Origin: Albimonas marina
Lineage (GTDB): Bacteria > Pseudomonadota > Alphaproteobacteria > Rhodobacterales > Rhodobacteraceae
DNA: 64,000 bases
Direction of reading: 5' to 3'
NCBI RefSeq assembly: GCF_029223255.1
Contig: NZ_JARHUC010000003.1
Span: 682,001 to 746,000, forward strand
Both the position numbers and the translations under genes were made by a program. This document shows, one piece after another, positions 1 to 64,000 of this stretch (position 1 is its first letter; each line of letters opens with the position of its first letter). The notes below the pieces were generated by a model, which saw only the letters and a list, made by a program, of their open reading frames with translations, searched no databases and was not told the origin of the DNA.

Positions 1-2
1 AC

Positions 3-92
3 GTCGACCTCGACTTCGAGCGGATGCGCGTCGAGACGCCCGAGAACGTCGAGCCCGCCCACGACGGGATGGTCCTGACCTTTGCCGACTGA
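3..92 (+). CDS. C-terminal fragment, probable PhnP-like MBL-fold hydrolase
   Basis: The window opens inside a gene read left to right; 29 codons are visible before a TGA stop. The tail contains DLDFERMRVETPENVEPAHD followed by GMVLTFAD. From memory, this resembles the last strand of PhnP-like (COG1235) metallo-beta-lactamase-fold hydrolases, which end in a DLDY...PAYDG pattern. No catalytic residue lies inside the window, so the family call rests on tail resemblance only. The reading frame and stop are clear; the function is a guess. Confidence 0.45.
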   Translation, partial: VDLDFERMRVETPENVEPAHDGMVLTFAD

Positions 93-233
93 GGCGTCCG
101 CCCCGCGCCTCCCGCGCGCAGCAGACGCCCCCCGGCGCCCCTCCGACCCCTCCGCCCCCCGGCGCCGCGCCCCCGACACGGCTGCGCGCGCGGGGGGCGA
201 TTTCGTTCTCAAGCCCCCGCGAGTCCCCGCCTG

Positions 234-1178
234 ATGCTCGACATCCTGCTGATCGTCCTGCCCGTCTTCGTGATCGTGGGGCTGGGCTACGTCGCCTCCC
301 GCATCGGGCTCTTGAAGGACGCGGACATCGACGTGCTGCTGCGCTTCTGCACCGGCATCGCGATCCCGTGCCTGCTGTTCTCGGGCGTGGCGCGGCTGGA
401 CCTGGCGGACAACTTCAAGGCGGCGCCGCTGATCTCGTTCTACGGCGGCGGGCTGGTGGCCTTCGGCCTGGGCTACGTCGGCGCGCGCAAGATCTTCAAG
501 CGTCGCCCCGGAGAGGCCGTGGCCGTCGCCTTCTGCGCGCTGTTCTCCAACTCCCTCCTGCTCGGCATCCCGGTGACCGAGCGCGCCTACGGGACCGAGG
601 CGCTGTCGGCCAACTTTGCGATCCTCTCGATCCACGCGCCCTTCATCTACTTCGTGGGGATCGTGGCGATGGAGTTCGCGCGCGCCGACGGCCGCTCGGC
701 CGCCGCGACCGCGAAGGCGACGGCGCGGATGATGTTCCGCAACTCGCTGACCATCGGCATCGCCATCGGCCTGGCGGTGAACCTGACCGGCCTGCCGCTG
801 CCCGACCCGGTGTTCGAGGGCGTGCAGACGCTGGGCCGGGGCGGCATCCCCGTGGCGCTGTTCGCGCTGGGGGCGGCGATGACGCGCTACCGGCTGCAGG
901 ATGGGATCGGCGAGGCGGCCTTCGCGGCCGCCCTGTCGTTGCTGCTGCATCCGCTGATCACCTTCCTCGCCGGCCACTACGGCTTCGGGATCGAGGACCG
1001 GTTCCTGCGCTCGGCGGTGGTCACCGCCTCGATGCCGCCGGGGATCAACGCCTATCTCTTCGCGGTGATGTACCAGCGCGCGACCGGCGTCGCGGCCGCG
1101 ACGGTGCTGCTGGCGACGATGTTCTCGGTGGTGACCGCCTCCGGCTGGCTGGCGGTGCTGCACGTCGTGGCGCCGTAG
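234..1178 (+). CDS. AEC family transporter
   Basis: This 314-residue protein is almost entirely hydrophobic. It has about ten predicted membrane segments in two groups separated by a basic loop near residues 145-170, and it starts with a segment containing LPVFVIVGLGYVASRIGLL. That layout and length fit the auxin efflux carrier (AEC) family, inner-membrane secondary transporters of organic acids or similar solutes. The substrate cannot be read from the sequence. The 140 bases upstream are GC-rich and show no clear promoter. The alpha/beta hydrolase gene follows 61 bases later on the same strand, so the two could be cotranscribed. Confidence 0.85.
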   Translation: MLDILLIVLPVFVIVGLGYVASRIGLLKDADIDVLLRFCTGIAIPCLLFSGVARLDLADNFKAAPLISFYGGGLVAFGLGYVGARKIFKRRPGEAVAVAFCALFSNSLLLGIPVTERAYGTEALSANFAILSIHAPFIYFVGIVAMEFARADGRSAAATAKATARMMFRNSLTIGIAIGLAVNLTGLPLPDPVFEGVQTLGRGGIPVALFALGAAMTRYRLQDGIGEAAFAAALSLLLHPLITFLAGHYGFGIEDRFLRSAVVTASMPPGINAYLFAVMYQRATGVAAATVLLATMFSVVTASGWLAVLHVVAP

Positions 1179-1239
1179 GGCGGGGGGCGATGCCACGCGC
1201 GGGGGAAACCGGATCGGCTTGCGGCGCGTATGTCTCGAC

Positions 1240-2202
1240 ATGGCCCATGACCCGTCGACCCTCACCCGCCGCGCCGTCCTGCTGGGCGGAACCGCCGCCC
1301 TCGGCGCCCTCGCAGGAGGCTGCGCCGTGATCCCCTCGCCCTCGCGCATCGAGGCGCGCAATCCCCCCGCCGGGCAATTCGTCGAGGCGGCGGGGCTGCG
1401 CATCCACTACGTCGAGATGGGCCCGCCCGAGGCGCCGCCGGTGGTGCTGGTGCACGGGGCGACGGGCAACCTCAACGACATGACCTTCGACCTCGCCCCG
1501 CGCCTGGCCGGACGGCATCGCGTGATCGCCTTCGACCGCCCGGGGCTGGGCTGGTCGGAGCGGCCGGCGAAGGAGGGCTGGCGCCCCGCGGTGCAGGCCG
1601 CCGTGCTGCGCGAGGCCGCCGGCCGCCTGGGCGTCGAGGCGCCGGTGGTGCTGGGCCATTCCTGGGGCGGGGCGGTGGCCACGGCCTGGGCGCTGCAGGA
1701 TCCCGGGATCCGCGGGGCGGTGGTGGTCTCGGGCGCGACCATGCCCTGGTCGGACGGCGACGACTGGCTGACCTGGCTGAAGACCTCGGCCCCCGCCGCC
1801 TGGCTGGGGGCGACGATCTTCGGCCTGTGGGCGGAGCGGGACGGCGGCGCCTCGGCCGCCGCGCGGATCTTCCGGCCCCAGCCGGTGCCCGAAGGCTATC
1901 TCGCGCACCTGCAGCCCGAGCTGCTGCTGCGCCCGGAGACCTTCCGCCACAACACCGAGGACATCGAGCGGCTGGACGGGGAGCTCGCCGAGCTCTCGCG
2001 CCTCTATCCGGATCTGCAGCCGCCGCTGGAGATCGTGCACGGGCTGGCCGACCCGATCGTCTCGGCGCAGGTGCATTCCGAGGCGCTCGCGCAGATTGCG
2101 CCGCGGGCCCGCCTTGCACTCTTGCCGGGCGTGGGCCACATGCCCCATCATGACGATCCGCAGATCGTCGTCCGCAGAGTGGAAATACTTTCCGGAATAT
2201 AG
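1240..2202 (+). CDS. Exported alpha/beta hydrolase
   Basis: This 320-residue protein has an alpha/beta-hydrolase fold. The oxyanion strand VVLVHGATGN lies near residue 70, the nucleophile elbow GHSWGG places Ser141, and Asp271 (in GLADPI) and His300 (in GVGHMPH) complete the triad. The N-terminus has a twin-arginine-like TRRAVLLGG run and a hydrophobic stretch ending in AGGC, so it is probably exported and perhaps lipid-anchored at Cys28, although the lipobox is imperfect. I chose the ATG at 1240; an in-frame TTG at 1219 adds only seven residues before the signal peptide. The substrate is unknown. Confidence 0.85.
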   Translation: MAHDPSTLTRRAVLLGGTAALGALAGGCAVIPSPSRIEARNPPAGQFVEAAGLRIHYVEMGPPEAPPVVLVHGATGNLNDMTFDLAPRLAGRHRVIAFDRPGLGWSERPAKEGWRPAVQAAVLREAAGRLGVEAPVVLGHSWGGAVATAWALQDPGIRGAVVVSGATMPWSDGDDWLTWLKTSAPAAWLGATIFGLWAERDGGASAAARIFRPQPVPEGYLAHLQPELLLRPETFRHNTEDIERLDGELAELSRLYPDLQPPLEIVHGLADPIVSAQVHSEALAQIAPRARLALLPGVGHMPHHDDPQIVVRRVEILSGI

Positions 2203-2213
2203 CGGATATTCCA

Positions 2214-2242
2214 TGGAAAGTTTCGCACTGTAACGGTATACT
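2214..2242 (+). promoter_or_regulatory. Putative promoter of the HxlR gene
   Basis: A -10 hexamer TATACT lies at 2237-2242. A weak -35 (TGGAAA, 2214-2219) sits 17 bases upstream, in a locally AT-rich stretch. The -10 is embedded in GTAACGGTATA (2230-2240). Nearly the same 11 bases, in the same orientation relative to transcription, occur upstream of the leftward gene at 3704. The long leader to the start at 2350 is consistent with a regulated transcript. Confidence 0.4.
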
Positions 2243-2349
2243 GGGCGCAATCCGCGTGGATCCCAGACACCCACGCGCCCCTTTCGCAGGCCGCCGCCGG
2301 CGCAGGACGCCCGCCGCACCTGCACGACCAAAGCGTATCAGGAGGCGCC

Positions 2350-2709
2350 ATGTCCCCGGAGGACCTCCCTCACCCTCCTCTTGAACCGGGAGGCGACGCC
2401 GACGCGGCCCTGTCCCGCGCGGTCGAGGAGATCGGCGACCGCTGGTCGCTGCTCATCGTCTGGGCGGCGGCCGGAGGCACCAGCCGTTTCGACGACTTCC
2501 ACCGCGACCTCAGCGTCGCGCGGAACATCCTCTCGAACCGCCTCAGGCGCCTGACGGACCTTGGCATTCTCGAGAAACGCCCGGTGCGCGACGGCGCCCG
2601 GCGGATGGAATACGCGCTGACGCGCAAGGGCGCGGCGCTGCGCGACGTGCTCGACCGTCTCGTCCGCTGGGGCGAAGTCTGGACGGCGACGGCCGAGGTC
2701 GAGAAATAG
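2350..2709 (+). CDS. HxlR family transcriptional regulator
   Basis: This 119-residue protein is a single winged-helix domain of the HxlR/MarR-like family. It contains the conserved EEIGDRWSLLIV near residue 25, the recognition region NILSNRLRRLTDLGIL and the wing region RMEYALTRKG. HxlR proteins bind short palindromic operators as dimers, usually next to their own gene. The start has a purine-rich AGGAGGC just upstream, which supports it. A strong bidirectional hairpin terminator follows. The inducer and targets are unknown; the shared motif upstream of this gene and of the gene at 3704 suggests one possible target. Confidence 0.88.
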   Translation: MSPEDLPHPPLEPGGDADAALSRAVEEIGDRWSLLIVWAAAGGTSRFDDFHRDLSVARNILSNRLRRLTDLGILEKRPVRDGARRMEYALTRKGAALRDVLDRLVRWGEVWTATAEVEK

Positions 2710-2724
2710 GCTCCGCCCACGAAA

Positions 2725-2749
2725 AAGGCCGCGCCCGGGGCGCGGCCTT
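2725..2749. terminator. Bidirectional hairpin terminator
   Basis: Perfect 11-bp arms (2725-2735 and 2739-2749) enclose a 3-base loop between two converging genes. A run of As precedes the left arm and acts as a U-tract for leftward transcripts; the right side has only short Ts. Confidence 0.75.
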
Positions 2750-2780
2750 GGCTTGCGTGGGTCGGTCCCGGCCGGCCCGT

Positions 2781-3704
2781 TCAGCGCCACTGCGCGAGCA
2801 GCGTGCCCAGCGTCTCGAGCGAGGTCGCGGCCTTCGCCACCCGCTGGGAGGCCGGCCCGCAGACCGATTCCTTCACGATGTACCCGCGCGAGCACTGCAC
2901 CGCCGGCATCAGCTGGCCGATCTCGCGGTCGACCGCGGCCTTCCAGTCGCTGAAGCGCCCCGCGCTCTGCAGGCGCGCCACCGTCTTCTCGATGTCGGCG
3001 CAGCCCGCGCCCTGGCCGCGCAGCGCCTCGGCCAGCAGGCCGCGCTGGGTCTGGGCCTGGCACAGCTTCCACAGCACGTCGGCATGGATCTGCGGGAACA
3101 TGCGCAGGATCGTGCGGTAGCGCGGGCCGATGTTGTCGAACCCGTTCGCCACGCCCTCGGGCGGCCAGAACTGGTAGCTCGCCAGGAACACGTCCGGGTC
3201 GATCTCCGAACCCGCGCGCTTGGGCGGATCCTGGTAGAGGGCCGGTTGCTCGGGCGTCTCGATCCCTTCGCGCAGGAAGGCGAGCACGCGGGCCTGCTCG
3301 CGCAAGGGCTTGCCCTCGGGGTCCAGCGGCAGCACGGCCATCTGCATCCCCAGCGCCGAGGGGGTCATGCGCACGAAGACGGGGCGGCCGGGAAAGTTCA
3401 GCAGCGCCTCGAGTCCGCCTTCTTTCCAGCCGCCGCCGATGTCGGCCTCGACCCCGTTCGAATCGTGGAACTTGCCGGCGGGCTTGCGGCCGACGTCGGT
3501 GATCTCGACCTGCATGCCGCGGGCGGGGCCGATGCCCACGTAGCGGCCCTGGAGATCGCGGACGGGCGAGTCGTCGGCCCGCACGGGCGCGGCGAAAAGC
3601 AGCGCGGCCGCCAGCGCCGCCGTCGCGAGCGCCGCGAACAGGGCCGCGCGCAGGCCGAACGGGTCGCCGGAACGGGACAGGGGACGAAGAACGATCGACG
3701 ACAT
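2781..3704 (-). CDS. Exported protein of unknown function
   Basis: This is a 307-residue protein. The N-terminal 45 residues form a long, probably cleaved signal sequence (alanine-rich core ending APVRADD). The mature part begins with a small beta-type region (LQGRYVGIGPARGMQVEITD) and continues into an alpha-helical C-terminal half with several cysteines (CQAQTQRG, GAGCADI, AVQCSRGY, ESVCGP). I do not recognise the family. The ATG at 3704 was chosen because the open frame extends far upstream with no signal-like sequence, and the hydrophobic leader begins about 20 residues after this Met. The divergent LysR gene lies 105 bases away. Confidence 0.7.
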   Translation of the reverse strand: MSSIVLRPLSRSGDPFGLRAALFAALATAALAAALLFAAPVRADDSPVRDLQGRYVGIGPARGMQVEITDVGRKPAGKFHDSNGVEADIGGGWKEGGLEALLNFPGRPVFVRMTPSALGMQMAVLPLDPEGKPLREQARVLAFLREGIETPEQPALYQDPPKRAGSEIDPDVFLASYQFWPPEGVANGFDNIGPRYRTILRMFPQIHADVLWKLCQAQTQRGLLAEALRGQGAGCADIEKTVARLQSAGRFSDWKAAVDREIGQLMPAVQCSRGYIVKESVCGPASQRVAKAATSLETLGTLLAQWR

Positions 3705-3737
3705 GAAGGGCTCCGGCTGTTTCGGTCGCGTTCTGGC

Positions 3738-3748
3738 TATACCGTAAC
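3738..3748 (-). promoter_or_regulatory. GTTACGGTATA motif upstream of the exported protein
   Basis: On the minus strand this reads GTTACGGTATA, 34 bases upstream of the start at 3704. It matches GTAACGGTATA upstream of the HxlR gene at 10 of 11 bases. The TATA portion could be a -10 element. A role as a shared operator is inferred only from the repetition. Confidence 0.35.
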
Positions 3749-3749
3749 T

Positions 3750-3779
3750 TTGACCGCCGCGAGGCGGCAGGGGTATATC
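3750..3779 (+). promoter_or_regulatory. Sigma-70-type promoter of the LysR gene
   Basis: TTGACC (3750-3755) and TATATC (3774-3779) are separated by 18 bases. An inverted repeat (GCCGC...GCGGC) lies in the spacer, a usual place for LysR autoregulation. The start codon follows at 3810. Confidence 0.6.
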
Positions 3780-3809
3780 GACCCCGAATCGTCTTTCGGG
3801 GGACCGTGA

Positions 3810-4700
3810 ATGGACTGGGACAAGCTGCGCATCTTCCACGCCGTGGCCGACGCGGGCAGCCTGACGCATGCGGGCGAGAGCCTGCACCTCAGCCAGTCCG
3901 CCGTCAGCCGCCAGATCCGCGCGCTGGAGGACGAGGTGGGCGCGACCCTCTTCCACCGTCACGCCCGCGGCCTGCTGCTGACCGAGCAGGGGGAGCTGCT
4001 GTTCGCGGCCACCCGCGAGATGACCCGGATGCTCGACACCGCCAGCGCCCGCATCAAGGACGCCAAGGACGACGTCTACGGGGAGCTGCGCGTCACCTCG
4101 ACCATCGGCTTCGGCACCATGTGGCTGACGCCGCGGCTGCCCAACCTGTTCGACATCTACCCCGATCTCTCGGTCGACCTGATCCTGACCGAGACGGTGA
4201 TGGACCTGCCGATGCGCGAGGCCGACGTCGCCATCCGCATGAAGGAGCCGTTCCAGGCCGACCTGATCCGGCGCAAGCTGTTCGACGTGACGATCCGCTT
4301 CTTCGCCTCGAAGAGCTATGTCGAGAAGCACGGCGCGCCGGAGACGGCGGCCGACTTCGCCAACCACCGCATCGTCGGCCACAGCCCCGGCTATCCGCAG
4401 ATCCAGGCGGGCGAGGCGTTCCTCGCGCCCATCTACGCGGGCGCGCACCGGGCGCGGGCGACGGTGAACAACTACTTCGGCCTCTACACCGCGGCGATCA
4501 GCGGGCTGGGGATCTGCGCGCTGCCCGACTACCTGGCGCGCGACGTGCCCGACCTGGTGAACGTGGCGCCGAGCCTGTCGTCCGACCCCACCACCGTCTA
4601 TTTCGTCTACCCGACCGAGCTTCGCCGCTCGAAGCGGGTGGCGGTGTTCCGGGACTTCGTCCTGGACGAGCTGGAGAAGGACGGCTTGCTCACAGGTTGA
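3810..4700 (+). CDS. LysR family transcriptional regulator
   Basis: This 296-residue protein has the standard LysR layout. The N-terminal winged helix (residues 1-60) contains FHAVADAGSLTHAGESLHLS and SQSAVSRQIRALEDEVGATL. A linker helix follows, and then a periplasmic-binding-protein-like effector domain (from about residue 90) with GFGTMWLTPRLP and ALPDYLARD. A good promoter lies directly upstream. The divergent neighbour at 2781-3704 is the natural candidate target by position, but nothing in the sequence identifies the effector. Confidence 0.92.
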   Translation: MDWDKLRIFHAVADAGSLTHAGESLHLSQSAVSRQIRALEDEVGATLFHRHARGLLLTEQGELLFAATREMTRMLDTASARIKDAKDDVYGELRVTSTIGFGTMWLTPRLPNLFDIYPDLSVDLILTETVMDLPMREADVAIRMKEPFQADLIRRKLFDVTIRFFASKSYVEKHGAPETAADFANHRIVGHSPGYPQIQAGEAFLAPIYAGAHRARATVNNYFGLYTAAISGLGICALPDYLARDVPDLVNVAPSLSSDPTTVYFVYPTELRRSKRVAVFRDFVLDELEKDGLLTG

Positions 4701-4778
4701 GCGATCTCCGTTGTTGCGGAAAAGCCATGCGCTGAGCGCAAACCGGCGTTGAATTGGTTTTTCCCGCGATTGTTGCGC

Positions 4779-4807
4779 TTGCTAAGCCCGAAGGCCGGGC
4801 CTATATC
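4779..4807 (+). promoter_or_regulatory. Putative promoter of the small RNA
   Basis: TTGCTA (4779-4784) and TATATC (4802-4807) are exactly 17 bases apart in an intergenic region with no following start codon. Transcription would begin near 4813-4815 and run into a perfect terminator at 4877-4903. Confidence 0.5.
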
Positions 4808-4813
4808 GCGCCT

Positions 4814-4903
4814 TGTAGCCGACGCCCCGCGACACTGTTGCACTCCGGCGACGGCTGCACCTCCCTGTTGGACTTGGCCGGACGTTCGCGTCCGGCTTTT
4901 TTT
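4814..4903 (+). ncRNA. Candidate small RNA, about 90 nt, two hairpins with a CCUCCC linker
   Basis: The 349-base gap between the LysR gene and msrP holds a promoter-like pair, then a 9-bp stem with one mismatch (4818-4826 with 4847-4855, 20-base loop), then a single-stranded linker with CACCTCCC (4858-4865), then a perfect terminator hairpin with a UUCG loop. No reading frame with a ribosome site is present. The anti-Shine-Dalgarno-like CCUCCC recalls the CcsR/cuckoo class of alphaproteobacterial small RNAs, where such motifs bind targets. I cannot assign it to a known family. It could also be a long terminator region. Confidence 0.5.
4877..4903 (+). terminator. Rho-independent terminator, UUCG tetraloop
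   Basis: Perfect 8-bp arms (4877-4884 and 4889-4896) enclose TTCG and are followed by seven Ts. Confidence 0.88.
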
Positions 4904-5049
4904 CTGTCCGGACGGCGGAACCCCCTGAACCCAAACGAAAAGGCGAGACGCTCGCGCGCCTCGCCCTGGGATTGGAAACCGTAGCCGGTTTGCAACTTAC
5001 GTTGCGGCATGCGCCCGGCGGAAGGCCCGCCGCGGCGCCGCGAGGGGAC

Positions 5050-6024
5050 TCAGAACCAGAGGCCGCGCTGGGTCAGGTCCATGTCCTTGTAGAGGCCGGC
5101 CACCTCCTCGCCGTAGCCGTTGTAGATCACCGTCGGCGCCTCGTCCCCGGTGCCCAGCACCCGCTCCTGCGCCTGCGACCAGCGGGGGTGCGAGAACTCG
5201 GGGTTCACGTTCGCCCAGAACCCGTATTCCGAGCCCTGCAGCTCCTGCCAGAAGCCCATCGGCTTCTCGTCGGTGAAGGAGATGCGGGCGATGGATTTGG
5301 CCGACTTGAACCCGTACTTCCACGGCAGGTGCAGGCGGATCGGCGCGCCGAACTGCTTGGGCAGCACCTTGCCGTAGGCGCCGGTGACCATGAAGGGCAG
5401 GGGGTTCAGCGCCTCCTCGATCGTCACGCCCTCGACATAGGGCCAGGGATACCAGGACTGGCGGATGCCGGGCATCGTGTCCTTGTCGACCAGCGTCTCG
5501 AAGCGGACGTATTTGGCGTCCGAGGTCGGCTCGGCCCATTTCACCAGGTCCGCCAGCGGGAAGCCGATCCAGGGGACCACCATCGACCAGGCCTCGACGC
5601 AGCGGTGGCGGTAGACCCGCTCCTGCACCGGCATCTTGGCCAGCAGATCCTCGAGCCCGACCTGGCCGGCCTTGGCGCACATCCCCTCGATCGAGATCGT
5701 CCAGGGATCGGTGGGCAGGGCCTGGGCGGCGTCGGCGATGCCCTTGTGGGTGCCGAACTCGTAGAAGTTGTTGTAGCTGCCGTTCACCGCCTCGGGCGTG
5801 ATCGCGCGGCCGGCGTCGGCATAGGCGGGATCGGTCGGGGGGGCGGGCGTCCAGGCCTCGCCCGCCGTGCGGGCCCGGGCGGCGCCGGGCAGGGCGATCC
5901 CCGAGGCCGCCGCCGCGCCCGCGAAGCCGAGGCCGGCCAGCACCGAGCGGCGGTTCAGGAACACGCGCTCCGGGGTGACCTCTCGCTCCGGGATGCGCCA
6001 GGAGGGGCGACGGTGGAAGATCAT
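5050..6024 (-). CDS. msrP: Protein-methionine-sulfoxide reductase catalytic subunit MsrP
   Basis: This 324-residue molybdopterin enzyme is MsrP (YedY), which repairs methionine sulfoxide in periplasmic proteins. A Tat signal (NRRSVLAGLGFAGAAAASG, residues 24-42) leads the chain. The sulfite-oxidase fold includes NGSYNNFYEFGTHK, and the Mo-ligand cysteine is Cys142 in YRHRCVEAWSMVVPW. The ATG at 6024 has AAGGACCGCAG upstream and a good promoter. Its usual membrane partner MsrQ, normally the adjacent gene, is absent on both sides. Either msrQ is elsewhere or another quinol donor is used. Confidence 0.93.
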   Translation of the reverse strand: MIFHRRPSWRIPEREVTPERVFLNRRSVLAGLGFAGAAAASGIALPGAARARTAGEAWTPAPPTDPAYADAGRAITPEAVNGSYNNFYEFGTHKGIADAAQALPTDPWTISIEGMCAKAGQVGLEDLLAKMPVQERVYRHRCVEAWSMVVPWIGFPLADLVKWAEPTSDAKYVRFETLVDKDTMPGIRQSWYPWPYVEGVTIEEALNPLPFMVTGAYGKVLPKQFGAPIRLHLPWKYGFKSAKSIARISFTDEKPMGFWQELQGSEYGFWANVNPEFSHPRWSQAQERVLGTGDEAPTVIYNGYGEEVAGLYKDMDLTQRGLWF

Positions 6025-6068
6025 CTGCGGTCCTTTCGGCTGACGTCGCGAGGGGCGGACGTTGCGAA

Positions 6069-6098
6069 AGGATAGGGTTGCGGCCGGGTCCGGTCCAA
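6069..6098 (-). promoter_or_regulatory. Putative msrP promoter
   Basis: On the minus strand, TTGGAC (6093-6098) and TATCCT (6069-6074) are separated by 18 bases, 45 bases upstream of the msrP start. Confidence 0.5.
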
Positions 6099-6259
6099 TC
6101 ACGAGGCGTGGAAAGGCCGAGAGGGAATGTTTCAGGGCCAAGGGGCGTAGCGGGGAGGAAGGGGCGGAGGCGCCCTGCGGGCGGGCTTGGGCCTCTGGGG
6201 TCTGGCGCGCCTTCGTTTGCGAAGGGCGGGAGCCTCCGGCGGGCTCCTGACTCACCAAA

Positions 6260-6437
6260 GAACAGGGCCGCGCCTGTCCTTCGGATCCGTCTCTCGCTGA
6301 AGATGCCTGAGCGACTCGTCGGGAGGGGACAAGGACAAGCCCCGCTTGCGCGGGGTCGCTTCGCGATCCCTGACCCCTCCCGCCGAGTCGCTCTTTACGG
6401 CATCAGCGAGAGACGGCTCCGAAGAACAGGCGCTTCG
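6260..6437 (+). repeat. Large palindromic repeat, copy 1
   Basis: Two arms of about 65 bases are inverted copies of each other (GAACAGG...CTCTCGCTGA...GAGCGACTCG...GGGAGGGG on the left) around a central GC hairpin (CCCCGC-ttgc-GCGGGG). The same element recurs inverted at 45917-46095 and directly at 52006-52180. It occupies most of the 500-base gap between serB and msrP, both read leftward. The rest of the gap (6099-6259) is GC-rich and shows no gene. Long open frames through it are chance GC-rich frames that recur because the repeat recurs. It is probably a non-autonomous mobile or structural repeat. Confidence 0.85.
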
Positions 6438-6524
6438 AGCGGGCCGCAGGCCGCGCGCCGGGGCGCCTGGAGAGGCGGGCGGCGCGCGGGAGTGGGCGAC
6501 GCGAGGAGTGGGCGATGCGGGGGG

Positions 6525-7379
6525 TCAGGCGGCGTAGTCGGCCTCGGGGATGCCCTGCAGGGCCAGCAGCGCGGTGAGGTCGGAGACGGCGAGCACCGCG
6601 TCGGCCTTCGCGGCGAGCGCGGGCTTGGCGTGGTAGGCGACGCCCAGGCCCGCGGCCTCGACCATGGCGAGGTCGTTGGCGCCGTCGCCCACCGCGATCG
6701 CGGCCTCGAGGCCGATGCCGTGCTCGGCGCACAGCCGCTCGAGCGCGTCGAGCTTGGCCTGGCGGCCCAGGATCGGCTCGCCCGGCTCGCCCGTCAGGCG
6801 CCCGCCGTCCTCGAGCAGGGTGTTGGCCTGGGCGAAGCGGAAGCCCGCGGCCTCGGCCACCCGGTCGGCGAAATAGGTGAAGCCGCCCGAGACCAGCGCC
6901 GTGACCGCGCCGCGGGCGTTCATCGTCTGCACCAGCGCGCGGGCGCCGGGGTTGAGGGAGACGCGCTCGGTCCACACCGTCTCCAGCGCCTCGACCGGCA
7001 GGCCGCGCAGCAGGCCGACGCGGGCGCGCAGCGCGCCCTCGAAGTCGAGCTCGCCCTGCATCGCGCGCTCGGTGATCTCGGCGACCCGGGCGCCGACGCC
7101 GGCGACGTCGGCGATCTCGTCGATGCACTCCACCGGGATGATCGTGCTGTCCATGTCCGCGATCAGCAGGCGCTTGGCCCGGCCCGCCTTCGCCACCAGG
7201 TTCACGTCGACCGAGCCGCCCAGCGCCGCGTGAAGCTCGGCCGCCATGCCGGCGGTGCCGTCGATGTCGGCCGAGCGCGGGCCCAGCCGGCGCGGGGTCG
7301 CGCCGCAGATCTTCTCGGCCTCGGCCAGGAAGTCGTCGGGGACGCCTGCCTGCGCGGTCAGCACAACCACGTGGGTCAT
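6525..7379 (-). CDS. serB: Phosphoserine phosphatase SerB
   Basis: This 284-residue HAD-family phosphatase catalyses the last step of serine synthesis. Motif I is DMDST, with Asp75 as nucleophile and Asp77 as acid/base; motif II is SGGFTYF (164-170); the conserved lysine of motif III is Lys209; motif IV is GDGAND (231-236). Residues 1-65 form a small N-terminal domain typical of longer SerB proteins. CAGGAG stands 7 bases before the ATG. Upstream on the same strand is DAHP synthase, separated by a terminator hairpin. Confidence 0.95.
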   Translation of the reverse strand: MTHVVVLTAQAGVPDDFLAEAEKICGATPRRLGPRSADIDGTAGMAAELHAALGGSVDVNLVAKAGRAKRLLIADMDSTIIPVECIDEIADVAGVGARVAEITERAMQGELDFEGALRARVGLLRGLPVEALETVWTERVSLNPGARALVQTMNARGAVTALVSGGFTYFADRVAEAAGFRFAQANTLLEDGGRLTGEPGEPILGRQAKLDALERLCAEHGIGLEAAIAVGDGANDLAMVEAAGLGVAYHAKPALAAKADAVLAVSDLTALLALQGIPEADYAA

Positions 7380-7400
7380 TCGCAGCTCCTGAACGGAAAC

Positions 7401-7430
7401 GCCCGGACGGCCGCGAGGCTCCGTCCGGGC
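7401..7430 (-). terminator. Hairpin terminator of the DAHP synthase gene
   Basis: Perfect 10-bp arms (7401-7410 and 7421-7430) with a 10-base loop are followed on the minus strand by GTTTCCGTT. It separates the synthase from serB. Confidence 0.65.
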
Positions 7431-7468
7431 GAAAGGGCAGGGGGCGCGCAGGCGCCCCCGCGCAGGTC

Positions 7469-8842
7469 TCAGCTCGCGGCGGCCAGGTTCACCCGACGCT
7501 CGCGCTCCAGCTCCTCGGCCAGCAGGAAGGCCAGCTCGAGGGCCTGGGCCGCGTTGAGGCGCGGGTCGCAGGCGGTGTGGTAGCGCGAGTGCAGGTCCTC
7601 GTCGGTCACGTCATGCAGGCCGCCGGTGCACTCGGTCACGTTCTTGCCGGTCATCTCGAAATGCACGCCGCCGGCATGGACGCCCTCGGCCTTGCAGATC
7701 TCGAAGAACTCGGAGACCTCCTGCTGCACCCGCTCGAACGGCCGGGTCTTGTAGCCCGAGGCCGACTTCACGGTGTTGCCGTGCATCGGGTCGCACGACC
7801 ACACGACCTTGCGGCCCGCCCGCTCCACCGCCCGGATCAGGCCGGGCAGGTGGTCGCCCACCTTGCCGGCGCCGAAGCGGTTGATCAGCGTCAGGCGGCC
7901 GGGGACGTTGTTGGGGTTGAGCAGGTCGATCAGCTCCAGCAGCCCGTCCGGCGTCAGCGAGGGGCCGCACTTCAGGCCGATCGGGTTGATCACGCCGCGG
8001 CAGTATTCCACGTGCGCGCCGTCGGGCTGGCGGGTGCGGTCGCCGATCCAGATCATGTGGCCCGAGCCCGCGACCCACTGGCCGGTGATCGAGTCCTGGC
8101 GGGTCAGCGCCTCCTCATAGGGCAGCAGCAGCGCCTCGTGCGAGGTCCAGAAGTCGACGCGCTGCAGCTTCTCCTCCGTCGCGCGGTCGATGCCGGCGGC
8201 GGTCATGAAGTCGAGCGCGGCCGAGATCCGTTCGGCCAGAGCGGCGTAGCGCTCGGAACCCGGGGTGCCGGAGGCGAAGCCCAGGTTCCAGGCGTGCACG
8301 CGGTGGATGTCCGCGAAGCCGCCCTGCGAGAAGGCGCGCAGCAGGTTCAGCGTGGCGGCCGACTGCAGGTAGGCCTGCTTCATCCGCTCCGGGTCGGGCT
8401 CGCGCGCCTCGGGGTTGAAGTCGAAGCCGTTGATGATGTCGCCGCGGTAGGAGGGCAGCTCCACCCCGTCGATCTTCTCGAAATCCGAGGAGCGCGGCTT
8501 GGCGAACTGGCCGGCCATGCGGCCCACCTTCACCACCGGCATCGAGGCGCCGAAGGTCAGCACGATCGCCATCTGCAGCAGCACCCGGAAGGTGTCGCGG
8601 ATGTTGTCGGCCCCGAACTCGCCGAAGCTTTCGGCGCAGTCGCCGCCCTGGAGCAGAAAGGCCCGCCCCTCGGCCACCTCGCCCAGGCGCGCGGTCAGCG
8701 CGCGGGCCTCGCCGGCGAAGACCAGCGGGGGATACGAGGCGAGCTGCGAATAGGCGGCGTCCAGCGCGGTCTGATCGCGATAGACGGGCATCTGCAGGGC
8801 TTCGTGGTCACGCCAGCTGCGCTTGGTCCAGGCCTCGGTCAT
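7469..8842 (-). CDS. Class II 3-deoxy-7-phosphoheptulonate (DAHP) synthase
   Basis: This 457-residue enzyme is a plant-like class II DAHP synthase, which condenses phosphoenolpyruvate and erythrose-4-phosphate at the entry of the shikimate pathway. Family motifs include [28 protein letters not shown], the metal-binding cysteine in LKCGPS and the C-terminal [18 protein letters not shown]. An ATG at 8851 would add three residues. I chose 8842 because GGAG sits just before it and the family usually begins with an MTxxW-like sequence. The mscS-type gene is divergent. Confidence 0.93.
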
Positions 8843-8933
8843 TGGCTCCATCCCCGGGTCGGGTTTTCGTCAGGGCGCCCCCTGTAGCCGAGAACCCCCC
8901 TCATTCCAAGCCGCGACGGCGCGGAATCGGGCG

Positions 8934-9028
8934 ATTTTGCGGCGCAGCAGGGCCTTCCGGCCGCAGGCGCCGCCGGGGCGGGCGGAGCGGCCTTTCCGCA
9001 AAGTCATCGCATTTTGCGGCGCAGCAGG
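8934..9028. repeat. 18-bp direct repeat in a divergent promoter region
   Basis: ATTTTGCGGCGCAGCAGG occurs at 8934-8951 and again, identical, at 9011-9028. Each contains the palindromic core TGCGGCGCA. The second copy is followed by CCTGCCGCGCTGC, which makes an imperfect inverted repeat with it. Placement between the DAHP synthase and the channel gene suggests regulator sites. The core is close to the CTGC-N-GCAG type motif bound by PhaR of polyhydroxybutyrate metabolism, but that link is only a resemblance. Confidence 0.7.
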
Positions 9029-9121
9029 ACATCCTGCCGCGCTGCACAATGGGCGGCCTGGCTTACCATCGACAGGTCCGAGCCCGTCCCGCTTCCCGAA
9101 CCAGCCCCGAAAGGCGCGTCC

Positions 9122-10306
9122 ATGGAGGAGCTTCAACCGGCAGAGACGATCGGCGAGGTGGTCGGCTCGCTCGACCAGCTCACGGCGCCGCTGCGCGAGT
9201 TCGTGGCCGGGATTCCCGCGCTGCTGATGGGGGCGAGCGCGCTGATCGGGGGCGTGCTGGTCTGCCTCGCGCTGCACTGGGCGATCCGGCGCACGCTGCT
9301 GCGCCTGACCCGGGGCGGCGACGGCTTCCTGCGCCAGGTGCTGCTGCGCACCGGCGGGCTGACCCGGCTCGCCTTCGTGCTGGGGGGCATGATCGTGACC
9401 CTGCCGGCGACGAGCCTGCCGGCGGAGTGGATCGCCCTGATCCGGCACGTGATCTCGATCCTGCTGATCGTGATGGTGGGCTGGGCGCTGATGACCACGG
9501 TCAGCCACACCGCCGACCGCTCGCTGCGCCGCTGGATCGGCGCGGACGAGGAGAACGTCGAGGCGCGCAAGAACCGCACCCAGATCCGGGTGTTCCGACG
9601 GATCCTGAACATCGTGATCTTCCTGGTCACGGCGGGGGCGTGCCTGCTGACCTTCGACTCGGTGAAGGAGTACGGCGCGGGGCTGTTCGCCTCGGCCGGC
9701 GTGGCGGGGATCGTGGCGGCGGTGGCGGCGCGGCCGGTGCTGGCGAACCTGATCGCGGGGATGCAGATCGCCATCACCCAGCCCATGCGCATCGACGACG
9801 TGGTGATCGTCGAGGGCGAGTGGGGCTGGATCGAGGAGATCACCGCCACCTACGTCGTGGTGCGGATCTGGGACTGGCGCAGGCTGGTGCTGCCGATCAG
9901 CTATTTCATCGAGAAGCCGTTCGAGAACTGGACGCGCGAGAGCGGGGCGATCATCGGCTCGGTGGTGCTGCACCTGGACTACGCCGCCCCGTTCGAGGCG
10001 CTGCGCGAAAAATTCGACGAGGTGGTGCGCGCCTCGAGCTGGTGGGACGGGCAGGTCTCGGTCTTCCAGGTGATCGGGGCGAGCGAGCGCACGGTGGAGG
10101 TGCGCGCGCTGATGTCGGCCCGCTCCTCGCCGCGCGCGTGGGAGCTGCGCTGCGAGGTGCGCGAGAAGATCCTGCTGTGGCTGCGCGAGGCGCACCCCGA
10201 GGCGCTGCCGCGCGACCGCGGCGACGTGCGCCTGCGGCCCGAGGGGCGGGAGGCGGCGCGCGACGGGCCCGGCCCGCTCGCCGGCCGACCGGCGGCGGCG
10301 GAGTAG
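9122..10306 (+). CDS. MscS-type mechanosensitive channel family protein
   Basis: This 394-residue membrane protein has four hydrophobic segments before residue 215. The last matches the pore helix and beta-domain junction of small-conductance mechanosensitive channels: GVAGIVAAVAARPVLANL, then MQIAITQPMRIDDVV and LPISYFIEKPFENWTR. The C-terminal 100 residues form the cytoplasmic cage portion, and the last 30 are low complexity. Such channels release solutes on hypo-osmotic shock. The ATG at 9122 was preferred over an upstream in-frame start because the extension runs through the direct repeats and is not membrane-like. Confidence 0.9.
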   Translation: MEELQPAETIGEVVGSLDQLTAPLREFVAGIPALLMGASALIGGVLVCLALHWAIRRTLLRLTRGGDGFLRQVLLRTGGLTRLAFVLGGMIVTLPATSLPAEWIALIRHVISILLIVMVGWALMTTVSHTADRSLRRWIGADEENVEARKNRTQIRVFRRILNIVIFLVTAGACLLTFDSVKEYGAGLFASAGVAGIVAAVAARPVLANLIAGMQIAITQPMRIDDVVIVEGEWGWIEEITATYVVVRIWDWRRLVLPISYFIEKPFENWTRESGAIIGSVVLHLDYAAPFEALREKFDEVVRASSWWDGQVSVFQVIGASERTVEVRALMSARSSPRAWELRCEVREKILLWLREAHPEALPRDRGDVRLRPEGREAARDGPGPLAGRPAAAE

Positions 10307-10536
10307 CGCGGGCCGCGGGGGAATCGGGCGCCGCCGCGGGCGGATGCGCGGCGGGCCGGTTCCGGCGGCCGGGACGCGGGGCGGACGCCGCGGCGGCGTC
10401 GCGTCCGCGCGCCGGCCGGTCGTTTTCGTTTTCCTTGCGGACGAACCGCGTAGCGGGGGCGCCTCGGCTCTTGCGCGGATGTCGGATTTCGTTTGACGTG
10501 CCGTCCTTCGCCGACGATGACGGCTCTGGAAACAAG

Positions 10537-11589
10537 ATGAACACGCGACCGGCAAACTCCCCCAGAACGGGCATGACGGCTTCGGCCGAGCCGGCCCAGT
10601 TCGTCTTCGTCCTCCTCGACCAGTTCTCGCTGATCGCCTTCGCCTCGGCCATCGAGCCGCTCAGGCTCGCCAACCATGTCTCGGGCCAGACCCTCTACCG
10701 CTGGCGGCTGGTCTCGGAGACGGGGGCGCCGGTGCGCGCCTCGGCCGGGCTCGAGGTCGCGGTCGACGGCGCGCTCGACGAGCTGCCGCGCGGCGCGACG
10801 GCGGTGGTCTGCGGGGGCATCGACGTGGCCCGCGCCACCACCAAGGGCGTGCTGAACTGGCTGCGCCGCGAAAGCCGCAAGGGCGTGACCCTGGGCGCTG
10901 TCTGCACCGGCGCCTACGCGCTGGCCCGCGCGGGGCTGCTCGACGGCAAGCGCTGCACCATCCACTGGGAGAACCAGGACGGCTTCACCGAGGATTTCCC
11001 GGACGTGGAGCTGTCGGACCAGATCTACGTGATCGACCGCGACGCGATGACGGCGGCGGGCGGGGCGGCTGCGGGCGACATGATGCTGCGCGTGGTCGCC
11101 AACGCCCACGGGCCCGAGATCGCGGGCATGGTCGCCGACCAGATGGTCTACACCAACCTGCGCGGCGACGAGGATCACCAGCGCCTGTCGGTGCCCGCGC
11201 GCATCGGCGTGCGCCACCCCAAGCTGAGCCGCGTCATCGCCCTGATGCACGAGAACATCGAGGAGCCGGTCTCGGCCGCGCGCCTGGCCGAGAGCGTGGG
11301 CATGTCCACCCGCCAGCTCGAGCGGCTGTTCCGCCGCTACCTCGACCGCTCGCCCAAGCGCTATTACCTCGAACTGCGGCTGGAGAAGGCGCGCCGGCTG
11401 CTGCTGCAGACGGACATGAGCGTGATCAACGTGGCGCTCGCCTGCGGCTTCACCAGCCCCTCGCATTTCTCCAAGTGCTACCGGGCGCACTACAAGCGCA
11501 CCCCCTACCGCGAGCGCGGCGTCTCCGGCCCCAGCCCCGCGAAGGGCGAGGAGGCGGCGGAACTCGGCGAGGCGGATCTCGAGGAGTGA
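10537..11589 (+). CDS. GlxA family transcriptional regulator (DJ-1/PfpI plus AraC domains)
   Basis: This 350-residue protein has an N-terminal class I amidotransferase-like domain (residues 20-200) with the nucleophile-elbow-like LGAVCTGAYALARAG. Its C-terminal AraC DNA-binding domain (about 235-335) contains LAESVGMSTRQLERLFRRYL and ALACGFTSPSHFSKCYR. The closest known relatives by layout are GbdR-type activators of glycine betaine or carnitine catabolism, but no such genes are adjacent. GGAAACAAG precedes the ATG; an internal Met at 10573 is an alternative start. A 26-bp palindrome lies just after the gene. Confidence 0.9.
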   Translation: MNTRPANSPRTGMTASAEPAQFVFVLLDQFSLIAFASAIEPLRLANHVSGQTLYRWRLVSETGAPVRASAGLEVAVDGALDELPRGATAVVCGGIDVARATTKGVLNWLRRESRKGVTLGAVCTGAYALARAGLLDGKRCTIHWENQDGFTEDFPDVELSDQIYVIDRDAMTAAGGAAAGDMMLRVVANAHGPEIAGMVADQMVYTNLRGDEDHQRLSVPARIGVRHPKLSRVIALMHENIEEPVSAARLAESVGMSTRQLERLFRRYLDRSPKRYYLELRLEKARRLLLQTDMSVINVALACGFTSPSHFSKCYRAHYKRTPYRERGVSGPSPAKGEEAAELGEADLEE

Positions 11590-11607
11590 GAACTCGCGAC
11601 CGCCGCG

Positions 11608-11633
11608 GGCGAGTTGACAGCTGTCAACTCGCC
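11608..11633. promoter_or_regulatory. Perfect 26-bp palindrome
   Basis: The sequence is self-complementary over 26 bases, centred on CAG|CTG, with the inner part TTGACAGCTGTCAA. It overlaps the last codons of the GNAT gene and lies between two converging genes. There is no T-run, so it is a poor terminator. The symmetry resembles an FNR/CRP-family or TetR-type operator. Confidence 0.7.
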
Positions 11634-12103
11634 GACATTGGCGGCAGCGGCTTCTCGAAGAACACCCGCTCGAACCCCTTCTCGGCGCGCCGGCCGGTCT
11701 CGACGTAGCCCAGGCGCGGGTAGAGGGCGAGGTTCTCGACCATCTTCGCGTTGGTGTAGAGGCGCACGCAGGGCAAGCCCCGGCGGCGGGCCTCCGCCTC
11801 GGCGAAGGCGATCAGCGCGCGGCCGAGGCCGGTCCCCTGCGCGGCGGGCGAGACCGCCACCGTCTCGAGGTGGAAGGAGGGGTCCTCCGCCGGGCCGTCG
11901 TCATAGGCGACCACGAGGCCCAGCAGCCCCTCCGGGCCGTCCGCCGCCCAGCAGCGGCCGGCGGCGATGTCGGCGGGAAAGTCCTGGGACATCGGCGCGG
12001 GCTCCTTGCCCATCCGATCGACGTAGAGGGCGAAGGCCTCGCGCACGAGCGCGCTCAGGGCCGGGGCGTCGGAGGGGACGGCGGGGCGGATCGCGGCGGG
12101 CAT
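11624..12103 (-). CDS. GNAT family N-acetyltransferase
   Basis: This 159-residue protein is a single GNAT domain. The acetyl-CoA pyrophosphate-binding motif is VSPAAQGTGLGRALI near residue 95, followed by VRLYTNAKMVENLALYPRLGY, which is typical of the family's C-terminal half. The acceptor is not predictable. The gene converges with the GlxA-type regulator, only 34 bases apart, and its stop lies within the 26-bp palindrome. fumC lies upstream on the same strand beyond a hairpin. Confidence 0.88.
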   Translation of the reverse strand: MPAAIRPAVPSDAPALSALVREAFALYVDRMGKEPAPMSQDFPADIAAGRCWAADGPEGLLGLVVAYDDGPAEDPSFHLETVAVSPAAQGTGLGRALIAFAEAEARRRGLPCVRLYTNAKMVENLALYPRLGYVETGRRAEKGFERVFFEKPLPPMSAS

Positions 12104-12136
12104 GGCGCGGGCCTGGTGAACGGGGGCGGAACGACG

Positions 12137-12163
12137 AAGGCCCCGGCGCGGGTCCGGGGCCTT
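12137..12163 (-). terminator. Hairpin after fumC
   Basis: Perfect 10-bp arms (12137-12146 and 12154-12163) with a 7-base loop lie 44 bases past the fumC stop. There is no long T-run on either strand. Confidence 0.5.
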
Positions 12164-12206
12164 GACGGCGCGGGCGGGCGGCGGGGCCTGCGCCCCGCCT
12201 TCGGCC

Positions 12207-13598
12207 TCACTTCGGCCCGAGCATGTCCTCGGGGCGCACCACGCGGTCGAAGGTCTCCTCGTCCACGTAGCCCAGCGCGATCGCCTCTTCCTTGAGGGTC
12301 GTGCCGTTCTTGTGGGCGGTCTTGGCGACCTTGGTGGCGGCGTCGTAGCCGATGGTGGGGGCGAGCGCGGTGACCAGCATCAGGCTCTCGCGCATCAGCT
12401 TGGAGATCCGCTCCTCGTCCGCGCGGATGCCGACCACGCAGTTGTCGGTGAAGGCGCCGGCGGCGTCGCCCAGCAGCTGCATCGACTGCAGGAGGTTGTA
12501 GATCATCATCGGCTTGTAGACGTTCAGCTCGAAGTGCCCCTGGGAGCCCGCGAAGCCGATGGCCGCGTCGTTGCCGAAGACATGGGCGCAGACCTGGGTC
12601 AGCGCCTCGGACTGGGTGGGGTTCACCTTGCCCGGCATGATCGAGGAGCCGGGCTCGTTCTCCGGCAGGATCAGCTCGCCCAGGCCGCAGCGTGGGCCCG
12701 AGCCCAGGAAGCGGATGTCGTTGGCGATCTTGAAGAGCGAGGCCGCGACCGTCTTCACCGCGCCCGACATCTCGACCACCGCGTCATGGGCGGCCAGCGC
12801 CTCGAACTTGTTCGGGGCGGTGTGGAAGGCCATGCCGGTGATCTCGGCGACGTTCTCGGCGAACTGCTCGGCGAAGCCCACCTTGGCGTTCAGGCCGGTG
12901 CCGACCGCGGTGCCGCCCTGGGCCAGCGCCAGGATGTTGGGCAGCGCCCGCTCCACCCGGTCGATGCCCTGGGAGACCTGCCAGACGTAGCCCGAGAACT
13001 CCTGGCCCAGCGTCAGGGGCGTCGCGTCCTGGGTGTGGGTGCGGCCGATCTTGATGATGTCCTTGAACGCCTCCTGCTTCTCCTGCAGGGCGGCGTGCAG
13101 CTTGCGCAGGCCGGGCAGCAGGACGTCGCGGGCGGTCATCGCGGCGGCGATGTGCATCGCGGTCGGGAAGGTGTCGTTGGACGACTGGCCCATGTTGCAG
13201 TGGTCGTTGGGGTGGACGGGCTTCTTCGAGCCCATCTCGCCGCCCAGGATCTCGATGGCGCGGTTCGAGATCACCTCGTTCGCGTTCATGTTCGATTGGG
13301 TGCCCGAGCCGGTCTGCCAGACCACCAGCGGGAAGTGGTCGTCGAGCTTGCCCTCGATCACCTCGTTCGCGGCCTCGACCATGGCCTTGCCCAGGGTCTC
13401 GTCCAGCACGCCCAGCGCCATGTTGGTCTTGGCGGCGGCGCACTTGATGACGCCCAGCGCGCGGACCACCGCGACCGGCTGCTTCTCCCAGCCGATGGGG
13501 AAGTTCATCAGGGACCGCTGGGTCTGGGCGCCCCAGTAGCGGTCGGCGGGAACCTCGAGCGGGCCGAAGCTGTCGGTCTCGGTGCGGGTGGCGGTCAT
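12207..13598 (-). CDS. fumC: Class II fumarate hydratase FumC
   Basis: This 463-residue enzyme reversibly hydrates fumarate to malate in the TCA cycle. It carries the superfamily signature [13 protein letters not shown], the substrate-binding [13 protein letters not shown] and the conserved [15 protein letters not shown]. It is oxygen-stable and iron-free, unlike class I. The ATG at 13598 has GGAGG 8 bases upstream and a good promoter; the longer open frame upstream is not conserved-looking. sspB lies upstream on the same strand. In related genomes a DUF4169 gene and an RHH gene commonly follow fumC; here they sit about 7 kb away. Confidence 0.97.
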
Positions 13599-13632
13599 CG
13601 AGCGGGGCCTCCGGGAAATGCGATCCGGGGGC

Positions 13633-13661
13633 TGTATACGGGCGTCCACGAAGCGGAGCAA
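13633..13661 (-). promoter_or_regulatory. Putative fumC promoter
   Basis: On the minus strand, TTGCTC (13656-13661) and TATACA (13633-13638) are 17 bases apart, 35 bases upstream of the fumC start. Confidence 0.5.
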
Positions 13662-13838
13662 CGGCCGCCCGCGTCGGGCGGCGCGGATCAGGGTCCGCCC
13701 GCGGCGGGCGGAATGGATCGGGGCCCGGGCGCGACGGATGCGGGAGGGGGGCAGGGCGCGCCGGGCGGGCCGCGCCGCGGGCGCGGCGCCGGCGCGGGGC
13801 GCGCGGGCCGACGCGGCGCCTCCGGCCGGGGGGCGGGG

Positions 13839-14327
13839 TCAGCCCTTGCGGAAGCGGTCGAGGCTGACGACTTCGCCCTTGCCGCCGGAGGGGGGCGTGG
13901 GCTCGGGGTCGTCGTCGTCCTCGTCGTCGAACCCGTCCTCGAGCTCGCCCAGCTCGTCCTCGTCGTCGACCTCGTGGGGGTCGAACTTCAGGCCGAATTC
14001 GGCGTGGGGGTCCACGAAGGTCAGCACCGCGTCGAAGGGCACGGTCAGCTTCACCGGGCGCTCGGAGAACGACAGCCCCACCGAGAAGCGGTCCGAGGTG
14101 ACGGCCAGGTCCCAGAACTCATGCTGCAGGACGATGGTCAGCTCCTCGGGGTACTGGGCCTTCAGCCAGTCGGGCAGGTCGACGCCGGGATGGGTGGTGT
14201 CGAAGGAGATGTAGAAGTGATGCTCCCCCGGCAGCCCTTCCTCCACCGCCACGGCCAGCGCTTCGTGCACCACCGAGCGGAGCGCGCGTTGCATCAGGCG
14301 GCCGTAGTCGAGGGGATTGGATGTCAT
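13839..14327 (-). CDS. sspB: ClpXP adaptor SspB (stringent starvation protein B family)
   Basis: This 162-residue protein matches alphaproteobacterial SspB, which delivers ssrA-tagged proteins to the ClpXP protease. The substrate-binding domain (residues 1-115) contains HHFYISFDTTHPGV and LQHEFWDLAV. An acidic flexible linker follows (GELEDGFDDEDDDD), and the chain ends in VVSLDRFRKG, the short tail that docks on ClpX. The tmRNA gene that makes the ssrA tag lies 1 kb away on the same strand, so adaptor and tag gene are close neighbours here. fumC follows after a promoter of its own. Confidence 0.92.
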   Translation of the reverse strand: MTSNPLDYGRLMQRALRSVVHEALAVAVEEGLPGEHHFYISFDTTHPGVDLPDWLKAQYPEELTIVLQHEFWDLAVTSDRFSVGLSFSERPVKLTVPFDAVLTFVDPHAEFGLKFDPHEVDDEDELGELEDGFDDEDDDDPEPTPPSGGKGEVVSLDRFRKG

Positions 14328-14528
14328 CGGTCGTTCCGGGTGCGATGGGCCGGCGAAGGGGGTTTCGCGCGACCATATCCGATTCGGCGCGCGAAGAAAG
14401 GCGAGGGGGACATGCGCGCGCGCCGCGCCGCGCGTTCGTCCGCCGTTCCCCGACGTTCGTGCGGAACTCGTGAGCGGGCGGTTAACGCGCCGGCCGTGGC
14501 TCGCGGCCGAGCGAGGGCGCGGGTCGGG

Positions 14529-15212
14529 TCAGGGGATCGACCATTCGTAGGTCTCGACGAGGTTCAGGTCCTCGCCCGACCACAGGAAGTCTTCCCACAG
14601 CGCCATCGGCAGGCCGGCGGGCGAAAGATCGAGCACCTGAAGCATGTCGGCCCCGCAGTCCGCCTCTATGCAGTCGCCCGCCTCGATGCAGTCGCCCGTC
14701 TCGATGAAGATCTCCCGGGCCGTCTCGCGCCGCTGCATCCGAAGGGCGAGACGCGGGGGCGTGAGCTTCGACATCCGTCTGTCGTCCAGGACGATATCGT
14801 AGCGGCAGACCCCGAGGACGTTGCCGCAATCGTGCGGGATGTACCGGGTGTCGATATAGACCGTCGTGCCGAGGAGGTTGTGGGCTTTGCCGTCGGCGAG
14901 CAGGTTGCCGTCCTCGTCATAGAGACGCCGCCGCGCGACCTTGCCGTCGAGGTCGGCGTCCCGGTAGGCGTGAACCGTGGTCAGCCCGTCTTCTTCGCGC
15001 GAGACGATGCGCAACGCCTCGATCGGCGCGTCCTCCCGTAACCTTTGATTGTAGGAGAGGCGCGTGGTTCCCACCGGCAGAACGCCGAAATGGCGGGCGA
15101 CGACCAGGGGCGCGTCGGGATCCTCGGGGCCGAGGGGGGGAAGCGCGCTGGTCTGGGCGGCGGCGGACGTCGTCGTCATCAGGACGACGGCGAAAGCAAG
15201 AAAACGCGACAC
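14529..15212 (-). CDS. Exported protein of unknown function with a short tandem repeat
   Basis: This 227-residue protein has a clean signal peptide (MSRFLAFAVVLMTTTSAAAQ). The mature part is probably mostly beta strand. It has cysteines in HDCGNVLGVCRYD and a tandem repeat GDCIEAGDCIEADCGAD near residues 172-188, encoded by an 18-base unit. I recognise no family. Its coding sequence looks less GC-biased than its neighbours, which could mean later acquisition. It stands alone between sspB and ssrA. Confidence 0.75.
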   Translation of the reverse strand: MSRFLAFAVVLMTTTSAAAQTSALPPLGPEDPDAPLVVARHFGVLPVGTTRLSYNQRLREDAPIEALRIVSREEDGLTTVHAYRDADLDGKVARRRLYDEDGNLLADGKAHNLLGTTVYIDTRYIPHDCGNVLGVCRYDIVLDDRRMSKLTPPRLALRMQRRETAREIFIETGDCIEAGDCIEADCGADMLQVLDLSPAGLPMALWEDFLWSGEDLNLVETYEWSIP

Positions 15213-15267
15213 GAACGAGCCTCCGAAACAAATCGGGGCGAGCGTCGCATTCCTGTGGGGTGAAGGA

Positions 15268-15604
15268 AAGTGCTGGCTTCTGTTGCCAGGCGCCAGCGAG
15301 CCCCGCCTAGAAGTGCAAACCCCTAGGACTTCAAGATCGGTGGTTTAAGCTGCATTACGCAGCGACGGCCACCGGAGCACGGTTGTCATTGGCAACTGTA
15401 CAATTTGAGCCGGTAACGGTGGCATCCTGCCGAGCGAAAGCAAACACCTTTACACGTCCGTCGATCCTGTTTCGGCCCCTCGCGTCCTGTGATCCCCCCG
15501 TCCAAGACCGGGAAGCAGGAGATTGGTGGAGCCGCCGGGTACCGCCCCCGGGTCCGAGCCGCTTATTCCGTGCGCGTTTATCGCCATAGTCCCCTTGCGG
15601 AGAC
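15268..15604 (-). ncRNA. ssrA: Two-piece, circularly permuted tmRNA
   Basis: Read on the minus strand, the acceptor piece comes first, with a T-arm region and the 3' end CGGCTCCACCA (CCA at 15524). A 44-base intervening segment (15480-15523) follows. The coding piece then begins GGGGCCGAAACAGGATCGAC at 15479. GGGGCCG pairs with CGGCUCC of the acceptor piece with one G-U pair. The resume codon GCC starts at 15393 and the tag reads ANDNRAPVAVAA, ending with TAA at 15355-15357. This is the standard alphaproteobacterial permuted layout for rescuing stalled ribosomes and tagging proteins for ClpXP. The exact outer ends are estimated from the promoter and the 3' hairpin. Confidence 0.96.
15272..15297 (-). 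terminator. Hairpin at the 3' end of ssrA
   Basis: Six-bp arms (GCTGGC 15272-15277, GCCAGC 15292-15297) are followed on the minus strand by ACTTTCCTT. It may end the tmRNA precursor or be part of its 3' coding piece. Confidence 0.45.
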
Positions 15605-15610
15605 AGGACA

Positions 15611-15639
15611 CATATAGCCCCCTCCTCCCCGGATTTGAA
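15611..15639 (-). promoter_or_regulatory. ssrA promoter
   Basis: On the minus strand, TTCAAA (15634-15639) and TATATG (15611-15616) have a 17-base spacer; transcription should start near 15604. Confidence 0.65.
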
Positions 15640-15748
15640 GGGGGCGCCCGGGGTGGCGGCGCGGATTTCCGCGGGACCGGCGGAGCGGGGGCCGCGGCCC
15701 GGCCCGGTCCCGCCCCGCCCGGTCCCGCCCCGATCAGTCCCGCCCCGA

Positions 15749-16096
15749 TCAGTCCCGAACCGCGTAGAGCCGGTCGGCGATGCAGGCGACCATCCGCCGC
15801 CCGTCCGAGAGCACCACCACGTCGGGCCGCCACCCCGCGCCGAGGCCCGCGCCCGTGCACACCACGCTGCGGTCCTCGTCGAGCAGCAGGATCCGGCCGG
15901 GGACGCAGCCCTGGAAGGTCTCGCTGCGCCCGGAGGGGTCGACGGTGCCGCTCAGCGTGCCGCGGTAGATGATCTGCCAGCCGACGAACTCGGCCACGTT
16001 CATCCGGCAGCCGGAGGGCGCGGCGGCCGAGGACGCGGGCACGGCGGCGAGCGCTGCGGCGAGGACGGGGGCTGCGGCGACGGCGGGGCGGGGCAT
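15749..16096 (-). CDS. Small exported protein of unknown function
   Basis: This 115-residue protein has an alanine-rich signal peptide (residues 1-25, cleaved near SSAAAPSG). The mature domain of about 88 residues has four cysteines (SGCRMN, QGCVPG, VVCTGA, VACIAD) that could form two disulfides. The strand pattern (WQIIYRGTLSGTVD, VVVLSDGRRMVACIADRLYAV) suggests a small beta domain. No family is recognised. It lies just upstream of the tmRNA gene on the same strand and diverges from the M20 amidohydrolase. The start is the only Met placed before the signal peptide. Confidence 0.7.
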   Translation of the reverse strand: MPRPAVAAAPVLAAALAAVPASSAAAPSGCRMNVAEFVGWQIIYRGTLSGTVDPSGRSETFQGCVPGRILLLDEDRSVVCTGAGLGAGWRPDVVVLSDGRRMVACIADRLYAVRD

Positions 16097-16443
16097 GGGG
16101 CGACTCCTGGGCTCCCGGCCCGGGGCGCGGGCCGCGGGGCAGGGTAGGGGCGCCAGGGTTGCCGAACCCTCTCCGGAGGGGGGGCGGGCCTGCGGCCTCG
16201 GCCGGGGTCCAGCGCGCGCGGCGGTGGGCGAGGGGCGGCGGCGAGCCCGGTCCTCCGCGGCGGGGGCTCCGCGCGGAGGGGCGGGCCGTCCCGGCTCCCG
16301 ACGCCGCCTCCCGCGCCCCGCTCCCACGCCCCGCGCGGCGCGCCGGGCCGCGTGCCCCTTGACCGGCCCCGCCTGCGGAGCGACGAATGTCCGAACCTTC
16401 GCGCCCCCCGCGCGGCCCCCCACGTCCCGCTCCCGGAGCCCCC

Positions 16444-17604
16444 ATGCCCGTCATCCCCGAGATCGCCGACCGCCTCGAGACCTTCGCCGCGATCCGCCGC
16501 GACATCCACGCCCATCCCGAGATCGGCTTCCAGGAGGTGCGCACCTCCGGCATCGTGGTCGAGAAGCTGAAGGAGTGGGGGATCGAGGTGCACACCGGCA
16601 TCGGCGGCACCGGCGTGGTGGGCGTGATCGAGGGCAAGTCCCCCGGCCGCACCGTGGGCCTGCGCGCCGACATGGACGCGCTGCCGATCGAGGAGGAGAC
16701 GAACCTGCCCTGGCGCTCGACCGTGCCGGGCGTCTCCCACGCCTGCGGGCACGACGGGCACACCACCATCCTGCTCGCCGCCGCCCAGCGCCTGGCCGAG
16801 ACGCGCGACTTCGCGGGCCGCGTGGTGCTGATCTTCCAGCCGGCCGAGGAGGGGCTGGGCGGCGCGCGCGCGATGATCGCCGACGGGCTGTTCGAGAAAT
16901 TCCCCTGCGACGAGGTCTACGGGCTGCACAACTCCCCCTACACCGATCCGGGCGTGGTGGGGATCAAGCCGGGCGTGGCGATGGCGGGGGCGGATTTCTT
17001 CGACATCCGCATCCGCGGCGTCGGCTCCCACGGCGCCTCGCCCCAGCACTCGAAGGACCCGATCATGGTGGCGACGGCGCTGGCGCAGGCGCTGCAGACC
17101 ATCCGCTCGCGCAACGCCCCCCCGCATGAGGCGGCGGTGCTCTCGATCACCCAGATCCACTCGGGGGCGGCCTACAACGTGGTGCCGTCCGAGGCGACGC
17201 TCTCGGGCACCATGCGCTTCTTCACCGACGAGGCGGCCGAGCGGATGCGCACCCGCATGCGCGAAATCGCCGGCGGCCTCGCCGCCGCCTTCGGGGTGGA
17301 GATCGAGGTCGACATCCGCGACATCTTCACGGTGCTGGAGAACGACGGCGGCCTGTCGGAGATCGTGGCCGGCATCGCCGCCGAGGTCACCGACAAGGCG
17401 CTGGTGAAGATCCAGGACGAGGCCGCCACCGGCTCGGAGGACTTCGCCGACATGCTCAAGGCCGCGCCGGGGGTCTATTTCACCGTCGGCCACAAGGGCG
17501 ACGTGCCGCTGCACAACCCCGCCTTCGTCTTCGACGACGATGCGATCCCGCTGGGCGCCTCGATGCTGGTGAAGGTCGCCGAGGCGCGCCTCGCCGCCGG
17601 CTGA
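16444..17604 (+). CDS. M20 family amidohydrolase (hippurate hydrolase / amidase type)
   Basis: This 386-residue protein belongs to the M20D amidohydrolases. Metal ligands are visible in RADMDALPIEEE, SHACGHDGHTT (Cys and His) and FQPAEEGLGGARAMI, and the C-terminal TGSEDFADM supplies the last ligand. The dimerisation domain begins near residue 180 (RGVGSHGASPQHSKDPI). Such enzymes hydrolyse N-acyl amino acids; the substrate is not predictable. The ATG at 16444 has GGAG upstream; an in-frame ATG at 16387 gives only a proline-rich extension. A hairpin separates it from argE, so the two are probably distinct units. Confidence 0.92.
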   Translation: MPVIPEIADRLETFAAIRRDIHAHPEIGFQEVRTSGIVVEKLKEWGIEVHTGIGGTGVVGVIEGKSPGRTVGLRADMDALPIEEETNLPWRSTVPGVSHACGHDGHTTILLAAAQRLAETRDFAGRVVLIFQPAEEGLGGARAMIADGLFEKFPCDEVYGLHNSPYTDPGVVGIKPGVAMAGADFFDIRIRGVGSHGASPQHSKDPIMVATALAQALQTIRSRNAPPHEAAVLSITQIHSGAAYNVVPSEATLSGTMRFFTDEAAERMRTRMREIAGGLAAAFGVEIEVDIRDIFTVLENDGGLSEIVAGIAAEVTDKALVKIQDEAATGSEDFADMLKAAPGVYFTVGHKGDVPLHNPAFVFDDDAIPLGASMLVKVAEARLAAG

Positions 17605-17625
17605 ACCCGAACGCAGACCCGCGAC

Positions 17626-17649
17626 GCGCCGCCCCGGAACGGGCGGCGC
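17626..17649 (+). terminator. Hairpin between the M20 gene and argE
   Basis: Perfect 9-bp arms (17626-17634 and 17641-17649) with a 6-base loop are followed by CTTCGCTTT. Confidence 0.65.
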
Positions 17650-17669
17650 CTTCGCTTTCAGGAGGTCCC

Positions 17670-18830
17670 ATGGGCGACCGCTACACCCCGCGCGAGATGC
17701 TCGAGAAGCTGGTGTCCTTCGACACCACCTGCACCCGCTCGAACCTCGCGCTGATCGAGTTCGTGCGCGACTACCTCGAGGGCCACGGAGTGGCCTGCAC
17801 GATCACCCCCAACGATGCGGGCGACAAGGCGAGCCTGTTCGCCAACGTCGGGCCGATGGTTCCGGGCGGCGTGGTGCTGTCGGGGCATACCGACGTGGTC
17901 CCGGTGGAGGGGCAGGACTGGTCGCGCGATCCCTGGACGCTGGTCGAGGAGAACGGGCGCCTCTACGGCCGCGGGGCCTGCGACATGAAGGGGTTCGACG
18001 CGCTGGCGCTGACCATCGTGCCCCATGCGCTGGAGGCGGGGCTGAAGCGCCCGATCCAGATCGCGCTGAGCTACGACGAGGAGGACGGCATGTACGGCGC
18101 CCCTCCGATGATCGAGCGGATGCGCGCCGAGCTGCCCGAGGCCTCGGCGGTGATCGTGGGGGAGCCCACGAACCTCTCGGTCGTGGGGGCCCACAAGGGG
18201 ATCCTGGAGCTGATCGTGCGCGCCAAGGGGTTCGAGACGCATTCCTCGATCCGCCACAAGGGCGTGTCGGCGGTGCATCTCGCGGCCCGCATGGTCACCT
18301 GGCTGGACGACCGGCAGGACGAGAACCTGAGCCGGCCGCTGCCGGGGGCGGAGCTGTTCGACCCGCCCTGCACCTCGGTCCACGTGGGCGAGTTCCAGGG
18401 GGGCGAGGCGCACAACATCACCGCCGGCCGGGCCTGGTTCTCGGTCGACGTGCGGGCCTGCCCGCCGGAGACCTCGGCCGAGTGGCTGGCGCGCATCCGC
18501 GAGAAGGCCGCCGAACTGGAGGCCGCCGCGCGCAAGGTGCGCCCGGAGGCGGAGCTGCGGGTGGAGGTGAAGGCCGACGTGCCCCCCTGCGCCCCCGAGG
18601 AGGGCGGCGCGGCCGAGGCGCTGCTGCGCCGGCTGACCGGGGACAACGCCTCGAACGCGGTCAGCTACGCGACCGAGGCGGGGCTGTTCCAGCGGGTCGG
18701 CTACTCGACCGCGGTCTGCGGGCCGGGCGACATCGCCCAGGCCCACCAGCCCGACGAATACCTCGAGGTCGAGCAGCTGGAGAAGGGCGAGGCCTTCATG
18801 AAGCGGCTGGTGGAGACGCTCTCCGCCTGA
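17670..18830 (+). CDS. argE: Acetylornithine deacetylase ArgE
   Basis: This 386-residue M20A peptidase-fold enzyme removes acetate from N-acetylornithine in arginine synthesis. Key sites are SGHTDVVPVEGQDW, the bridging ligand in GRGACDMKGFDA, the catalytic EE in SYDEEDGMYG, GEPTN and the C-terminal CGPGDIAQAHQPDEY. AGGAGG lies just before the ATG. A GCN5-type acetyltransferase (ArgJ) route would make this enzyme optional, so it may instead act on related acyl amino acids, but the overall match to ArgE is close. Confidence 0.9.
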   Translation: MGDRYTPREMLEKLVSFDTTCTRSNLALIEFVRDYLEGHGVACTITPNDAGDKASLFANVGPMVPGGVVLSGHTDVVPVEGQDWSRDPWTLVEENGRLYGRGACDMKGFDALALTIVPHALEAGLKRPIQIALSYDEEDGMYGAPPMIERMRAELPEASAVIVGEPTNLSVVGAHKGILELIVRAKGFETHSSIRHKGVSAVHLAARMVTWLDDRQDENLSRPLPGAELFDPPCTSVHVGEFQGGEAHNITAGRAWFSVDVRACPPETSAEWLARIREKAAELEAAARKVRPEAELRVEVKADVPPCAPEEGGAAEALLRRLTGDNASNAVSYATEAGLFQRVGYSTAVCGPGDIAQAHQPDEYLEVEQLEKGEAFMKRLVETLSA

Positions 18831-18862
18831 GGGCGGCAACTGGGGCTTTCGGGACCAGAACG

Positions 18863-18897
18863 CGCCGCGGAGCCGCCCGGACGGCCCCGCGGCGTTT
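18863..18897 (+). terminator. argE terminator hairpin
   Basis: CGCCGCGG (18863-18870) pairs with CCGCGGCG (18887-18894); an inner GCCG/CGGC pair extends the stem, and TTTCGCTT follows. Confidence 0.6.
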
Positions 18898-19218
18898 CGC
18901 TTCGGCGAGGGAAGCGGCGGCTGGTCGGGCGCGGCCGGGGCGGGCGCGTCGATGGCGCTGGGGCGCCACATGCGTGGCATTTCGGGCACAGCCTGCGGAC
19001 GCATTCAGCTTCCTGATAAGATTCAGGATGCATTCATAATGATTGCTGCATTCATGGCGATGGCCCGGTTCCCGAAAGGGTAGTTGGTCCAGAGCGTTGC
19101 GTCGCGTCATGCGTGTAAGGTGTGAAGTCGTATGGCGTCCTGACTTCACCGCTGCAGCAGTCCCGTCGGCCGACTTCCCCGGCCGGCGGGCGATGCGCCC
19201 GCCCCCCCTTTCCCCCGC
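18898..19218. other. AT-richer intergenic region between converging genes
   Basis: No gene is seen. From about 18965 to 19190 the GC content drops clearly. GCATTCA occurs three times (19001-19007, 19030-19036, 19048-19054). An inverted repeat GTGAAGTC / GACTTCAC (19122-19129, 19142-19149) has a 12-base spacer. The region could hold a small RNA or a remnant of acquired DNA; no convincing promoter-terminator pair was found. Confidence 0.5.
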
Positions 19219-20166
19219 TCAGCGCATCAGGCCGTCGAGGATCGCATCGATCTCCGGCGCCGCCTCCTCGCGGGTCATGCCGGTCTTCAGGCGGGGGTCG
19301 TAGAGGATCGACAGCGCCAGCCAGTCGTAGGTGGTGGGGATCGTCTCGACGCCGTCGTCGTTGAACATGGTCTGCGCCACGGTGCGGCTGTCGTTGATCG
19401 GGCCCAGGGCCTGGATCACCTCCTCGTAGACGCATTCGGAGAGGTGGGGGCTGATCTCGAGCGCCACGACCGACAGCGCGAGCTCGGCCGAGTCCTCGGC
19501 CCGGAAGCGCACCTCGGCGAAGCAGACCGGGCGGCCGCGCATCAGGAAGGGCAGGGCGAGCCGGTCGAAGCGCCGCGCCGCCATCTCCTCGTCCGCCCCG
19601 GCCAGGCGCGCGAGGCCCACGAGGCTGTCCTTCAGCCAGAGGCGCTTGCCCACGAAGATCATCAGGCCGGGGGGGCCGTCCCACAGCTCGATGCGCGAGC
19701 GGGGGATCAGGGTCAGGCCGGTCAGGGCGGGGAGCTTCTCGGCCAGCAGCTTGAACGGGCCCCAGAAGGCGGGGTTGGTCGCGAAGTCGGGGTCGTCGGA
19801 ATAGACCTCCACCGGCACGCCCCCGCGGCGGAAGCGGCGCAGGCGCGCGTCCGACCAGTGGGCGGCGTCGCCGGGAAGCTGGAACATCTCCCGCCCGAAG
19901 CCGATGTCGAGCGCGAGCTGGCGCAGGATCGCGGGGTCCAGCGTCTCGCCCCCCGGCAGGCGGATCGCGGGGCGGTCGGGGGCGGAGGGGGCCTCGCCCG
20001 GAACGCTCTCGCTCGTGGCGCTCTCTTCTACTGCATCGGGCGCGCCGGCGGGCGCCTGCGCAGGCGTCTCGGTCTGCGCGCCGCCCGCGGTCTGCGCCGC
20101 GGCGGGCGGGGACGTGGCGAGGCACAGGGCGCTCAGCAGGGCTGCGAGGAGCGGCGGTCGGAACAT
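19219..20166 (-). CDS. DUF2927 domain exported protein
   Basis: This 315-residue protein has a signal peptide (residues 1-24), a disordered Ala/Pro/Glu-rich stretch to about residue 70, and then a conserved domain with the run FATNPAFWGPFK, the SECVYEEVIQALGPINDS signature and TTYDWLALSILYDPRLKTGM. This matches DUF2927 proteins of alphaproteobacteria, which look like zinc-protease-related exported proteins but have no proven function. The open frame continues 13 codons upstream; the ATG at 20166 was chosen because it begins the signal peptide. Confidence 0.82.
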   Translation of the reverse strand: MFRPPLLAALLSALCLATSPPAAAQTAGGAQTETPAQAPAGAPDAVEESATSESVPGEAPSAPDRPAIRLPGGETLDPAILRQLALDIGFGREMFQLPGDAAHWSDARLRRFRRGGVPVEVYSDDPDFATNPAFWGPFKLLAEKLPALTGLTLIPRSRIELWDGPPGLMIFVGKRLWLKDSLVGLARLAGADEEMAARRFDRLALPFLMRGRPVCFAEVRFRAEDSAELALSVVALEISPHLSECVYEEVIQALGPINDSRTVAQTMFNDDGVETIPTTYDWLALSILYDPRLKTGMTREEAAPEIDAILDGLMR

Positions 20167-20256
20167 CGGGCCTCCAGAATCGGTCGGCGCACGATGCCCT
20201 GCCAATCGGGGCGAGCGCGAGGCGCCGCGCGCGGCGCCTCGTCGCCCGGGGGTCGC

Positions 20257-20574
20257 TCAGGCGCCGGGGCCGCCCTCGGCCTCCATGGCCAGGGGCCAGG
20301 GGAACAGAGCCCGCAGGCCGCGCCAGGTCAGCCAGCAGGCGGGGGCGAGCAGGGCGACCTCGGCCCAGAACAGGGGGCCGGCCTCGCCCGAGAAGGCCTC
20401 GACCAGCGTGGCGACGCCGCCGTAGGCCGTGCCGAAGACCACCAGGTAGCTGATCGAGGCCCCCAGCATGTAGCCGGAGATCCCGGGATCGCGCCCGGGG
20501 CGGTTCAGCCAGATCCGCGCGAAGGAGAGAACCAGGAACCCGGCGTAGAGCACCGGCGCGCCATAGCGAAGCAT
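20257..20574 (-). CDS. Small membrane protein of unknown function
   Basis: This 105-residue protein has three predicted membrane segments (about residues 4-22, 34-56 and 67-85). It starts MLRYGAPVLYAGFLVLSFAR and ends in a short acidic tail. No family is recognised. It is upstream of the DUF2927 gene on the same strand, 90 bases apart, and may be cotranscribed. The 310 bases on its other side, up to 20885, are very GC-rich and hold no further gene that I can support. Confidence 0.65.
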   Translation of the reverse strand: MLRYGAPVLYAGFLVLSFARIWLNRPGRDPGISGYMLGASISYLVVFGTAYGGVATLVEAFSGEAGPLFWAEVALLAPACWLTWRGLRALFPWPLAMEAEGGPGA

Positions 20575-20884
20575 CGAGGGGCGGCTCCCGTGACGGCGGG
20601 CGACCCGCGCCGCGCCGAGGCGCCGGCGGAGCGCCGGCGATGGGAGCAGATGGGGCGTCCCGAGCGGCCGCGCAAGCGGTCCCCGCGCGCGTCTTTCAGG
20701 CGACCGGAACGCCTGGGCGCCGGACTTTGGCGATCCAGGGCGTCGCGCTTGGCGCAGCCGTCGAGGCGGCGTTCGCGCGCGCCTTCCGCGCCGTTTCCGG
20801 CCGGGTCGCCGCGGCGGGGGGCGGCGCCCCCTCGCCCGGGCGGCCGCGGGGCGCTAGACTCCTCCCCGCAAGGGAGAGACGCCG

Positions 20885-21121
20885 ATGGCCGAGATCATCA
20901 ACCTGCGCCAGGCGCGCAAGAAGCGCGGCCGCGAGGCGCGCCGCAAGGAGGGCGACGCCAACGCCGCCCGCCACGGCCGCGCCGCCGCCGACAAGGCGCG
21001 CGAGGCCGCCGAGGAGGCGCTGGCCCGCCGCCGCCTGGACGGCCACCTGCGCGAGGCGACGGAGGACGAGGCCCCCGACGCGCCTGAAGATCCCGCCCCC
21101 GACGATCCCGGCCCGCGATGA
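20885..21121 (+). CDS. DUF4169 family protein
   Basis: This is a 78-residue highly charged, alpha-helical protein beginning MAEIINLRQARKKRGREARR. The N-terminal INLRQARK motif followed by an Arg/Ala-rich helix is typical of DUF4169, a small alphaproteobacterial family of unknown function. The C-terminal 25 residues are acidic and proline-rich. The stop overlaps the next start (ATGA), so it is translationally coupled to the ribbon-helix-helix gene. AAGGGAGAGA precedes the ATG. Confidence 0.85.
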   Translation: MAEIINLRQARKKRGREARRKEGDANAARHGRAAADKAREAAEEALARRRLDGHLREATEDEAPDAPEDPAPDDPGPR

Positions 21122-21429
21122 GCGCCGCGTCCCTCTCCTCGACCGCCGCGTCCCCGGCGCCCTACGCCGCGCCCGAGAAACGCTCGCTGACGCTGCGCGG
21201 CCACCGCAGCTCGGTGACGCTGGAGCCCGAGTTCTGGGAGGCGTTCCGCGCGCTGGCCGCGCGGCGGGGGCAGGCGCTGAACGCGCTCGCCGCCGAGATC
21301 GACGCGACCCGCCCGCCCGAGGTGGGGCTCGCCTGCGCCCTGCGCACCTTCGTCCTGCGCCAGGCCATCGCCGGCGCGCTGTCGTCCGAACCTGACGCCC
21401 CCGACACGCACGCAGAGGGGCCCCGATAG
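21118..21429 (+). CDS. Ribbon-helix-helix domain protein
   Basis: This 103-residue protein contains a compact RHH_4-type domain. The strand KRSLTLRGHRSSVTLEPEFW is followed by two helices (FRALAARRGQALNALAAEID and a third helix with LACALRTFVLRQA). Such proteins usually bind DNA as dimers through the paired strand; targets are unknown. It overlaps the DUF4169 gene by four bases. The pair is commonly found right after fumC in related bacteria; here it stands apart. Confidence 0.85.
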   Translation: MSAASLSSTAASPAPYAAPEKRSLTLRGHRSSVTLEPEFWEAFRALAARRGQALNALAAEIDATRPPEVGLACALRTFVLRQAIAGALSSEPDAPDTHAEGPR

Positions 21430-21532
21430 CGTCGCCCGCGTCCAAGCGCGGCGCCCCGACGCCCCCCTTCGCCTTTTCCTGCCGCGCCCGAGAAGCTACC
21501 TCTTGTGCGCCGAAGCGAAACCGGAGCCATTC

Positions 21533-22786
21533 ATGACCCGCATCGTCGACTTCCTGGTGGAGATCCTGGAGCGGATCGGGCGGTTCTTCGGCCTCCGCCG
21601 CAAGACCGACCCCAACGATCCCTTCGCGGACCCCAACCGCGGCTGGTTCCGCCGCCTGCTGGGCGCTCTGCCGGCGATCCTGACGGTGCTGGCCATCGTC
21701 TACGTGGGCGTGCTGTTCTGGCGGTTCTGCTTCTATCCCGGCATGGACGTCGCCTATCCCCAGCGGATCATCCCGCAGGAGGGCGTGATCCTGGACCGGC
21801 CCGAGGTGACGCGCCCCAACGGCGACGCCGAGCCCGGAACCTCGACCACCGCCAGCGCCGACTCCGGCCTGCCGGCGGGCGACACCAGCGCGGCCGGCAA
21901 CTCGGACCCGCGCACCTGCGCGCATTCGCGGATCGTGCAGATGCAGGTGGGCCTGCTGGACCTGATGGTGAACCAGAACCCCTGGGTTCCGGGCGATCCG
22001 CAGTACCGGCTGGGCTTCTTCGGCCTGATCGACTTCGCCGACACGCCCTGGTTCGACAACAAGGCGGCGATGCAGATGGGCATGCTGACCGTGGTGCGGC
22101 GCGTCTCGCTCGACCTCGCCGACACGCTGGGGCGCGTGCGCGGCACCTCGGAGGCCGACCCCGACCTGCAGGCCGCCCAGGGCCGCCTGCGCGTGAACGA
22201 GCGCGCCTGGGTGCTGAACAATCCGTTCGACCCGCAGCTGCAGACGGTGATGGAGGGGGCGGAGCAGTCCTATCGCGGCGCGATCCCGCTCTATCAGAGC
22301 TACAATGACCGCCTGGGCGCCTGCAACGCGCTGTTCGACGTGCGCCGCGACAACCTGCGCACGCTGATCGACCGGCTGGCGGCGGACCTCGGCTCGATGG
22401 CCTCGCGGCTGAACACCCGCTCCAAGGCGAAGGAGTGGTCGGTCGAGAAGAAGGCCTTCGTCGACGCGGGCGGCAACAACCTGGGCTACTTCGACTTCCG
22501 GGCCGACAATCTGTTCCACGAGGCCCGCGGCGAGCTCTTCGCGCTGCACGGCGTGCTGCAGGCGGTGCGCCAGGACTTCGCCAAGACCATCGAGGTCTCG
22601 GACCTGCGCCAGGTCTGGGACCGGATGGAGGCGCATATCGCCGAGGGTGTGCGGATGAACCCGATGATCGTGGCCAACGGGCAGGAGGACGGCACCGTGA
22701 CCCCCGACCACCTGGCCGTGATGGGTGAGAAGCTGCTGCGCGCGCGGGCCAACATGGTGGAGCTGCGCGACATCCTTGATCGCTGA
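21533..22786 (+). CDS. DUF2333 family membrane protein
   Basis: This 417-residue protein has one membrane segment near residues 42-64 (AILTVLAIVYVGVLFW), a short disordered stretch to about residue 125, and a large periplasmic alpha-helical domain with NQNPWVPGDP and FGLIDFADTPWFDNKAAMQ. These features match DUF2333, an uncharacterised proteobacterial family. The ATG at 21533 has GGAG 6 bases upstream; a start at 21503 would add ten unremarkable residues. A good terminator follows. Confidence 0.82.
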   Translation: MTRIVDFLVEILERIGRFFGLRRKTDPNDPFADPNRGWFRRLLGALPAILTVLAIVYVGVLFWRFCFYPGMDVAYPQRIIPQEGVILDRPEVTRPNGDAEPGTSTTASADSGLPAGDTSAAGNSDPRTCAHSRIVQMQVGLLDLMVNQNPWVPGDPQYRLGFFGLIDFADTPWFDNKAAMQMGMLTVVRRVSLDLADTLGRVRGTSEADPDLQAAQGRLRVNERAWVLNNPFDPQLQTVMEGAEQSYRGAIPLYQSYNDRLGACNALFDVRRDNLRTLIDRLAADLGSMASRLNTRSKAKEWSVEKKAFVDAGGNNLGYFDFRADNLFHEARGELFALHGVLQAVRQDFAKTIEVSDLRQVWDRMEAHIAEGVRMNPMIVANGQEDGTVTPDHLAVMGEKLLRARANMVELRDILDR

Positions 22787-22875
22787 CCCGGGCGCCGGCC
22801 GGGGCGGGCGCCGGTCCTTCGGGGGCGGCGGGGCCCTCGACCCCGGCGGGCGACTCGGGCAGTCTCTGGATGAGG

Positions 22876-22899
22876 GGGGGCCGGTCCGCCGGCCCCCTT
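22876..22899 (+). terminator. Rho-independent terminator after the DUF2333 gene
   Basis: GGGGGCCGG (22876-22884) pairs with CCGGCCCCC (22889-22897) around TCCG; TTT follows. Confidence 0.75.
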
Positions 22900-22966
22900 T
22901 CGCGTCAGGCGTGACCCCGCGTATCGGAGGGTTGAGCGATGGAAGCCGCGTCATGACGGCCGCGCG

Positions 22967-23476
22967 ATGAGCGCGGCCGCCGAGGATCCCCGGAGCAGGC
23001 GCAGCGTGCGCGGGGCGCAGATCAGCGTCGCGTCGTCCTTCCTGCTGCTGGGGGCGCTGGCCGTCTACGGCGCCTCGCTGGGCCTGGGCGAGGCGCTGGG
23101 GCCCGACCGCGACATGGCCGCCTGGATCGAGGACCTGGCCGCGGAGGTCGATCCGAACGCCGCCGCGGCCCTGGAGCCGTTCGAGCTTCGCCAGCGCTTC
23201 CGCGACAAGGTCCTTCGCTGCACCGGCATCAGCGCCGGCACCTGGCCCCTGCATCTCGACGACCTGCCCGGCCGCACCTCGCTGCGCCACGGGAGCGAGG
23301 CGATGCCCTCGCTGACGGTGGATTTCAACGCGCTGCGTGCCCAGGGCCTGCGCGGAACCTTCGTGCGCCGGGGCGTCGAGGGGCAGGCGGACGCGGCGAC
23401 GGTCGACGCGGTGCTCGCGGCCGGGCTGCTGGGCGTCTACGCGCCGGGGCGGCCCTGTCCGCCGGCCGCGGGCTGA
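22967..23476 (+). CDS. Membrane-anchored protein of unknown function
   Basis: This 169-residue protein has one membrane segment near residues 19-42 (ISVASSFLLLGALAVYGASL) and a soluble C-terminal domain with two cysteines (VLRCTGIS and GRPCPP). No family is recognised. It lies 180 bases after the DUF2333 gene, beyond a terminator, and converges with the DUF882 gene. The ATG has no obvious Shine-Dalgarno sequence, so the start is less certain. Codon use is like that of its neighbours. Confidence 0.6.
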   Translation: MSAAAEDPRSRRSVRGAQISVASSFLLLGALAVYGASLGLGEALGPDRDMAAWIEDLAAEVDPNAAAALEPFELRQRFRDKVLRCTGISAGTWPLHLDDLPGRTSLRHGSEAMPSLTVDFNALRAQGLRGTFVRRGVEGQADAATVDAVLAAGLLGVYAPGRPCPPAAG

Positions 23477-23670
23477 GCGGGGCGGGCATGGGGCGCGCGG
23501 CGCCCGGCCGGAGGCCGCGGGGCGCACCCCGGAACGCCGACGGCCGGGCGCAGGGCCCGGCCGTTCGGAACGTGTCGCATCGCTCAGGTCTTTCGCGCCC
23601 GCGCCCGGAGGAGGCGAAGGCGATCGGTCCGGCCCGTCGGGGCCGCGTCAGGCGCCGCGTGCGGAGGGGC

Positions 23671-24246
23671 TCAGGCGCCCCAGGTGCGGACGGGGCCGCA
23701 ATCCATGTGCACGAAGTTGGAGCGCGAGTACCGCCCCACGCCGCCGGCGCTCAGGCTCTCGGCCGCGCCGGCGATCTGGCGCACGGTCCGGCCCTTGAGC
23801 TTCACGTCCACGGCCATCGCCCGGGTGTGGTAGCTGTTGCGCGCCACGCCCGAGGAGCGCTGGCGCATCGCCGCGTTGGTCTGCGGCGAGCGGTAGCCCG
23901 ACACCACCTCGAACGGCTCGTTAACGCCCAGCCGGGCATGCGCCGCGGCCAGCACGTCCAGCGCGCGCTCGTGGTAGGGCTTCACCAGATCGGCGCGCCA
24001 GTCCCGCAGGATGCCGCTGATCTCCTGAAGCGCCTCGGGCACGTATTCGCCATCGATCCAGTAGACCGTGTCGAGCTGCTCCTGCAGCCGCGAATTGACG
24101 AACCGGATGCGTCGGAACGCGCCCTTTCCGGAGTTGATCGACGGCGCTGCAAGGGCCTGCCCGCCCATGGTCGCCGCAAGGAGTCCGCCAGCGAGACCCG
24201 CTAGGGCCGCGCGACGGGACACTCGCCCGTAATCGCTCGGTTTCAC
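23671..24246 (-). CDS. DUF882 (M15-like, YcbK-type) exported peptidase family protein
   Basis: This 191-residue protein has a Tat-type signal (VSRRAALAGLAGGLLAATMG). The M15_2 domain follows, with zinc-site patterns SGYRSPQTNAAM, SYHTRAMAVDVKL and FVHMDCGPVRTWG. The family is related to D-Ala-D-Ala carboxypeptidases and acts on peptidoglycan. The start is a GTG at 24246; no ATG lies near the signal peptide, and a promoter-like pair sits upstream. It is divergent from an L,D-transpeptidase gene, a frequent pairing in Rhodobacterales, which suggests joint work on the cell wall. Confidence 0.85.
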   Translation of the reverse strand: MKPSDYGRVSRRAALAGLAGGLLAATMGGQALAAPSINSGKGAFRRIRFVNSRLQEQLDTVYWIDGEYVPEALQEISGILRDWRADLVKPYHERALDVLAAAHARLGVNEPFEVVSGYRSPQTNAAMRQRSSGVARNSYHTRAMAVDVKLKGRTVRQIAGAAESLSAGGVGRYSRSNFVHMDCGPVRTWGA

Positions 24247-24308
24247 TGTCTGTCGCCTCGTTCGTCCGTCTAGCCGATGTTTCTCGGCGGTTCTTGGTGG
24301 ACGCCCGG

Positions 24309-24337
24309 AATATGCCACGCGGGGCGCCAAGGTTAAA
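24309..24337 (-). promoter_or_regulatory. Putative promoter of the DUF882 gene
   Basis: On the minus strand, TTTAAC (24332-24337) and CATATT (24309-24314) are separated by 17 bases. It lies in the 362-base divergent gap before the L,D-transpeptidase gene. On the plus strand, TATGAT at 24568-24573 is a possible -10 for that gene. Confidence 0.45.
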
Positions 24338-24608
24338 GTTGCAGATTCGCAGCGCTTTCCCGTCCGGCGCCCGGGGAAAAGGCGCCTGTCGCAGCGTGAA
24401 ACGATCGCCTGCCTGCCGGTCGGGCGCCGCGTCGCTTGGTGGAGGGCGTCGCCGCCCCTTGGAAGCCCGGGCCGGTTCGGCCCTGTATCTGCGGCGGATT
24501 TCACACGCCCCGACCCTTCGTCCGCGGCTCACGGGGGCGTGTCCTCGTCGACCCCCGGCGTTCACGCTATGATCTTCGCAAGCGGATCCCTGTGTCAGAG
24601 GCGCCACT

Positions 24609-26480
24609 ATGTCGTTCAAGTTCCACATTGTCGCCGCAATCGCCGTCGGCGGGCTCGCAGGAGGCGCGTCGCTCGCGCCCGCGGGTCCCGCCGTCGCCCA
24701 GACCCTGGGTCTGACGGCGAGCCCGGCGGCGACGGCCTCCTCCACGCCGGTCAAGGATGCCCTGCTGGGCGCGGACCGCACGGCCTCCGAGGCGGCCGCG
24801 GCCCCCGCAGAGACGTCCGCCGAGGTCGCCTCCGTCGAGACCGCGCCCGAAGCCGCGCCCCAGGCCGGGACGGGCGCCGCGGCGCCGGTCGAGGCGGTTC
24901 CGCCCGCCCCGGCGCCGGCCCCCGAGACCGTGGCCGCCGTTCCCTCGCCCCAGACCCCGCTGGCCGCCGCGATCCTGCGCGCCGCGGCCTCGGACGGCGA
25001 GCTGAAGGCCTGGTACGCCGCGCGCGACGGCCGCCCCGCCTGGACCGTCTCGGGCGGCGAGCTGGACGCGCAGGCGCTGCTCGCGCGTCTCGACGAGGCC
25101 GAGAGCCACGCGCTGCCCGCCGCCGCCTATTCGCCCGCCGCGCTGCGCCAGCGCGCGCAGGGGGCGCTCGCCTCCTCCGGCGCGCCCGAGGACATGGCGG
25201 CGCTGGAGCTCGACCTCAGCCGGGCGCTGGTGCGCTATGCCGGCGACATGAGCGCGGGCGCGCTGGTGCCCAGCCGCATCGATTCCGACATCCACGTCTT
25301 CCCCGACCGGCCGAAGGCGATGGCGCTGATGACCCAGGCCGAGACCGCGCCGGACCTGGGCGCCTGGCTCGACGGGCTGGCCCCGACCGATCCGGGCTAC
25401 GCGCCGCTGCGCGCGCTCTACGCCCGCCTGCAGACCGAGGCGGCCTCGGGCGGCTGGCGCGCCACCCTGTCCGAGGGCGGCACCCTGCGCCCCGGCCAGA
25501 CCGGCGAGCGGGTGACCCAGCTGCGCGCGCGCCTGGCCGAGCTCGGCGAGCCCACGCCGGCCTCCGCGAGCCCCGAGCTCTACGACGCGGGCCTCGAGAC
25601 CGCGGTGAAGGCCTTCCAGCGCCGCCACGGGCTGAACGACGACGGCATCGCCGGCGCGCGCACCTTCGCGGCGCTCGGCGCGGACGTCGGCTCGCGCATC
25701 CGGCAGGTCGCGGTGAACCTCGAGCGGATGCGCTGGGCGCCCCATGACCTGGGCCGCAAGTACATCGTGGTGAACCAGCCCGACTACCGCCTGCGCCTCT
25801 ACGAGGACGGCAAGCTGATCCACCAGACCCGCGTGGTCGTGGGCCAGCGCCAGCACCAGACGCCCGAGTTCATCGACGACATGGACCACCTGGTGGTGAA
25901 CCCGTCGTGGAACGTGCCCCGCTCGATCGCGACGAACGAGATCCTGCCGGCGCTGCGCAAGGATCCCTACTACCTCGAGAAGCAGAACATGCGGCTGATC
26001 TCGACCGACGGCGGCCCGGTGCCGGCGGATCCGTCGTTCGTGGACTGGACGCAGTATTCCAAGGGCCACTTCCCCTATCGCGTGAAGCAGGCGCCGGGCG
26101 ACGGCAACGCGCTGGGGAAGGTGAAGTTCATGTTCCCCAACCAGTTCTCGATCTACCTGCACGACACGCCGTCCAAGCGGCTGTTCTCGCGCGACGCGCG
26201 GGCCTTCTCGCACGGCTGCGTGCGGGTCGAGAACCCGTTCGAGCTGGCCTACATCCTGCTCGCCCCGCAGTACGCGGACCCCAAGGGCTCGTTCCAGTCG
26301 CTGCTGGATTCGGGCCGCGAGCGCTGGGTGAACCTCAAGGAGCCGGTGAAGGTGAACCTCACCTACCGCACCGCCTGGGTGGACGAGCATGGCCAGGCGC
26401 AGTTCCGCGCCGACGTCTACGACCGCGACGAGGCGGTCTGGGCCGCGCTGGAGGAGAAGGGCCTGGCCCCCGCCTACTGA
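24609..26480 (+). CDS. L,D-transpeptidase (YcbB/LdtD type)
   Basis: This 623-residue exported protein has a signal peptide (1-30) and a long Ala/Pro/Glu-rich linker to about residue 120. A scaffold helical domain is followed by a peptidoglycan-binding segment (LRPGQTGERVTQLRARLAEL) near residue 300 and a YkuD catalytic domain. The active site SHGCVRVENP places the nucleophile at Cys537, with the upstream His in IYLHDTPSKRLF. Such enzymes make 3-3 cross-links in peptidoglycan or attach proteins to it. The protein ends shortly before a strong terminator and is divergent from the DUF882 gene. Confidence 0.92.
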   Translation: MSFKFHIVAAIAVGGLAGGASLAPAGPAVAQTLGLTASPAATASSTPVKDALLGADRTASEAAAAPAETSAEVASVETAPEAAPQAGTGAAAPVEAVPPAPAPAPETVAAVPSPQTPLAAAILRAAASDGELKAWYAARDGRPAWTVSGGELDAQALLARLDEAESHALPAAAYSPAALRQRAQGALASSGAPEDMAALELDLSRALVRYAGDMSAGALVPSRIDSDIHVFPDRPKAMALMTQAETAPDLGAWLDGLAPTDPGYAPLRALYARLQTEAASGGWRATLSEGGTLRPGQTGERVTQLRARLAELGEPTPASASPELYDAGLETAVKAFQRRHGLNDDGIAGARTFAALGADVGSRIRQVAVNLERMRWAPHDLGRKYIVVNQPDYRLRLYEDGKLIHQTRVVVGQRQHQTPEFIDDMDHLVVNPSWNVPRSIATNEILPALRKDPYYLEKQNMRLISTDGGPVPADPSFVDWTQYSKGHFPYRVKQAPGDGNALGKVKFMFPNQFSIYLHDTPSKRLFSRDARAFSHGCVRVENPFELAYILLAPQYADPKGSFQSLLDSGRERWVNLKEPVKVNLTYRTAWVDEHGQAQFRADVYDRDEAVWAALEEKGLAPAY

Positions 26481-26521
26481 GGCCCGCCTGAAAAGCCGCG
26501 GCGCCCCGCGCCGCGATCCCG

Positions 26522-26552
26522 CCCCCGCGCCGTCCCCGGCGCGGGGGTTTTT
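26522..26552 (+). terminator. Rho-independent terminator after the L,D-transpeptidase gene
   Basis: CCCCCGCGCC (26522-26531) pairs with GGCGCGGGGG (26538-26547), followed by five Ts. Confidence 0.88.
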
Positions 26553-26654
26553 CATGCGCCCGATCCCGCGCCGGGGACTGGCCGGGGCGCCTCGCGGCCG
26601 CTAATCAGGGCGCGGGGGAGGCGAGCCGGCCCCCCGCAATCGACGGAGCCGCCC

Positions 26655-27734
26655 ATGACCGCCCATCGCATCGCCGACGTCGCCGCCGCCCTGGGGCTGG
26701 AGCATGCCGGCGACGGGGACCTGATGGTGCGCACGCCCGCTCCGCCCGCCCAGGCGGGGCCCGAGGACCTGGCCGTCGCGATGGACCCCAAGTTCCTGGG
26801 CGACCTCGCCGCCGGCCGGGCGCGGGCGGCGGTGCTGCCGGCGGGAGCCGACTGGCGGGGGCTGGGGCTCGCGGCTGCGATCTTCGCGCCGCGCGCGCGC
26901 TACGCCATGGCCGGGCTGACCGCGCGCTTCCAGCACCCGGTCGACGCGCCCGCGGGGGTGCACCCTTCGGCGATCGTCGACCCCTCGGCCGAGATCGGGC
27001 CCGGCGCCTCGATCGGGCCGTTCGTGGTGATCGGGCGGGACGTGAAGATCGGCGCGCGGGCGCGGATCCTGAGCCATGTCTCCGTCGGGGCCGAGGCGCG
27101 GATCGGCGACGACGCCCTGCTGATGGAGGGGGTGCGCATCGGCGCGCGGGCCCGCATCGGGCATCGCTTCATCGCCCATCCCAACGCGGTCGCGGGCGCG
27201 GACGGCTTCAGCTTCGTCACGCCCGAGCCCGGCGCGGTCGAGGCCGCGAAGGACCGCGGCGCCTCGGACGTGTTCGGGGCGGCGGCGACGGTCTACGTGC
27301 GCATCCACTCGCTGGGATCGATCTCGGTGGGCGACGACGTGGAGCTGGGGGCGGGCGCCTGCCTCGACCGCGGCACCCTGAAGGACACCACGATCGGGAA
27401 CGGCACCAAGATCGACAACCTCGTGCAGGTCGGCCACAACGTCTCGGTCGGCGCGCACTGCCTGCTGTGCGCGCATGTGGGCATCGCCGGCTCGGCGGTG
27501 ATCGAGGACCGGGTGGTGCTGGGGGGCAAGGCGGGCGTCGCCGACCACCTGACCATCGGCCATGACAGCGTGATCGCGGGAGGCTCGGGCGTGGGCACCA
27601 ACGTGCCGCCGCGCTCGGTCATGATCGGCTCCCCGGCGATGAAGCGCGACGAGTTCAACCGCATGTACATGGCCATGCGCCGCCTGCCGCGGGCGATGGA
27701 CAAGCTGCGCGCCCTGACCGGAAGCCTGCGCTGA
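26655..27734 (+). CDS. lpxD: UDP-3-O-acylglucosamine N-acyltransferase LpxD
   Basis: This 359-residue enzyme adds the second 3-hydroxyacyl chain in lipid A synthesis, using acyl-ACP. The N-terminal uridine-binding domain (residues 1-100) precedes a left-handed beta helix of hexapeptide repeats (AEIGPGASIGPFVVIG and similar). The conserved histidine region is NLVQVGHNVSVG, and the C-terminal helix contains NRMYMAMRRLPRAMDKL. It is not next to fabZ or lpxA here. Instead an acyl carrier protein and a ketoacyl synthase follow on the same strand, which suggests a dedicated acyl supply. Confidence 0.94.
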   Translation: MTAHRIADVAAALGLEHAGDGDLMVRTPAPPAQAGPEDLAVAMDPKFLGDLAAGRARAAVLPAGADWRGLGLAAAIFAPRARYAMAGLTARFQHPVDAPAGVHPSAIVDPSAEIGPGASIGPFVVIGRDVKIGARARILSHVSVGAEARIGDDALLMEGVRIGARARIGHRFIAHPNAVAGADGFSFVTPEPGAVEAAKDRGASDVFGAAATVYVRIHSLGSISVGDDVELGAGACLDRGTLKDTTIGNGTKIDNLVQVGHNVSVGAHCLLCAHVGIAGSAVIEDRVVLGGKAGVADHLTIGHDSVIAGGSGVGTNVPPRSVMIGSPAMKRDEFNRMYMAMRRLPRAMDKLRALTGSLR

Positions 27735-27865
27735 CCCCTTGCGCCTGCCGGAGGGTGGGACCAGATTTCGCCTTCCCTGACCTCCGTCGAGGGGGTAACA
27801 GGGCCGTCGGGCGGACCGTCGCTCCGTCGACGTCGCCGGGCTTTGTCGTTCCGTGGGAGGTCGAG

Positions 27866-28171
27866 ATGACCGATGCCGCCGCCGCCGCCGCCGCAACCGG
27901 ATCCGCCGAGGACGAGGTCGCCCGCGAGGTGATCCGCATCATCGCCGACCAGGCCGTGCTCGATCCCGCCGAAGTGCGCCTGAGCTCGACGCCCGAGGAG
28001 CTGGGGGTCGACAGCCTCGGCCTCGTCGAGACCGTCTTCGCCATCGAGGAGCGGTTCGACATCTCGATCCCTTTCAACGCCAACGACCCTGCGCAGAGCG
28101 AGTTCGACATCGCCGACGTCGCGGCGATCGTCGCAGCGGTGAAGCGCCTGATCGCCGAGCAGAAAGGCTGA
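27866..28171 (+). CDS. Acyl carrier protein (specialised)
   Basis: This 101-residue protein has the ACP four-helix pattern. The phosphopantetheine site ELGVDSLGLVE has Ser50. It differs from housekeeping AcpP in its alanine-rich N-terminus and its DSLGLVE instead of DSLDTVE. AGGTCGAG precedes the ATG at 27866. The ketoacyl synthase starts 5 bases after its stop and lpxD is just upstream, which recalls the rhizobial AcpXL system for special lipid A acyl chains. The specific role is an inference from neighbours. Confidence 0.88.
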   Translation: MTDAAAAAAATGSAEDEVAREVIRIIADQAVLDPAEVRLSSTPEELGVDSLGLVETVFAIEERFDISIPFNANDPAQSEFDIADVAAIVAAVKRLIAEQKG

Positions 28172-28175
28172 GCGC

Positions 28176-29420
28176 ATGACCGCTCCGCGCGCGCAGAGCG
28201 CCGCAGGCGGCCCGCGCCGGGTCGTCGTCACCGGCATGGGCGTCGTCTCGGCGCTGGGGCTCGACTCGGGCGCGCACTGGCGGGCGCTGGTCGAGGGGGT
28301 CTGCGGGATCGGCCCGCTGGAGATCCGCGACCTCGACCGGCTGAGCGTGGGGATCGGCGGGCAGGCGAAGGGCTTCGACGGGGGGGAGCGGTTCTCCCGC
28401 TCCCAGCTCACGCTCTACGACCGTCACGCGCAGCTCGCGCTGACCGCGGCCGCCGAGGCCTGGGCCCAGTCCGACCCCGGCCTGAGCGAGGCGGAGGCCC
28501 TGCGCGCCGCGGTGGTGATCGGCACCGCGCTGCCAGGGATGAACACGGTCGACGACAGCTATCGCGCGGTGTTCGAGGAGGGGAAGAGCCGGGTGCATCC
28601 CTTCGTGGTGCCCCGGCTGATGGTCTCGGCGCCCGCCTCCCACATCTCGATGACCCACGGGCTGAAGGGGCCGGCGTGGACGGTGTCGACCGCCTGCGCC
28701 TCGGCCAACCACGCCATCGGGCAGGCCTTCCACCTGGTCCGCTCGGGCGCCGCGCCGCTGGCGGTGGCGGGCGGGGCGGAGGCGCCGCTGACCTTCGGCG
28801 CGATGAAGGCCTGGGAAGGGCTGCGGGTGATGACGAAGGACGTCTGCCGCCCGTTCTCTAAGGGCCGCACCGGCATGGCCATCGCCGAGGGCGCGGGCGT
28901 CTTCGTGCTCGAGGACCTGGAGCGGGCGCAGGCCCGCGGCGCGACGATCCTGGGCGAGGTGGCGGGGTTCGCGATGTCGGCGGATGCGGGCGACATCGTG
29001 CAGCCCTCGGTCGACGGCGCCTCTCGCGCCATCGCGGGGGCGCTGGCGGACGCGGGCATGGACCCGGGCGAGGTCGCCTACGTGAACGCCCACGGCACCG
29101 GCACCGCGGCCAACGACCGGACCGAGGTCGCGGCCCTGCGCCAGGTGTTCGGGGGGCTGGCGGACGGGCTCTCGATCTCGTCCACCAAGTCGATGCACGG
29201 GCATGCGCTGGGGGCCGCGGGGGCGCTGGAGTTCGCCGCCGTCCTGGGCGCGCTGCGCGAGGGGGTGATCCCGCCGACGGCGAACCACCTCGAGGCGGAC
29301 CCCGAGTGCGATCTCGACGTCACCCCCAACGTGGCGCGGGAGCGGGCGGTCCCCGCCGCGCTGAGCAACGCCTTCGCCTTCGGCGGGCTGAACGCGGTGC
29401 TGGCGCTGCGGCGGGTCTGA
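28176..29420 (+). CDS. Beta-ketoacyl-ACP synthase (KAS II/FabF-like)
   Basis: This 414-residue condensing enzyme has the thiolase fold. The active-site cysteine is Cys174 in STACASANHAIG, and the two catalytic histidines are in VNAHGTGTAANDRTE and KSMHGHALGAAG. The C-terminal SNAFAFGGLNAVL is the usual glycine-rich loop. It is probably the partner of the ACP encoded 5 bases upstream, extending an acyl chain on it. It differs from the housekeeping FabF by its position next to lpxD. A strong bidirectional terminator follows. Confidence 0.93.
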   Translation: MTAPRAQSAAGGPRRVVVTGMGVVSALGLDSGAHWRALVEGVCGIGPLEIRDLDRLSVGIGGQAKGFDGGERFSRSQLTLYDRHAQLALTAAAEAWAQSDPGLSEAEALRAAVVIGTALPGMNTVDDSYRAVFEEGKSRVHPFVVPRLMVSAPASHISMTHGLKGPAWTVSTACASANHAIGQAFHLVRSGAAPLAVAGGAEAPLTFGAMKAWEGLRVMTKDVCRPFSKGRTGMAIAEGAGVFVLEDLERAQARGATILGEVAGFAMSADAGDIVQPSVDGASRAIAGALADAGMDPGEVAYVNAHGTGTAANDRTEVAALRQVFGGLADGLSISSTKSMHGHALGAAGALEFAAVLGALREGVIPPTANHLEADPECDLDVTPNVARERAVPAALSNAFAFGGLNAVLALRRV

Positions 29421-29467
29421 GGGGGCCGGGGGCGCGGTCCGAGGGGGCCGGGCCTTGCCGAACGCGA

Positions 29468-29495
29468 AACGGGCCGCCCCATGGGGCGGCCCGTT
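29468..29495. terminator. Bidirectional terminator
   Basis: Perfect 12-bp arms (29468-29479 and 29484-29495) around CATG lie between the converging ketoacyl synthase and IalB genes, flanked by TTT on both outgoing strands. Confidence 0.75.
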
Positions 29496-29521
29496 CGGTT
29501 TCCGGCCCGAGGGCGCGCGGC

Positions 29522-30259
29522 TTACTCGGCCAGCGCGTTGTAGGCGGCGGTGAAGCCCGACAGCGAGATGTCGATGTTGAACTCGGTGCCGCCCTGGCCG
29601 CCCTGGGGCACCACGAAGCCGAACTTGGCGACCGCGCCCTTCTTCATGGCCGAGACCATGGCATTGGGAATCGGCTGGCGCATCAGGCAGCCCTCGGACA
29701 GGCAGATCGAGAACTGGGCGCGCTGGCTCTCGGCGCTGTCGATCTGCAGGCTCAGCCCCTCGCGCAGGAACACGCCCAGGGGGACGCGCACGTCCATCAC
29801 CGCCTCGACGGTGCCCTGCTGGGTCTGCTGCGGGGGGATGCGGCGGATCGACAGCTCCATCACCTCGCGGCCGTCGGCGTTGTAGCCGAGCTGGCGCATG
29901 ATGCAGGGCGGCTTGCCGTCGAGGCACAGGATCGTCCAGTCGCCATGGGTCGCGACCACCTGCGGCTGCGGGCCGGCGGGCTGCTGCGGGGCCTGCTGGG
30001 CGGGCGCCTGCTGGGCGGGCGCCTGCTGGGCCTGGGCGGGGGCCTGCTGGGCGGGCGCGGCAGGCGCCAGGGCGGGGGCCTGGGCCGCGGGCGCCTCGGC
30101 GGCCGGGGCGGCGGGCGCGGGGGCCTGCGCCGCCGGGGCCTGGGCGGGGTCGCTCGTCCCGGTCTGCGCCTGCTGGGCGAGCGCAGGGGCCGCCGCGCCG
30201 GCCATCAGGGCGGCCAGCGCCGCAAGGCGGAGGGAAGAGCGGACGTGGGTTCTCGGCAT
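29522..30259 (-). CDS. Invasion associated locus B (IalB) family protein
   Basis: This 245-residue periplasmic protein has a signal peptide (1-28) and a low-complexity Ala/Pro/Gln region with repeated QQAPAQ units (about 30-98). The IalB domain follows (about 100-245), with HGDWTILCLDG, the disulfide pattern PPCIMRQ, ICLSEGCLMRQPI and the C-terminal FNIDISLSGFTAAY. IalB was named in Bartonella; in free-living alphaproteobacteria the role is unknown. GGAATCGAC precedes the ATG. It is downstream of the metal importer operon but separated by a terminator hairpin. Confidence 0.9.
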   Translation of the reverse strand: MPRTHVRSSLRLAALAALMAGAAAPALAQQAQTGTSDPAQAPAAQAPAPAAPAAEAPAAQAPALAPAAPAQQAPAQAQQAPAQQAPAQQAPQQPAGPQPQVVATHGDWTILCLDGKPPCIMRQLGYNADGREVMELSIRRIPPQQTQQGTVEAVMDVRVPLGVFLREGLSLQIDSAESQRAQFSICLSEGCLMRQPIPNAMVSAMKKGAVAKFGFVVPQGGQGGTEFNIDISLSGFTAAYNALAE

Positions 30260-30445
30260 GTCGATTCCTGTGCGCTTCGGGCTCGGTCTCCGCGCGGCGT
30301 CTCCGGGCGCGCCCGTCGCGGCGCTCGGCCCCGGACGGTGCGCCGCGGTGCACGCGCGGCTCGGCTCGGGTTCGGGTTCTCGCCGCCGCTAAAGGCGAAA
30401 TCAAGGCCCGCGCCGGAGAGGGGCGCGGGACCTCCCCGGAAAATG

Positions 30446-30473
30446 AAAAGGACGCCCTCCCAAGCGTCCTTTT
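30446..30473 (-). terminator. Perfect hairpin with CCTCCCAA loop in the gap after the metal importer
   Basis: AAAAGGACGC (30446-30455) pairs perfectly with GCGTCCTTTT (30464-30473). On the minus strand CATTTTCC follows, consistent with termination of the importer operon. On the plus strand the loop carries CCUCCC, and a second small hairpin CCGCATGTGCGG lies just downstream with TTCTTTT after it. The rest of the 407-base gap (30260-30666) shows no gene. Confidence 0.6.
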
Positions 30474-30666
30474 CCCGCATGTGCGGCGTTCTTTTGGTGG
30501 ACCGCTCCCCGTTTCGCCCGGTCTCCGGGTTCTCGGCGGGGGCGGGCCCCGTAGGTCCCTGTCGGACTGGCCGTGCCAATCGCAAGGGGGACGCTACGGT
30601 GAGTCGCAGGGGGGGTCAAGCCCCGTGGAGGGCTGGCAAGCATTGATCTTTCCCTAACGCCATTCG

Positions 30667-31617
30667 TCAGGAAACCGTAGCGTTGGCGCGACGCCGCCGC
30701 GGGCCCGCCACGCAGGCCAGCGCCAGGATCGCGCCGGCGACCACGGCGATCATCCCCGCCGCCCCGACCGCGTCGGAGGCCCCGAACCACAGCGGCCCGT
30801 AGCCCGCCAGCACGTAGCCCAGGATCGAGGAGACGGCGGCGAACAGCAGGCTCCACGCCACCTGCCGGCCCAGCCGGTCGGTCATCAGCCGAGCGGCGGC
30901 GGGGGGGCAGACGAACATCGCGATCACGATGATCGAGCCGACGGCGTCGAAGGCCGCCACCGCCGCCGTGGCGGTCGCCATGGTCAGCCCCACGCCGATC
31001 AGCCCGGTGGGCAGGCCGATGGCCGAGGCGTGGCCCGGATCGAAGGTGGTCAGCGTCAGCTCCTTCCAGAACAGCCGCGTCAGGATCGCCACCGCCGCCA
31101 GCACCACCGCCAGCCGCGGCGCCGCGTCGGGCAGGGAGGCGAGCGCGGCGGGGTCGAGCAGCGAGCTCCACCCCTGCGCGTCGAACCAGATCAGCGACTC
31201 GAGATTGCCGTAGAGCGCATGCTGCACGTCGAGATGGACCGAGGAGGCGTCGGAGCGCTCCAGCAGCAGGACGCCGGCGGCGAAGAGGGCGGTGAAGACC
31301 ACGCCCATCGCCGCCCCGCTCTCGATCCGGCCGAGGCGGCGCACGGCCTCGATCAGGGCGACGGCGACGACGGCGGCCGCGCCCGCGCCCAGCAGCATCG
31401 GCCAGGCGGCCACCGTGCCGGTGACCAGGAAGGCGAGCACGATGCCCGGCAGCGCGACGTGGGAGATCGCGTCCCCGATCAGCGCCTGCCGGCGCAGCAG
31501 CAGGAAGTTGCCCGGCAGCGCGCAGGCGAGCGAGGCGAGCAGACCCACCAGCATCGGCGGCAGGGAGATCATCACGAACTCGGGCGAGCGGATCTCGGCG
31601 ATCATGGCGACGATCAT
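30667..31617 (-). CDS. Metal ABC transporter permease
   Basis: This 316-residue protein is an ABC-3 family permease with about eight to nine membrane segments. Signatures are RRQALIGDAISHVALPGI near residue 42 and LYGNLESLIWFD, and it ends with a basic tail. It is the second permease of the importer and overlaps the first permease gene by four bases (ATGA), so the products are translationally coupled. The operon runs binding protein, ATPase, permease, permease. The metal is probably manganese, zinc or iron. Confidence 0.9.
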   Translation of the reverse strand: MIVAMIAEIRSPEFVMISLPPMLVGLLASLACALPGNFLLLRRQALIGDAISHVALPGIVLAFLVTGTVAAWPMLLGAGAAAVVAVALIEAVRRLGRIESGAAMGVVFTALFAAGVLLLERSDASSVHLDVQHALYGNLESLIWFDAQGWSSLLDPAALASLPDAAPRLAVVLAAVAILTRLFWKELTLTTFDPGHASAIGLPTGLIGVGLTMATATAAVAAFDAVGSIIVIAMFVCPPAAARLMTDRLGRQVAWSLLFAAVSSILGYVLAGYGPLWFGASDAVGAAGMIAVVAGAILALACVAGPRRRRANATVS

Positions 31618-32831
31618 GCGGGGGCGCCCCCCAGGGCGAGGCGACGGTCGATCTCGGCGATCTGGTCGGGGGTCAGGCTGCGCTCGAGCGGGGTGAGCCC
31701 GTCGTAGCGCTCGGCCACGCCCGCCTCGGGCAGCAGGGTTCGGGCGAGGGTCCAGCGGGCCTCGTCGCGGGCGGCGCGGGCGGCGGCGGCGCGGCCGGCC
31801 TCGGTCATCGCGCCGTCGGGGCGGATCAGGCCCCGGCGCAGCATCAGGCGCAGGGTCAGCCGGTCGTAGACCGCCTCGCCCCGCGCCAGCGCCAGCAGGC
31901 CCTGGCGCAGGTGGACCCGCGCCTCGAGCCGGCGGCGGCGCAGGAGGGCGGCGAGCACCCCGCGGCGCGGGGAGGCGAGGAAGGAGACGGCGAAGATCGC
32001 GAAGGCGACCAGCACGATGATCGGCCCGGTGGGCAGGCGCCCCTCGATCGAGGAGATCGCCGCGCCGACGTAGCCCGAGAGCCCGCCGAAGGCGGTGGCG
32101 AGCAGCGCCAGCGTCGAGACCCGGTCGGTCCAGAAGCGGGCGGCGACGGGGGGGATGATCAGCAGGGCGACGATCAGGACCAGGCCCACGATCTTCAGCC
32201 CCACCACGGTGACCAGCAGCGCCACGCCCATCATCGCGAGGTCGGTGCGCCAGACGCCCACGCCCGTCGCCTCGGCGTGCTCGGGGTCGAAGGCGACCAG
32301 CGTCATCGGGCGGCGCAGGGCGAAGACGAGGGCGGCGGCGAGGGCGCCCGCGACGGCGATGGTGATCGCCTCGGACTGAAGCATCCCGGCGGTGGAGCCC
32401 AGCAGGAACCCCTCGAGCCCCGCCGCCTTGCCCGCGGGCACGGTCTGGATCACCGTCAGCAGCACGATGCCGAGGCCGAAGGAGACGGAGAGGACGGCGC
32501 CGATGGCCGCGTCCTCGGCGAGCCGCGTGGCCCGGGTGATCCAGGCGACGAGGGCGAGGCCCAGCCCCGCCGAGATCGCCGAGCCCAGCATCAGCCCCGG
32601 CAGGAAGCGCCCGTCGCCGCCCAGCGCCACCATCGCGAGGAAGGCCGCCGCGACCCCGGGCAGGGTGGCGTGGCTGGCGGCGTCGGAGACCAGCGCGCGC
32701 TTGCGCAGGAACAGGAACGAGCCCGCCCCCCCGGCCGCGAGCCCCAGCATGCCCGCGCCCAGCGCCACCAGCGAGGCGTTCCAGCCCCCCTGAAGCGTCA
32801 GCGCCGCGATCAGCGCGCCGGCGAAGTCCAT
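31614..32831 (-). CDS. Metal ABC transporter permease with C-terminal winged-helix-like extension
   Basis: This 405-residue protein starts with an ABC-3 permease domain (about residues 1-290) with RKRALVSDAASHATLPGVAA and ATGVGVWRTDLAMMG. Past the last membrane segment it carries about 110 extra soluble residues (LRQGLLALARGEAVYDRL, LMLRRGLIRPDGAMTEAGR) ending in LTPDQIAEIDRRLA. That order of helices, wing and tail resembles the DtxR-type extension of some TroC/YtgC permeases, where a cleaved domain acts as a repressor in Chlamydia. Whether it binds DNA or metal here is not known. The ATPase gene is one base upstream. Confidence 0.88.
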   Translation of the reverse strand: MDFAGALIAALTLQGGWNASLVALGAGMLGLAAGGAGSFLFLRKRALVSDAASHATLPGVAAAFLAMVALGGDGRFLPGLMLGSAISAGLGLALVAWITRATRLAEDAAIGAVLSVSFGLGIVLLTVIQTVPAGKAAGLEGFLLGSTAGMLQSEAITIAVAGALAAALVFALRRPMTLVAFDPEHAEATGVGVWRTDLAMMGVALLVTVVGLKIVGLVLIVALLIIPPVAARFWTDRVSTLALLATAFGGLSGYVGAAISSIEGRLPTGPIIVLVAFAIFAVSFLASPRRGVLAALLRRRRLEARVHLRQGLLALARGEAVYDRLTLRLMLRRGLIRPDGAMTEAGRAAAARAARDEARWTLARTLLPEAGVAERYDGLTPLERSLTPDQIAEIDRRLALGGAPA

Positions 32832-32832
32832 C

Positions 32833-33747
32833 TCAGGCCCCTGCGGCGAGATCAGGGGCGAGGTCGGCGGCGGGGCCGCCGAGGCCGAGGCCGGTGGTCG
32901 CGAGGCGCCCGCCGTAGGCGGCCTGGAGGTTCGCCTCGGTGAAGGCCGCCGCCGTCGGCCCCTCGGCTATCTTGGCGCCGTTGAGCAGCAGCACGCGGTC
33001 GAAGTATTCCGGCACGGTCGCGAGGTCGTGGTGGACGCAGGCCACCGTGCGCCCCTCGTCGCGCAGGGACTGGAGGACCGAGACCAGCACCCGCTCGGTC
33101 GCCGCGTCGACGCCGGCGAAGGGCTCGTCGAGCAGGTAGAGGTCCGCGTCCTGCGCCAGCGCGCGGGCGAGGAAGACCCGCTGCTGCTGGCCGCCCGAAA
33201 GCTGGCCGATCTGGCGCTCGGCGAAGGCCTCCATGCCCACGCGGGCGAGGCAGGCGCGCGCCGTCTCCCGGTGGCGGCGGGAGGGCAGGCGGAACAGGCC
33301 GATGCGCCCGTAGAGGCCCATCATCACCACGTCCTCGGCGAGCGCGGGGAAGTCCCAGTCGACGGAGGCGCGCTGGGGCACGTAGGCGACGCGGGCGCGG
33401 GATTTCGCGAAGGGGCGGCCGAAGACCGTCACCTCGCCCGAGACGGTCGGGATCACGCCGAGCGCGCCCTTGAGGAAGGTGGACTTGCCCGCGCCGTTGG
33501 GCCCCACGATGGCGGTCATCGAGCCGGCGGGCAGGTCGGCGTCGACGGAGAAGATCGCGGGCTTGTCGCCGTAGGCCACCGTCAGGCCGCGGACGCGGAG
33601 CGGCGCGTCGGCGCTCGCGCCGGTCGCCGCCGGTCCGCCCGCGCCGCGCTCCGGCCCCTGCGCGCGGGGCGGGCGGGCGGCGCCGGGAACGGAGGCTCCC
33701 AGCGCCACGCGCGGCGCGCGGGGAGCGAAGCTTTCGAACAGGCGCAT
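32833..33747 (-). CDS. Metal ABC transporter ATP-binding protein
   Basis: This 304-residue ATPase has Walker A GPNGAGKST, the Q-loop in YVPQRASVDWDFP, the signature LSGGQQQRVFLARALAQ, Walker B LYLLDEPFAGVD and the switch His in CVHHDL. The N-terminal 45 residues are an Arg/Ala/Pro-rich extension. The start is either ATG 33747 or GTG 33753, which overlaps the stop of the binding-protein gene; I use the ATG. YVPQRASVDWDFP is typical of the manganese/zinc/iron branch of the family. Confidence 0.92.
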   Translation of the reverse strand: MRLFESFAPRAPRVALGASVPGAARPPRAQGPERGAGGPAATGASADAPLRVRGLTVAYGDKPAIFSVDADLPAGSMTAIVGPNGAGKSTFLKGALGVIPTVSGEVTVFGRPFAKSRARVAYVPQRASVDWDFPALAEDVVMMGLYGRIGLFRLPSRRHRETARACLARVGMEAFAERQIGQLSGGQQQRVFLARALAQDADLYLLDEPFAGVDAATERVLVSVLQSLRDEGRTVACVHHDLATVPEYFDRVLLLNGAKIAEGPTAAAFTEANLQAAYGGRLATTGLGLGGPAADLAPDLAAGA

Positions 33748-33749
33748 GA

Positions 33750-34787
33750 TCACAGCCCCGCCGAGAGGCGGCCGTCCATGCCCCGCTCGGGCGCCGCGCC
33801 GCCCAGCGCGCGGGCGATGGCGGTGACGTTGTGGTCGATCATGCCGGGGTAGGTCCCCTCGTAGGTGCCGGGCTGGCCCATGGCGTCGGAGAAAAGCTCC
33901 GCCCCCACCCGCGCGTCGTGGCCGCGGGCCTGCGCGCCCTCGATCAGGGCGCGCACGTTGCGCTCGGGCACCGAGCTTTCGACGAAGACCGCGGGGATCG
34001 AGCGGGCGGCGAGGACGCCGACCAGCTCCTCGATCCGGGCGAGGCCGGCCTCGGATTCGGTGGAGATGCCCTGGATGCCCATCACCTCGAACCCGTAGGC
34101 GCGCCCGAAGTAGCGGAAGGCGTCGTGGGCGGTGACCAGCACGCGCCGCTCCGGCGGGATCGAGGCCAGCGCCTCGCGCGAGTAGGCGTCGAGGCGGGCC
34201 AGGGTCCGCGTCGCCTCCTCGGCGCCGGCGGCGTAGGTCTCGGCGCCCTCGGGATCCAGGTCGGAGAGGGTCGCCTGCAGCGAGGGGATCAGGCGGGACC
34301 AGAGGGCGGGGTCCATCCACACGTGCGGGTCCCAGCGGTTCTCGTAGACCTCGGCGCCCAGGCGCAGGTCCTCGGGGATCGAGACCTCGGCGAGTTCGAC
34401 CACGGGGCGGCGGGCGGCGAGCTCGTCCAGGAACTCCTCCATCTGCGCCTCGAGGTAGAGGCCGTTGGCGAGCACCAGGTCGGCGCGGGTCAGGCGCACG
34501 ATGTCGGTGCGGGTCTGGCGGTAGGCGTGGGGATCGACGCCGGGGCCCATCAGGGCCGCGACCTCGACCCGGTCGCCGCCCACGCGCCGGGCGAGGTCGG
34601 CGATCATCGAGGTGGTGGCGACCACCTGCAGGGGCGCGGCCGCGCGGGCGCCGCGGGGCAGGCCCGCCGCCAGCGTCGCCGCCGCCGTCCCCGCCAGCAG
34701 CGCGCGGCGGGAGAGCCCGGAGGCGGGTCGCGGTCGGGCGGCGGCGGGGCGGATCGAAGCCTCGGGGAGCGTGGCCATGGGGGGCAT
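33750..34787 (-). CDS. Metal ABC transporter substrate-binding protein (TroA-like)
   Basis: This 345-residue exported protein has a Tat-like leader (LSRRALLAGTAAATLAAG) and a cluster A-I binding fold. Metal ligands by alignment to TroA are the His in GVDPHAYRQT, the His in WDPHVWMDP, the His in LVTAHDAFRYF and the Asp in YPGMIDHNV. The third ligand is His, as in TroA, rather than the Glu of PsaA. The start at 34787 (or 34778) is forced by the promoter: a longer frame from 34862 would begin upstream of the transcription start. It is first in the operon. Confidence 0.92.
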   Translation of the reverse strand: MPPMATLPEASIRPAAARPRPASGLSRRALLAGTAAATLAAGLPRGARAAAPLQVVATTSMIADLARRVGGDRVEVAALMGPGVDPHAYRQTRTDIVRLTRADLVLANGLYLEAQMEEFLDELAARRPVVELAEVSIPEDLRLGAEVYENRWDPHVWMDPALWSRLIPSLQATLSDLDPEGAETYAAGAEEATRTLARLDAYSREALASIPPERRVLVTAHDAFRYFGRAYGFEVMGIQGISTESEAGLARIEELVGVLAARSIPAVFVESSVPERNVRALIEGAQARGHDARVGAELFSDAMGQPGTYEGTYPGMIDHNVTAIARALGGAAPERGMDGRLSAGL

Positions 34788-34815
34788 GAAGGGGCGGGGC
34801 CTTGGATTGCTGAGA

Positions 34816-34832
34816 TTGAGAAGCGTTCGCAA
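34816..34832. promoter_or_regulatory. Operator-like inverted repeat at the importer promoter
   Basis: TTGAGAA-GCG-TTCGCAA is a 7-3-7 inverted repeat with one mismatch, placed immediately downstream of the -10 element and over the expected transcription start. That is the classic position for a Fur/Mur/MntR/Zur-type repressor. Which of these binds cannot be told. Confidence 0.6.
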
Positions 34833-34862
34833 GTAACATGGCGCCTCGCGGCGCTGCGTCAA
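34833..34862 (-). promoter_or_regulatory. Promoter of the metal importer operon
   Basis: On the minus strand, TTGACG (34857-34862) and TGTTAC (34833-34838) are separated by 18 bases, abutting the operator-like repeat. Confidence 0.6.
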
Positions 34863-35042
34863 GAGGATTCCCGCGGCCGCGGCGCCGAATTGGGGGCGCC
34901 GGCGCCCGGGCGCCGTTCATTCGGGCGCCTGCGGCCCCCAGGCGCCCGCATCGCGGGCGCAAGCGGGGGGACGGGTCCGCGCGCAAACGCGGGCGGAAGC
35001 GAAACAGGCGCCCCCGAAACCGACGGCCGCCGCGCGAGATGA

Positions 35043-35071
35043 TTGACAACGGGCGCGCGAGTTTGCCTAAC
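35043..35071 (+). promoter_or_regulatory. Putative promoter of RTX gene 1
   Basis: A consensus TTGACA (35043-35048) is followed after 17 bases by CCTAAC (35066-35071). Transcription would start near 35077, giving a GC-rich leader of about 230 bases before the chosen start at 35311. The gap 34863-35310 holds no other gene. Confidence 0.45.
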
Positions 35072-35310
35072 GGAACATGAACGCGCCGGCGACGGGCCCG
35101 GGGAAGGGCCTGCGCGACACGGGCGCACGCGGGGGCCGGCCGGGGCCGGCGCCCGCGGATGGGGGGAGACGCACGACCGCCCGCTTCGACCGGTCCGACC
35201 CGGCCGCGCCCGTTCCGGCGCGTCGGCGGCCGGGCGTCGCCGCCCCGCCTCCGCCGCCGGCCGCCGCGCGGCGCGCGGGGGTGCAGCGGAGCCGCGGCGC
35301 GGAGGCGAAG

Positions 35311-36075
35311 ATGAACGAGCAGGACCTGCTTCCCGACAGCGTCGACAACGTGATCGCGGCGGCGGCGCCGCGGCCGACCAACGGCGACGACACGCTGACC
35401 ATGGACACGCCCGGGCGGCTGGACGCCAAGGGCGGGAACGACTTCGTCTCCGGCAGTTCGGGCAAGGACAAGATCCTCGGCGGGGCGGGGAACGACGGGC
35501 TTTACGGAAACGACGGCAAGGACGTGGCGAGCGGCGGGGGCGGCGACGACATCGTCTACGGCGGGCAGGGCGACGACGTGGTGAAGGGCGGCGGCGGCGA
35601 CGACATCCTGTTCGGCGCAGGCCACGGCCTCGCCTTCGCGAACTCGGGCGACGACCGGCTGCTGGGCGGCGGGGGCGACGACCTGATCTTCGGCGGCGAC
35701 GGGGACGACCTGCTCAAGGGCGGGCGCGGCGGCGACGAGCTGGCCGGCGGCGAGGGCGACGACCGCATGTTCGGGCAGGGCGGCAAGGACCGGCTGACCG
35801 CGGGCGCCGGCAAGGACGAGATGACCGGCGGCGGCGGGCGCGACCTGTTCCACTTCTCCGAGCTCGCCTCGGGGCGCAACATCGTGCGCGACTGGAAGGA
35901 CGGGACCGACCGGTTCGAGATCGACTTCGAGGGCCTGGGCTTCTCCGACCTCGATTTCGCGAAGAAGGGATCGGACGTGAAGGTGACCATCGGAGACACC
36001 GGCGTCGCGTTCTTCGTCGACGACGCCCGGCCGGGCGATTTCGACAAGGGCGACTTCCTGTTCTCCGAGGGCTGA
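35311..36075 (+). CDS. RTX-type calcium-binding protein 1
   Basis: This is a 254-residue acidic protein with no signal peptide. Between residues 20 and 180 it carries tandem nonapeptide repeats of the GGxGxDxLx kind (GGGGDDIVYGGQGDD, GGDGDDLLKGG), the calcium-binding beta-roll of type I secreted proteins. The C-terminal 70 residues (DRFEIDFEGLGFSDLDF) form the usual secretion-signal region. I chose the ATG at 35311 with GGAGGCGAAG before it; an in-frame ATG at 35077 gives a 78-residue Pro/Arg-rich leader. No type I secretion genes are adjacent. Function beyond calcium binding is unknown. Confidence 0.85.
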   Translation: MNEQDLLPDSVDNVIAAAAPRPTNGDDTLTMDTPGRLDAKGGNDFVSGSSGKDKILGGAGNDGLYGNDGKDVASGGGGDDIVYGGQGDDVVKGGGGDDILFGAGHGLAFANSGDDRLLGGGGDDLIFGGDGDDLLKGGRGGDELAGGEGDDRMFGQGGKDRLTAGAGKDEMTGGGGRDLFHFSELASGRNIVRDWKDGTDRFEIDFEGLGFSDLDFAKKGSDVKVTIGDTGVAFFVDDARPGDFDKGDFLFSEG

Positions 36076-36267
36076 GGCCGTCGGGCGGAGCCGGCGGGGC
36101 GCAGGCGTCCGCGCCGCGGCTGCGCTCCGTGGAGCGGGCCGCCCTGCGCCCATCGCGAGCGCTTCGGTCGCCGGGCGCGCGCGTCGCGCGGGGGCTCGCT
36201 CTCGGCCGACGGGCCGCGGGCGGCGCTCTCTCCCGCCCGCCCGGACCGCGACGCCGCCGCCCTGCTG

Positions 36268-36293
36268 ACAATCGCGGGCGGGCGGGCGATTGT
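36268..36293. repeat. Inverted repeat upstream of the SDR gene
   Basis: ACAATCGC (36268-36275) and GCGATTGT (36286-36293) flank a 10-base GC loop, 58 bases before the SDR start. It could be an operator or a weak terminator for RTX gene 1. Confidence 0.45.
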
Positions 36294-36350
36294 GCGCGGG
36301 ACCGCCTCGCCGCCCTTCGCCCGTCCCGCGTTCCTTCGGAGCCTCGCCGC

Positions 36351-37172
36351 ATGCCTCGACCCCGACCGCCCTGGCCGCCGCGCCATGCCGTGATCTCCGG
36401 CGGCTCGTCGGGCATCGGGCTGGCGATGGCGCAGGCGCTGGCGGCGCAGGGGAGCCGGCTGACGCTGCTCGCCCGCGACCCGGTCCGGCTGGAGGCGGCG
36501 GCGGAGGAGATCCGGGCGGCCTCCCCCGCGGCGGCGGTTCTGACGATCCCCTGCGACATGCGCGAGGCCGAGGCGGTCGCCCAGGCCGTGGCGCGGGCGG
36601 AGGCGGAGGCGCCGCTCGATTTCGTCGTCGCCTGCGCGGGCGTTGTGAAGGCGGGGACCTTCGAGGCGCTCGACCCGGCGGCGCATCGCGGGTTGATGGA
36701 GACGAACTATTTCGGCGTCCTCAACCTGCTGCGCCCAAGCCTCGCGGCGATGCGGGCGCGGGGAGCGGGGCGGTCGCTGATCGTGGGCTCGGCGGCGGGG
36801 CTGGCGGGGCTGTGGGGCTACTCGGCCTATGCGCCCACCAAGTTCGCGCTCCGGGGCCTCGCCGAAGCGCTGCGCGCGGAATGCGCGCCCGACGGGGTGC
36901 GCGTCTCGATCGCCCATCCGCCGGACGTCGAGACGCCGCAGCTCGCGGCCGAGCGGGCTGAGCGTCCGCCCGAGCTCGCGGCGATCGCGGGAACGGCGAA
37001 GGCGCGGTCGGCGGAGGACGTGGCCGCGGCGCTCCTGCGCGGGGCGCGGCGGGGGCGGGCGGACGTGCCCGTGGGCCTTGCGACCTGGGCGCTCCTGCGC
37101 CTCGCCCCCGCGGTGCGCCCGGCGCTGGACGTCTGGTTCGACCTGCTCGCGTCGCGGGCGCGCAGGGGCTGA
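36351..37172 (+). CDS. SDR family oxidoreductase, ketosphinganine-reductase-like
   Basis: This 273-residue classical short-chain dehydrogenase has the cofactor loop SGGSSGIGLA (16-25), Ser147, Tyr160 and Lys164. The sequence around the active site (GYSAYAPTKFALRGLAEALR) and HPPDVETPQL resemble 3-ketodihydrosphingosine reductases, which suggests a role in sphingolipid or long-chain base synthesis, but no such pathway gene is nearby. The last 40 residues are hydrophobic and may anchor it to the membrane. It may instead be a general SDR. It converges with the DUF2189 gene. Confidence 0.85.
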   Translation: MPRPRPPWPPRHAVISGGSSGIGLAMAQALAAQGSRLTLLARDPVRLEAAAEEIRAASPAAAVLTIPCDMREAEAVAQAVARAEAEAPLDFVVACAGVVKAGTFEALDPAAHRGLMETNYFGVLNLLRPSLAAMRARGAGRSLIVGSAAGLAGLWGYSAYAPTKFALRGLAEALRAECAPDGVRVSIAHPPDVETPQLAAERAERPPELAAIAGTAKARSAEDVAAALLRGARRGRADVPVGLATWALLRLAPAVRPALDVWFDLLASRARRG

Positions 37173-37191
37173 CGGGCGCGGCGGGGGAGCC

Positions 37192-37977
37192 TCAGGTCTC
37201 GGGGGCCACGGCGCGCTTGTAGAGGTGCCAGGTGGCGTGGCCCAGCACCGGCAGCGTCACCAGCAGCCCCAGGAAGCCCGCCAGGATCGAGACCATCATC
37301 AGCGCCGTCACCGTGATCCCCCAGCCGATCATCGGCGCGGGCGAGGTGGTGACCGCCTTCACCGAGGTGATGATGGCGGTGATGAAGTCGCGGTCCCGCT
37401 CCAGCAGCAGGGGGATCGCGACGACCGTCACCGAGAACAGCACCAGCGCCAGGAACCCCCCGACCAGCGTGCCGACGGCGAGGAAGGTCATTCCTTCGGT
37501 GGTGGTGAAGACGAGGGCCAGGAACTGCTCGAAGCTGCTGAAGCTCATGTTCTGCATGGTCAGCACCATGATGGTGCGCACCTGGTAGAACCACACGAAG
37601 CAGATGAAGAGGGTGACGAAGGCCATCCAGCCGAGCTCGCGCTTGCGCTGCTCGAACACCACGCCCAGCACCGACTGCCAGTCGAGGCTCTGGCCCGCCT
37701 GGAGCCTGCGGGAGACGTCGTAGAGCCCCACCGCCACGAAGGGGCCGATCAGCGGGAAGGCGAGCGCGAAGGGCAGCATCAGCCAGGGCGCGTGGGCGAG
37801 GTTCAGGAGCGCCCACATGACCCAGCCGCCCAGGAAGTAGACGCCGCCGAAGAACAGGCCGAAGCGGGGCGCGCGCTTGAAGTCCGAGACGCCGGCGCGG
37901 AACGCCTCGCCAAGGTCGTCGTAGGTGATCGGCCGCACCTGCGGCATCGGCCGGGGCCGGATCGTCGCCTGGGTCAT
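37192..37977 (-). CDS. DUF2189 family membrane protein
   Basis: This 261-residue protein has about six membrane segments (for example FGLFFGGVYFLGGWVMWALL and FVTLFICFVWFYQVRTIMVL). The early cytoplasmic sequence ITYDDLGEAFRAGVSDFKRA is characteristic of DUF2189. The family is common in Rhodobacterales near cytochrome oxidase and SCO genes, which fits the SCO operon upstream on the same strand. The function is unknown. The start at 37977 was chosen because the upstream frame is a GC-rich chance extension. Confidence 0.85.
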   Translation of the reverse strand: MTQATIRPRPMPQVRPITYDDLGEAFRAGVSDFKRAPRFGLFFGGVYFLGGWVMWALLNLAHAPWLMLPFALAFPLIGPFVAVGLYDVSRRLQAGQSLDWQSVLGVVFEQRKRELGWMAFVTLFICFVWFYQVRTIMVLTMQNMSFSSFEQFLALVFTTTEGMTFLAVGTLVGGFLALVLFSVTVVAIPLLLERDRDFITAIITSVKAVTTSPAPMIGWGITVTALMMVSILAGFLGLLVTLPVLGHATWHLYKRAVAPET

Positions 37978-38373
37978 CGCATCGCCCTCCCTGCGCCTGG
38001 CCGCCGTCCCGCGGCCTTGGCCCCGATCATGCCGCAGGGAGGCGGGCGGGGGAAGGAGTCGCGGTCCGTCCCGCTCGCGTCGGAGGCGAGCGTGGGAGCC
38101 GCGCGTCGACCCCCGCGCCCGTGGCCCGCGCCCGCCCGCGCGGCGCGGCGGGCGTCGGCGCGTGCGGGGAGGGTCCCTGGCGGGGAGGTTCGGCGCTGTT
38201 CCGCGGCCCCTCCCGGCGGCGTCCGCAGGCGTCTTCGCCATGAGGCGGAGCGCGACCGGAGCCGACGGGCGACCCGTCCCACCTGCGCGACGGCCGCCCG
38301 GCCGCGCGGGCGGGCGCGACGCACCGGCGCGGCCGTCGACGCGCGGCTTCCGCCTGACGCGGGAGGCGCGGCC
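37978..38373. other. GC-rich intergenic region, no gene seen
   Basis: These 396 bases lie between the SCO gene and the DUF2189 gene, both leftward. Open frames through it are Arg/Pro/Gly-rich and have no ribosome sites. I see no clear promoter, hairpin or repeat. Confidence 0.6.
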
Positions 38374-39072
38374 TCAGAGGTAGGAGGCGAAGACCTCGGC
38401 CATGCGGCGCGGCGAGATGATCGGGGGCAGCAGGGTCAGCACCTTGCCGTCCGGGCCCACGAGGTAGACGAAGCTGCCGTGGGCGTAGACGGGCGAGCCG
38501 TCGGGGAGCTCGGCCACCTTCTCCATCTGCACCTGGAACGTGTCGCGGATCGCCTGCAGGTCCTCCTCGGAGCCGGTCAGGCCCACCAGCTTCTCGTGCC
38601 ACTGGGGCAGGGCCTCGGCCAGCGCCTGGGGCGTGTCGCGGGCGGGGTCGATGGTGACCACCACCGGCGTCACCTCGAGCCCTGCGTCGAGCAGGATGTT
38701 GGTGGCCCCCGCGATCCGCGGCAGCACCACCGAGCAGATCGACTGGCAGGAGACGTAGCCGAAGAACAGCGCGTAGGGCTTGCCGGCGAAGTCCGCCTCG
38801 GTCACCTCGCGGCCGGTCTGGTCGATCAGGCGGAAGTGCGGCTCGATCTCGAAGGGCAGGGGGGCGGTCTCGGGCATCGCCCCCGCCTCCTCGTCGCGCA
38901 CCGCGAGGCCGGCCGCGCGCAGCTCGGCCGCCGTCTCCTGCGCCTGCGCGGCCGGGGCGAGCCCCGCGAAGAGCCCCGCCCAGACGCCCACCCAGAGCCC
39001 GGCCGCGGCCAGCGCCGTTCCGAGCGCCTTGCCCGACGACGGAGCGCGGCGGGCGGGGGAGGTCTGCGTCAT
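38374..39072 (-). CDS. SCO1/SenC family protein
   Basis: This 232-residue protein has a membrane-anchoring N-terminal helix (residues 16-44) and a thioredoxin-like periplasmic domain. The copper site is intact: Cys109 and Cys113 in GYVSCQSICSVVLP and His198 in VYAHGSFVYLVG. SCO proteins deliver copper to cytochrome oxidase or act in thiol redox. The gene is third in a tight three-gene operon; its start overlaps the upstream stop by four bases (ATGA). The company of two cysteine-motif exported proteins suggests a copper or thiol role specific to this operon. Confidence 0.92.
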   Translation of the reverse strand: MTQTSPARRAPSSGKALGTALAAAGLWVGVWAGLFAGLAPAAQAQETAAELRAAGLAVRDEEAGAMPETAPLPFEIEPHFRLIDQTGREVTEADFAGKPYALFFGYVSCQSICSVVLPRIAGATNILLDAGLEVTPVVVTIDPARDTPQALAEALPQWHEKLVGLTGSEEDLQAIRDTFQVQMEKVAELPDGSPVYAHGSFVYLVGPDGKVLTLLPPIISPRRMAEVFASYL

Positions 39073-39659
39073 GGGAACCACTCTTCCAGGAACTTGGCGT
39101 CGGTCTCGAGCCCCAGCCCCAGCCAGCCGTTCGCCTCGACCAGCGAGGCGACGCGCGGGTCCTTGCGGAACCAGGGGCCGGGCAGGGCCGCGAGCTCGGG
39201 ATAGCGCGCGTCCCAGGTCTGCGTCCAGCGGTCGGCCTTCACGAAATCGCCGTCCGAGCCCGCCGCGCGGATCAGCTGGATCTGGAAGACGCGGGCGGGG
39301 GCCTCCTCGGGGTCGCCCACCATCAGGCCGTCGACCTCCACCGCCTGCCCGCACCAGGGCAGCAGGTCCTGGCCGGCGCCGGTGAACAGGGGCTGGCCGT
39401 TCTTGGCCGCCAGCACCAGCGCGCCGTCGGCCCCGCGCAGCAGGCCCAGCTGCCGCCGCCCGGCGCCGCAGTCGGCGGGGCAGTCGCCGGTCAGCGCGCA
39501 CAGCACGTCGACCACCGTCGCCTCGAACCGCGCCTTCTCCTCGCCGGCGAGGCCCCAGGACTCGGCCTGGCTGCCTTCGGAGAACGGACCCGGATCCTGC
39601 GCCAGCGCGGCGGAGGGGTGGAGGAGGCACAGCGCGAGGGCCGCGGACCGCAGGCTCAT
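39069..39659 (-). CDS. Exported cysteine-motif protein, SCO operon middle gene
   Basis: This 196-residue protein has a signal peptide (1-20). Residues 45-115 contain VVDVLCALTGDCPADCGAG, then QLGLLRGADGALVLAAKNG and PWCGQAVEVDG, with cysteines at 54, 60, 64 and 103. This resembles the pattern of the protein encoded just upstream (DxxC..L..G...C...C..G...GLL..DG). The last 60 residues are rich in Trp and charged residues. I recognise no family. It starts 5 bases after the upstream stop and overlaps the SCO gene, so the three are one unit. Confidence 0.78.
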   Translation of the reverse strand: MSLRSAALALCLLHPSAALAQDPGPFSEGSQAESWGLAGEEKARFEATVVDVLCALTGDCPADCGAGRRQLGLLRGADGALVLAAKNGQPLFTGAGQDLLPWCGQAVEVDGLMVGDPEEAPARVFQIQLIRAAGSDGDFVKADRWTQTWDARYPELAALPGPWFRKDPRVASLVEANGWLGLGLETDAKFLEEWFP

Positions 39660-39664
39660 GGCGC

Positions 39665-40192
39665 TCACTCCTTCGGCTCGGGGATGGCGAAGGGGGGGAC
39701 CACGCCGTAGTCCTCGTGGCTGAGGTTCGCGATCCCCTCGTTGGCCACCACCTTCTCGACGATGATGTAGCTGACGCCGTCGCGCCGGTGCAGGACGCCG
39801 TCGGCGACCACGCGGTCGGACTGAAGCTCGAGGATCGTGTCGCCACCGGCGACGTCGTCCGAGCCCTCCCATTTCAGGACCATGTAGACCTCGCCGTCGT
39901 CGCCCAGCAGGCCCACGGGGATGCCGCCCGCCGCGCACCACATGGCGCAGGTGTGGTGGGCCGAGCCCACCACCGCGTCCTGGCCGCCCATCACGCCCGA
40001 GAGGTAGCACCAGGTGTCGATGATCTCCCCCGTCACCTGGATGCGCTCGCCCGAGGCCGCCGCCCGCGCAGGCCCCGCCTGCGCCGCGAGCGCCGCCAGC
40101 CCCGTCGCGACGAGCGCCAGCGCCGCGCGGCCCCGGCGGGCCGGCCGTTCCCGGCCGAGCGGCCGTCCGCCGCGTGTCAGGTCGCCGATCAT
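39665..40192 (-). CDS. Exported cysteine/histidine-motif protein, SCO operon first gene
   Basis: This 175-residue protein has a Tat-like or Sec leader (residues 20-45). A conserved block follows: IIDTWCYLSGVMGG, then SAHHTCAMWCAAGGIPVGLL and DDGEVYMVLKW, with Cys62, His79, His80, Cys82 and Cys86. The CYL-x-G / H-x2-CA-x2-C / G-x-P-x-GLL pattern is one I have seen in other exported bacterial proteins and looks like a metal or haem site inside a small OB-like beta domain; that is inference. The gene is first in the operon with the SCO protein. Confidence 0.8.
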   Translation of the reverse strand: MIGDLTRGGRPLGRERPARRGRAALALVATGLAALAAQAGPARAAASGERIQVTGEIIDTWCYLSGVMGGQDAVVGSAHHTCAMWCAAGGIPVGLLGDDGEVYMVLKWEGSDDVAGGDTILELQSDRVVADGVLHRRDGVSYIIVEKVVANEGIANLSHEDYGVVPPFAIPEPKE

Positions 40193-40383
40193 CGTCCCCT
40201 CCCGTCCCTCCCGCGCGCCCCCGGCCGCGTTCGTCGCCGACTCTAGCCCCGTGCCGGGCGCCGTGTCGTCACATCCTTGCGTGCGCCGCGCGATCCGGGA
40301 TCGCGCGGGGGGCGGGAGACAGCGGCGCGCGGGGGTGATAGCCTCAGCCAACCGGCCGACAGGCAAGCAAATCGGAGGGCGCC

Positions 40384-40833
40384 ATGCCGCCAGAGGGTTT
40401 CGCCCCGCATTTCCGCTCCAGCCCCCTGACCGACCCGTGGGAGCCGATCCTGTCGCGCATCGACCCCGGCGAGGCGGTGCGCCTGGGGCTGGAGCTGCGG
40501 CCTGCGCATTGCAACGGGCGGGGCTTCGTCCATGGCGGGCTGATCGCGGCGCTGGCGGACAACGCCATGGGCCTGTCCTGCGCGCTGGTCGCCGGCGCGC
40601 TCGAGGCGCCCGGCGCGCCGGCGCCCGCCCCGGCGGAGGACGGCGCCCCGCGTCGCGGCTACCTGACGGTGGGGCTGACGGTCGACTACCTCGCCACCGG
40701 CCGGCCGGGCCAGTGGTTCGAGGTGCGCCCGCGGGTGATCCGGGTGGGGCGGCGCATGGCCTTCGCCGACGCGCTGATCGAGATCGACGGCAAGCCCGCC
40801 GCCCGCGCCTCGGCGAGCTTCCAGTCCGCCTGA
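40384..40833 (+). CDS. PaaI family thioesterase (hotdog fold)
   Basis: This 149-residue protein is a single hotdog domain. The family motif CNGRGFVHGGLIAALADNAM contains the catalytic-site HGG and the following acidic residue, and GYLTVGLTVDYLA with RVIRVGRRMAFADALI completes the fold. It would hydrolyse acyl- or aryl-CoA thioesters in the cytoplasm. GGAGGGC precedes the ATG. It is divergent from the SCO operon and converges with an unknown exported protein. Confidence 0.9.
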   Translation: MPPEGFAPHFRSSPLTDPWEPILSRIDPGEAVRLGLELRPAHCNGRGFVHGGLIAALADNAMGLSCALVAGALEAPGAPAPAPAEDGAPRRGYLTVGLTVDYLATGRPGQWFEVRPRVIRVGRRMAFADALIEIDGKPAARASASFQSA

Positions 40834-40850
40834 GGCGCGGCGGCGGCGGC

Positions 40851-41636
40851 CTACTCGACGGGCCGCAGGATCCTGCGGGATTCGTAGTCCACCACGAAGT
40901 CCGCGGTGAGGTCCGCGCGCCGGCGGCAGTCGCGGGGCAGCCGGCTCTGCGACACCGTGCGCCCGTCGCCGCGCTGGCCGCAGCAGCGCATCAGCTCGTG
41001 CGCCTCCTCCGCCCAGGCCTTGAACGCCTCGCCCTGGAACTCGAAGGCGACCTGGCGGTCGGGCTGGTAGGGGTTGGTGAAGGCCACGGTCAACTTCTGC
41101 GCGTCGCGCAGCTCGTCGGCGAAGAGGATCGTCGACGACGTGCGCCACAGCCTCGCGTCCTCTTTCTCGCGCGACAGCGCCACGACCGAGTCTAGGTCCA
41201 TATCCGGCGCCGGCGGGGGCGTGACGCGGTCCATCTCCTGCGGGCTCCAGCGCATGCGGCCGTCGTCGGCGAGGAACAGCGCCTGCAGGCGGCGGGTCTC
41301 GCGCGCGCCGTAGAAGACGAAGGCGTCGGCGTCGGCGTCGATCTCGGCCACCAGCAGCGGCTCGCGCAGGGTGAAGCGCGGGTCGGAGCGGGAGGGATAC
41401 TCGGTCACCGCGCAGATCATCTCCAGCCGCGCGGCGCCGTCGCCGCCCGAGGAGGGCAGCTCGGCGCCGAAGCTGACGGCCATCTGCACCTCCTCGGGCA
41501 GCGCCCCGCGGGACTGGGCGAGCGCGGACGGGACGAGCAGGGAGGGGGCGATCAGCGGCGCGGCGAGAAGCGAGAGGAGGACGAGGGCGCGGCGGAGGGA
41601 GGGACGGCGGACGAAGGGGGGGCGGGGGGACGGCAA
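40851..41636 (-). CDS. Exported protein of unknown function, TTG start
   Basis: This is a 261-residue protein. I chose a TTG at 41636 because AGGAGA lies 5 bases before it and the basic-hydrophobic signal peptide (RRALVLLSLLAAPLIAPSLL) begins about 12 residues later. The ATG at 41738 would add 34 arginine-rich residues with no ribosome site. The mature protein has cysteines in LEMICAVTEYP, LMRCCGQRGDG and PRDCRRRAD and no recognised domain. It converges with the thioesterase gene. A small exported or periplasmic role is all that can be said. Confidence 0.7.
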   Translation of the reverse strand: MPSPRPPFVRRPSLRRALVLLSLLAAPLIAPSLLVPSALAQSRGALPEEVQMAVSFGAELPSSGGDGAARLEMICAVTEYPSRSDPRFTLREPLLVAEIDADADAFVFYGARETRRLQALFLADDGRMRWSPQEMDRVTPPPAPDMDLDSVVALSREKEDARLWRTSSTILFADELRDAQKLTVAFTNPYQPDRQVAFEFQGEAFKAWAEEAHELMRCCGQRGDGRTVSQSRLPRDCRRRADLTADFVVDYESRRILRPVE

Positions 41637-41816
41637 GGCGGTCTCCTGCGGATCGAGGCGGGCGCGGGGCGCGCGAAGAAAAGGGGACGCGCCCCGATGG
41701 AACGCACGCCCATGCCGCGCCGTCAATGATCCGTTCATCCCTGCGTCAGGTCGCCCGGGGGGCCGGGCCGTGCGGCCCCGGGCGGCGCACGCAGTCCGTG
41801 CCGCGGTCCCGGCCGC

Positions 41817-42944
41817 TCAGTCCTCCAGGAACTCGGCGATCAGGCCGTCGACCACCGCCGTCAGCGCCTCCCGGTCGTCGGCGCCGTCCTGGCGGGCCTT
41901 GGCGTAGGCGGCGCGCTGGCGGGCGGAGGAATCGCCCTCCGCTGCGATCCGGCGGGCGTGCAGAAGCTCGGCCCGGCAGCCCAGCGTCTCGGCGTCGGGC
42001 AGGGTCAGCTCCAGGATCTCCTCGACCAGGTCCGCGAAGGGGGCGAGGCGCTGGCGGCCGTGGTCGACCAGCTTCGCGCCCGAGCCGTAGCGCTGCGCCC
42101 GCCAGCGGTTCTCGTTCACCAGGGTCGCGGGATAGACCCGCCAGCGCTGGTTGCGGGTGCGCAGGCGCAGCAGGAAGCCCAGCAGCGACTGCCACACCGC
42201 CGCCACCGCCGCCGCGTCCCGCACGCGCGAGCACACGTCCGTCACCCGCTGTTCGAGCGTGGGGAACTTGTCCGAGGGGCGCACGTCCCACCAGATCCGC
42301 GTCGCGTCCTCGATGCAGCCCGAAGCGACCAGGTGCTCGGTCAGGCGGCGATACTCGGACCACGAGGCCAGCGGATCGGGCAGGCCGGTGCGGGGCAGGG
42401 CGTCGAACACCGTCAGCCGGTAGGAGGCGAGGCCGGTGTCCTCCCCCTCCCAGAACGGCGAGGAGCACGACAGCGCCAGCAGGTGGGGCAGGAAATAGGC
42501 CGCCTGGTTCATCAGGTCGATGCGCAGGTCGTCGTCCTCGACGCCGACGTGTACGTGGCAGCCGCAGATCAGCATCCGCCGCACCGGGTGTCCCAGGTCC
42601 TCCCGCAGGGCGTCGTAGCGGGCCTTGCGGGTGTGGGTCTGCTCGCGCCACTTGGCGAACGGGTGGGTGGAGGCGGCGATGGGGGCGTAGCCGAAGGCCT
42701 CCGCCGCCTCCGCCACGCCGCGGCGCAGGGCGGTCAGCTCCTCGATCGCCTCGGGGACGGAGCGGTGGACCGAGGTGCCGACCTCCACCTGGCATTGCAG
42801 GTATTCGGGCGTCACCCGGTCGCCGATCTTGTCCGAGCACATCTCGAGAAAGCCGGGATCGGGCGAGCGCACCAGGTCGCGCGTCTCGCGGTCGACGACG
42901 AGGTACTCCTCCTCGATCCCCAGCGTCAGGCTCGGACGGTCCAT
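41817..42944 (-). CDS. Carboxylate-amine ligase, YbdK / GCS2 type
   Basis: This 375-residue enzyme belongs to glutamate-cysteine ligase family 2. It opens with LTLGIEEEYLVVD and contains the metal/nucleotide-site sequences QCQVEVGT and LICGCHVHVGV, plus HPFAKWREQTHTRKARYDAL and LVNENRWRAQRYG. YbdK has weak glutamate-cysteine ligase activity in E. coli; the true substrate is unclear. The ATG at 42944 was chosen since family members begin a few residues before GIEEEY. Good GGGAGG lies upstream. Confidence 0.9.
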   Translation of the reverse strand: MDRPSLTLGIEEEYLVVDRETRDLVRSPDPGFLEMCSDKIGDRVTPEYLQCQVEVGTSVHRSVPEAIEELTALRRGVAEAAEAFGYAPIAASTHPFAKWREQTHTRKARYDALREDLGHPVRRMLICGCHVHVGVEDDDLRIDLMNQAAYFLPHLLALSCSSPFWEGEDTGLASYRLTVFDALPRTGLPDPLASWSEYRRLTEHLVASGCIEDATRIWWDVRPSDKFPTLEQRVTDVCSRVRDAAAVAAVWQSLLGFLLRLRTRNQRWRVYPATLVNENRWRAQRYGSGAKLVDHGRQRLAPFADLVEEILELTLPDAETLGCRAELLHARRIAAEGDSSARQRAAYAKARQDGADDREALTAVVDGLIAEFLED

Positions 42945-43116
42945 GGCGCGCCTCCCTCCCGGTTCGTTCCCCCAAGGTCCGACCCTGCCCGGCGCAGGGG
43001 CGCGGAGCAATGGGCGGGGGCCGCAACGACGAACGGCGCGCGCTCCGGCAGGGGAGCGCGCGCCGCGATGGGGTTCGACGGACCGGGGGGGCGGAGCGCC
43101 GCCCCCGGCCGTCGTC

Positions 43117-43147
43117 GGCCCCCGCCCGTGCAGGACGGGCGGGGGCC
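43117..43147 (-). terminator. Strong GC hairpin after RTX gene 2
   Basis: Perfect 13-bp arms (43117-43129 and 43135-43147) with a 5-base loop start 7 bases past the RTX stop on the minus strand. There is no T-run. Confidence 0.55.
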
Positions 43148-43154
43148 AGCGTCG

Positions 43155-44834
43155 TCAGAGCACGAACCAGCCCTCGACCGCCGAGGCGTCGCCCGCGACC
43201 TCGATCGCGAAGTCGGCCGCGCCGTCGCCGTCCACGTCGCCCTCGATCCGCTGGGCGCCGTCGAGGTGGACGGCCCGCAGCTCGCCGGCCGCGCCGCTGA
43301 AGGCGGCGTAACCCAGGAACGCGAAGGCGTCGTCCTCGGGCGTCGAGGCGTCGGCGTCCATCGGGTCGAGCCGGATCCGGTCGCCCTCGGCCGCCGAGAA
43401 GTCGAGGATCGTGTCGACCGGCGCCTTGGCGGCGCGGAACACGAAGTCGTCCGCGCCCTCGCCCCCGGTCAGCTCGTTCGCGCCGCGCCCGCCGCTCAGC
43501 CGGTCGTCGCCGTCGCCGCCGTCCATGACGTCGTCGCCGAAGCCGCCGCCCATGCGGTCGTCGCCCGCGCCGCCGAACATGCGGTCGGCGCCCTGGCCGT
43601 AGACCAGCCGGTCGTCGCCCACGCCGCCGCGCATCACGTCGTCGCCGTCGCCGCCGTCGAGCAGGTCGTCGCCGCGCTGGCCCTTGAGGAGGTCCTCGCC
43701 GTCGCCGCCTTCCAGCGTGTCGTCCGCGCCATGGCCCAGGATGGTGTCGTCGCCGCCCCAGCCGGCCAGCAGGTCGCTGTCCGGGCCGCCCTCGATCAGC
43801 TCGTCCTCGTCGCCGGGGGCGTCGATCTCGAAGGCGCCCACGTTCTCGTGCAGGGCGTAGATGACCGCGCGGGCGTCCTCGACGGCCTGGGCCCAGTCGT
43901 TCACGCCGGCGCTGTCGGCCGCGACCGTCTCGAAGCTCAGCCCGTCGGCCGAGAGGGCGATGTACTCGTCCGTCCAGGCGCGGCCGGAGCCCACGTCGTT
44001 GATGCCGTCGCCGTTCTTGTCATAGCCCCAGACCAGGTCGAACAGCGAGCGCTGCACGGCCTCGAGGTCCGAGGGGTCGCCGTCGATGTCCTGGAACCAC
44101 TGGATCCACTTGCCGCCGTAGGCCGCCTCGCGGTCGTAGTCGAAGGCCTCGCCCCCGTCCTCGAGGAAGCTGTAGAAGGTGGTGACCGGCGCCGGCCCCG
44201 TGTCGTCGAAGTCGTTGATCCCCATCAGCGTATGGGCGGTCAGCACCTCGTCGAGGCCCACCGGCACGAACTTCGAGAACGTGCCCGCCAGCAGCCCGGT
44301 GGGGTTCCAGCCCGCGGCCATCAGGTCGACGATCGCGTGAGGCAGGACGCCGTCGGCGTTGGCCTGGGCCTCGGTCCAGCTCATCGCGCCGCCGGCGGTC
44401 ATGATCAGGTCGTAGAGGGCCATGCACTCGCGCGGGGAGTCGATCAGGACCCCGTCCACCGCGATCCGGCCCGAGGCGTCGGCGGTGATCTCCGTGCCCC
44501 CCTCGATCTTGGCCAGCGCCTCCTCGAGGGCGGCCTCCTTCACCGAGTCGGGGGAGCGGATGATGTTGGCCCGCTCGAGCTCCACCTCCTGAACGCTGTC
44601 GAGCAGCTCGGCCGGAACCTCCCAGTCGTCCTCGCCGGCGTCGACGAGGTGGATCGGGAACAGGTCGCCGGTCTCGGCGTCGAGCCCGACAGGGACGACC
44701 TGACCGTTCTCGTCGAGCACCGGCTCGCCGTTCCCGCCGCCGTCGCTGGGATCGAGGTCGCGGACCAGGACCCAGAGGTCGCCGTAAAGGTCGCCACCGC
44801 CGCCGCCGCCGCTGCCGCCACCGGAATGTGCCAT
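43155..44834 (-). CDS. RTX-type calcium-binding protein 2, large
   Basis: This 559-residue acidic protein has no signal peptide and a glycine-rich start. An uncharacterised domain (about 15-360) includes DLYGDLWVLVRDLDP and an EF-hand-like DKNGDGIND. RTX nonapeptides then run from about 375 to 480 (GGDGEDLLKGQRGDDLLDGG), followed by a serralysin-like C-terminal region (DTILDFSAAEGDRIRLDP). It should leave the cell by type I secretion, but no exporter genes are adjacent. GGAGGATTTC precedes the ATG. A perfect FNR box lies 87 bases upstream, so expression probably responds to oxygen. Confidence 0.87.
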   Translation of the reverse strand: MAHSGGGSGGGGGGDLYGDLWVLVRDLDPSDGGGNGEPVLDENGQVVPVGLDAETGDLFPIHLVDAGEDDWEVPAELLDSVQEVELERANIIRSPDSVKEAALEEALAKIEGGTEITADASGRIAVDGVLIDSPRECMALYDLIMTAGGAMSWTEAQANADGVLPHAIVDLMAAGWNPTGLLAGTFSKFVPVGLDEVLTAHTLMGINDFDDTGPAPVTTFYSFLEDGGEAFDYDREAAYGGKWIQWFQDIDGDPSDLEAVQRSLFDLVWGYDKNGDGINDVGSGRAWTDEYIALSADGLSFETVAADSAGVNDWAQAVEDARAVIYALHENVGAFEIDAPGDEDELIEGGPDSDLLAGWGGDDTILGHGADDTLEGGDGEDLLKGQRGDDLLDGGDGDDVMRGGVGDDRLVYGQGADRMFGGAGDDRMGGGFGDDVMDGGDGDDRLSGGRGANELTGGEGADDFVFRAAKAPVDTILDFSAAEGDRIRLDPMDADASTPEDDAFAFLGYAAFSGAAGELRAVHLDGAQRIEGDVDGDGAADFAIEVAGDASAVEGWFVL

Positions 44835-44920
44835 GATCGAAATCCTCCAGACGGTCCCCCGTCGCTTGGGGGACTCGGTTTCGTTTCAAAGGCAGTCTGA
44901 TCATCGGCGGCGCGCCGGCC

Positions 44921-44934
44921 TTGATATATATCAA
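44921..44934 (-). promoter_or_regulatory. Perfect FNR box upstream of RTX gene 2
   Basis: TTGATATATATCAA matches the FNR/FnrL/Anr consensus TTGAT-N4-ATCAA at every specified base, in an AT-rich pocket of a GC-rich genome. The only start facing it is RTX gene 2 (44834). Activation geometry would put transcription near 44886. DNR-type regulators share this motif. Confidence 0.8.
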
Positions 44935-45099
44935 AACCAGAATGCTTTTCGCCGCACCGTCGCGCCGGGCGCTCCCCGCGCCACACGCGGACGCGCGGCC
45001 CGGGCCCCCGCCGGCGCGGGACCAGCGTCCCGCGCCGCCGAAGGCGCGGGACGGCTGCGACGGTCGCGACGTCCTTCGGTCGCGGTCCCGAGCGCCCCC

Positions 45100-45783
45100 T
45101 CAGGCGGGCTTCGGGCCGACGGTCAGCGCCAGGACCTTGGAGATCTGCATCATCGGCCGCCCGCTTTCGGAGTGCCAGATGTCGAAGGCGGTCTGGATCG
45201 CGCGCAGCGCCTTCTTCGAGGTGGCGGGGCCTTCGATCACGCCTTCGCGCTGCAGGGCCGCGACCACGTCGTCCGACAGCACGAAGCCGTCGATCCCCCG
45301 CCAGCGCAGCAGGTACATGCCGGTCAGCCCGCCCAGGCGCGAGCCGCGGGTCTTGAGCAGGTCCAGCAGGCCCACGTAGTCGGTCCGGGGCCAGTCGGCG
45401 AAGACGTGGCCCGCGGGCTTCTTGCGCTCCTCGGACAGCTCGCACAGGAAGGCCGCGTTCTCGCGCAGGCTTTCCATGCGCATGCGGTTGCGGATCAGGT
45501 CCTTGTTGGCGGCGAGGTCGTCGAGCGCCTCGTCGGACAGCATCCGGATCTTCCAGGGGTCGAAGCCGTCGAAGGCGGCCTCGAAGGCGGGCCACTTGGC
45601 GTCCACGACCTTCCAGTTGAACCCGGCCGAGAACACCCGCTTGCCCATGTCCGACAGCCACTGGCTGTCCGAGACCGCATGCAGCGCCTCGGGCGTGGCG
45701 GGCCGGGGCAGCTCCGATTCCACCGCCGCATGTCCGCCCTTGCGCGCGCGCGCCATCTCCCACAGGTCCTTGAACGGGGTCAC
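45100..45783 (-). CDS. DNA-3-methyladenine glycosylase I-like protein
   Basis: This 227-residue protein matches the Tag-like HhH-GPD family. It contains SDSQWLSDMGKRVFSAGFNW, the helix-hairpin-helix-like KTRGSRLGGLTGMYLLRWRG and DGFVLSDDVVAAL. Tag enzymes excise 3-methyladenine from DNA; this branch lacks the N-terminal RCxW zinc region of true Tag, so activity is uncertain. The start is a GTG at 45783 with GGGAGG 5 bases upstream. Repeat copy 2 lies 134 bases upstream. Confidence 0.8.
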   Translation of the reverse strand: MTPFKDLWEMARARKGGHAAVESELPRPATPEALHAVSDSQWLSDMGKRVFSAGFNWKVVDAKWPAFEAAFDGFDPWKIRMLSDEALDDLAANKDLIRNRMRMESLRENAAFLCELSEERKKPAGHVFADWPRTDYVGLLDLLKTRGSRLGGLTGMYLLRWRGIDGFVLSDDVVAALQREGVIEGPATSKKALRAIQTAFDIWHSESGRPMMQISKVLALTVGPKPA

Positions 45784-45916
45784 GGCCGCCTCCCTTCGCC
45801 TTGCGTCGGGGCCGCATCCCCCGACCGCCTTCACCAAGCCCCGCCGCTGCGCCCCCTGTCCACCCAGAATCGCCTGCCGCCCGCCCCGAGGGCCGGCGCG
45901 CCGCCTGCGGCCCTCG

Positions 45917-46095
45917 CGAAGCGCCTGTTCTCCGGAGCCGTCTCTCGCTGATGCCGTAAAGAGCGACTCGGCGGGAGGGGTCAGGGATCGCGAAGCGACC
46001 CCGCGCAAGCGGGGCTTGTCCTTGACCCCTCCCGTCGAGTCGCTCAGGCATCTTCAGCGAGAGACGGATCCGGAGGACAGGCGCGGCCCCTGTTC
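45917..46095 (-). repeat. Large palindromic repeat, copy 2
   Basis: This is the same element as at 6260-6437, in opposite orientation. It lies in the 493-base gap between two divergent genes (Tag-like and Mth938-like). Similarity to copy 1 continues another 14 bases at one end (46096-46109, reverse complement of 6246-6259). The central hairpin is CCCCGC-gcaa-GCGGGG. The rest of the gap shows no gene. Confidence 0.85.
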
Positions 46096-46276
46096 TTTGG
46101 TGAGTCAGGAGCGTCCCGCCCCCTCCCGGCAAGGGCCCCCCAGGCGGTCCTCCCGCGCGAAGCGCCCCCCGAGAGGAGCCCCGCTCCGGCGAGGCTCCCC
46201 CCCCGGTTCGACATGGCGCCCCATCCCCGGTATCGTCCGCCCTTGCCCGCCCCTCCCCGCGCCGGAGACCGCCCCC

Positions 46277-46651
46277 ATGCGCATGATCGAGATCGACTAC
46301 GAGGCCCGCCCCCCCATCGACGCCTACGGCGGCGGCGGCTTCCGCATCGCGGGGGAGAAGCGGCTGGGCTCGCTCCTGCACCTGCCCTCGGGCCTCGCGG
46401 CCTGGTCGGTGGCGGCCCCGGCCGAGACCACGCCCGAGGCCTTCGCCGCGGTGCTGGCCGAGGCGGGCGAGATCGACGTGGTGCTGATCGGCATGGGCCC
46501 CGACATCGCCCCCCTGCCGCGCGCCGCGCGGGAGGCGTTCGAGGCGGCCGCGCTGGGCTACGAGACCATGTCCACCGCCGCCGCCTGCCGCACCTTCAAC
46601 GTGCTGCTGGCCGAGGATCGCCGCGTCGCGGCCGCGCTGATCGCGGTCTGA
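46277..46651 (+). CDS. Mth938-like domain protein
   Basis: This 124-residue protein has the Mth938 fold signature: AYGGGGFRIAGEKRLGSLLH, then EIDVVLIGMGPDIAPLP and the end sequence TAAACRTFNVLLAEDRRVAA. The family is widespread in alphaproteobacteria, sometimes near secretion (secDF) genes, and has no established function; human AAMDC is a relative. The ATG at 46277 has GGAGACC upstream. It stands alone before sodB. The 301 bases after it (46652-46952) hold the sodB leader and no other gene. Confidence 0.88.
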   Translation: MRMIEIDYEARPPIDAYGGGGFRIAGEKRLGSLLHLPSGLAAWSVAAPAETTPEAFAAVLAEAGEIDVVLIGMGPDIAPLPRAAREAFEAAALGYETMSTAAACRTFNVLLAEDRRVAAALIAV

Positions 46652-46952
46652 GCTCCCGCCCGAGCGTCCGCCCGGCGCGGCTGCTGGCGAACGACCATGC
46701 GCCCGTCCTCCAGCCCGCCCTTGCGCCTACCTTCGCGCCCGTCGTCGCGGCGCCGCGGCACGAAGCGCGCTTCCATCTTGCAGGACGCCCTTTAAGGCCT
46801 GCCGGTCGGGGGCTATGTGTGGTGTCGAGCGGAAACCGACGCGCCCTTTCCGGGCGCGGAGCCGCTCTCAGAAACGCCGGGCGGCCCCCGCCGCCCACCG
46901 GGGCGCACGCGCGTCTCCGGCATTCGACGCGAGATACGACCGGGAGCTTTCC

Positions 46953-47549
46953 ATGGCCTTCGAACTTCCCCCGCTGCCCTACGCCCACGACGCGCTGGCC
47001 GACGCCGGCATGTCGAAGGAGACGCTGGAGTTCCACCACGACATCCACCACAAGGCCTATGTCGACAACGGCAACAACCTGATCAAGGACACCGAGTGGG
47101 CCGACAAGTCGGTCGAGGAGATCGTGAAGGGCACCTACCAGTCCGGCGCGGTCGCCCAGTCGGGGATCTTCAACAACGCCTCCCAGCACTGGAACCACAC
47201 CGAGTTCTGGCAGATGATGGCGCCGAAGATGGCGATGCCCTCCGAGGTCGAGAAGGCCCTCAAGGAGGCCTTCGGCTCGGTCGACGACTTCAAGAAGGAG
47301 TTCTCCGCCGCCGGCGCCGGCCAGTTCGGCTCGGGCTGGGCGTGGCTGGTCAAGGACAAGGACGGCTCGCTGAAGGTCACCAAGACCGAAAACGGCGTGA
47401 ACCCGCTGTGCTTCGGCCAGACCGCGCTGCTGGGCTGCGACGTGTGGGAGCATTCCTACTACATCGACTTCCGCAACAAGCGCCCGGTCTACCTCCAGAA
47501 CTTCCTGGATAACCTGGTGAACTGGGAATACGTGGCCGCCAAGCTCTGA
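46953..47549 (+). CDS. sodB: Superoxide dismutase, Fe/Mn type
   Basis: This 198-residue enzyme dismutates superoxide. The metal ligands are the His in LEFHHDIHHKAYVDN, the His in SQHWNHTEFW, and the Asp and His in LLGCDVWEHSYYIDF. The NASQHWNHTEFW and GSGWAWLV context fits the iron-preferring alphaproteobacterial SodB, though metal choice cannot be proven from sequence. CGGGAGC precedes the ATG, and a rho-independent terminator follows. There is no signal peptide, so it acts in the cytoplasm. Confidence 0.96.
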   Translation: MAFELPPLPYAHDALADAGMSKETLEFHHDIHHKAYVDNGNNLIKDTEWADKSVEEIVKGTYQSGAVAQSGIFNNASQHWNHTEFWQMMAPKMAMPSEVEKALKEAFGSVDDFKKEFSAAGAGQFGSGWAWLVKDKDGSLKVTKTENGVNPLCFGQTALLGCDVWEHSYYIDFRNKRPVYLQNFLDNLVNWEYVAAKL

Positions 47550-47586
47550 GGCGCCGACCCGGTCCGGGCCCTCGGGCCCGCAAGCG

Positions 47587-47613
47587 AAGGCCTCGCCCCC
47601 CGGGCGGGGCCTT
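47587..47613 (+). terminator. sodB terminator
   Basis: A 12-bp stem with one G-T pair (47587-47598 and 47602-47613) is followed by T and GC-rich sequence. Confidence 0.65.
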
Positions 47614-47671
47614 TCGCGCGTCCGGGCTCCGACGTCCCGGCCCGGAGCCGGGACGCGCGGTGCGGGTGGCG

Positions 47672-48247
47672 TCAGCCCTCCGCCAGCGCCTCCAGCCGCG
47701 CGAGCAGGGCGGTGGCGTCGGGCACGGTCTCGTAGAGGTCGAGGAAGCTCTCGCCCGCCATGCCCTCGGCCACCACATGCTCGATCAGCGCCAGCAGCGG
47801 ATCCCAGTAGCCCTCGGTGTTCAGCAGCAGCACCGGCTTGTCGTGCAGGCCGAGCTGGCGCCAGGTCAGCGCCTCGAACAGCTCGTCCAGCGTGCCGGCG
47901 CCGCCGGGAAGGGCGACCACGGCGTCGGAGTTCATCAGCATCACCTTCTTGCGCTCGTGCATGGTCTCGGTGACCACGTAGGAGGTCAGCTCGCGCCGCC
48001 CGACCTCCAGCGCCTCGAGGTGGCGGGGGATCACGCCGAAGGTCTGGCCGCCGGCCTCGCCGGCCGCGCGCGCGACCTCGCCCATCAGGCCCACGTCGCC
48101 CGCCCCGTAGACCAGCCGAATGCCCCGCGCGGCCAGTCCCCGGCCCACCGCCTCGGCCGCGGCGCGATAGCTCTCGCGCGCCCCGTGGCGGGAGCCGCAG
48201 TAGACGCAGACGCTGTAGGGATGGGCGCGGGCGGCGGAGGCGGTCAT
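47672..48247 (-). CDS. LOG family protein (TIGR00730)
   Basis: This 191-residue protein is a Rossmann-like LOG-family enzyme. It contains the phosphate-binding LVYGAGDVGLMGEVARA and the catalytic LPGGAGTLDELFEALTW with its PGGxGTxxE motif. LOG enzymes cleave nucleoside monophosphates to base and ribose 5-phosphate (first known as cytokinin-activating enzymes). Bacterial members often act on AMP-like substrates; the in vivo role here is open. It is divergent from the LysM gene, 170 bases apart. Confidence 0.92.
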   Translation of the reverse strand: MTASAARAHPYSVCVYCGSRHGARESYRAAAEAVGRGLAARGIRLVYGAGDVGLMGEVARAAGEAGGQTFGVIPRHLEALEVGRRELTSYVVTETMHERKKVMLMNSDAVVALPGGAGTLDELFEALTWRQLGLHDKPVLLLNTEGYWDPLLALIEHVVAEGMAGESFLDLYETVPDATALLARLEALAEG

Positions 48248-48417
48248 GGGAGCTCCTTTCGAAGATCGCGGGGCGAGGCGTCGCGATGGGGCGTCGGCGG
48301 GCGGCGCGGCGGATGGCTGCGCGCGGGCCCGGCGCCATGAAACGGACATGAATTGCGCGGGGGCGCGTCGGGAGGCATGCTAATGGGAGGGAAAGCGAGG
48401 CGGGGCAAGGGAAAACG

Positions 48418-49821
48418 ATGGCCGAATCGAGGGCCCCGATGCGGATCGCGACCGTCGTCGCCGCGCTGGCGCTCGGCGCGGGCGCGCTGGCGCTGACCGG
48501 CTGGATCGGCCCGAAGGGACCCTCCGCGCCCGGAGGCGGGCCCGACGCCTCGCCCGGCGCCGCCCCCGTGGCGGCGATCCCGGGCCGGCCGCCCGCGACG
48601 ACGCCCGGCGCCTCCGCGCCCGAGACCCCCGCACCCGAAGCCGCCCCCGCCGCCGACGCCGATGCGCCCTCCGCGCCGGAGGCCGGGACGAGCGTGGCCG
48701 AGGCGGCCTCCCCCGACGCGCCCCGCTTCGACGTGGTGCGGGTCGAGCCCGACGGCGCCGCCCTGGTCGCCGGCCGCGCCGCGCCGGGCGCGACGGTCGA
48801 GGCGCGGCTGAACGGCGCCGTGATCGGCGAGGCCGTCGCCGACGCCACGGGCCAGTTCGTGCTCTTCGCCGAGACCGCGCCCCGGGCCGAGACCCAGGCG
48901 GGGCCCGAGGCCGCCCCCGCGGCCGTGGCGCAGGAGCTGACGCTCGCCGCCCGCCTGCCGGGGCGGCCCGAGACGCTCTCGGCCGACAGCGTCCTGATCC
49001 TGCCCGCCGCGGCCGCGCCGGGCGCGACCATCGCCTCGGTCGCGCCGCTGGAGGCGCCGCAGGCGGGCGCGCCGCGCCCCGGCGCCCCCGCCGCGCCCGG
49101 TCCCGCGCCGCCCCCCGCTCCGACCCGGACGGAGGCCCCCGCCGAGGGCGAGTTCGCCGACGCGCCCGCGGCTGGAACCCCGGACGCGTCGCAGGCGCCG
49201 CAGATCGCCGAAGCCTCGGCCGAACCCGCCGGGCAGGGCGACGCGGCGGGTGAGGCGACGCAGCAGGCCGCGGCGCTGGAACCCGCGCCGCCGGTGCTGC
49301 TCAAGACCTCCTCGACCGGCGAGGTCTCGGTCCTCGATCCCGAGCGGCTGGGGCCGGCGCGGGGCGTCACGCTCGACGCGCTGACCTATACCGAGCGGGG
49401 CGACGTGCACCTGGCCGGGCGCGGAGCGGCGGGGCGCACGGCGCGCATCTACGCCGACGACCGCCACCAGGCGGACGCCGCCGTGGGCGAGGACGGCGCC
49501 TGGCGCATCACCCTCGCCGGCCTGCGGCGGCCGGGACATTACACGCTCAGGGTCGACGAGGTCGACGAGCGGGGCCGCGTCGCCAGCCGCATCGAATCCC
49601 CCTTCCTGCGCGAGCCGCCCGAGGCGCTGGCCGCCCAGCCGGGGCAGGTGGTGGTCCAGCCGGGCCACAGCCTGTGGGCCATCGCGCAGGCGCGCTATGG
49701 AAGCGGGACGCGCTACGCCCTAATCTATGGGGCGAACCGGGACCGCATCCGCGACCCCGACCTGATCTATCCCGGCCAGGTCTTCGACCTGCCCTCGGGA
49801 GAGACGCCGCCGCCCCGCTAG
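48418..49821 (+). CDS. LysM domain protein with long disordered region
   Basis: This 467-residue protein is anchored by one N-terminal hydrophobic segment (about 9-29). It is mostly Ala/Pro/Glu-rich and probably disordered to residue 285, with two small beta domains (about 100-150 and 300-395, for example GVTLDALTYTERGDVHLAGR). It ends with a LysM domain (415-460: VVQPGHSLWAIAQARYGSGT). LysM binds peptidoglycan, so this is an envelope protein, perhaps a cell-wall tether. AAGGGAAAACG precedes the ATG. The Atm1-type ABC gene follows on the same strand after 162 bases. Confidence 0.87.
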   Translation: MAESRAPMRIATVVAALALGAGALALTGWIGPKGPSAPGGGPDASPGAAPVAAIPGRPPATTPGASAPETPAPEAAPAADADAPSAPEAGTSVAEAASPDAPRFDVVRVEPDGAALVAGRAAPGATVEARLNGAVIGEAVADATGQFVLFAETAPRAETQAGPEAAPAAVAQELTLAARLPGRPETLSADSVLILPAAAAPGATIASVAPLEAPQAGAPRPGAPAAPGPAPPPAPTRTEAPAEGEFADAPAAGTPDASQAPQIAEASAEPAGQGDAAGEATQQAAALEPAPPVLLKTSSTGEVSVLDPERLGPARGVTLDALTYTERGDVHLAGRGAAGRTARIYADDRHQADAAVGEDGAWRITLAGLRRPGHYTLRVDEVDERGRVASRIESPFLREPPEALAAQPGQVVVQPGHSLWAIAQARYGSGTRYALIYGANRDRIRDPDLIYPGQVFDLPSGETPPPR

Positions 49822-49983
49822 AGCCTGCGCGCCGAGGCGGGGACGACCGCGGCGGCCCTCCCGCGCCCCGCCTCCGCGCCCGCGCGCCCCGCAACCGGGG
49901 CCGCCGCGGGCCTCCCGCCCAAGCCCGCCGCCCGCGCGCCCCCCGGCCTGCGCGAGGCGCGCCCGCCAGGACCCAGGAGCTTC

Positions 49984-64000: not shown

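Follow-up and report, generated by a model that had tools for sequence, protein, structure and literature searches.

Rolling-circle plasmids carry single-strand origins (sso) of folded DNA, and the CIR repeats of Caulobacter were reportedly described by Chen and Shapiro in 2003. In the available part of one published description (PMC2229807), these CcrM-associated intergenic repeats have a unit of ~110 bp made of two stem-loops and a linker, with GANTC, the CcrM site, at or near the terminal loop. Likened by that partial description, CIR repeats are the nearest described chromosomal kind to the element reported here (PMC2229807). The single-strand promoter hairpins known as Frpo or ssi offer, in the portion of PMC11541004 available, a precedent for a second-strand start that is read by the host. 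The element that we compare with these systems occurs three times in a stretch of 64,000 nucleotides of the Albimonas marina genome, hereafter the window. Our preferred explanation, to which we assign a probability of roughly 40%, is that it is an intergenic DNA hairpin that does not act primarily as RNA, that its Y-shaped tip is most likely a single-strand initiation signal, and that a chromosomal relative of this signal has been amplified.

A first-pass annotation of the window had described three palindromes, each with two long arms around a small central hairpin and one of them inverted. All three are present as directional units of ~165 bp, with copy 2 inverted relative to copies 1 and 3 (strands +, - and +), and their structure is well above chance, judging by copy 1 (6270-6434), which folded as single-stranded DNA at -74.3 kcal/mol compared to a shuffle mean of -33.8 (z -11.7; 0 of 200 shuffles were as good). 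The long arms were borne out, and the centre proved to be a small tip with two mini-hairpins. The palindrome is not the whole unit but the core of a longer modular element with conserved left and right flanks. The features in the window are:

6270..6433, + strand: palindromic core hairpin of copy 1, in a codirectional gap
6330..6375, + strand: tip of copy 1, consisting of the CAAGGA stem, CAA, mini-hairpin 1 (GCC..GGT), mini-hairpin 2 (CGC..GCG), A, and the stem
6170..6259, + strand: left module of copy 1, type A, GGCGCCCTGCGGGCGGGCTTGGGCC ... GGGAGCCTCCGGCGGGCTCCTGACTCACC
6260..6266, + strand: outer GAACAGG of copy 1, a direct repeat of 6424-6430
6424..6430, + strand: inner GAACAGG of copy 1, closing the right arm
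6431..6471, + strand: right module of copy 1, CGCTTCG ... GGGGCGCCTGG
6313..6317, unstranded: left-arm GANTC of copy 1, with its partner at 6385-6389
6385..6389, unstranded: right-arm GANTC of copy 1
45921..46084, - strand: palindromic core hairpin of copy 2, in a divergent gap, with GANTC at 45965 and 46037
52016..52176, + strand: palindromic core hairpin of copy 3, in a convergent gap, with GANTC at 52059 and 52128

The codirectional, divergent and convergent gaps first assigned to copies 1, 2 and 3 agree with our own gene calls. By Pfam, the neighbours are a molybdopterin oxidoreductase and a HAD hydrolase (copy 1), a methyladenine glycosylase and a DUF498 protein (copy 2), and an ABC transporter and PgpA (copy 3). 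Across the family, the core is a stem of ~60 pairs, tip counted in, that includes conserved unpaired positions: a single T on the left side and, in most cases, five bases (T..C) on the right side. The inner stem has a constant length of 16 nt on the left in 178 of 179 copies, and of 19 nt on the right in all 136 parsed copies (the 43 others were unparsed). The tip forms a Y junction, with the stem (G)TCAAGGN/NCCTTGA(C), a CAA linker, the mini-hairpins GCC..GGT and CGC..GCG, and a single A. On the left the flank is drawn from several modules, on the right it is a GC-rich module, and GAACAGG occurs once ahead of the palindrome and once at the close of its right arm. We considered an intrinsic terminator and set it aside: no T run was seen by eye beside the core, and a terminator-like hairpin belongs to one left-module type, not to the whole family. 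By eye, the left flanks of L115 2951 and L095 2952 have a terminator-like hairpin with a T run immediately 5' of a conserved ACCCACC. Elsewhere in the window, a SorX-like small RNA match at 4833-4903 (+; L103:1525-1595) scored 46.4 bits, compared to a gathering score of 46.6, and was overlapped by weaker SorY and suhB matches. An alphaproteobacterial permuted tmRNA lies at 15269-15643 (-), with the tag ANDNRAPVAVAA.

The family is far larger than the three copies that had been proposed. In the 5.85-Mb genome of the window (G000), an arm pattern gave 131 forward and 132 reverse matches; its reversed control gave 3 and 1. Because each copy yields two such matches, the genome holds ~131 copies. 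The search of the whole genome and of relatives suggested by the first-pass annotation thus recovered further copies, both in G000 and in Albimonas pacifica. A 23-base flank motif, searched against the named genome collection with the window's own records excluded, was found in A. pacifica only (15 stretches), and a DNA-similarity search of 31 genomes returned matches in G000 and A. pacifica (G001) only. The third genome of the genus (G002) had no copy by DNA search, no exact solo site, and none in two stretches. For detailed comparison, 95 stretches around listed matches provided 125 copies, 123 of them full and 2 of them halves. No Rfam family reached its gathering score on the element, its order-wide form included; when E values up to 1 were allowed, one match, mir-766 (E 0.15), at chance level and far below its gathering score, overlapped the element in L213. 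The literature searched, which covered few subscription papers, did not describe the family, for example in the available parts of PMC12306157, PMC2267715, PMC7987155 and PMC10969869. The suggestion of an undescribed repeat family of this lineage therefore holds for a lineage repeat that is absent from the literature searched, but not for its tip, which extends across the order and into phages and plasmids.

A model built from 40 copies (R1) matched 10 of 198 genomes of the family, G000 counted, and the exact tip pattern occurred in 11 of the 390 genomes searched within the order, again with G000 counted, compared to 0 for the control among the matches listed. These tip loci share a two-hairpin element, in which hairpin 1 (GCTGAGAGGC..) is followed by a linker and by hairpin 2 with the Y tip. 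A second model (R2), made from 12 chromosomal loci in genera other than Albimonas, matched 53 of 292 genomes and 28 of 113 genera, G000 counted, with as many as 10 matches in a genome, the most that were scored. The Albimonas copies that R2 matches include all three in the window; in most the match is confined to the tip, and in a few it runs the full length. Judging from translations of the neighbouring genes, three order-wide copies are flanked by betB and betA, and another one follows betB. GANTC is found in both arms of 22 of the 34 order-wide copies, but not in both arms of the other 12.

Pairing within the core is almost entirely Watson-Crick. Such pairs fill 7,266 of 7,503 cells in the 123 copies from the window's genome, with 10 G-U cells outside one constant pair and 38 A-C cells; for 179 copies (117 own and 62 from A. 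pacifica) the figure is 10,070 of 10,382, with G-U in 18 cells, one constant pair again left aside, and A-C in 59. One stem pair alternates between U-A (106) and C-G (73), with no intermediate seen. As a yardstick, 5 of the 33 standard helix pairs in the tmRNA of the window are G-U. The order-wide alignment (A4) comprises 37 matches, 3 of them incomplete or representing the opposite strand of a copy that is also listed, and its fit to the model biases the figures towards pairing: 97.2% of cells were paired, double changes occurred in 22 of 30 pairs, and there were 179 double-change cells compared to 7 one-sided ones, with 0 of 500 shuffles as high.

Both halves carry GANTC in 113 of the 117 own cores and in 55 of the 62 cores from A. 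pacifica. The own cores counted exclude L096, L097 and four unparsed full copies, two of which (L150_9962 and L065_4652) have no arm GANTC by eye, and 4 A. pacifica copies were likewise unparsed. The density of GANTC is 11.95 per kb in own cores and 0.84 outside; CTNAG is also enriched (6.08 compared to 0.84 per kb), as expected for any conserved word. Among 16 pentamers tested, CGNCG was the most frequent in both halves after GANTC (83 of 117 own cores). Taken together, double substitutions of the Watson-Crick kind with almost no G-U, and GANTC in the arms, point to pairing that is probably conserved at the level of DNA rather than RNA. Covariation of this near-pure kind would allow selection on a DNA hairpin, or arm-to-arm copying, to be separated from ordinary RNA structure. 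The excess of A-C over G-U in the 179 copies (59 compared to 18, or 36 compared to 18 with one pair dropped; p 0.02) is a hint of RNA from the opposite strand. A call of the RNA strand from the same measure in own copies (G-U 10 and A-C 38, or 10 and 23 without one pair; p 0.035) was rejected, as the cells are not independent.

None of the 123 full copies overlaps a gene called with our codon-usage script, and the element is thus strictly intergenic. Copies favour the 3' ends of genes over divergent gaps: among the 121 with two called neighbours, 47 are in convergent, 64 in codirectional and 10 in divergent gaps, compared to 22, 99 and 63 for the remaining gaps, 100 bp and longer, of these stretches (Fisher p 2e-11 for convergent against divergent); the 2 remaining copies have a single called neighbour. 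Order-wide copies with two called neighbours are found in divergent gaps in 0 of 27 cases, and the codirectional ones lean to one orientation, 13 to 5. This location, together with the mosaic flanks, would also fit BIME-like RNA or topological roles. A BIME/ERIC-like RNA element, forming a transcript hairpin 3' of genes that serves in 3'-end protection, RNase III cutting or termination, would account for the 3'-end bias, for the orientation of the order-wide copies and for those between betB and betA, and the minus-strand RNA of copy 1 folds strongly (z -14.2). However, such an element would be expected neither to avoid G-U through so many changed pairs nor to conserve GANTC in its arms, and the codirectional Albimonas copies have no strand bias (35 compared to 29; p 0.53). 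The lack of an Rfam match at gathering score and the occurrence of the tip in phages and plasmids also argue against it, and we regard a role that is mainly in RNA as somewhat unlikely.

The first-pass annotation had also raised the possibility of a mobile family and of a RAYT/IS200-type transposase in the same genome. Our sample from A. pacifica comprised 36 stretches picked around copies and 15 flank-motif stretches, a design that favours presence in both species. With this in mind, 39 rows of orthologous gaps (38 distinct) had a copy in both species, with identical orientation in all of them, while 2 gaps had a copy in G000 only and 3 rows (2 distinct) in A. pacifica only. Among the 4 distinct unshared gaps, the sites that were aligned had no clear target-site duplication, and one showed a loss between GAACAGG repeats. 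Because positions and orientation are common to the two species, the copies are probably not young mobile elements, and this synteny argues against recent mobility of the whole family. The Y1 family (PF01797), the sole transposase family searched, was matched in 5 of 14 control genomes and gave no match in G000, leaving mobility of the RAYT/IS200 kind without support.

Sites lacking the palindrome but having exact flanks keep a single GAACAGG; by exact matching there are 5 in G000, 3 in A. pacifica and 0 in G002, and 4 of the 5 and all 3, respectively, were inspected. Such sites are expected from loss between the GAACAGG direct repeats, or as a precursor state, and one orthologous pair between G000 and A. 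pacifica directly shows the difference with and without the palindrome. The palindromes themselves are less stable than their places. In 35 orthologous pairs of cores the mean identity was 0.825, compared to 0.819 for non-orthologous pairs between the species, and likeness within species was 0.852 for own copies and 0.835 for A. pacifica. Own paralogs were closer than the ortholog in 23 of 35 cases (p 0.023), with no excess on the A. pacifica side (17 of 35; p 0.61). Left-flank types agreed in 14 of the 35 pairs, compared to a permutation mean of 7.5 (p 0.0006). Orthologous cores are therefore no closer than others while their left flanks still carry a signal of orthology, indicating that the places are old and that the palindrome turns over faster, part of which may be explained by saturation at free stem positions. 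The flanks of L096 and L097 are inverted relative to the tip, and by eye the stems of L131 and L138 are inverted, which we take as signs of exchange between arms. These inversions, the high copy number, the mosaic flanks and the sites with and without a palindrome could all be produced by a functionless, MITE-like relic whose palindrome is maintained by template switching between the arms. Yet position and orientation are conserved in two species, and copying between arms would tend to erase the conserved unpaired bases and the constant 16-nt stem, making a relic of this kind very unlikely. As a separate observation, a Mu-like prophage of 40,292 bp (G000 C12:557996-598287), with Mu transposase domains, a Mu portal, TGTA..TACA ends and a 5-bp duplication, GCGAC, lies inside the tip of one copy (L278, L279 and L280; junctions L085 and L086).

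The tip also occurs in phages and plasmids. The exact pattern AAGGNCAAGCCN{2,18}GGTCGCN{2,6}GCGANCCTTGA was found in 8 IMG/VR contigs and its reverse in 0, and 7 of the 8 contigs are 8.3-13.8 kb in size. A looser viral pattern (55 contigs) was dropped, its count being near chance by rough arithmetic. Pfam searches of four contigs (L296, L297, L298 and L302) identified Zot and secretin in the first three, and a replication protein in L296 and L302. Secretin and Zot are typical of filamentous phages. R2 scored all 8 viral contigs (E 1.7e-16 to 9.2e-9) and the plasmids pYQ39 (6e-13), pNL15 (5e-12), pSGL1 (1e-10) and Bradyrhizobium p1 (1e-10), as well as rhizobial and Methylorubrum plasmids (E 1.6e-9 to 0.01); since the phage and plasmid loci were picked by their tip, these scores confirm the tip and are not independent. 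In the rhizobial plasmids, where R2 scores are weaker, a larger structure replaces mini-hairpin 1, and the Novosphingobium plasmid L288 had no R2 match. As a query, a 145-base order-wide copy matched four small Neisseria lactamica plasmids by the tip only, and short tip queries matched 19, 6 and 117 plasmid records. A second order-wide copy matched no plasmid, the window copy matched nothing in plasmids or phages, and a 46-base tip query matched nothing in 50,697 phage records or in E. coli genomes.

The surroundings of the tip differ among these replicons. In the 2.3-kb P. putida plasmid pYQ39 it lies outside the listed genes, and the plasmid encodes a protein of the rolling-circle family Rep_1; pYQ39 is the one tip plasmid in which a rolling-circle initiator was shown. 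The protein tested from Streptomyces pSGL1 is FtsK-like. The tip lies 5' of the MobC and relaxase genes in Methylorubrum pME152. In six plasmids of rhizobia, agrobacteria and Labrenzia, a small ORF of 50-57 codons follows the tip at a distance of ~55-60 nt. In the plasmids L285-L287, L289 and L290, predicted folds suggest that a second hairpin 3' of the tip could mask the ribosome-binding region of the small ORF, and this looks like a separate cis-regulator. The tip is thus found outside genes in replicons that have a single-stranded stage, namely the three contigs with Zot and secretin, pYQ39 and conjugative plasmids. Its presence in replicons that pass through single strands suggests that it is most likely a single-strand initiation signal, and because these phages and plasmids share a single-stranded stage but differ in their replication and transfer proteins, a second-strand start read by the host would be the simplest common role. 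None of the listed phage and plasmid copies has GANTC in both arms by eye, pYQ39 having it on one side only. This bears on another explanation, a structural or epigenetic element of the CIR kind, in which a hairpin with CcrM sites would serve as a chromosomal mark or as the binding site of a nucleoid protein, and the tip of phages and plasmids would be borrowed or convergent. The intergenic location, the GANTC in both halves of most cores and the resemblance to CIR repeats as described in the available part of PMC2229807 are in line with it, as is the presence of GcrA (PF07750) in G000, a protein also present in A. pacifica (G001) and in G002, which does not have the family. Nevertheless, the phage and plasmid copies without paired GANTC argue against it, and we consider this explanation decidedly unlikely.

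Returning to the single-strand initiation signal, we can postulate how the element would work. Pairing of the arms is required, with much of their sequence free, and the Y tip is the conserved part. An exposed strand would fold at the tip and could be recognised by a priming factor of the host, either RNA polymerase or the primosome. The chromosomal copies are old, lie mostly at gene 3' ends and usually have one CcrM site per arm, through which methylation may act; exchange from arm to arm and from copy to copy would preserve their pairing and homogenise them in part. As a sub-idea only, we considered a single-stranded promoter with a -35 of TTGAC and a -10 in the bulge: the spacing is constant, but there is no -10 consensus and many own copies are without the right-arm TTGAC. 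We infer that a second-strand start may operate on the chromosome too. A bolder form of this proposal, that the chromosomes of many Albimonas relatives carry dispersed single-strand initiation signals of the filamentous-phage and rolling-circle type, which in Albimonas have been amplified to roughly one every 45 kb and tied to GANTC methylation, is in our estimation unlikely. If it were true, the cell could begin second-strand synthesis at set positions marked by methylation, on single-stranded DNA that is either exposed in the chromosome or incoming. The preferred explanation would join two separate fields, that of intergenic palindromic repeats, whose function has long been debated, and that of the second-strand-start hairpins of single-stranded replicons. 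The specific junction that they share makes the questions about repeats and about replicons testable with small constructs.

Comparison with described systems places the element between several of them. Like ERIC/IRU and YPAL/RU-2, which are 127-168 bp in the available part of PMC2759123, it is an intergenic palindrome of many copies; unlike those, for which the same source gives TA target duplications, none is evident at the aligned unshared sites, and positions are conserved between species. It resembles REP/BIME sequences with RAYT, as far as they are described in the accessible parts of PMC3733652, PMC1525189 and PMC2817692, in being interspersed, in being a mosaic of palindromes and in serving as an insertion target, here for the Mu-like prophage. 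However, REPs are 20-40 bp (PMC3733652), a size that the core of ~165 bp exceeds, as the first-pass annotation had judged, and Y1/RAYT is absent from G000 by the PF01797 search. With CIR repeats it has in common an alphaproteobacterial host, intergenic location and a conserved GANTC, and the order-wide form also consists of two stem-loops and a linker; it differs in that GANTC is within the stem rather than the terminal loop, in the Albimonas core of ~165 bp with its modules and ~131 copies, and in a Y-junction tip common to phages and plasmids. Likened by description rather than by sequence, the element is similar to Frpo/ssi and sso as folded DNA in conjugative or rolling-circle replicons, and unlike them, the Albimonas type is also present in many copies in chromosomes.
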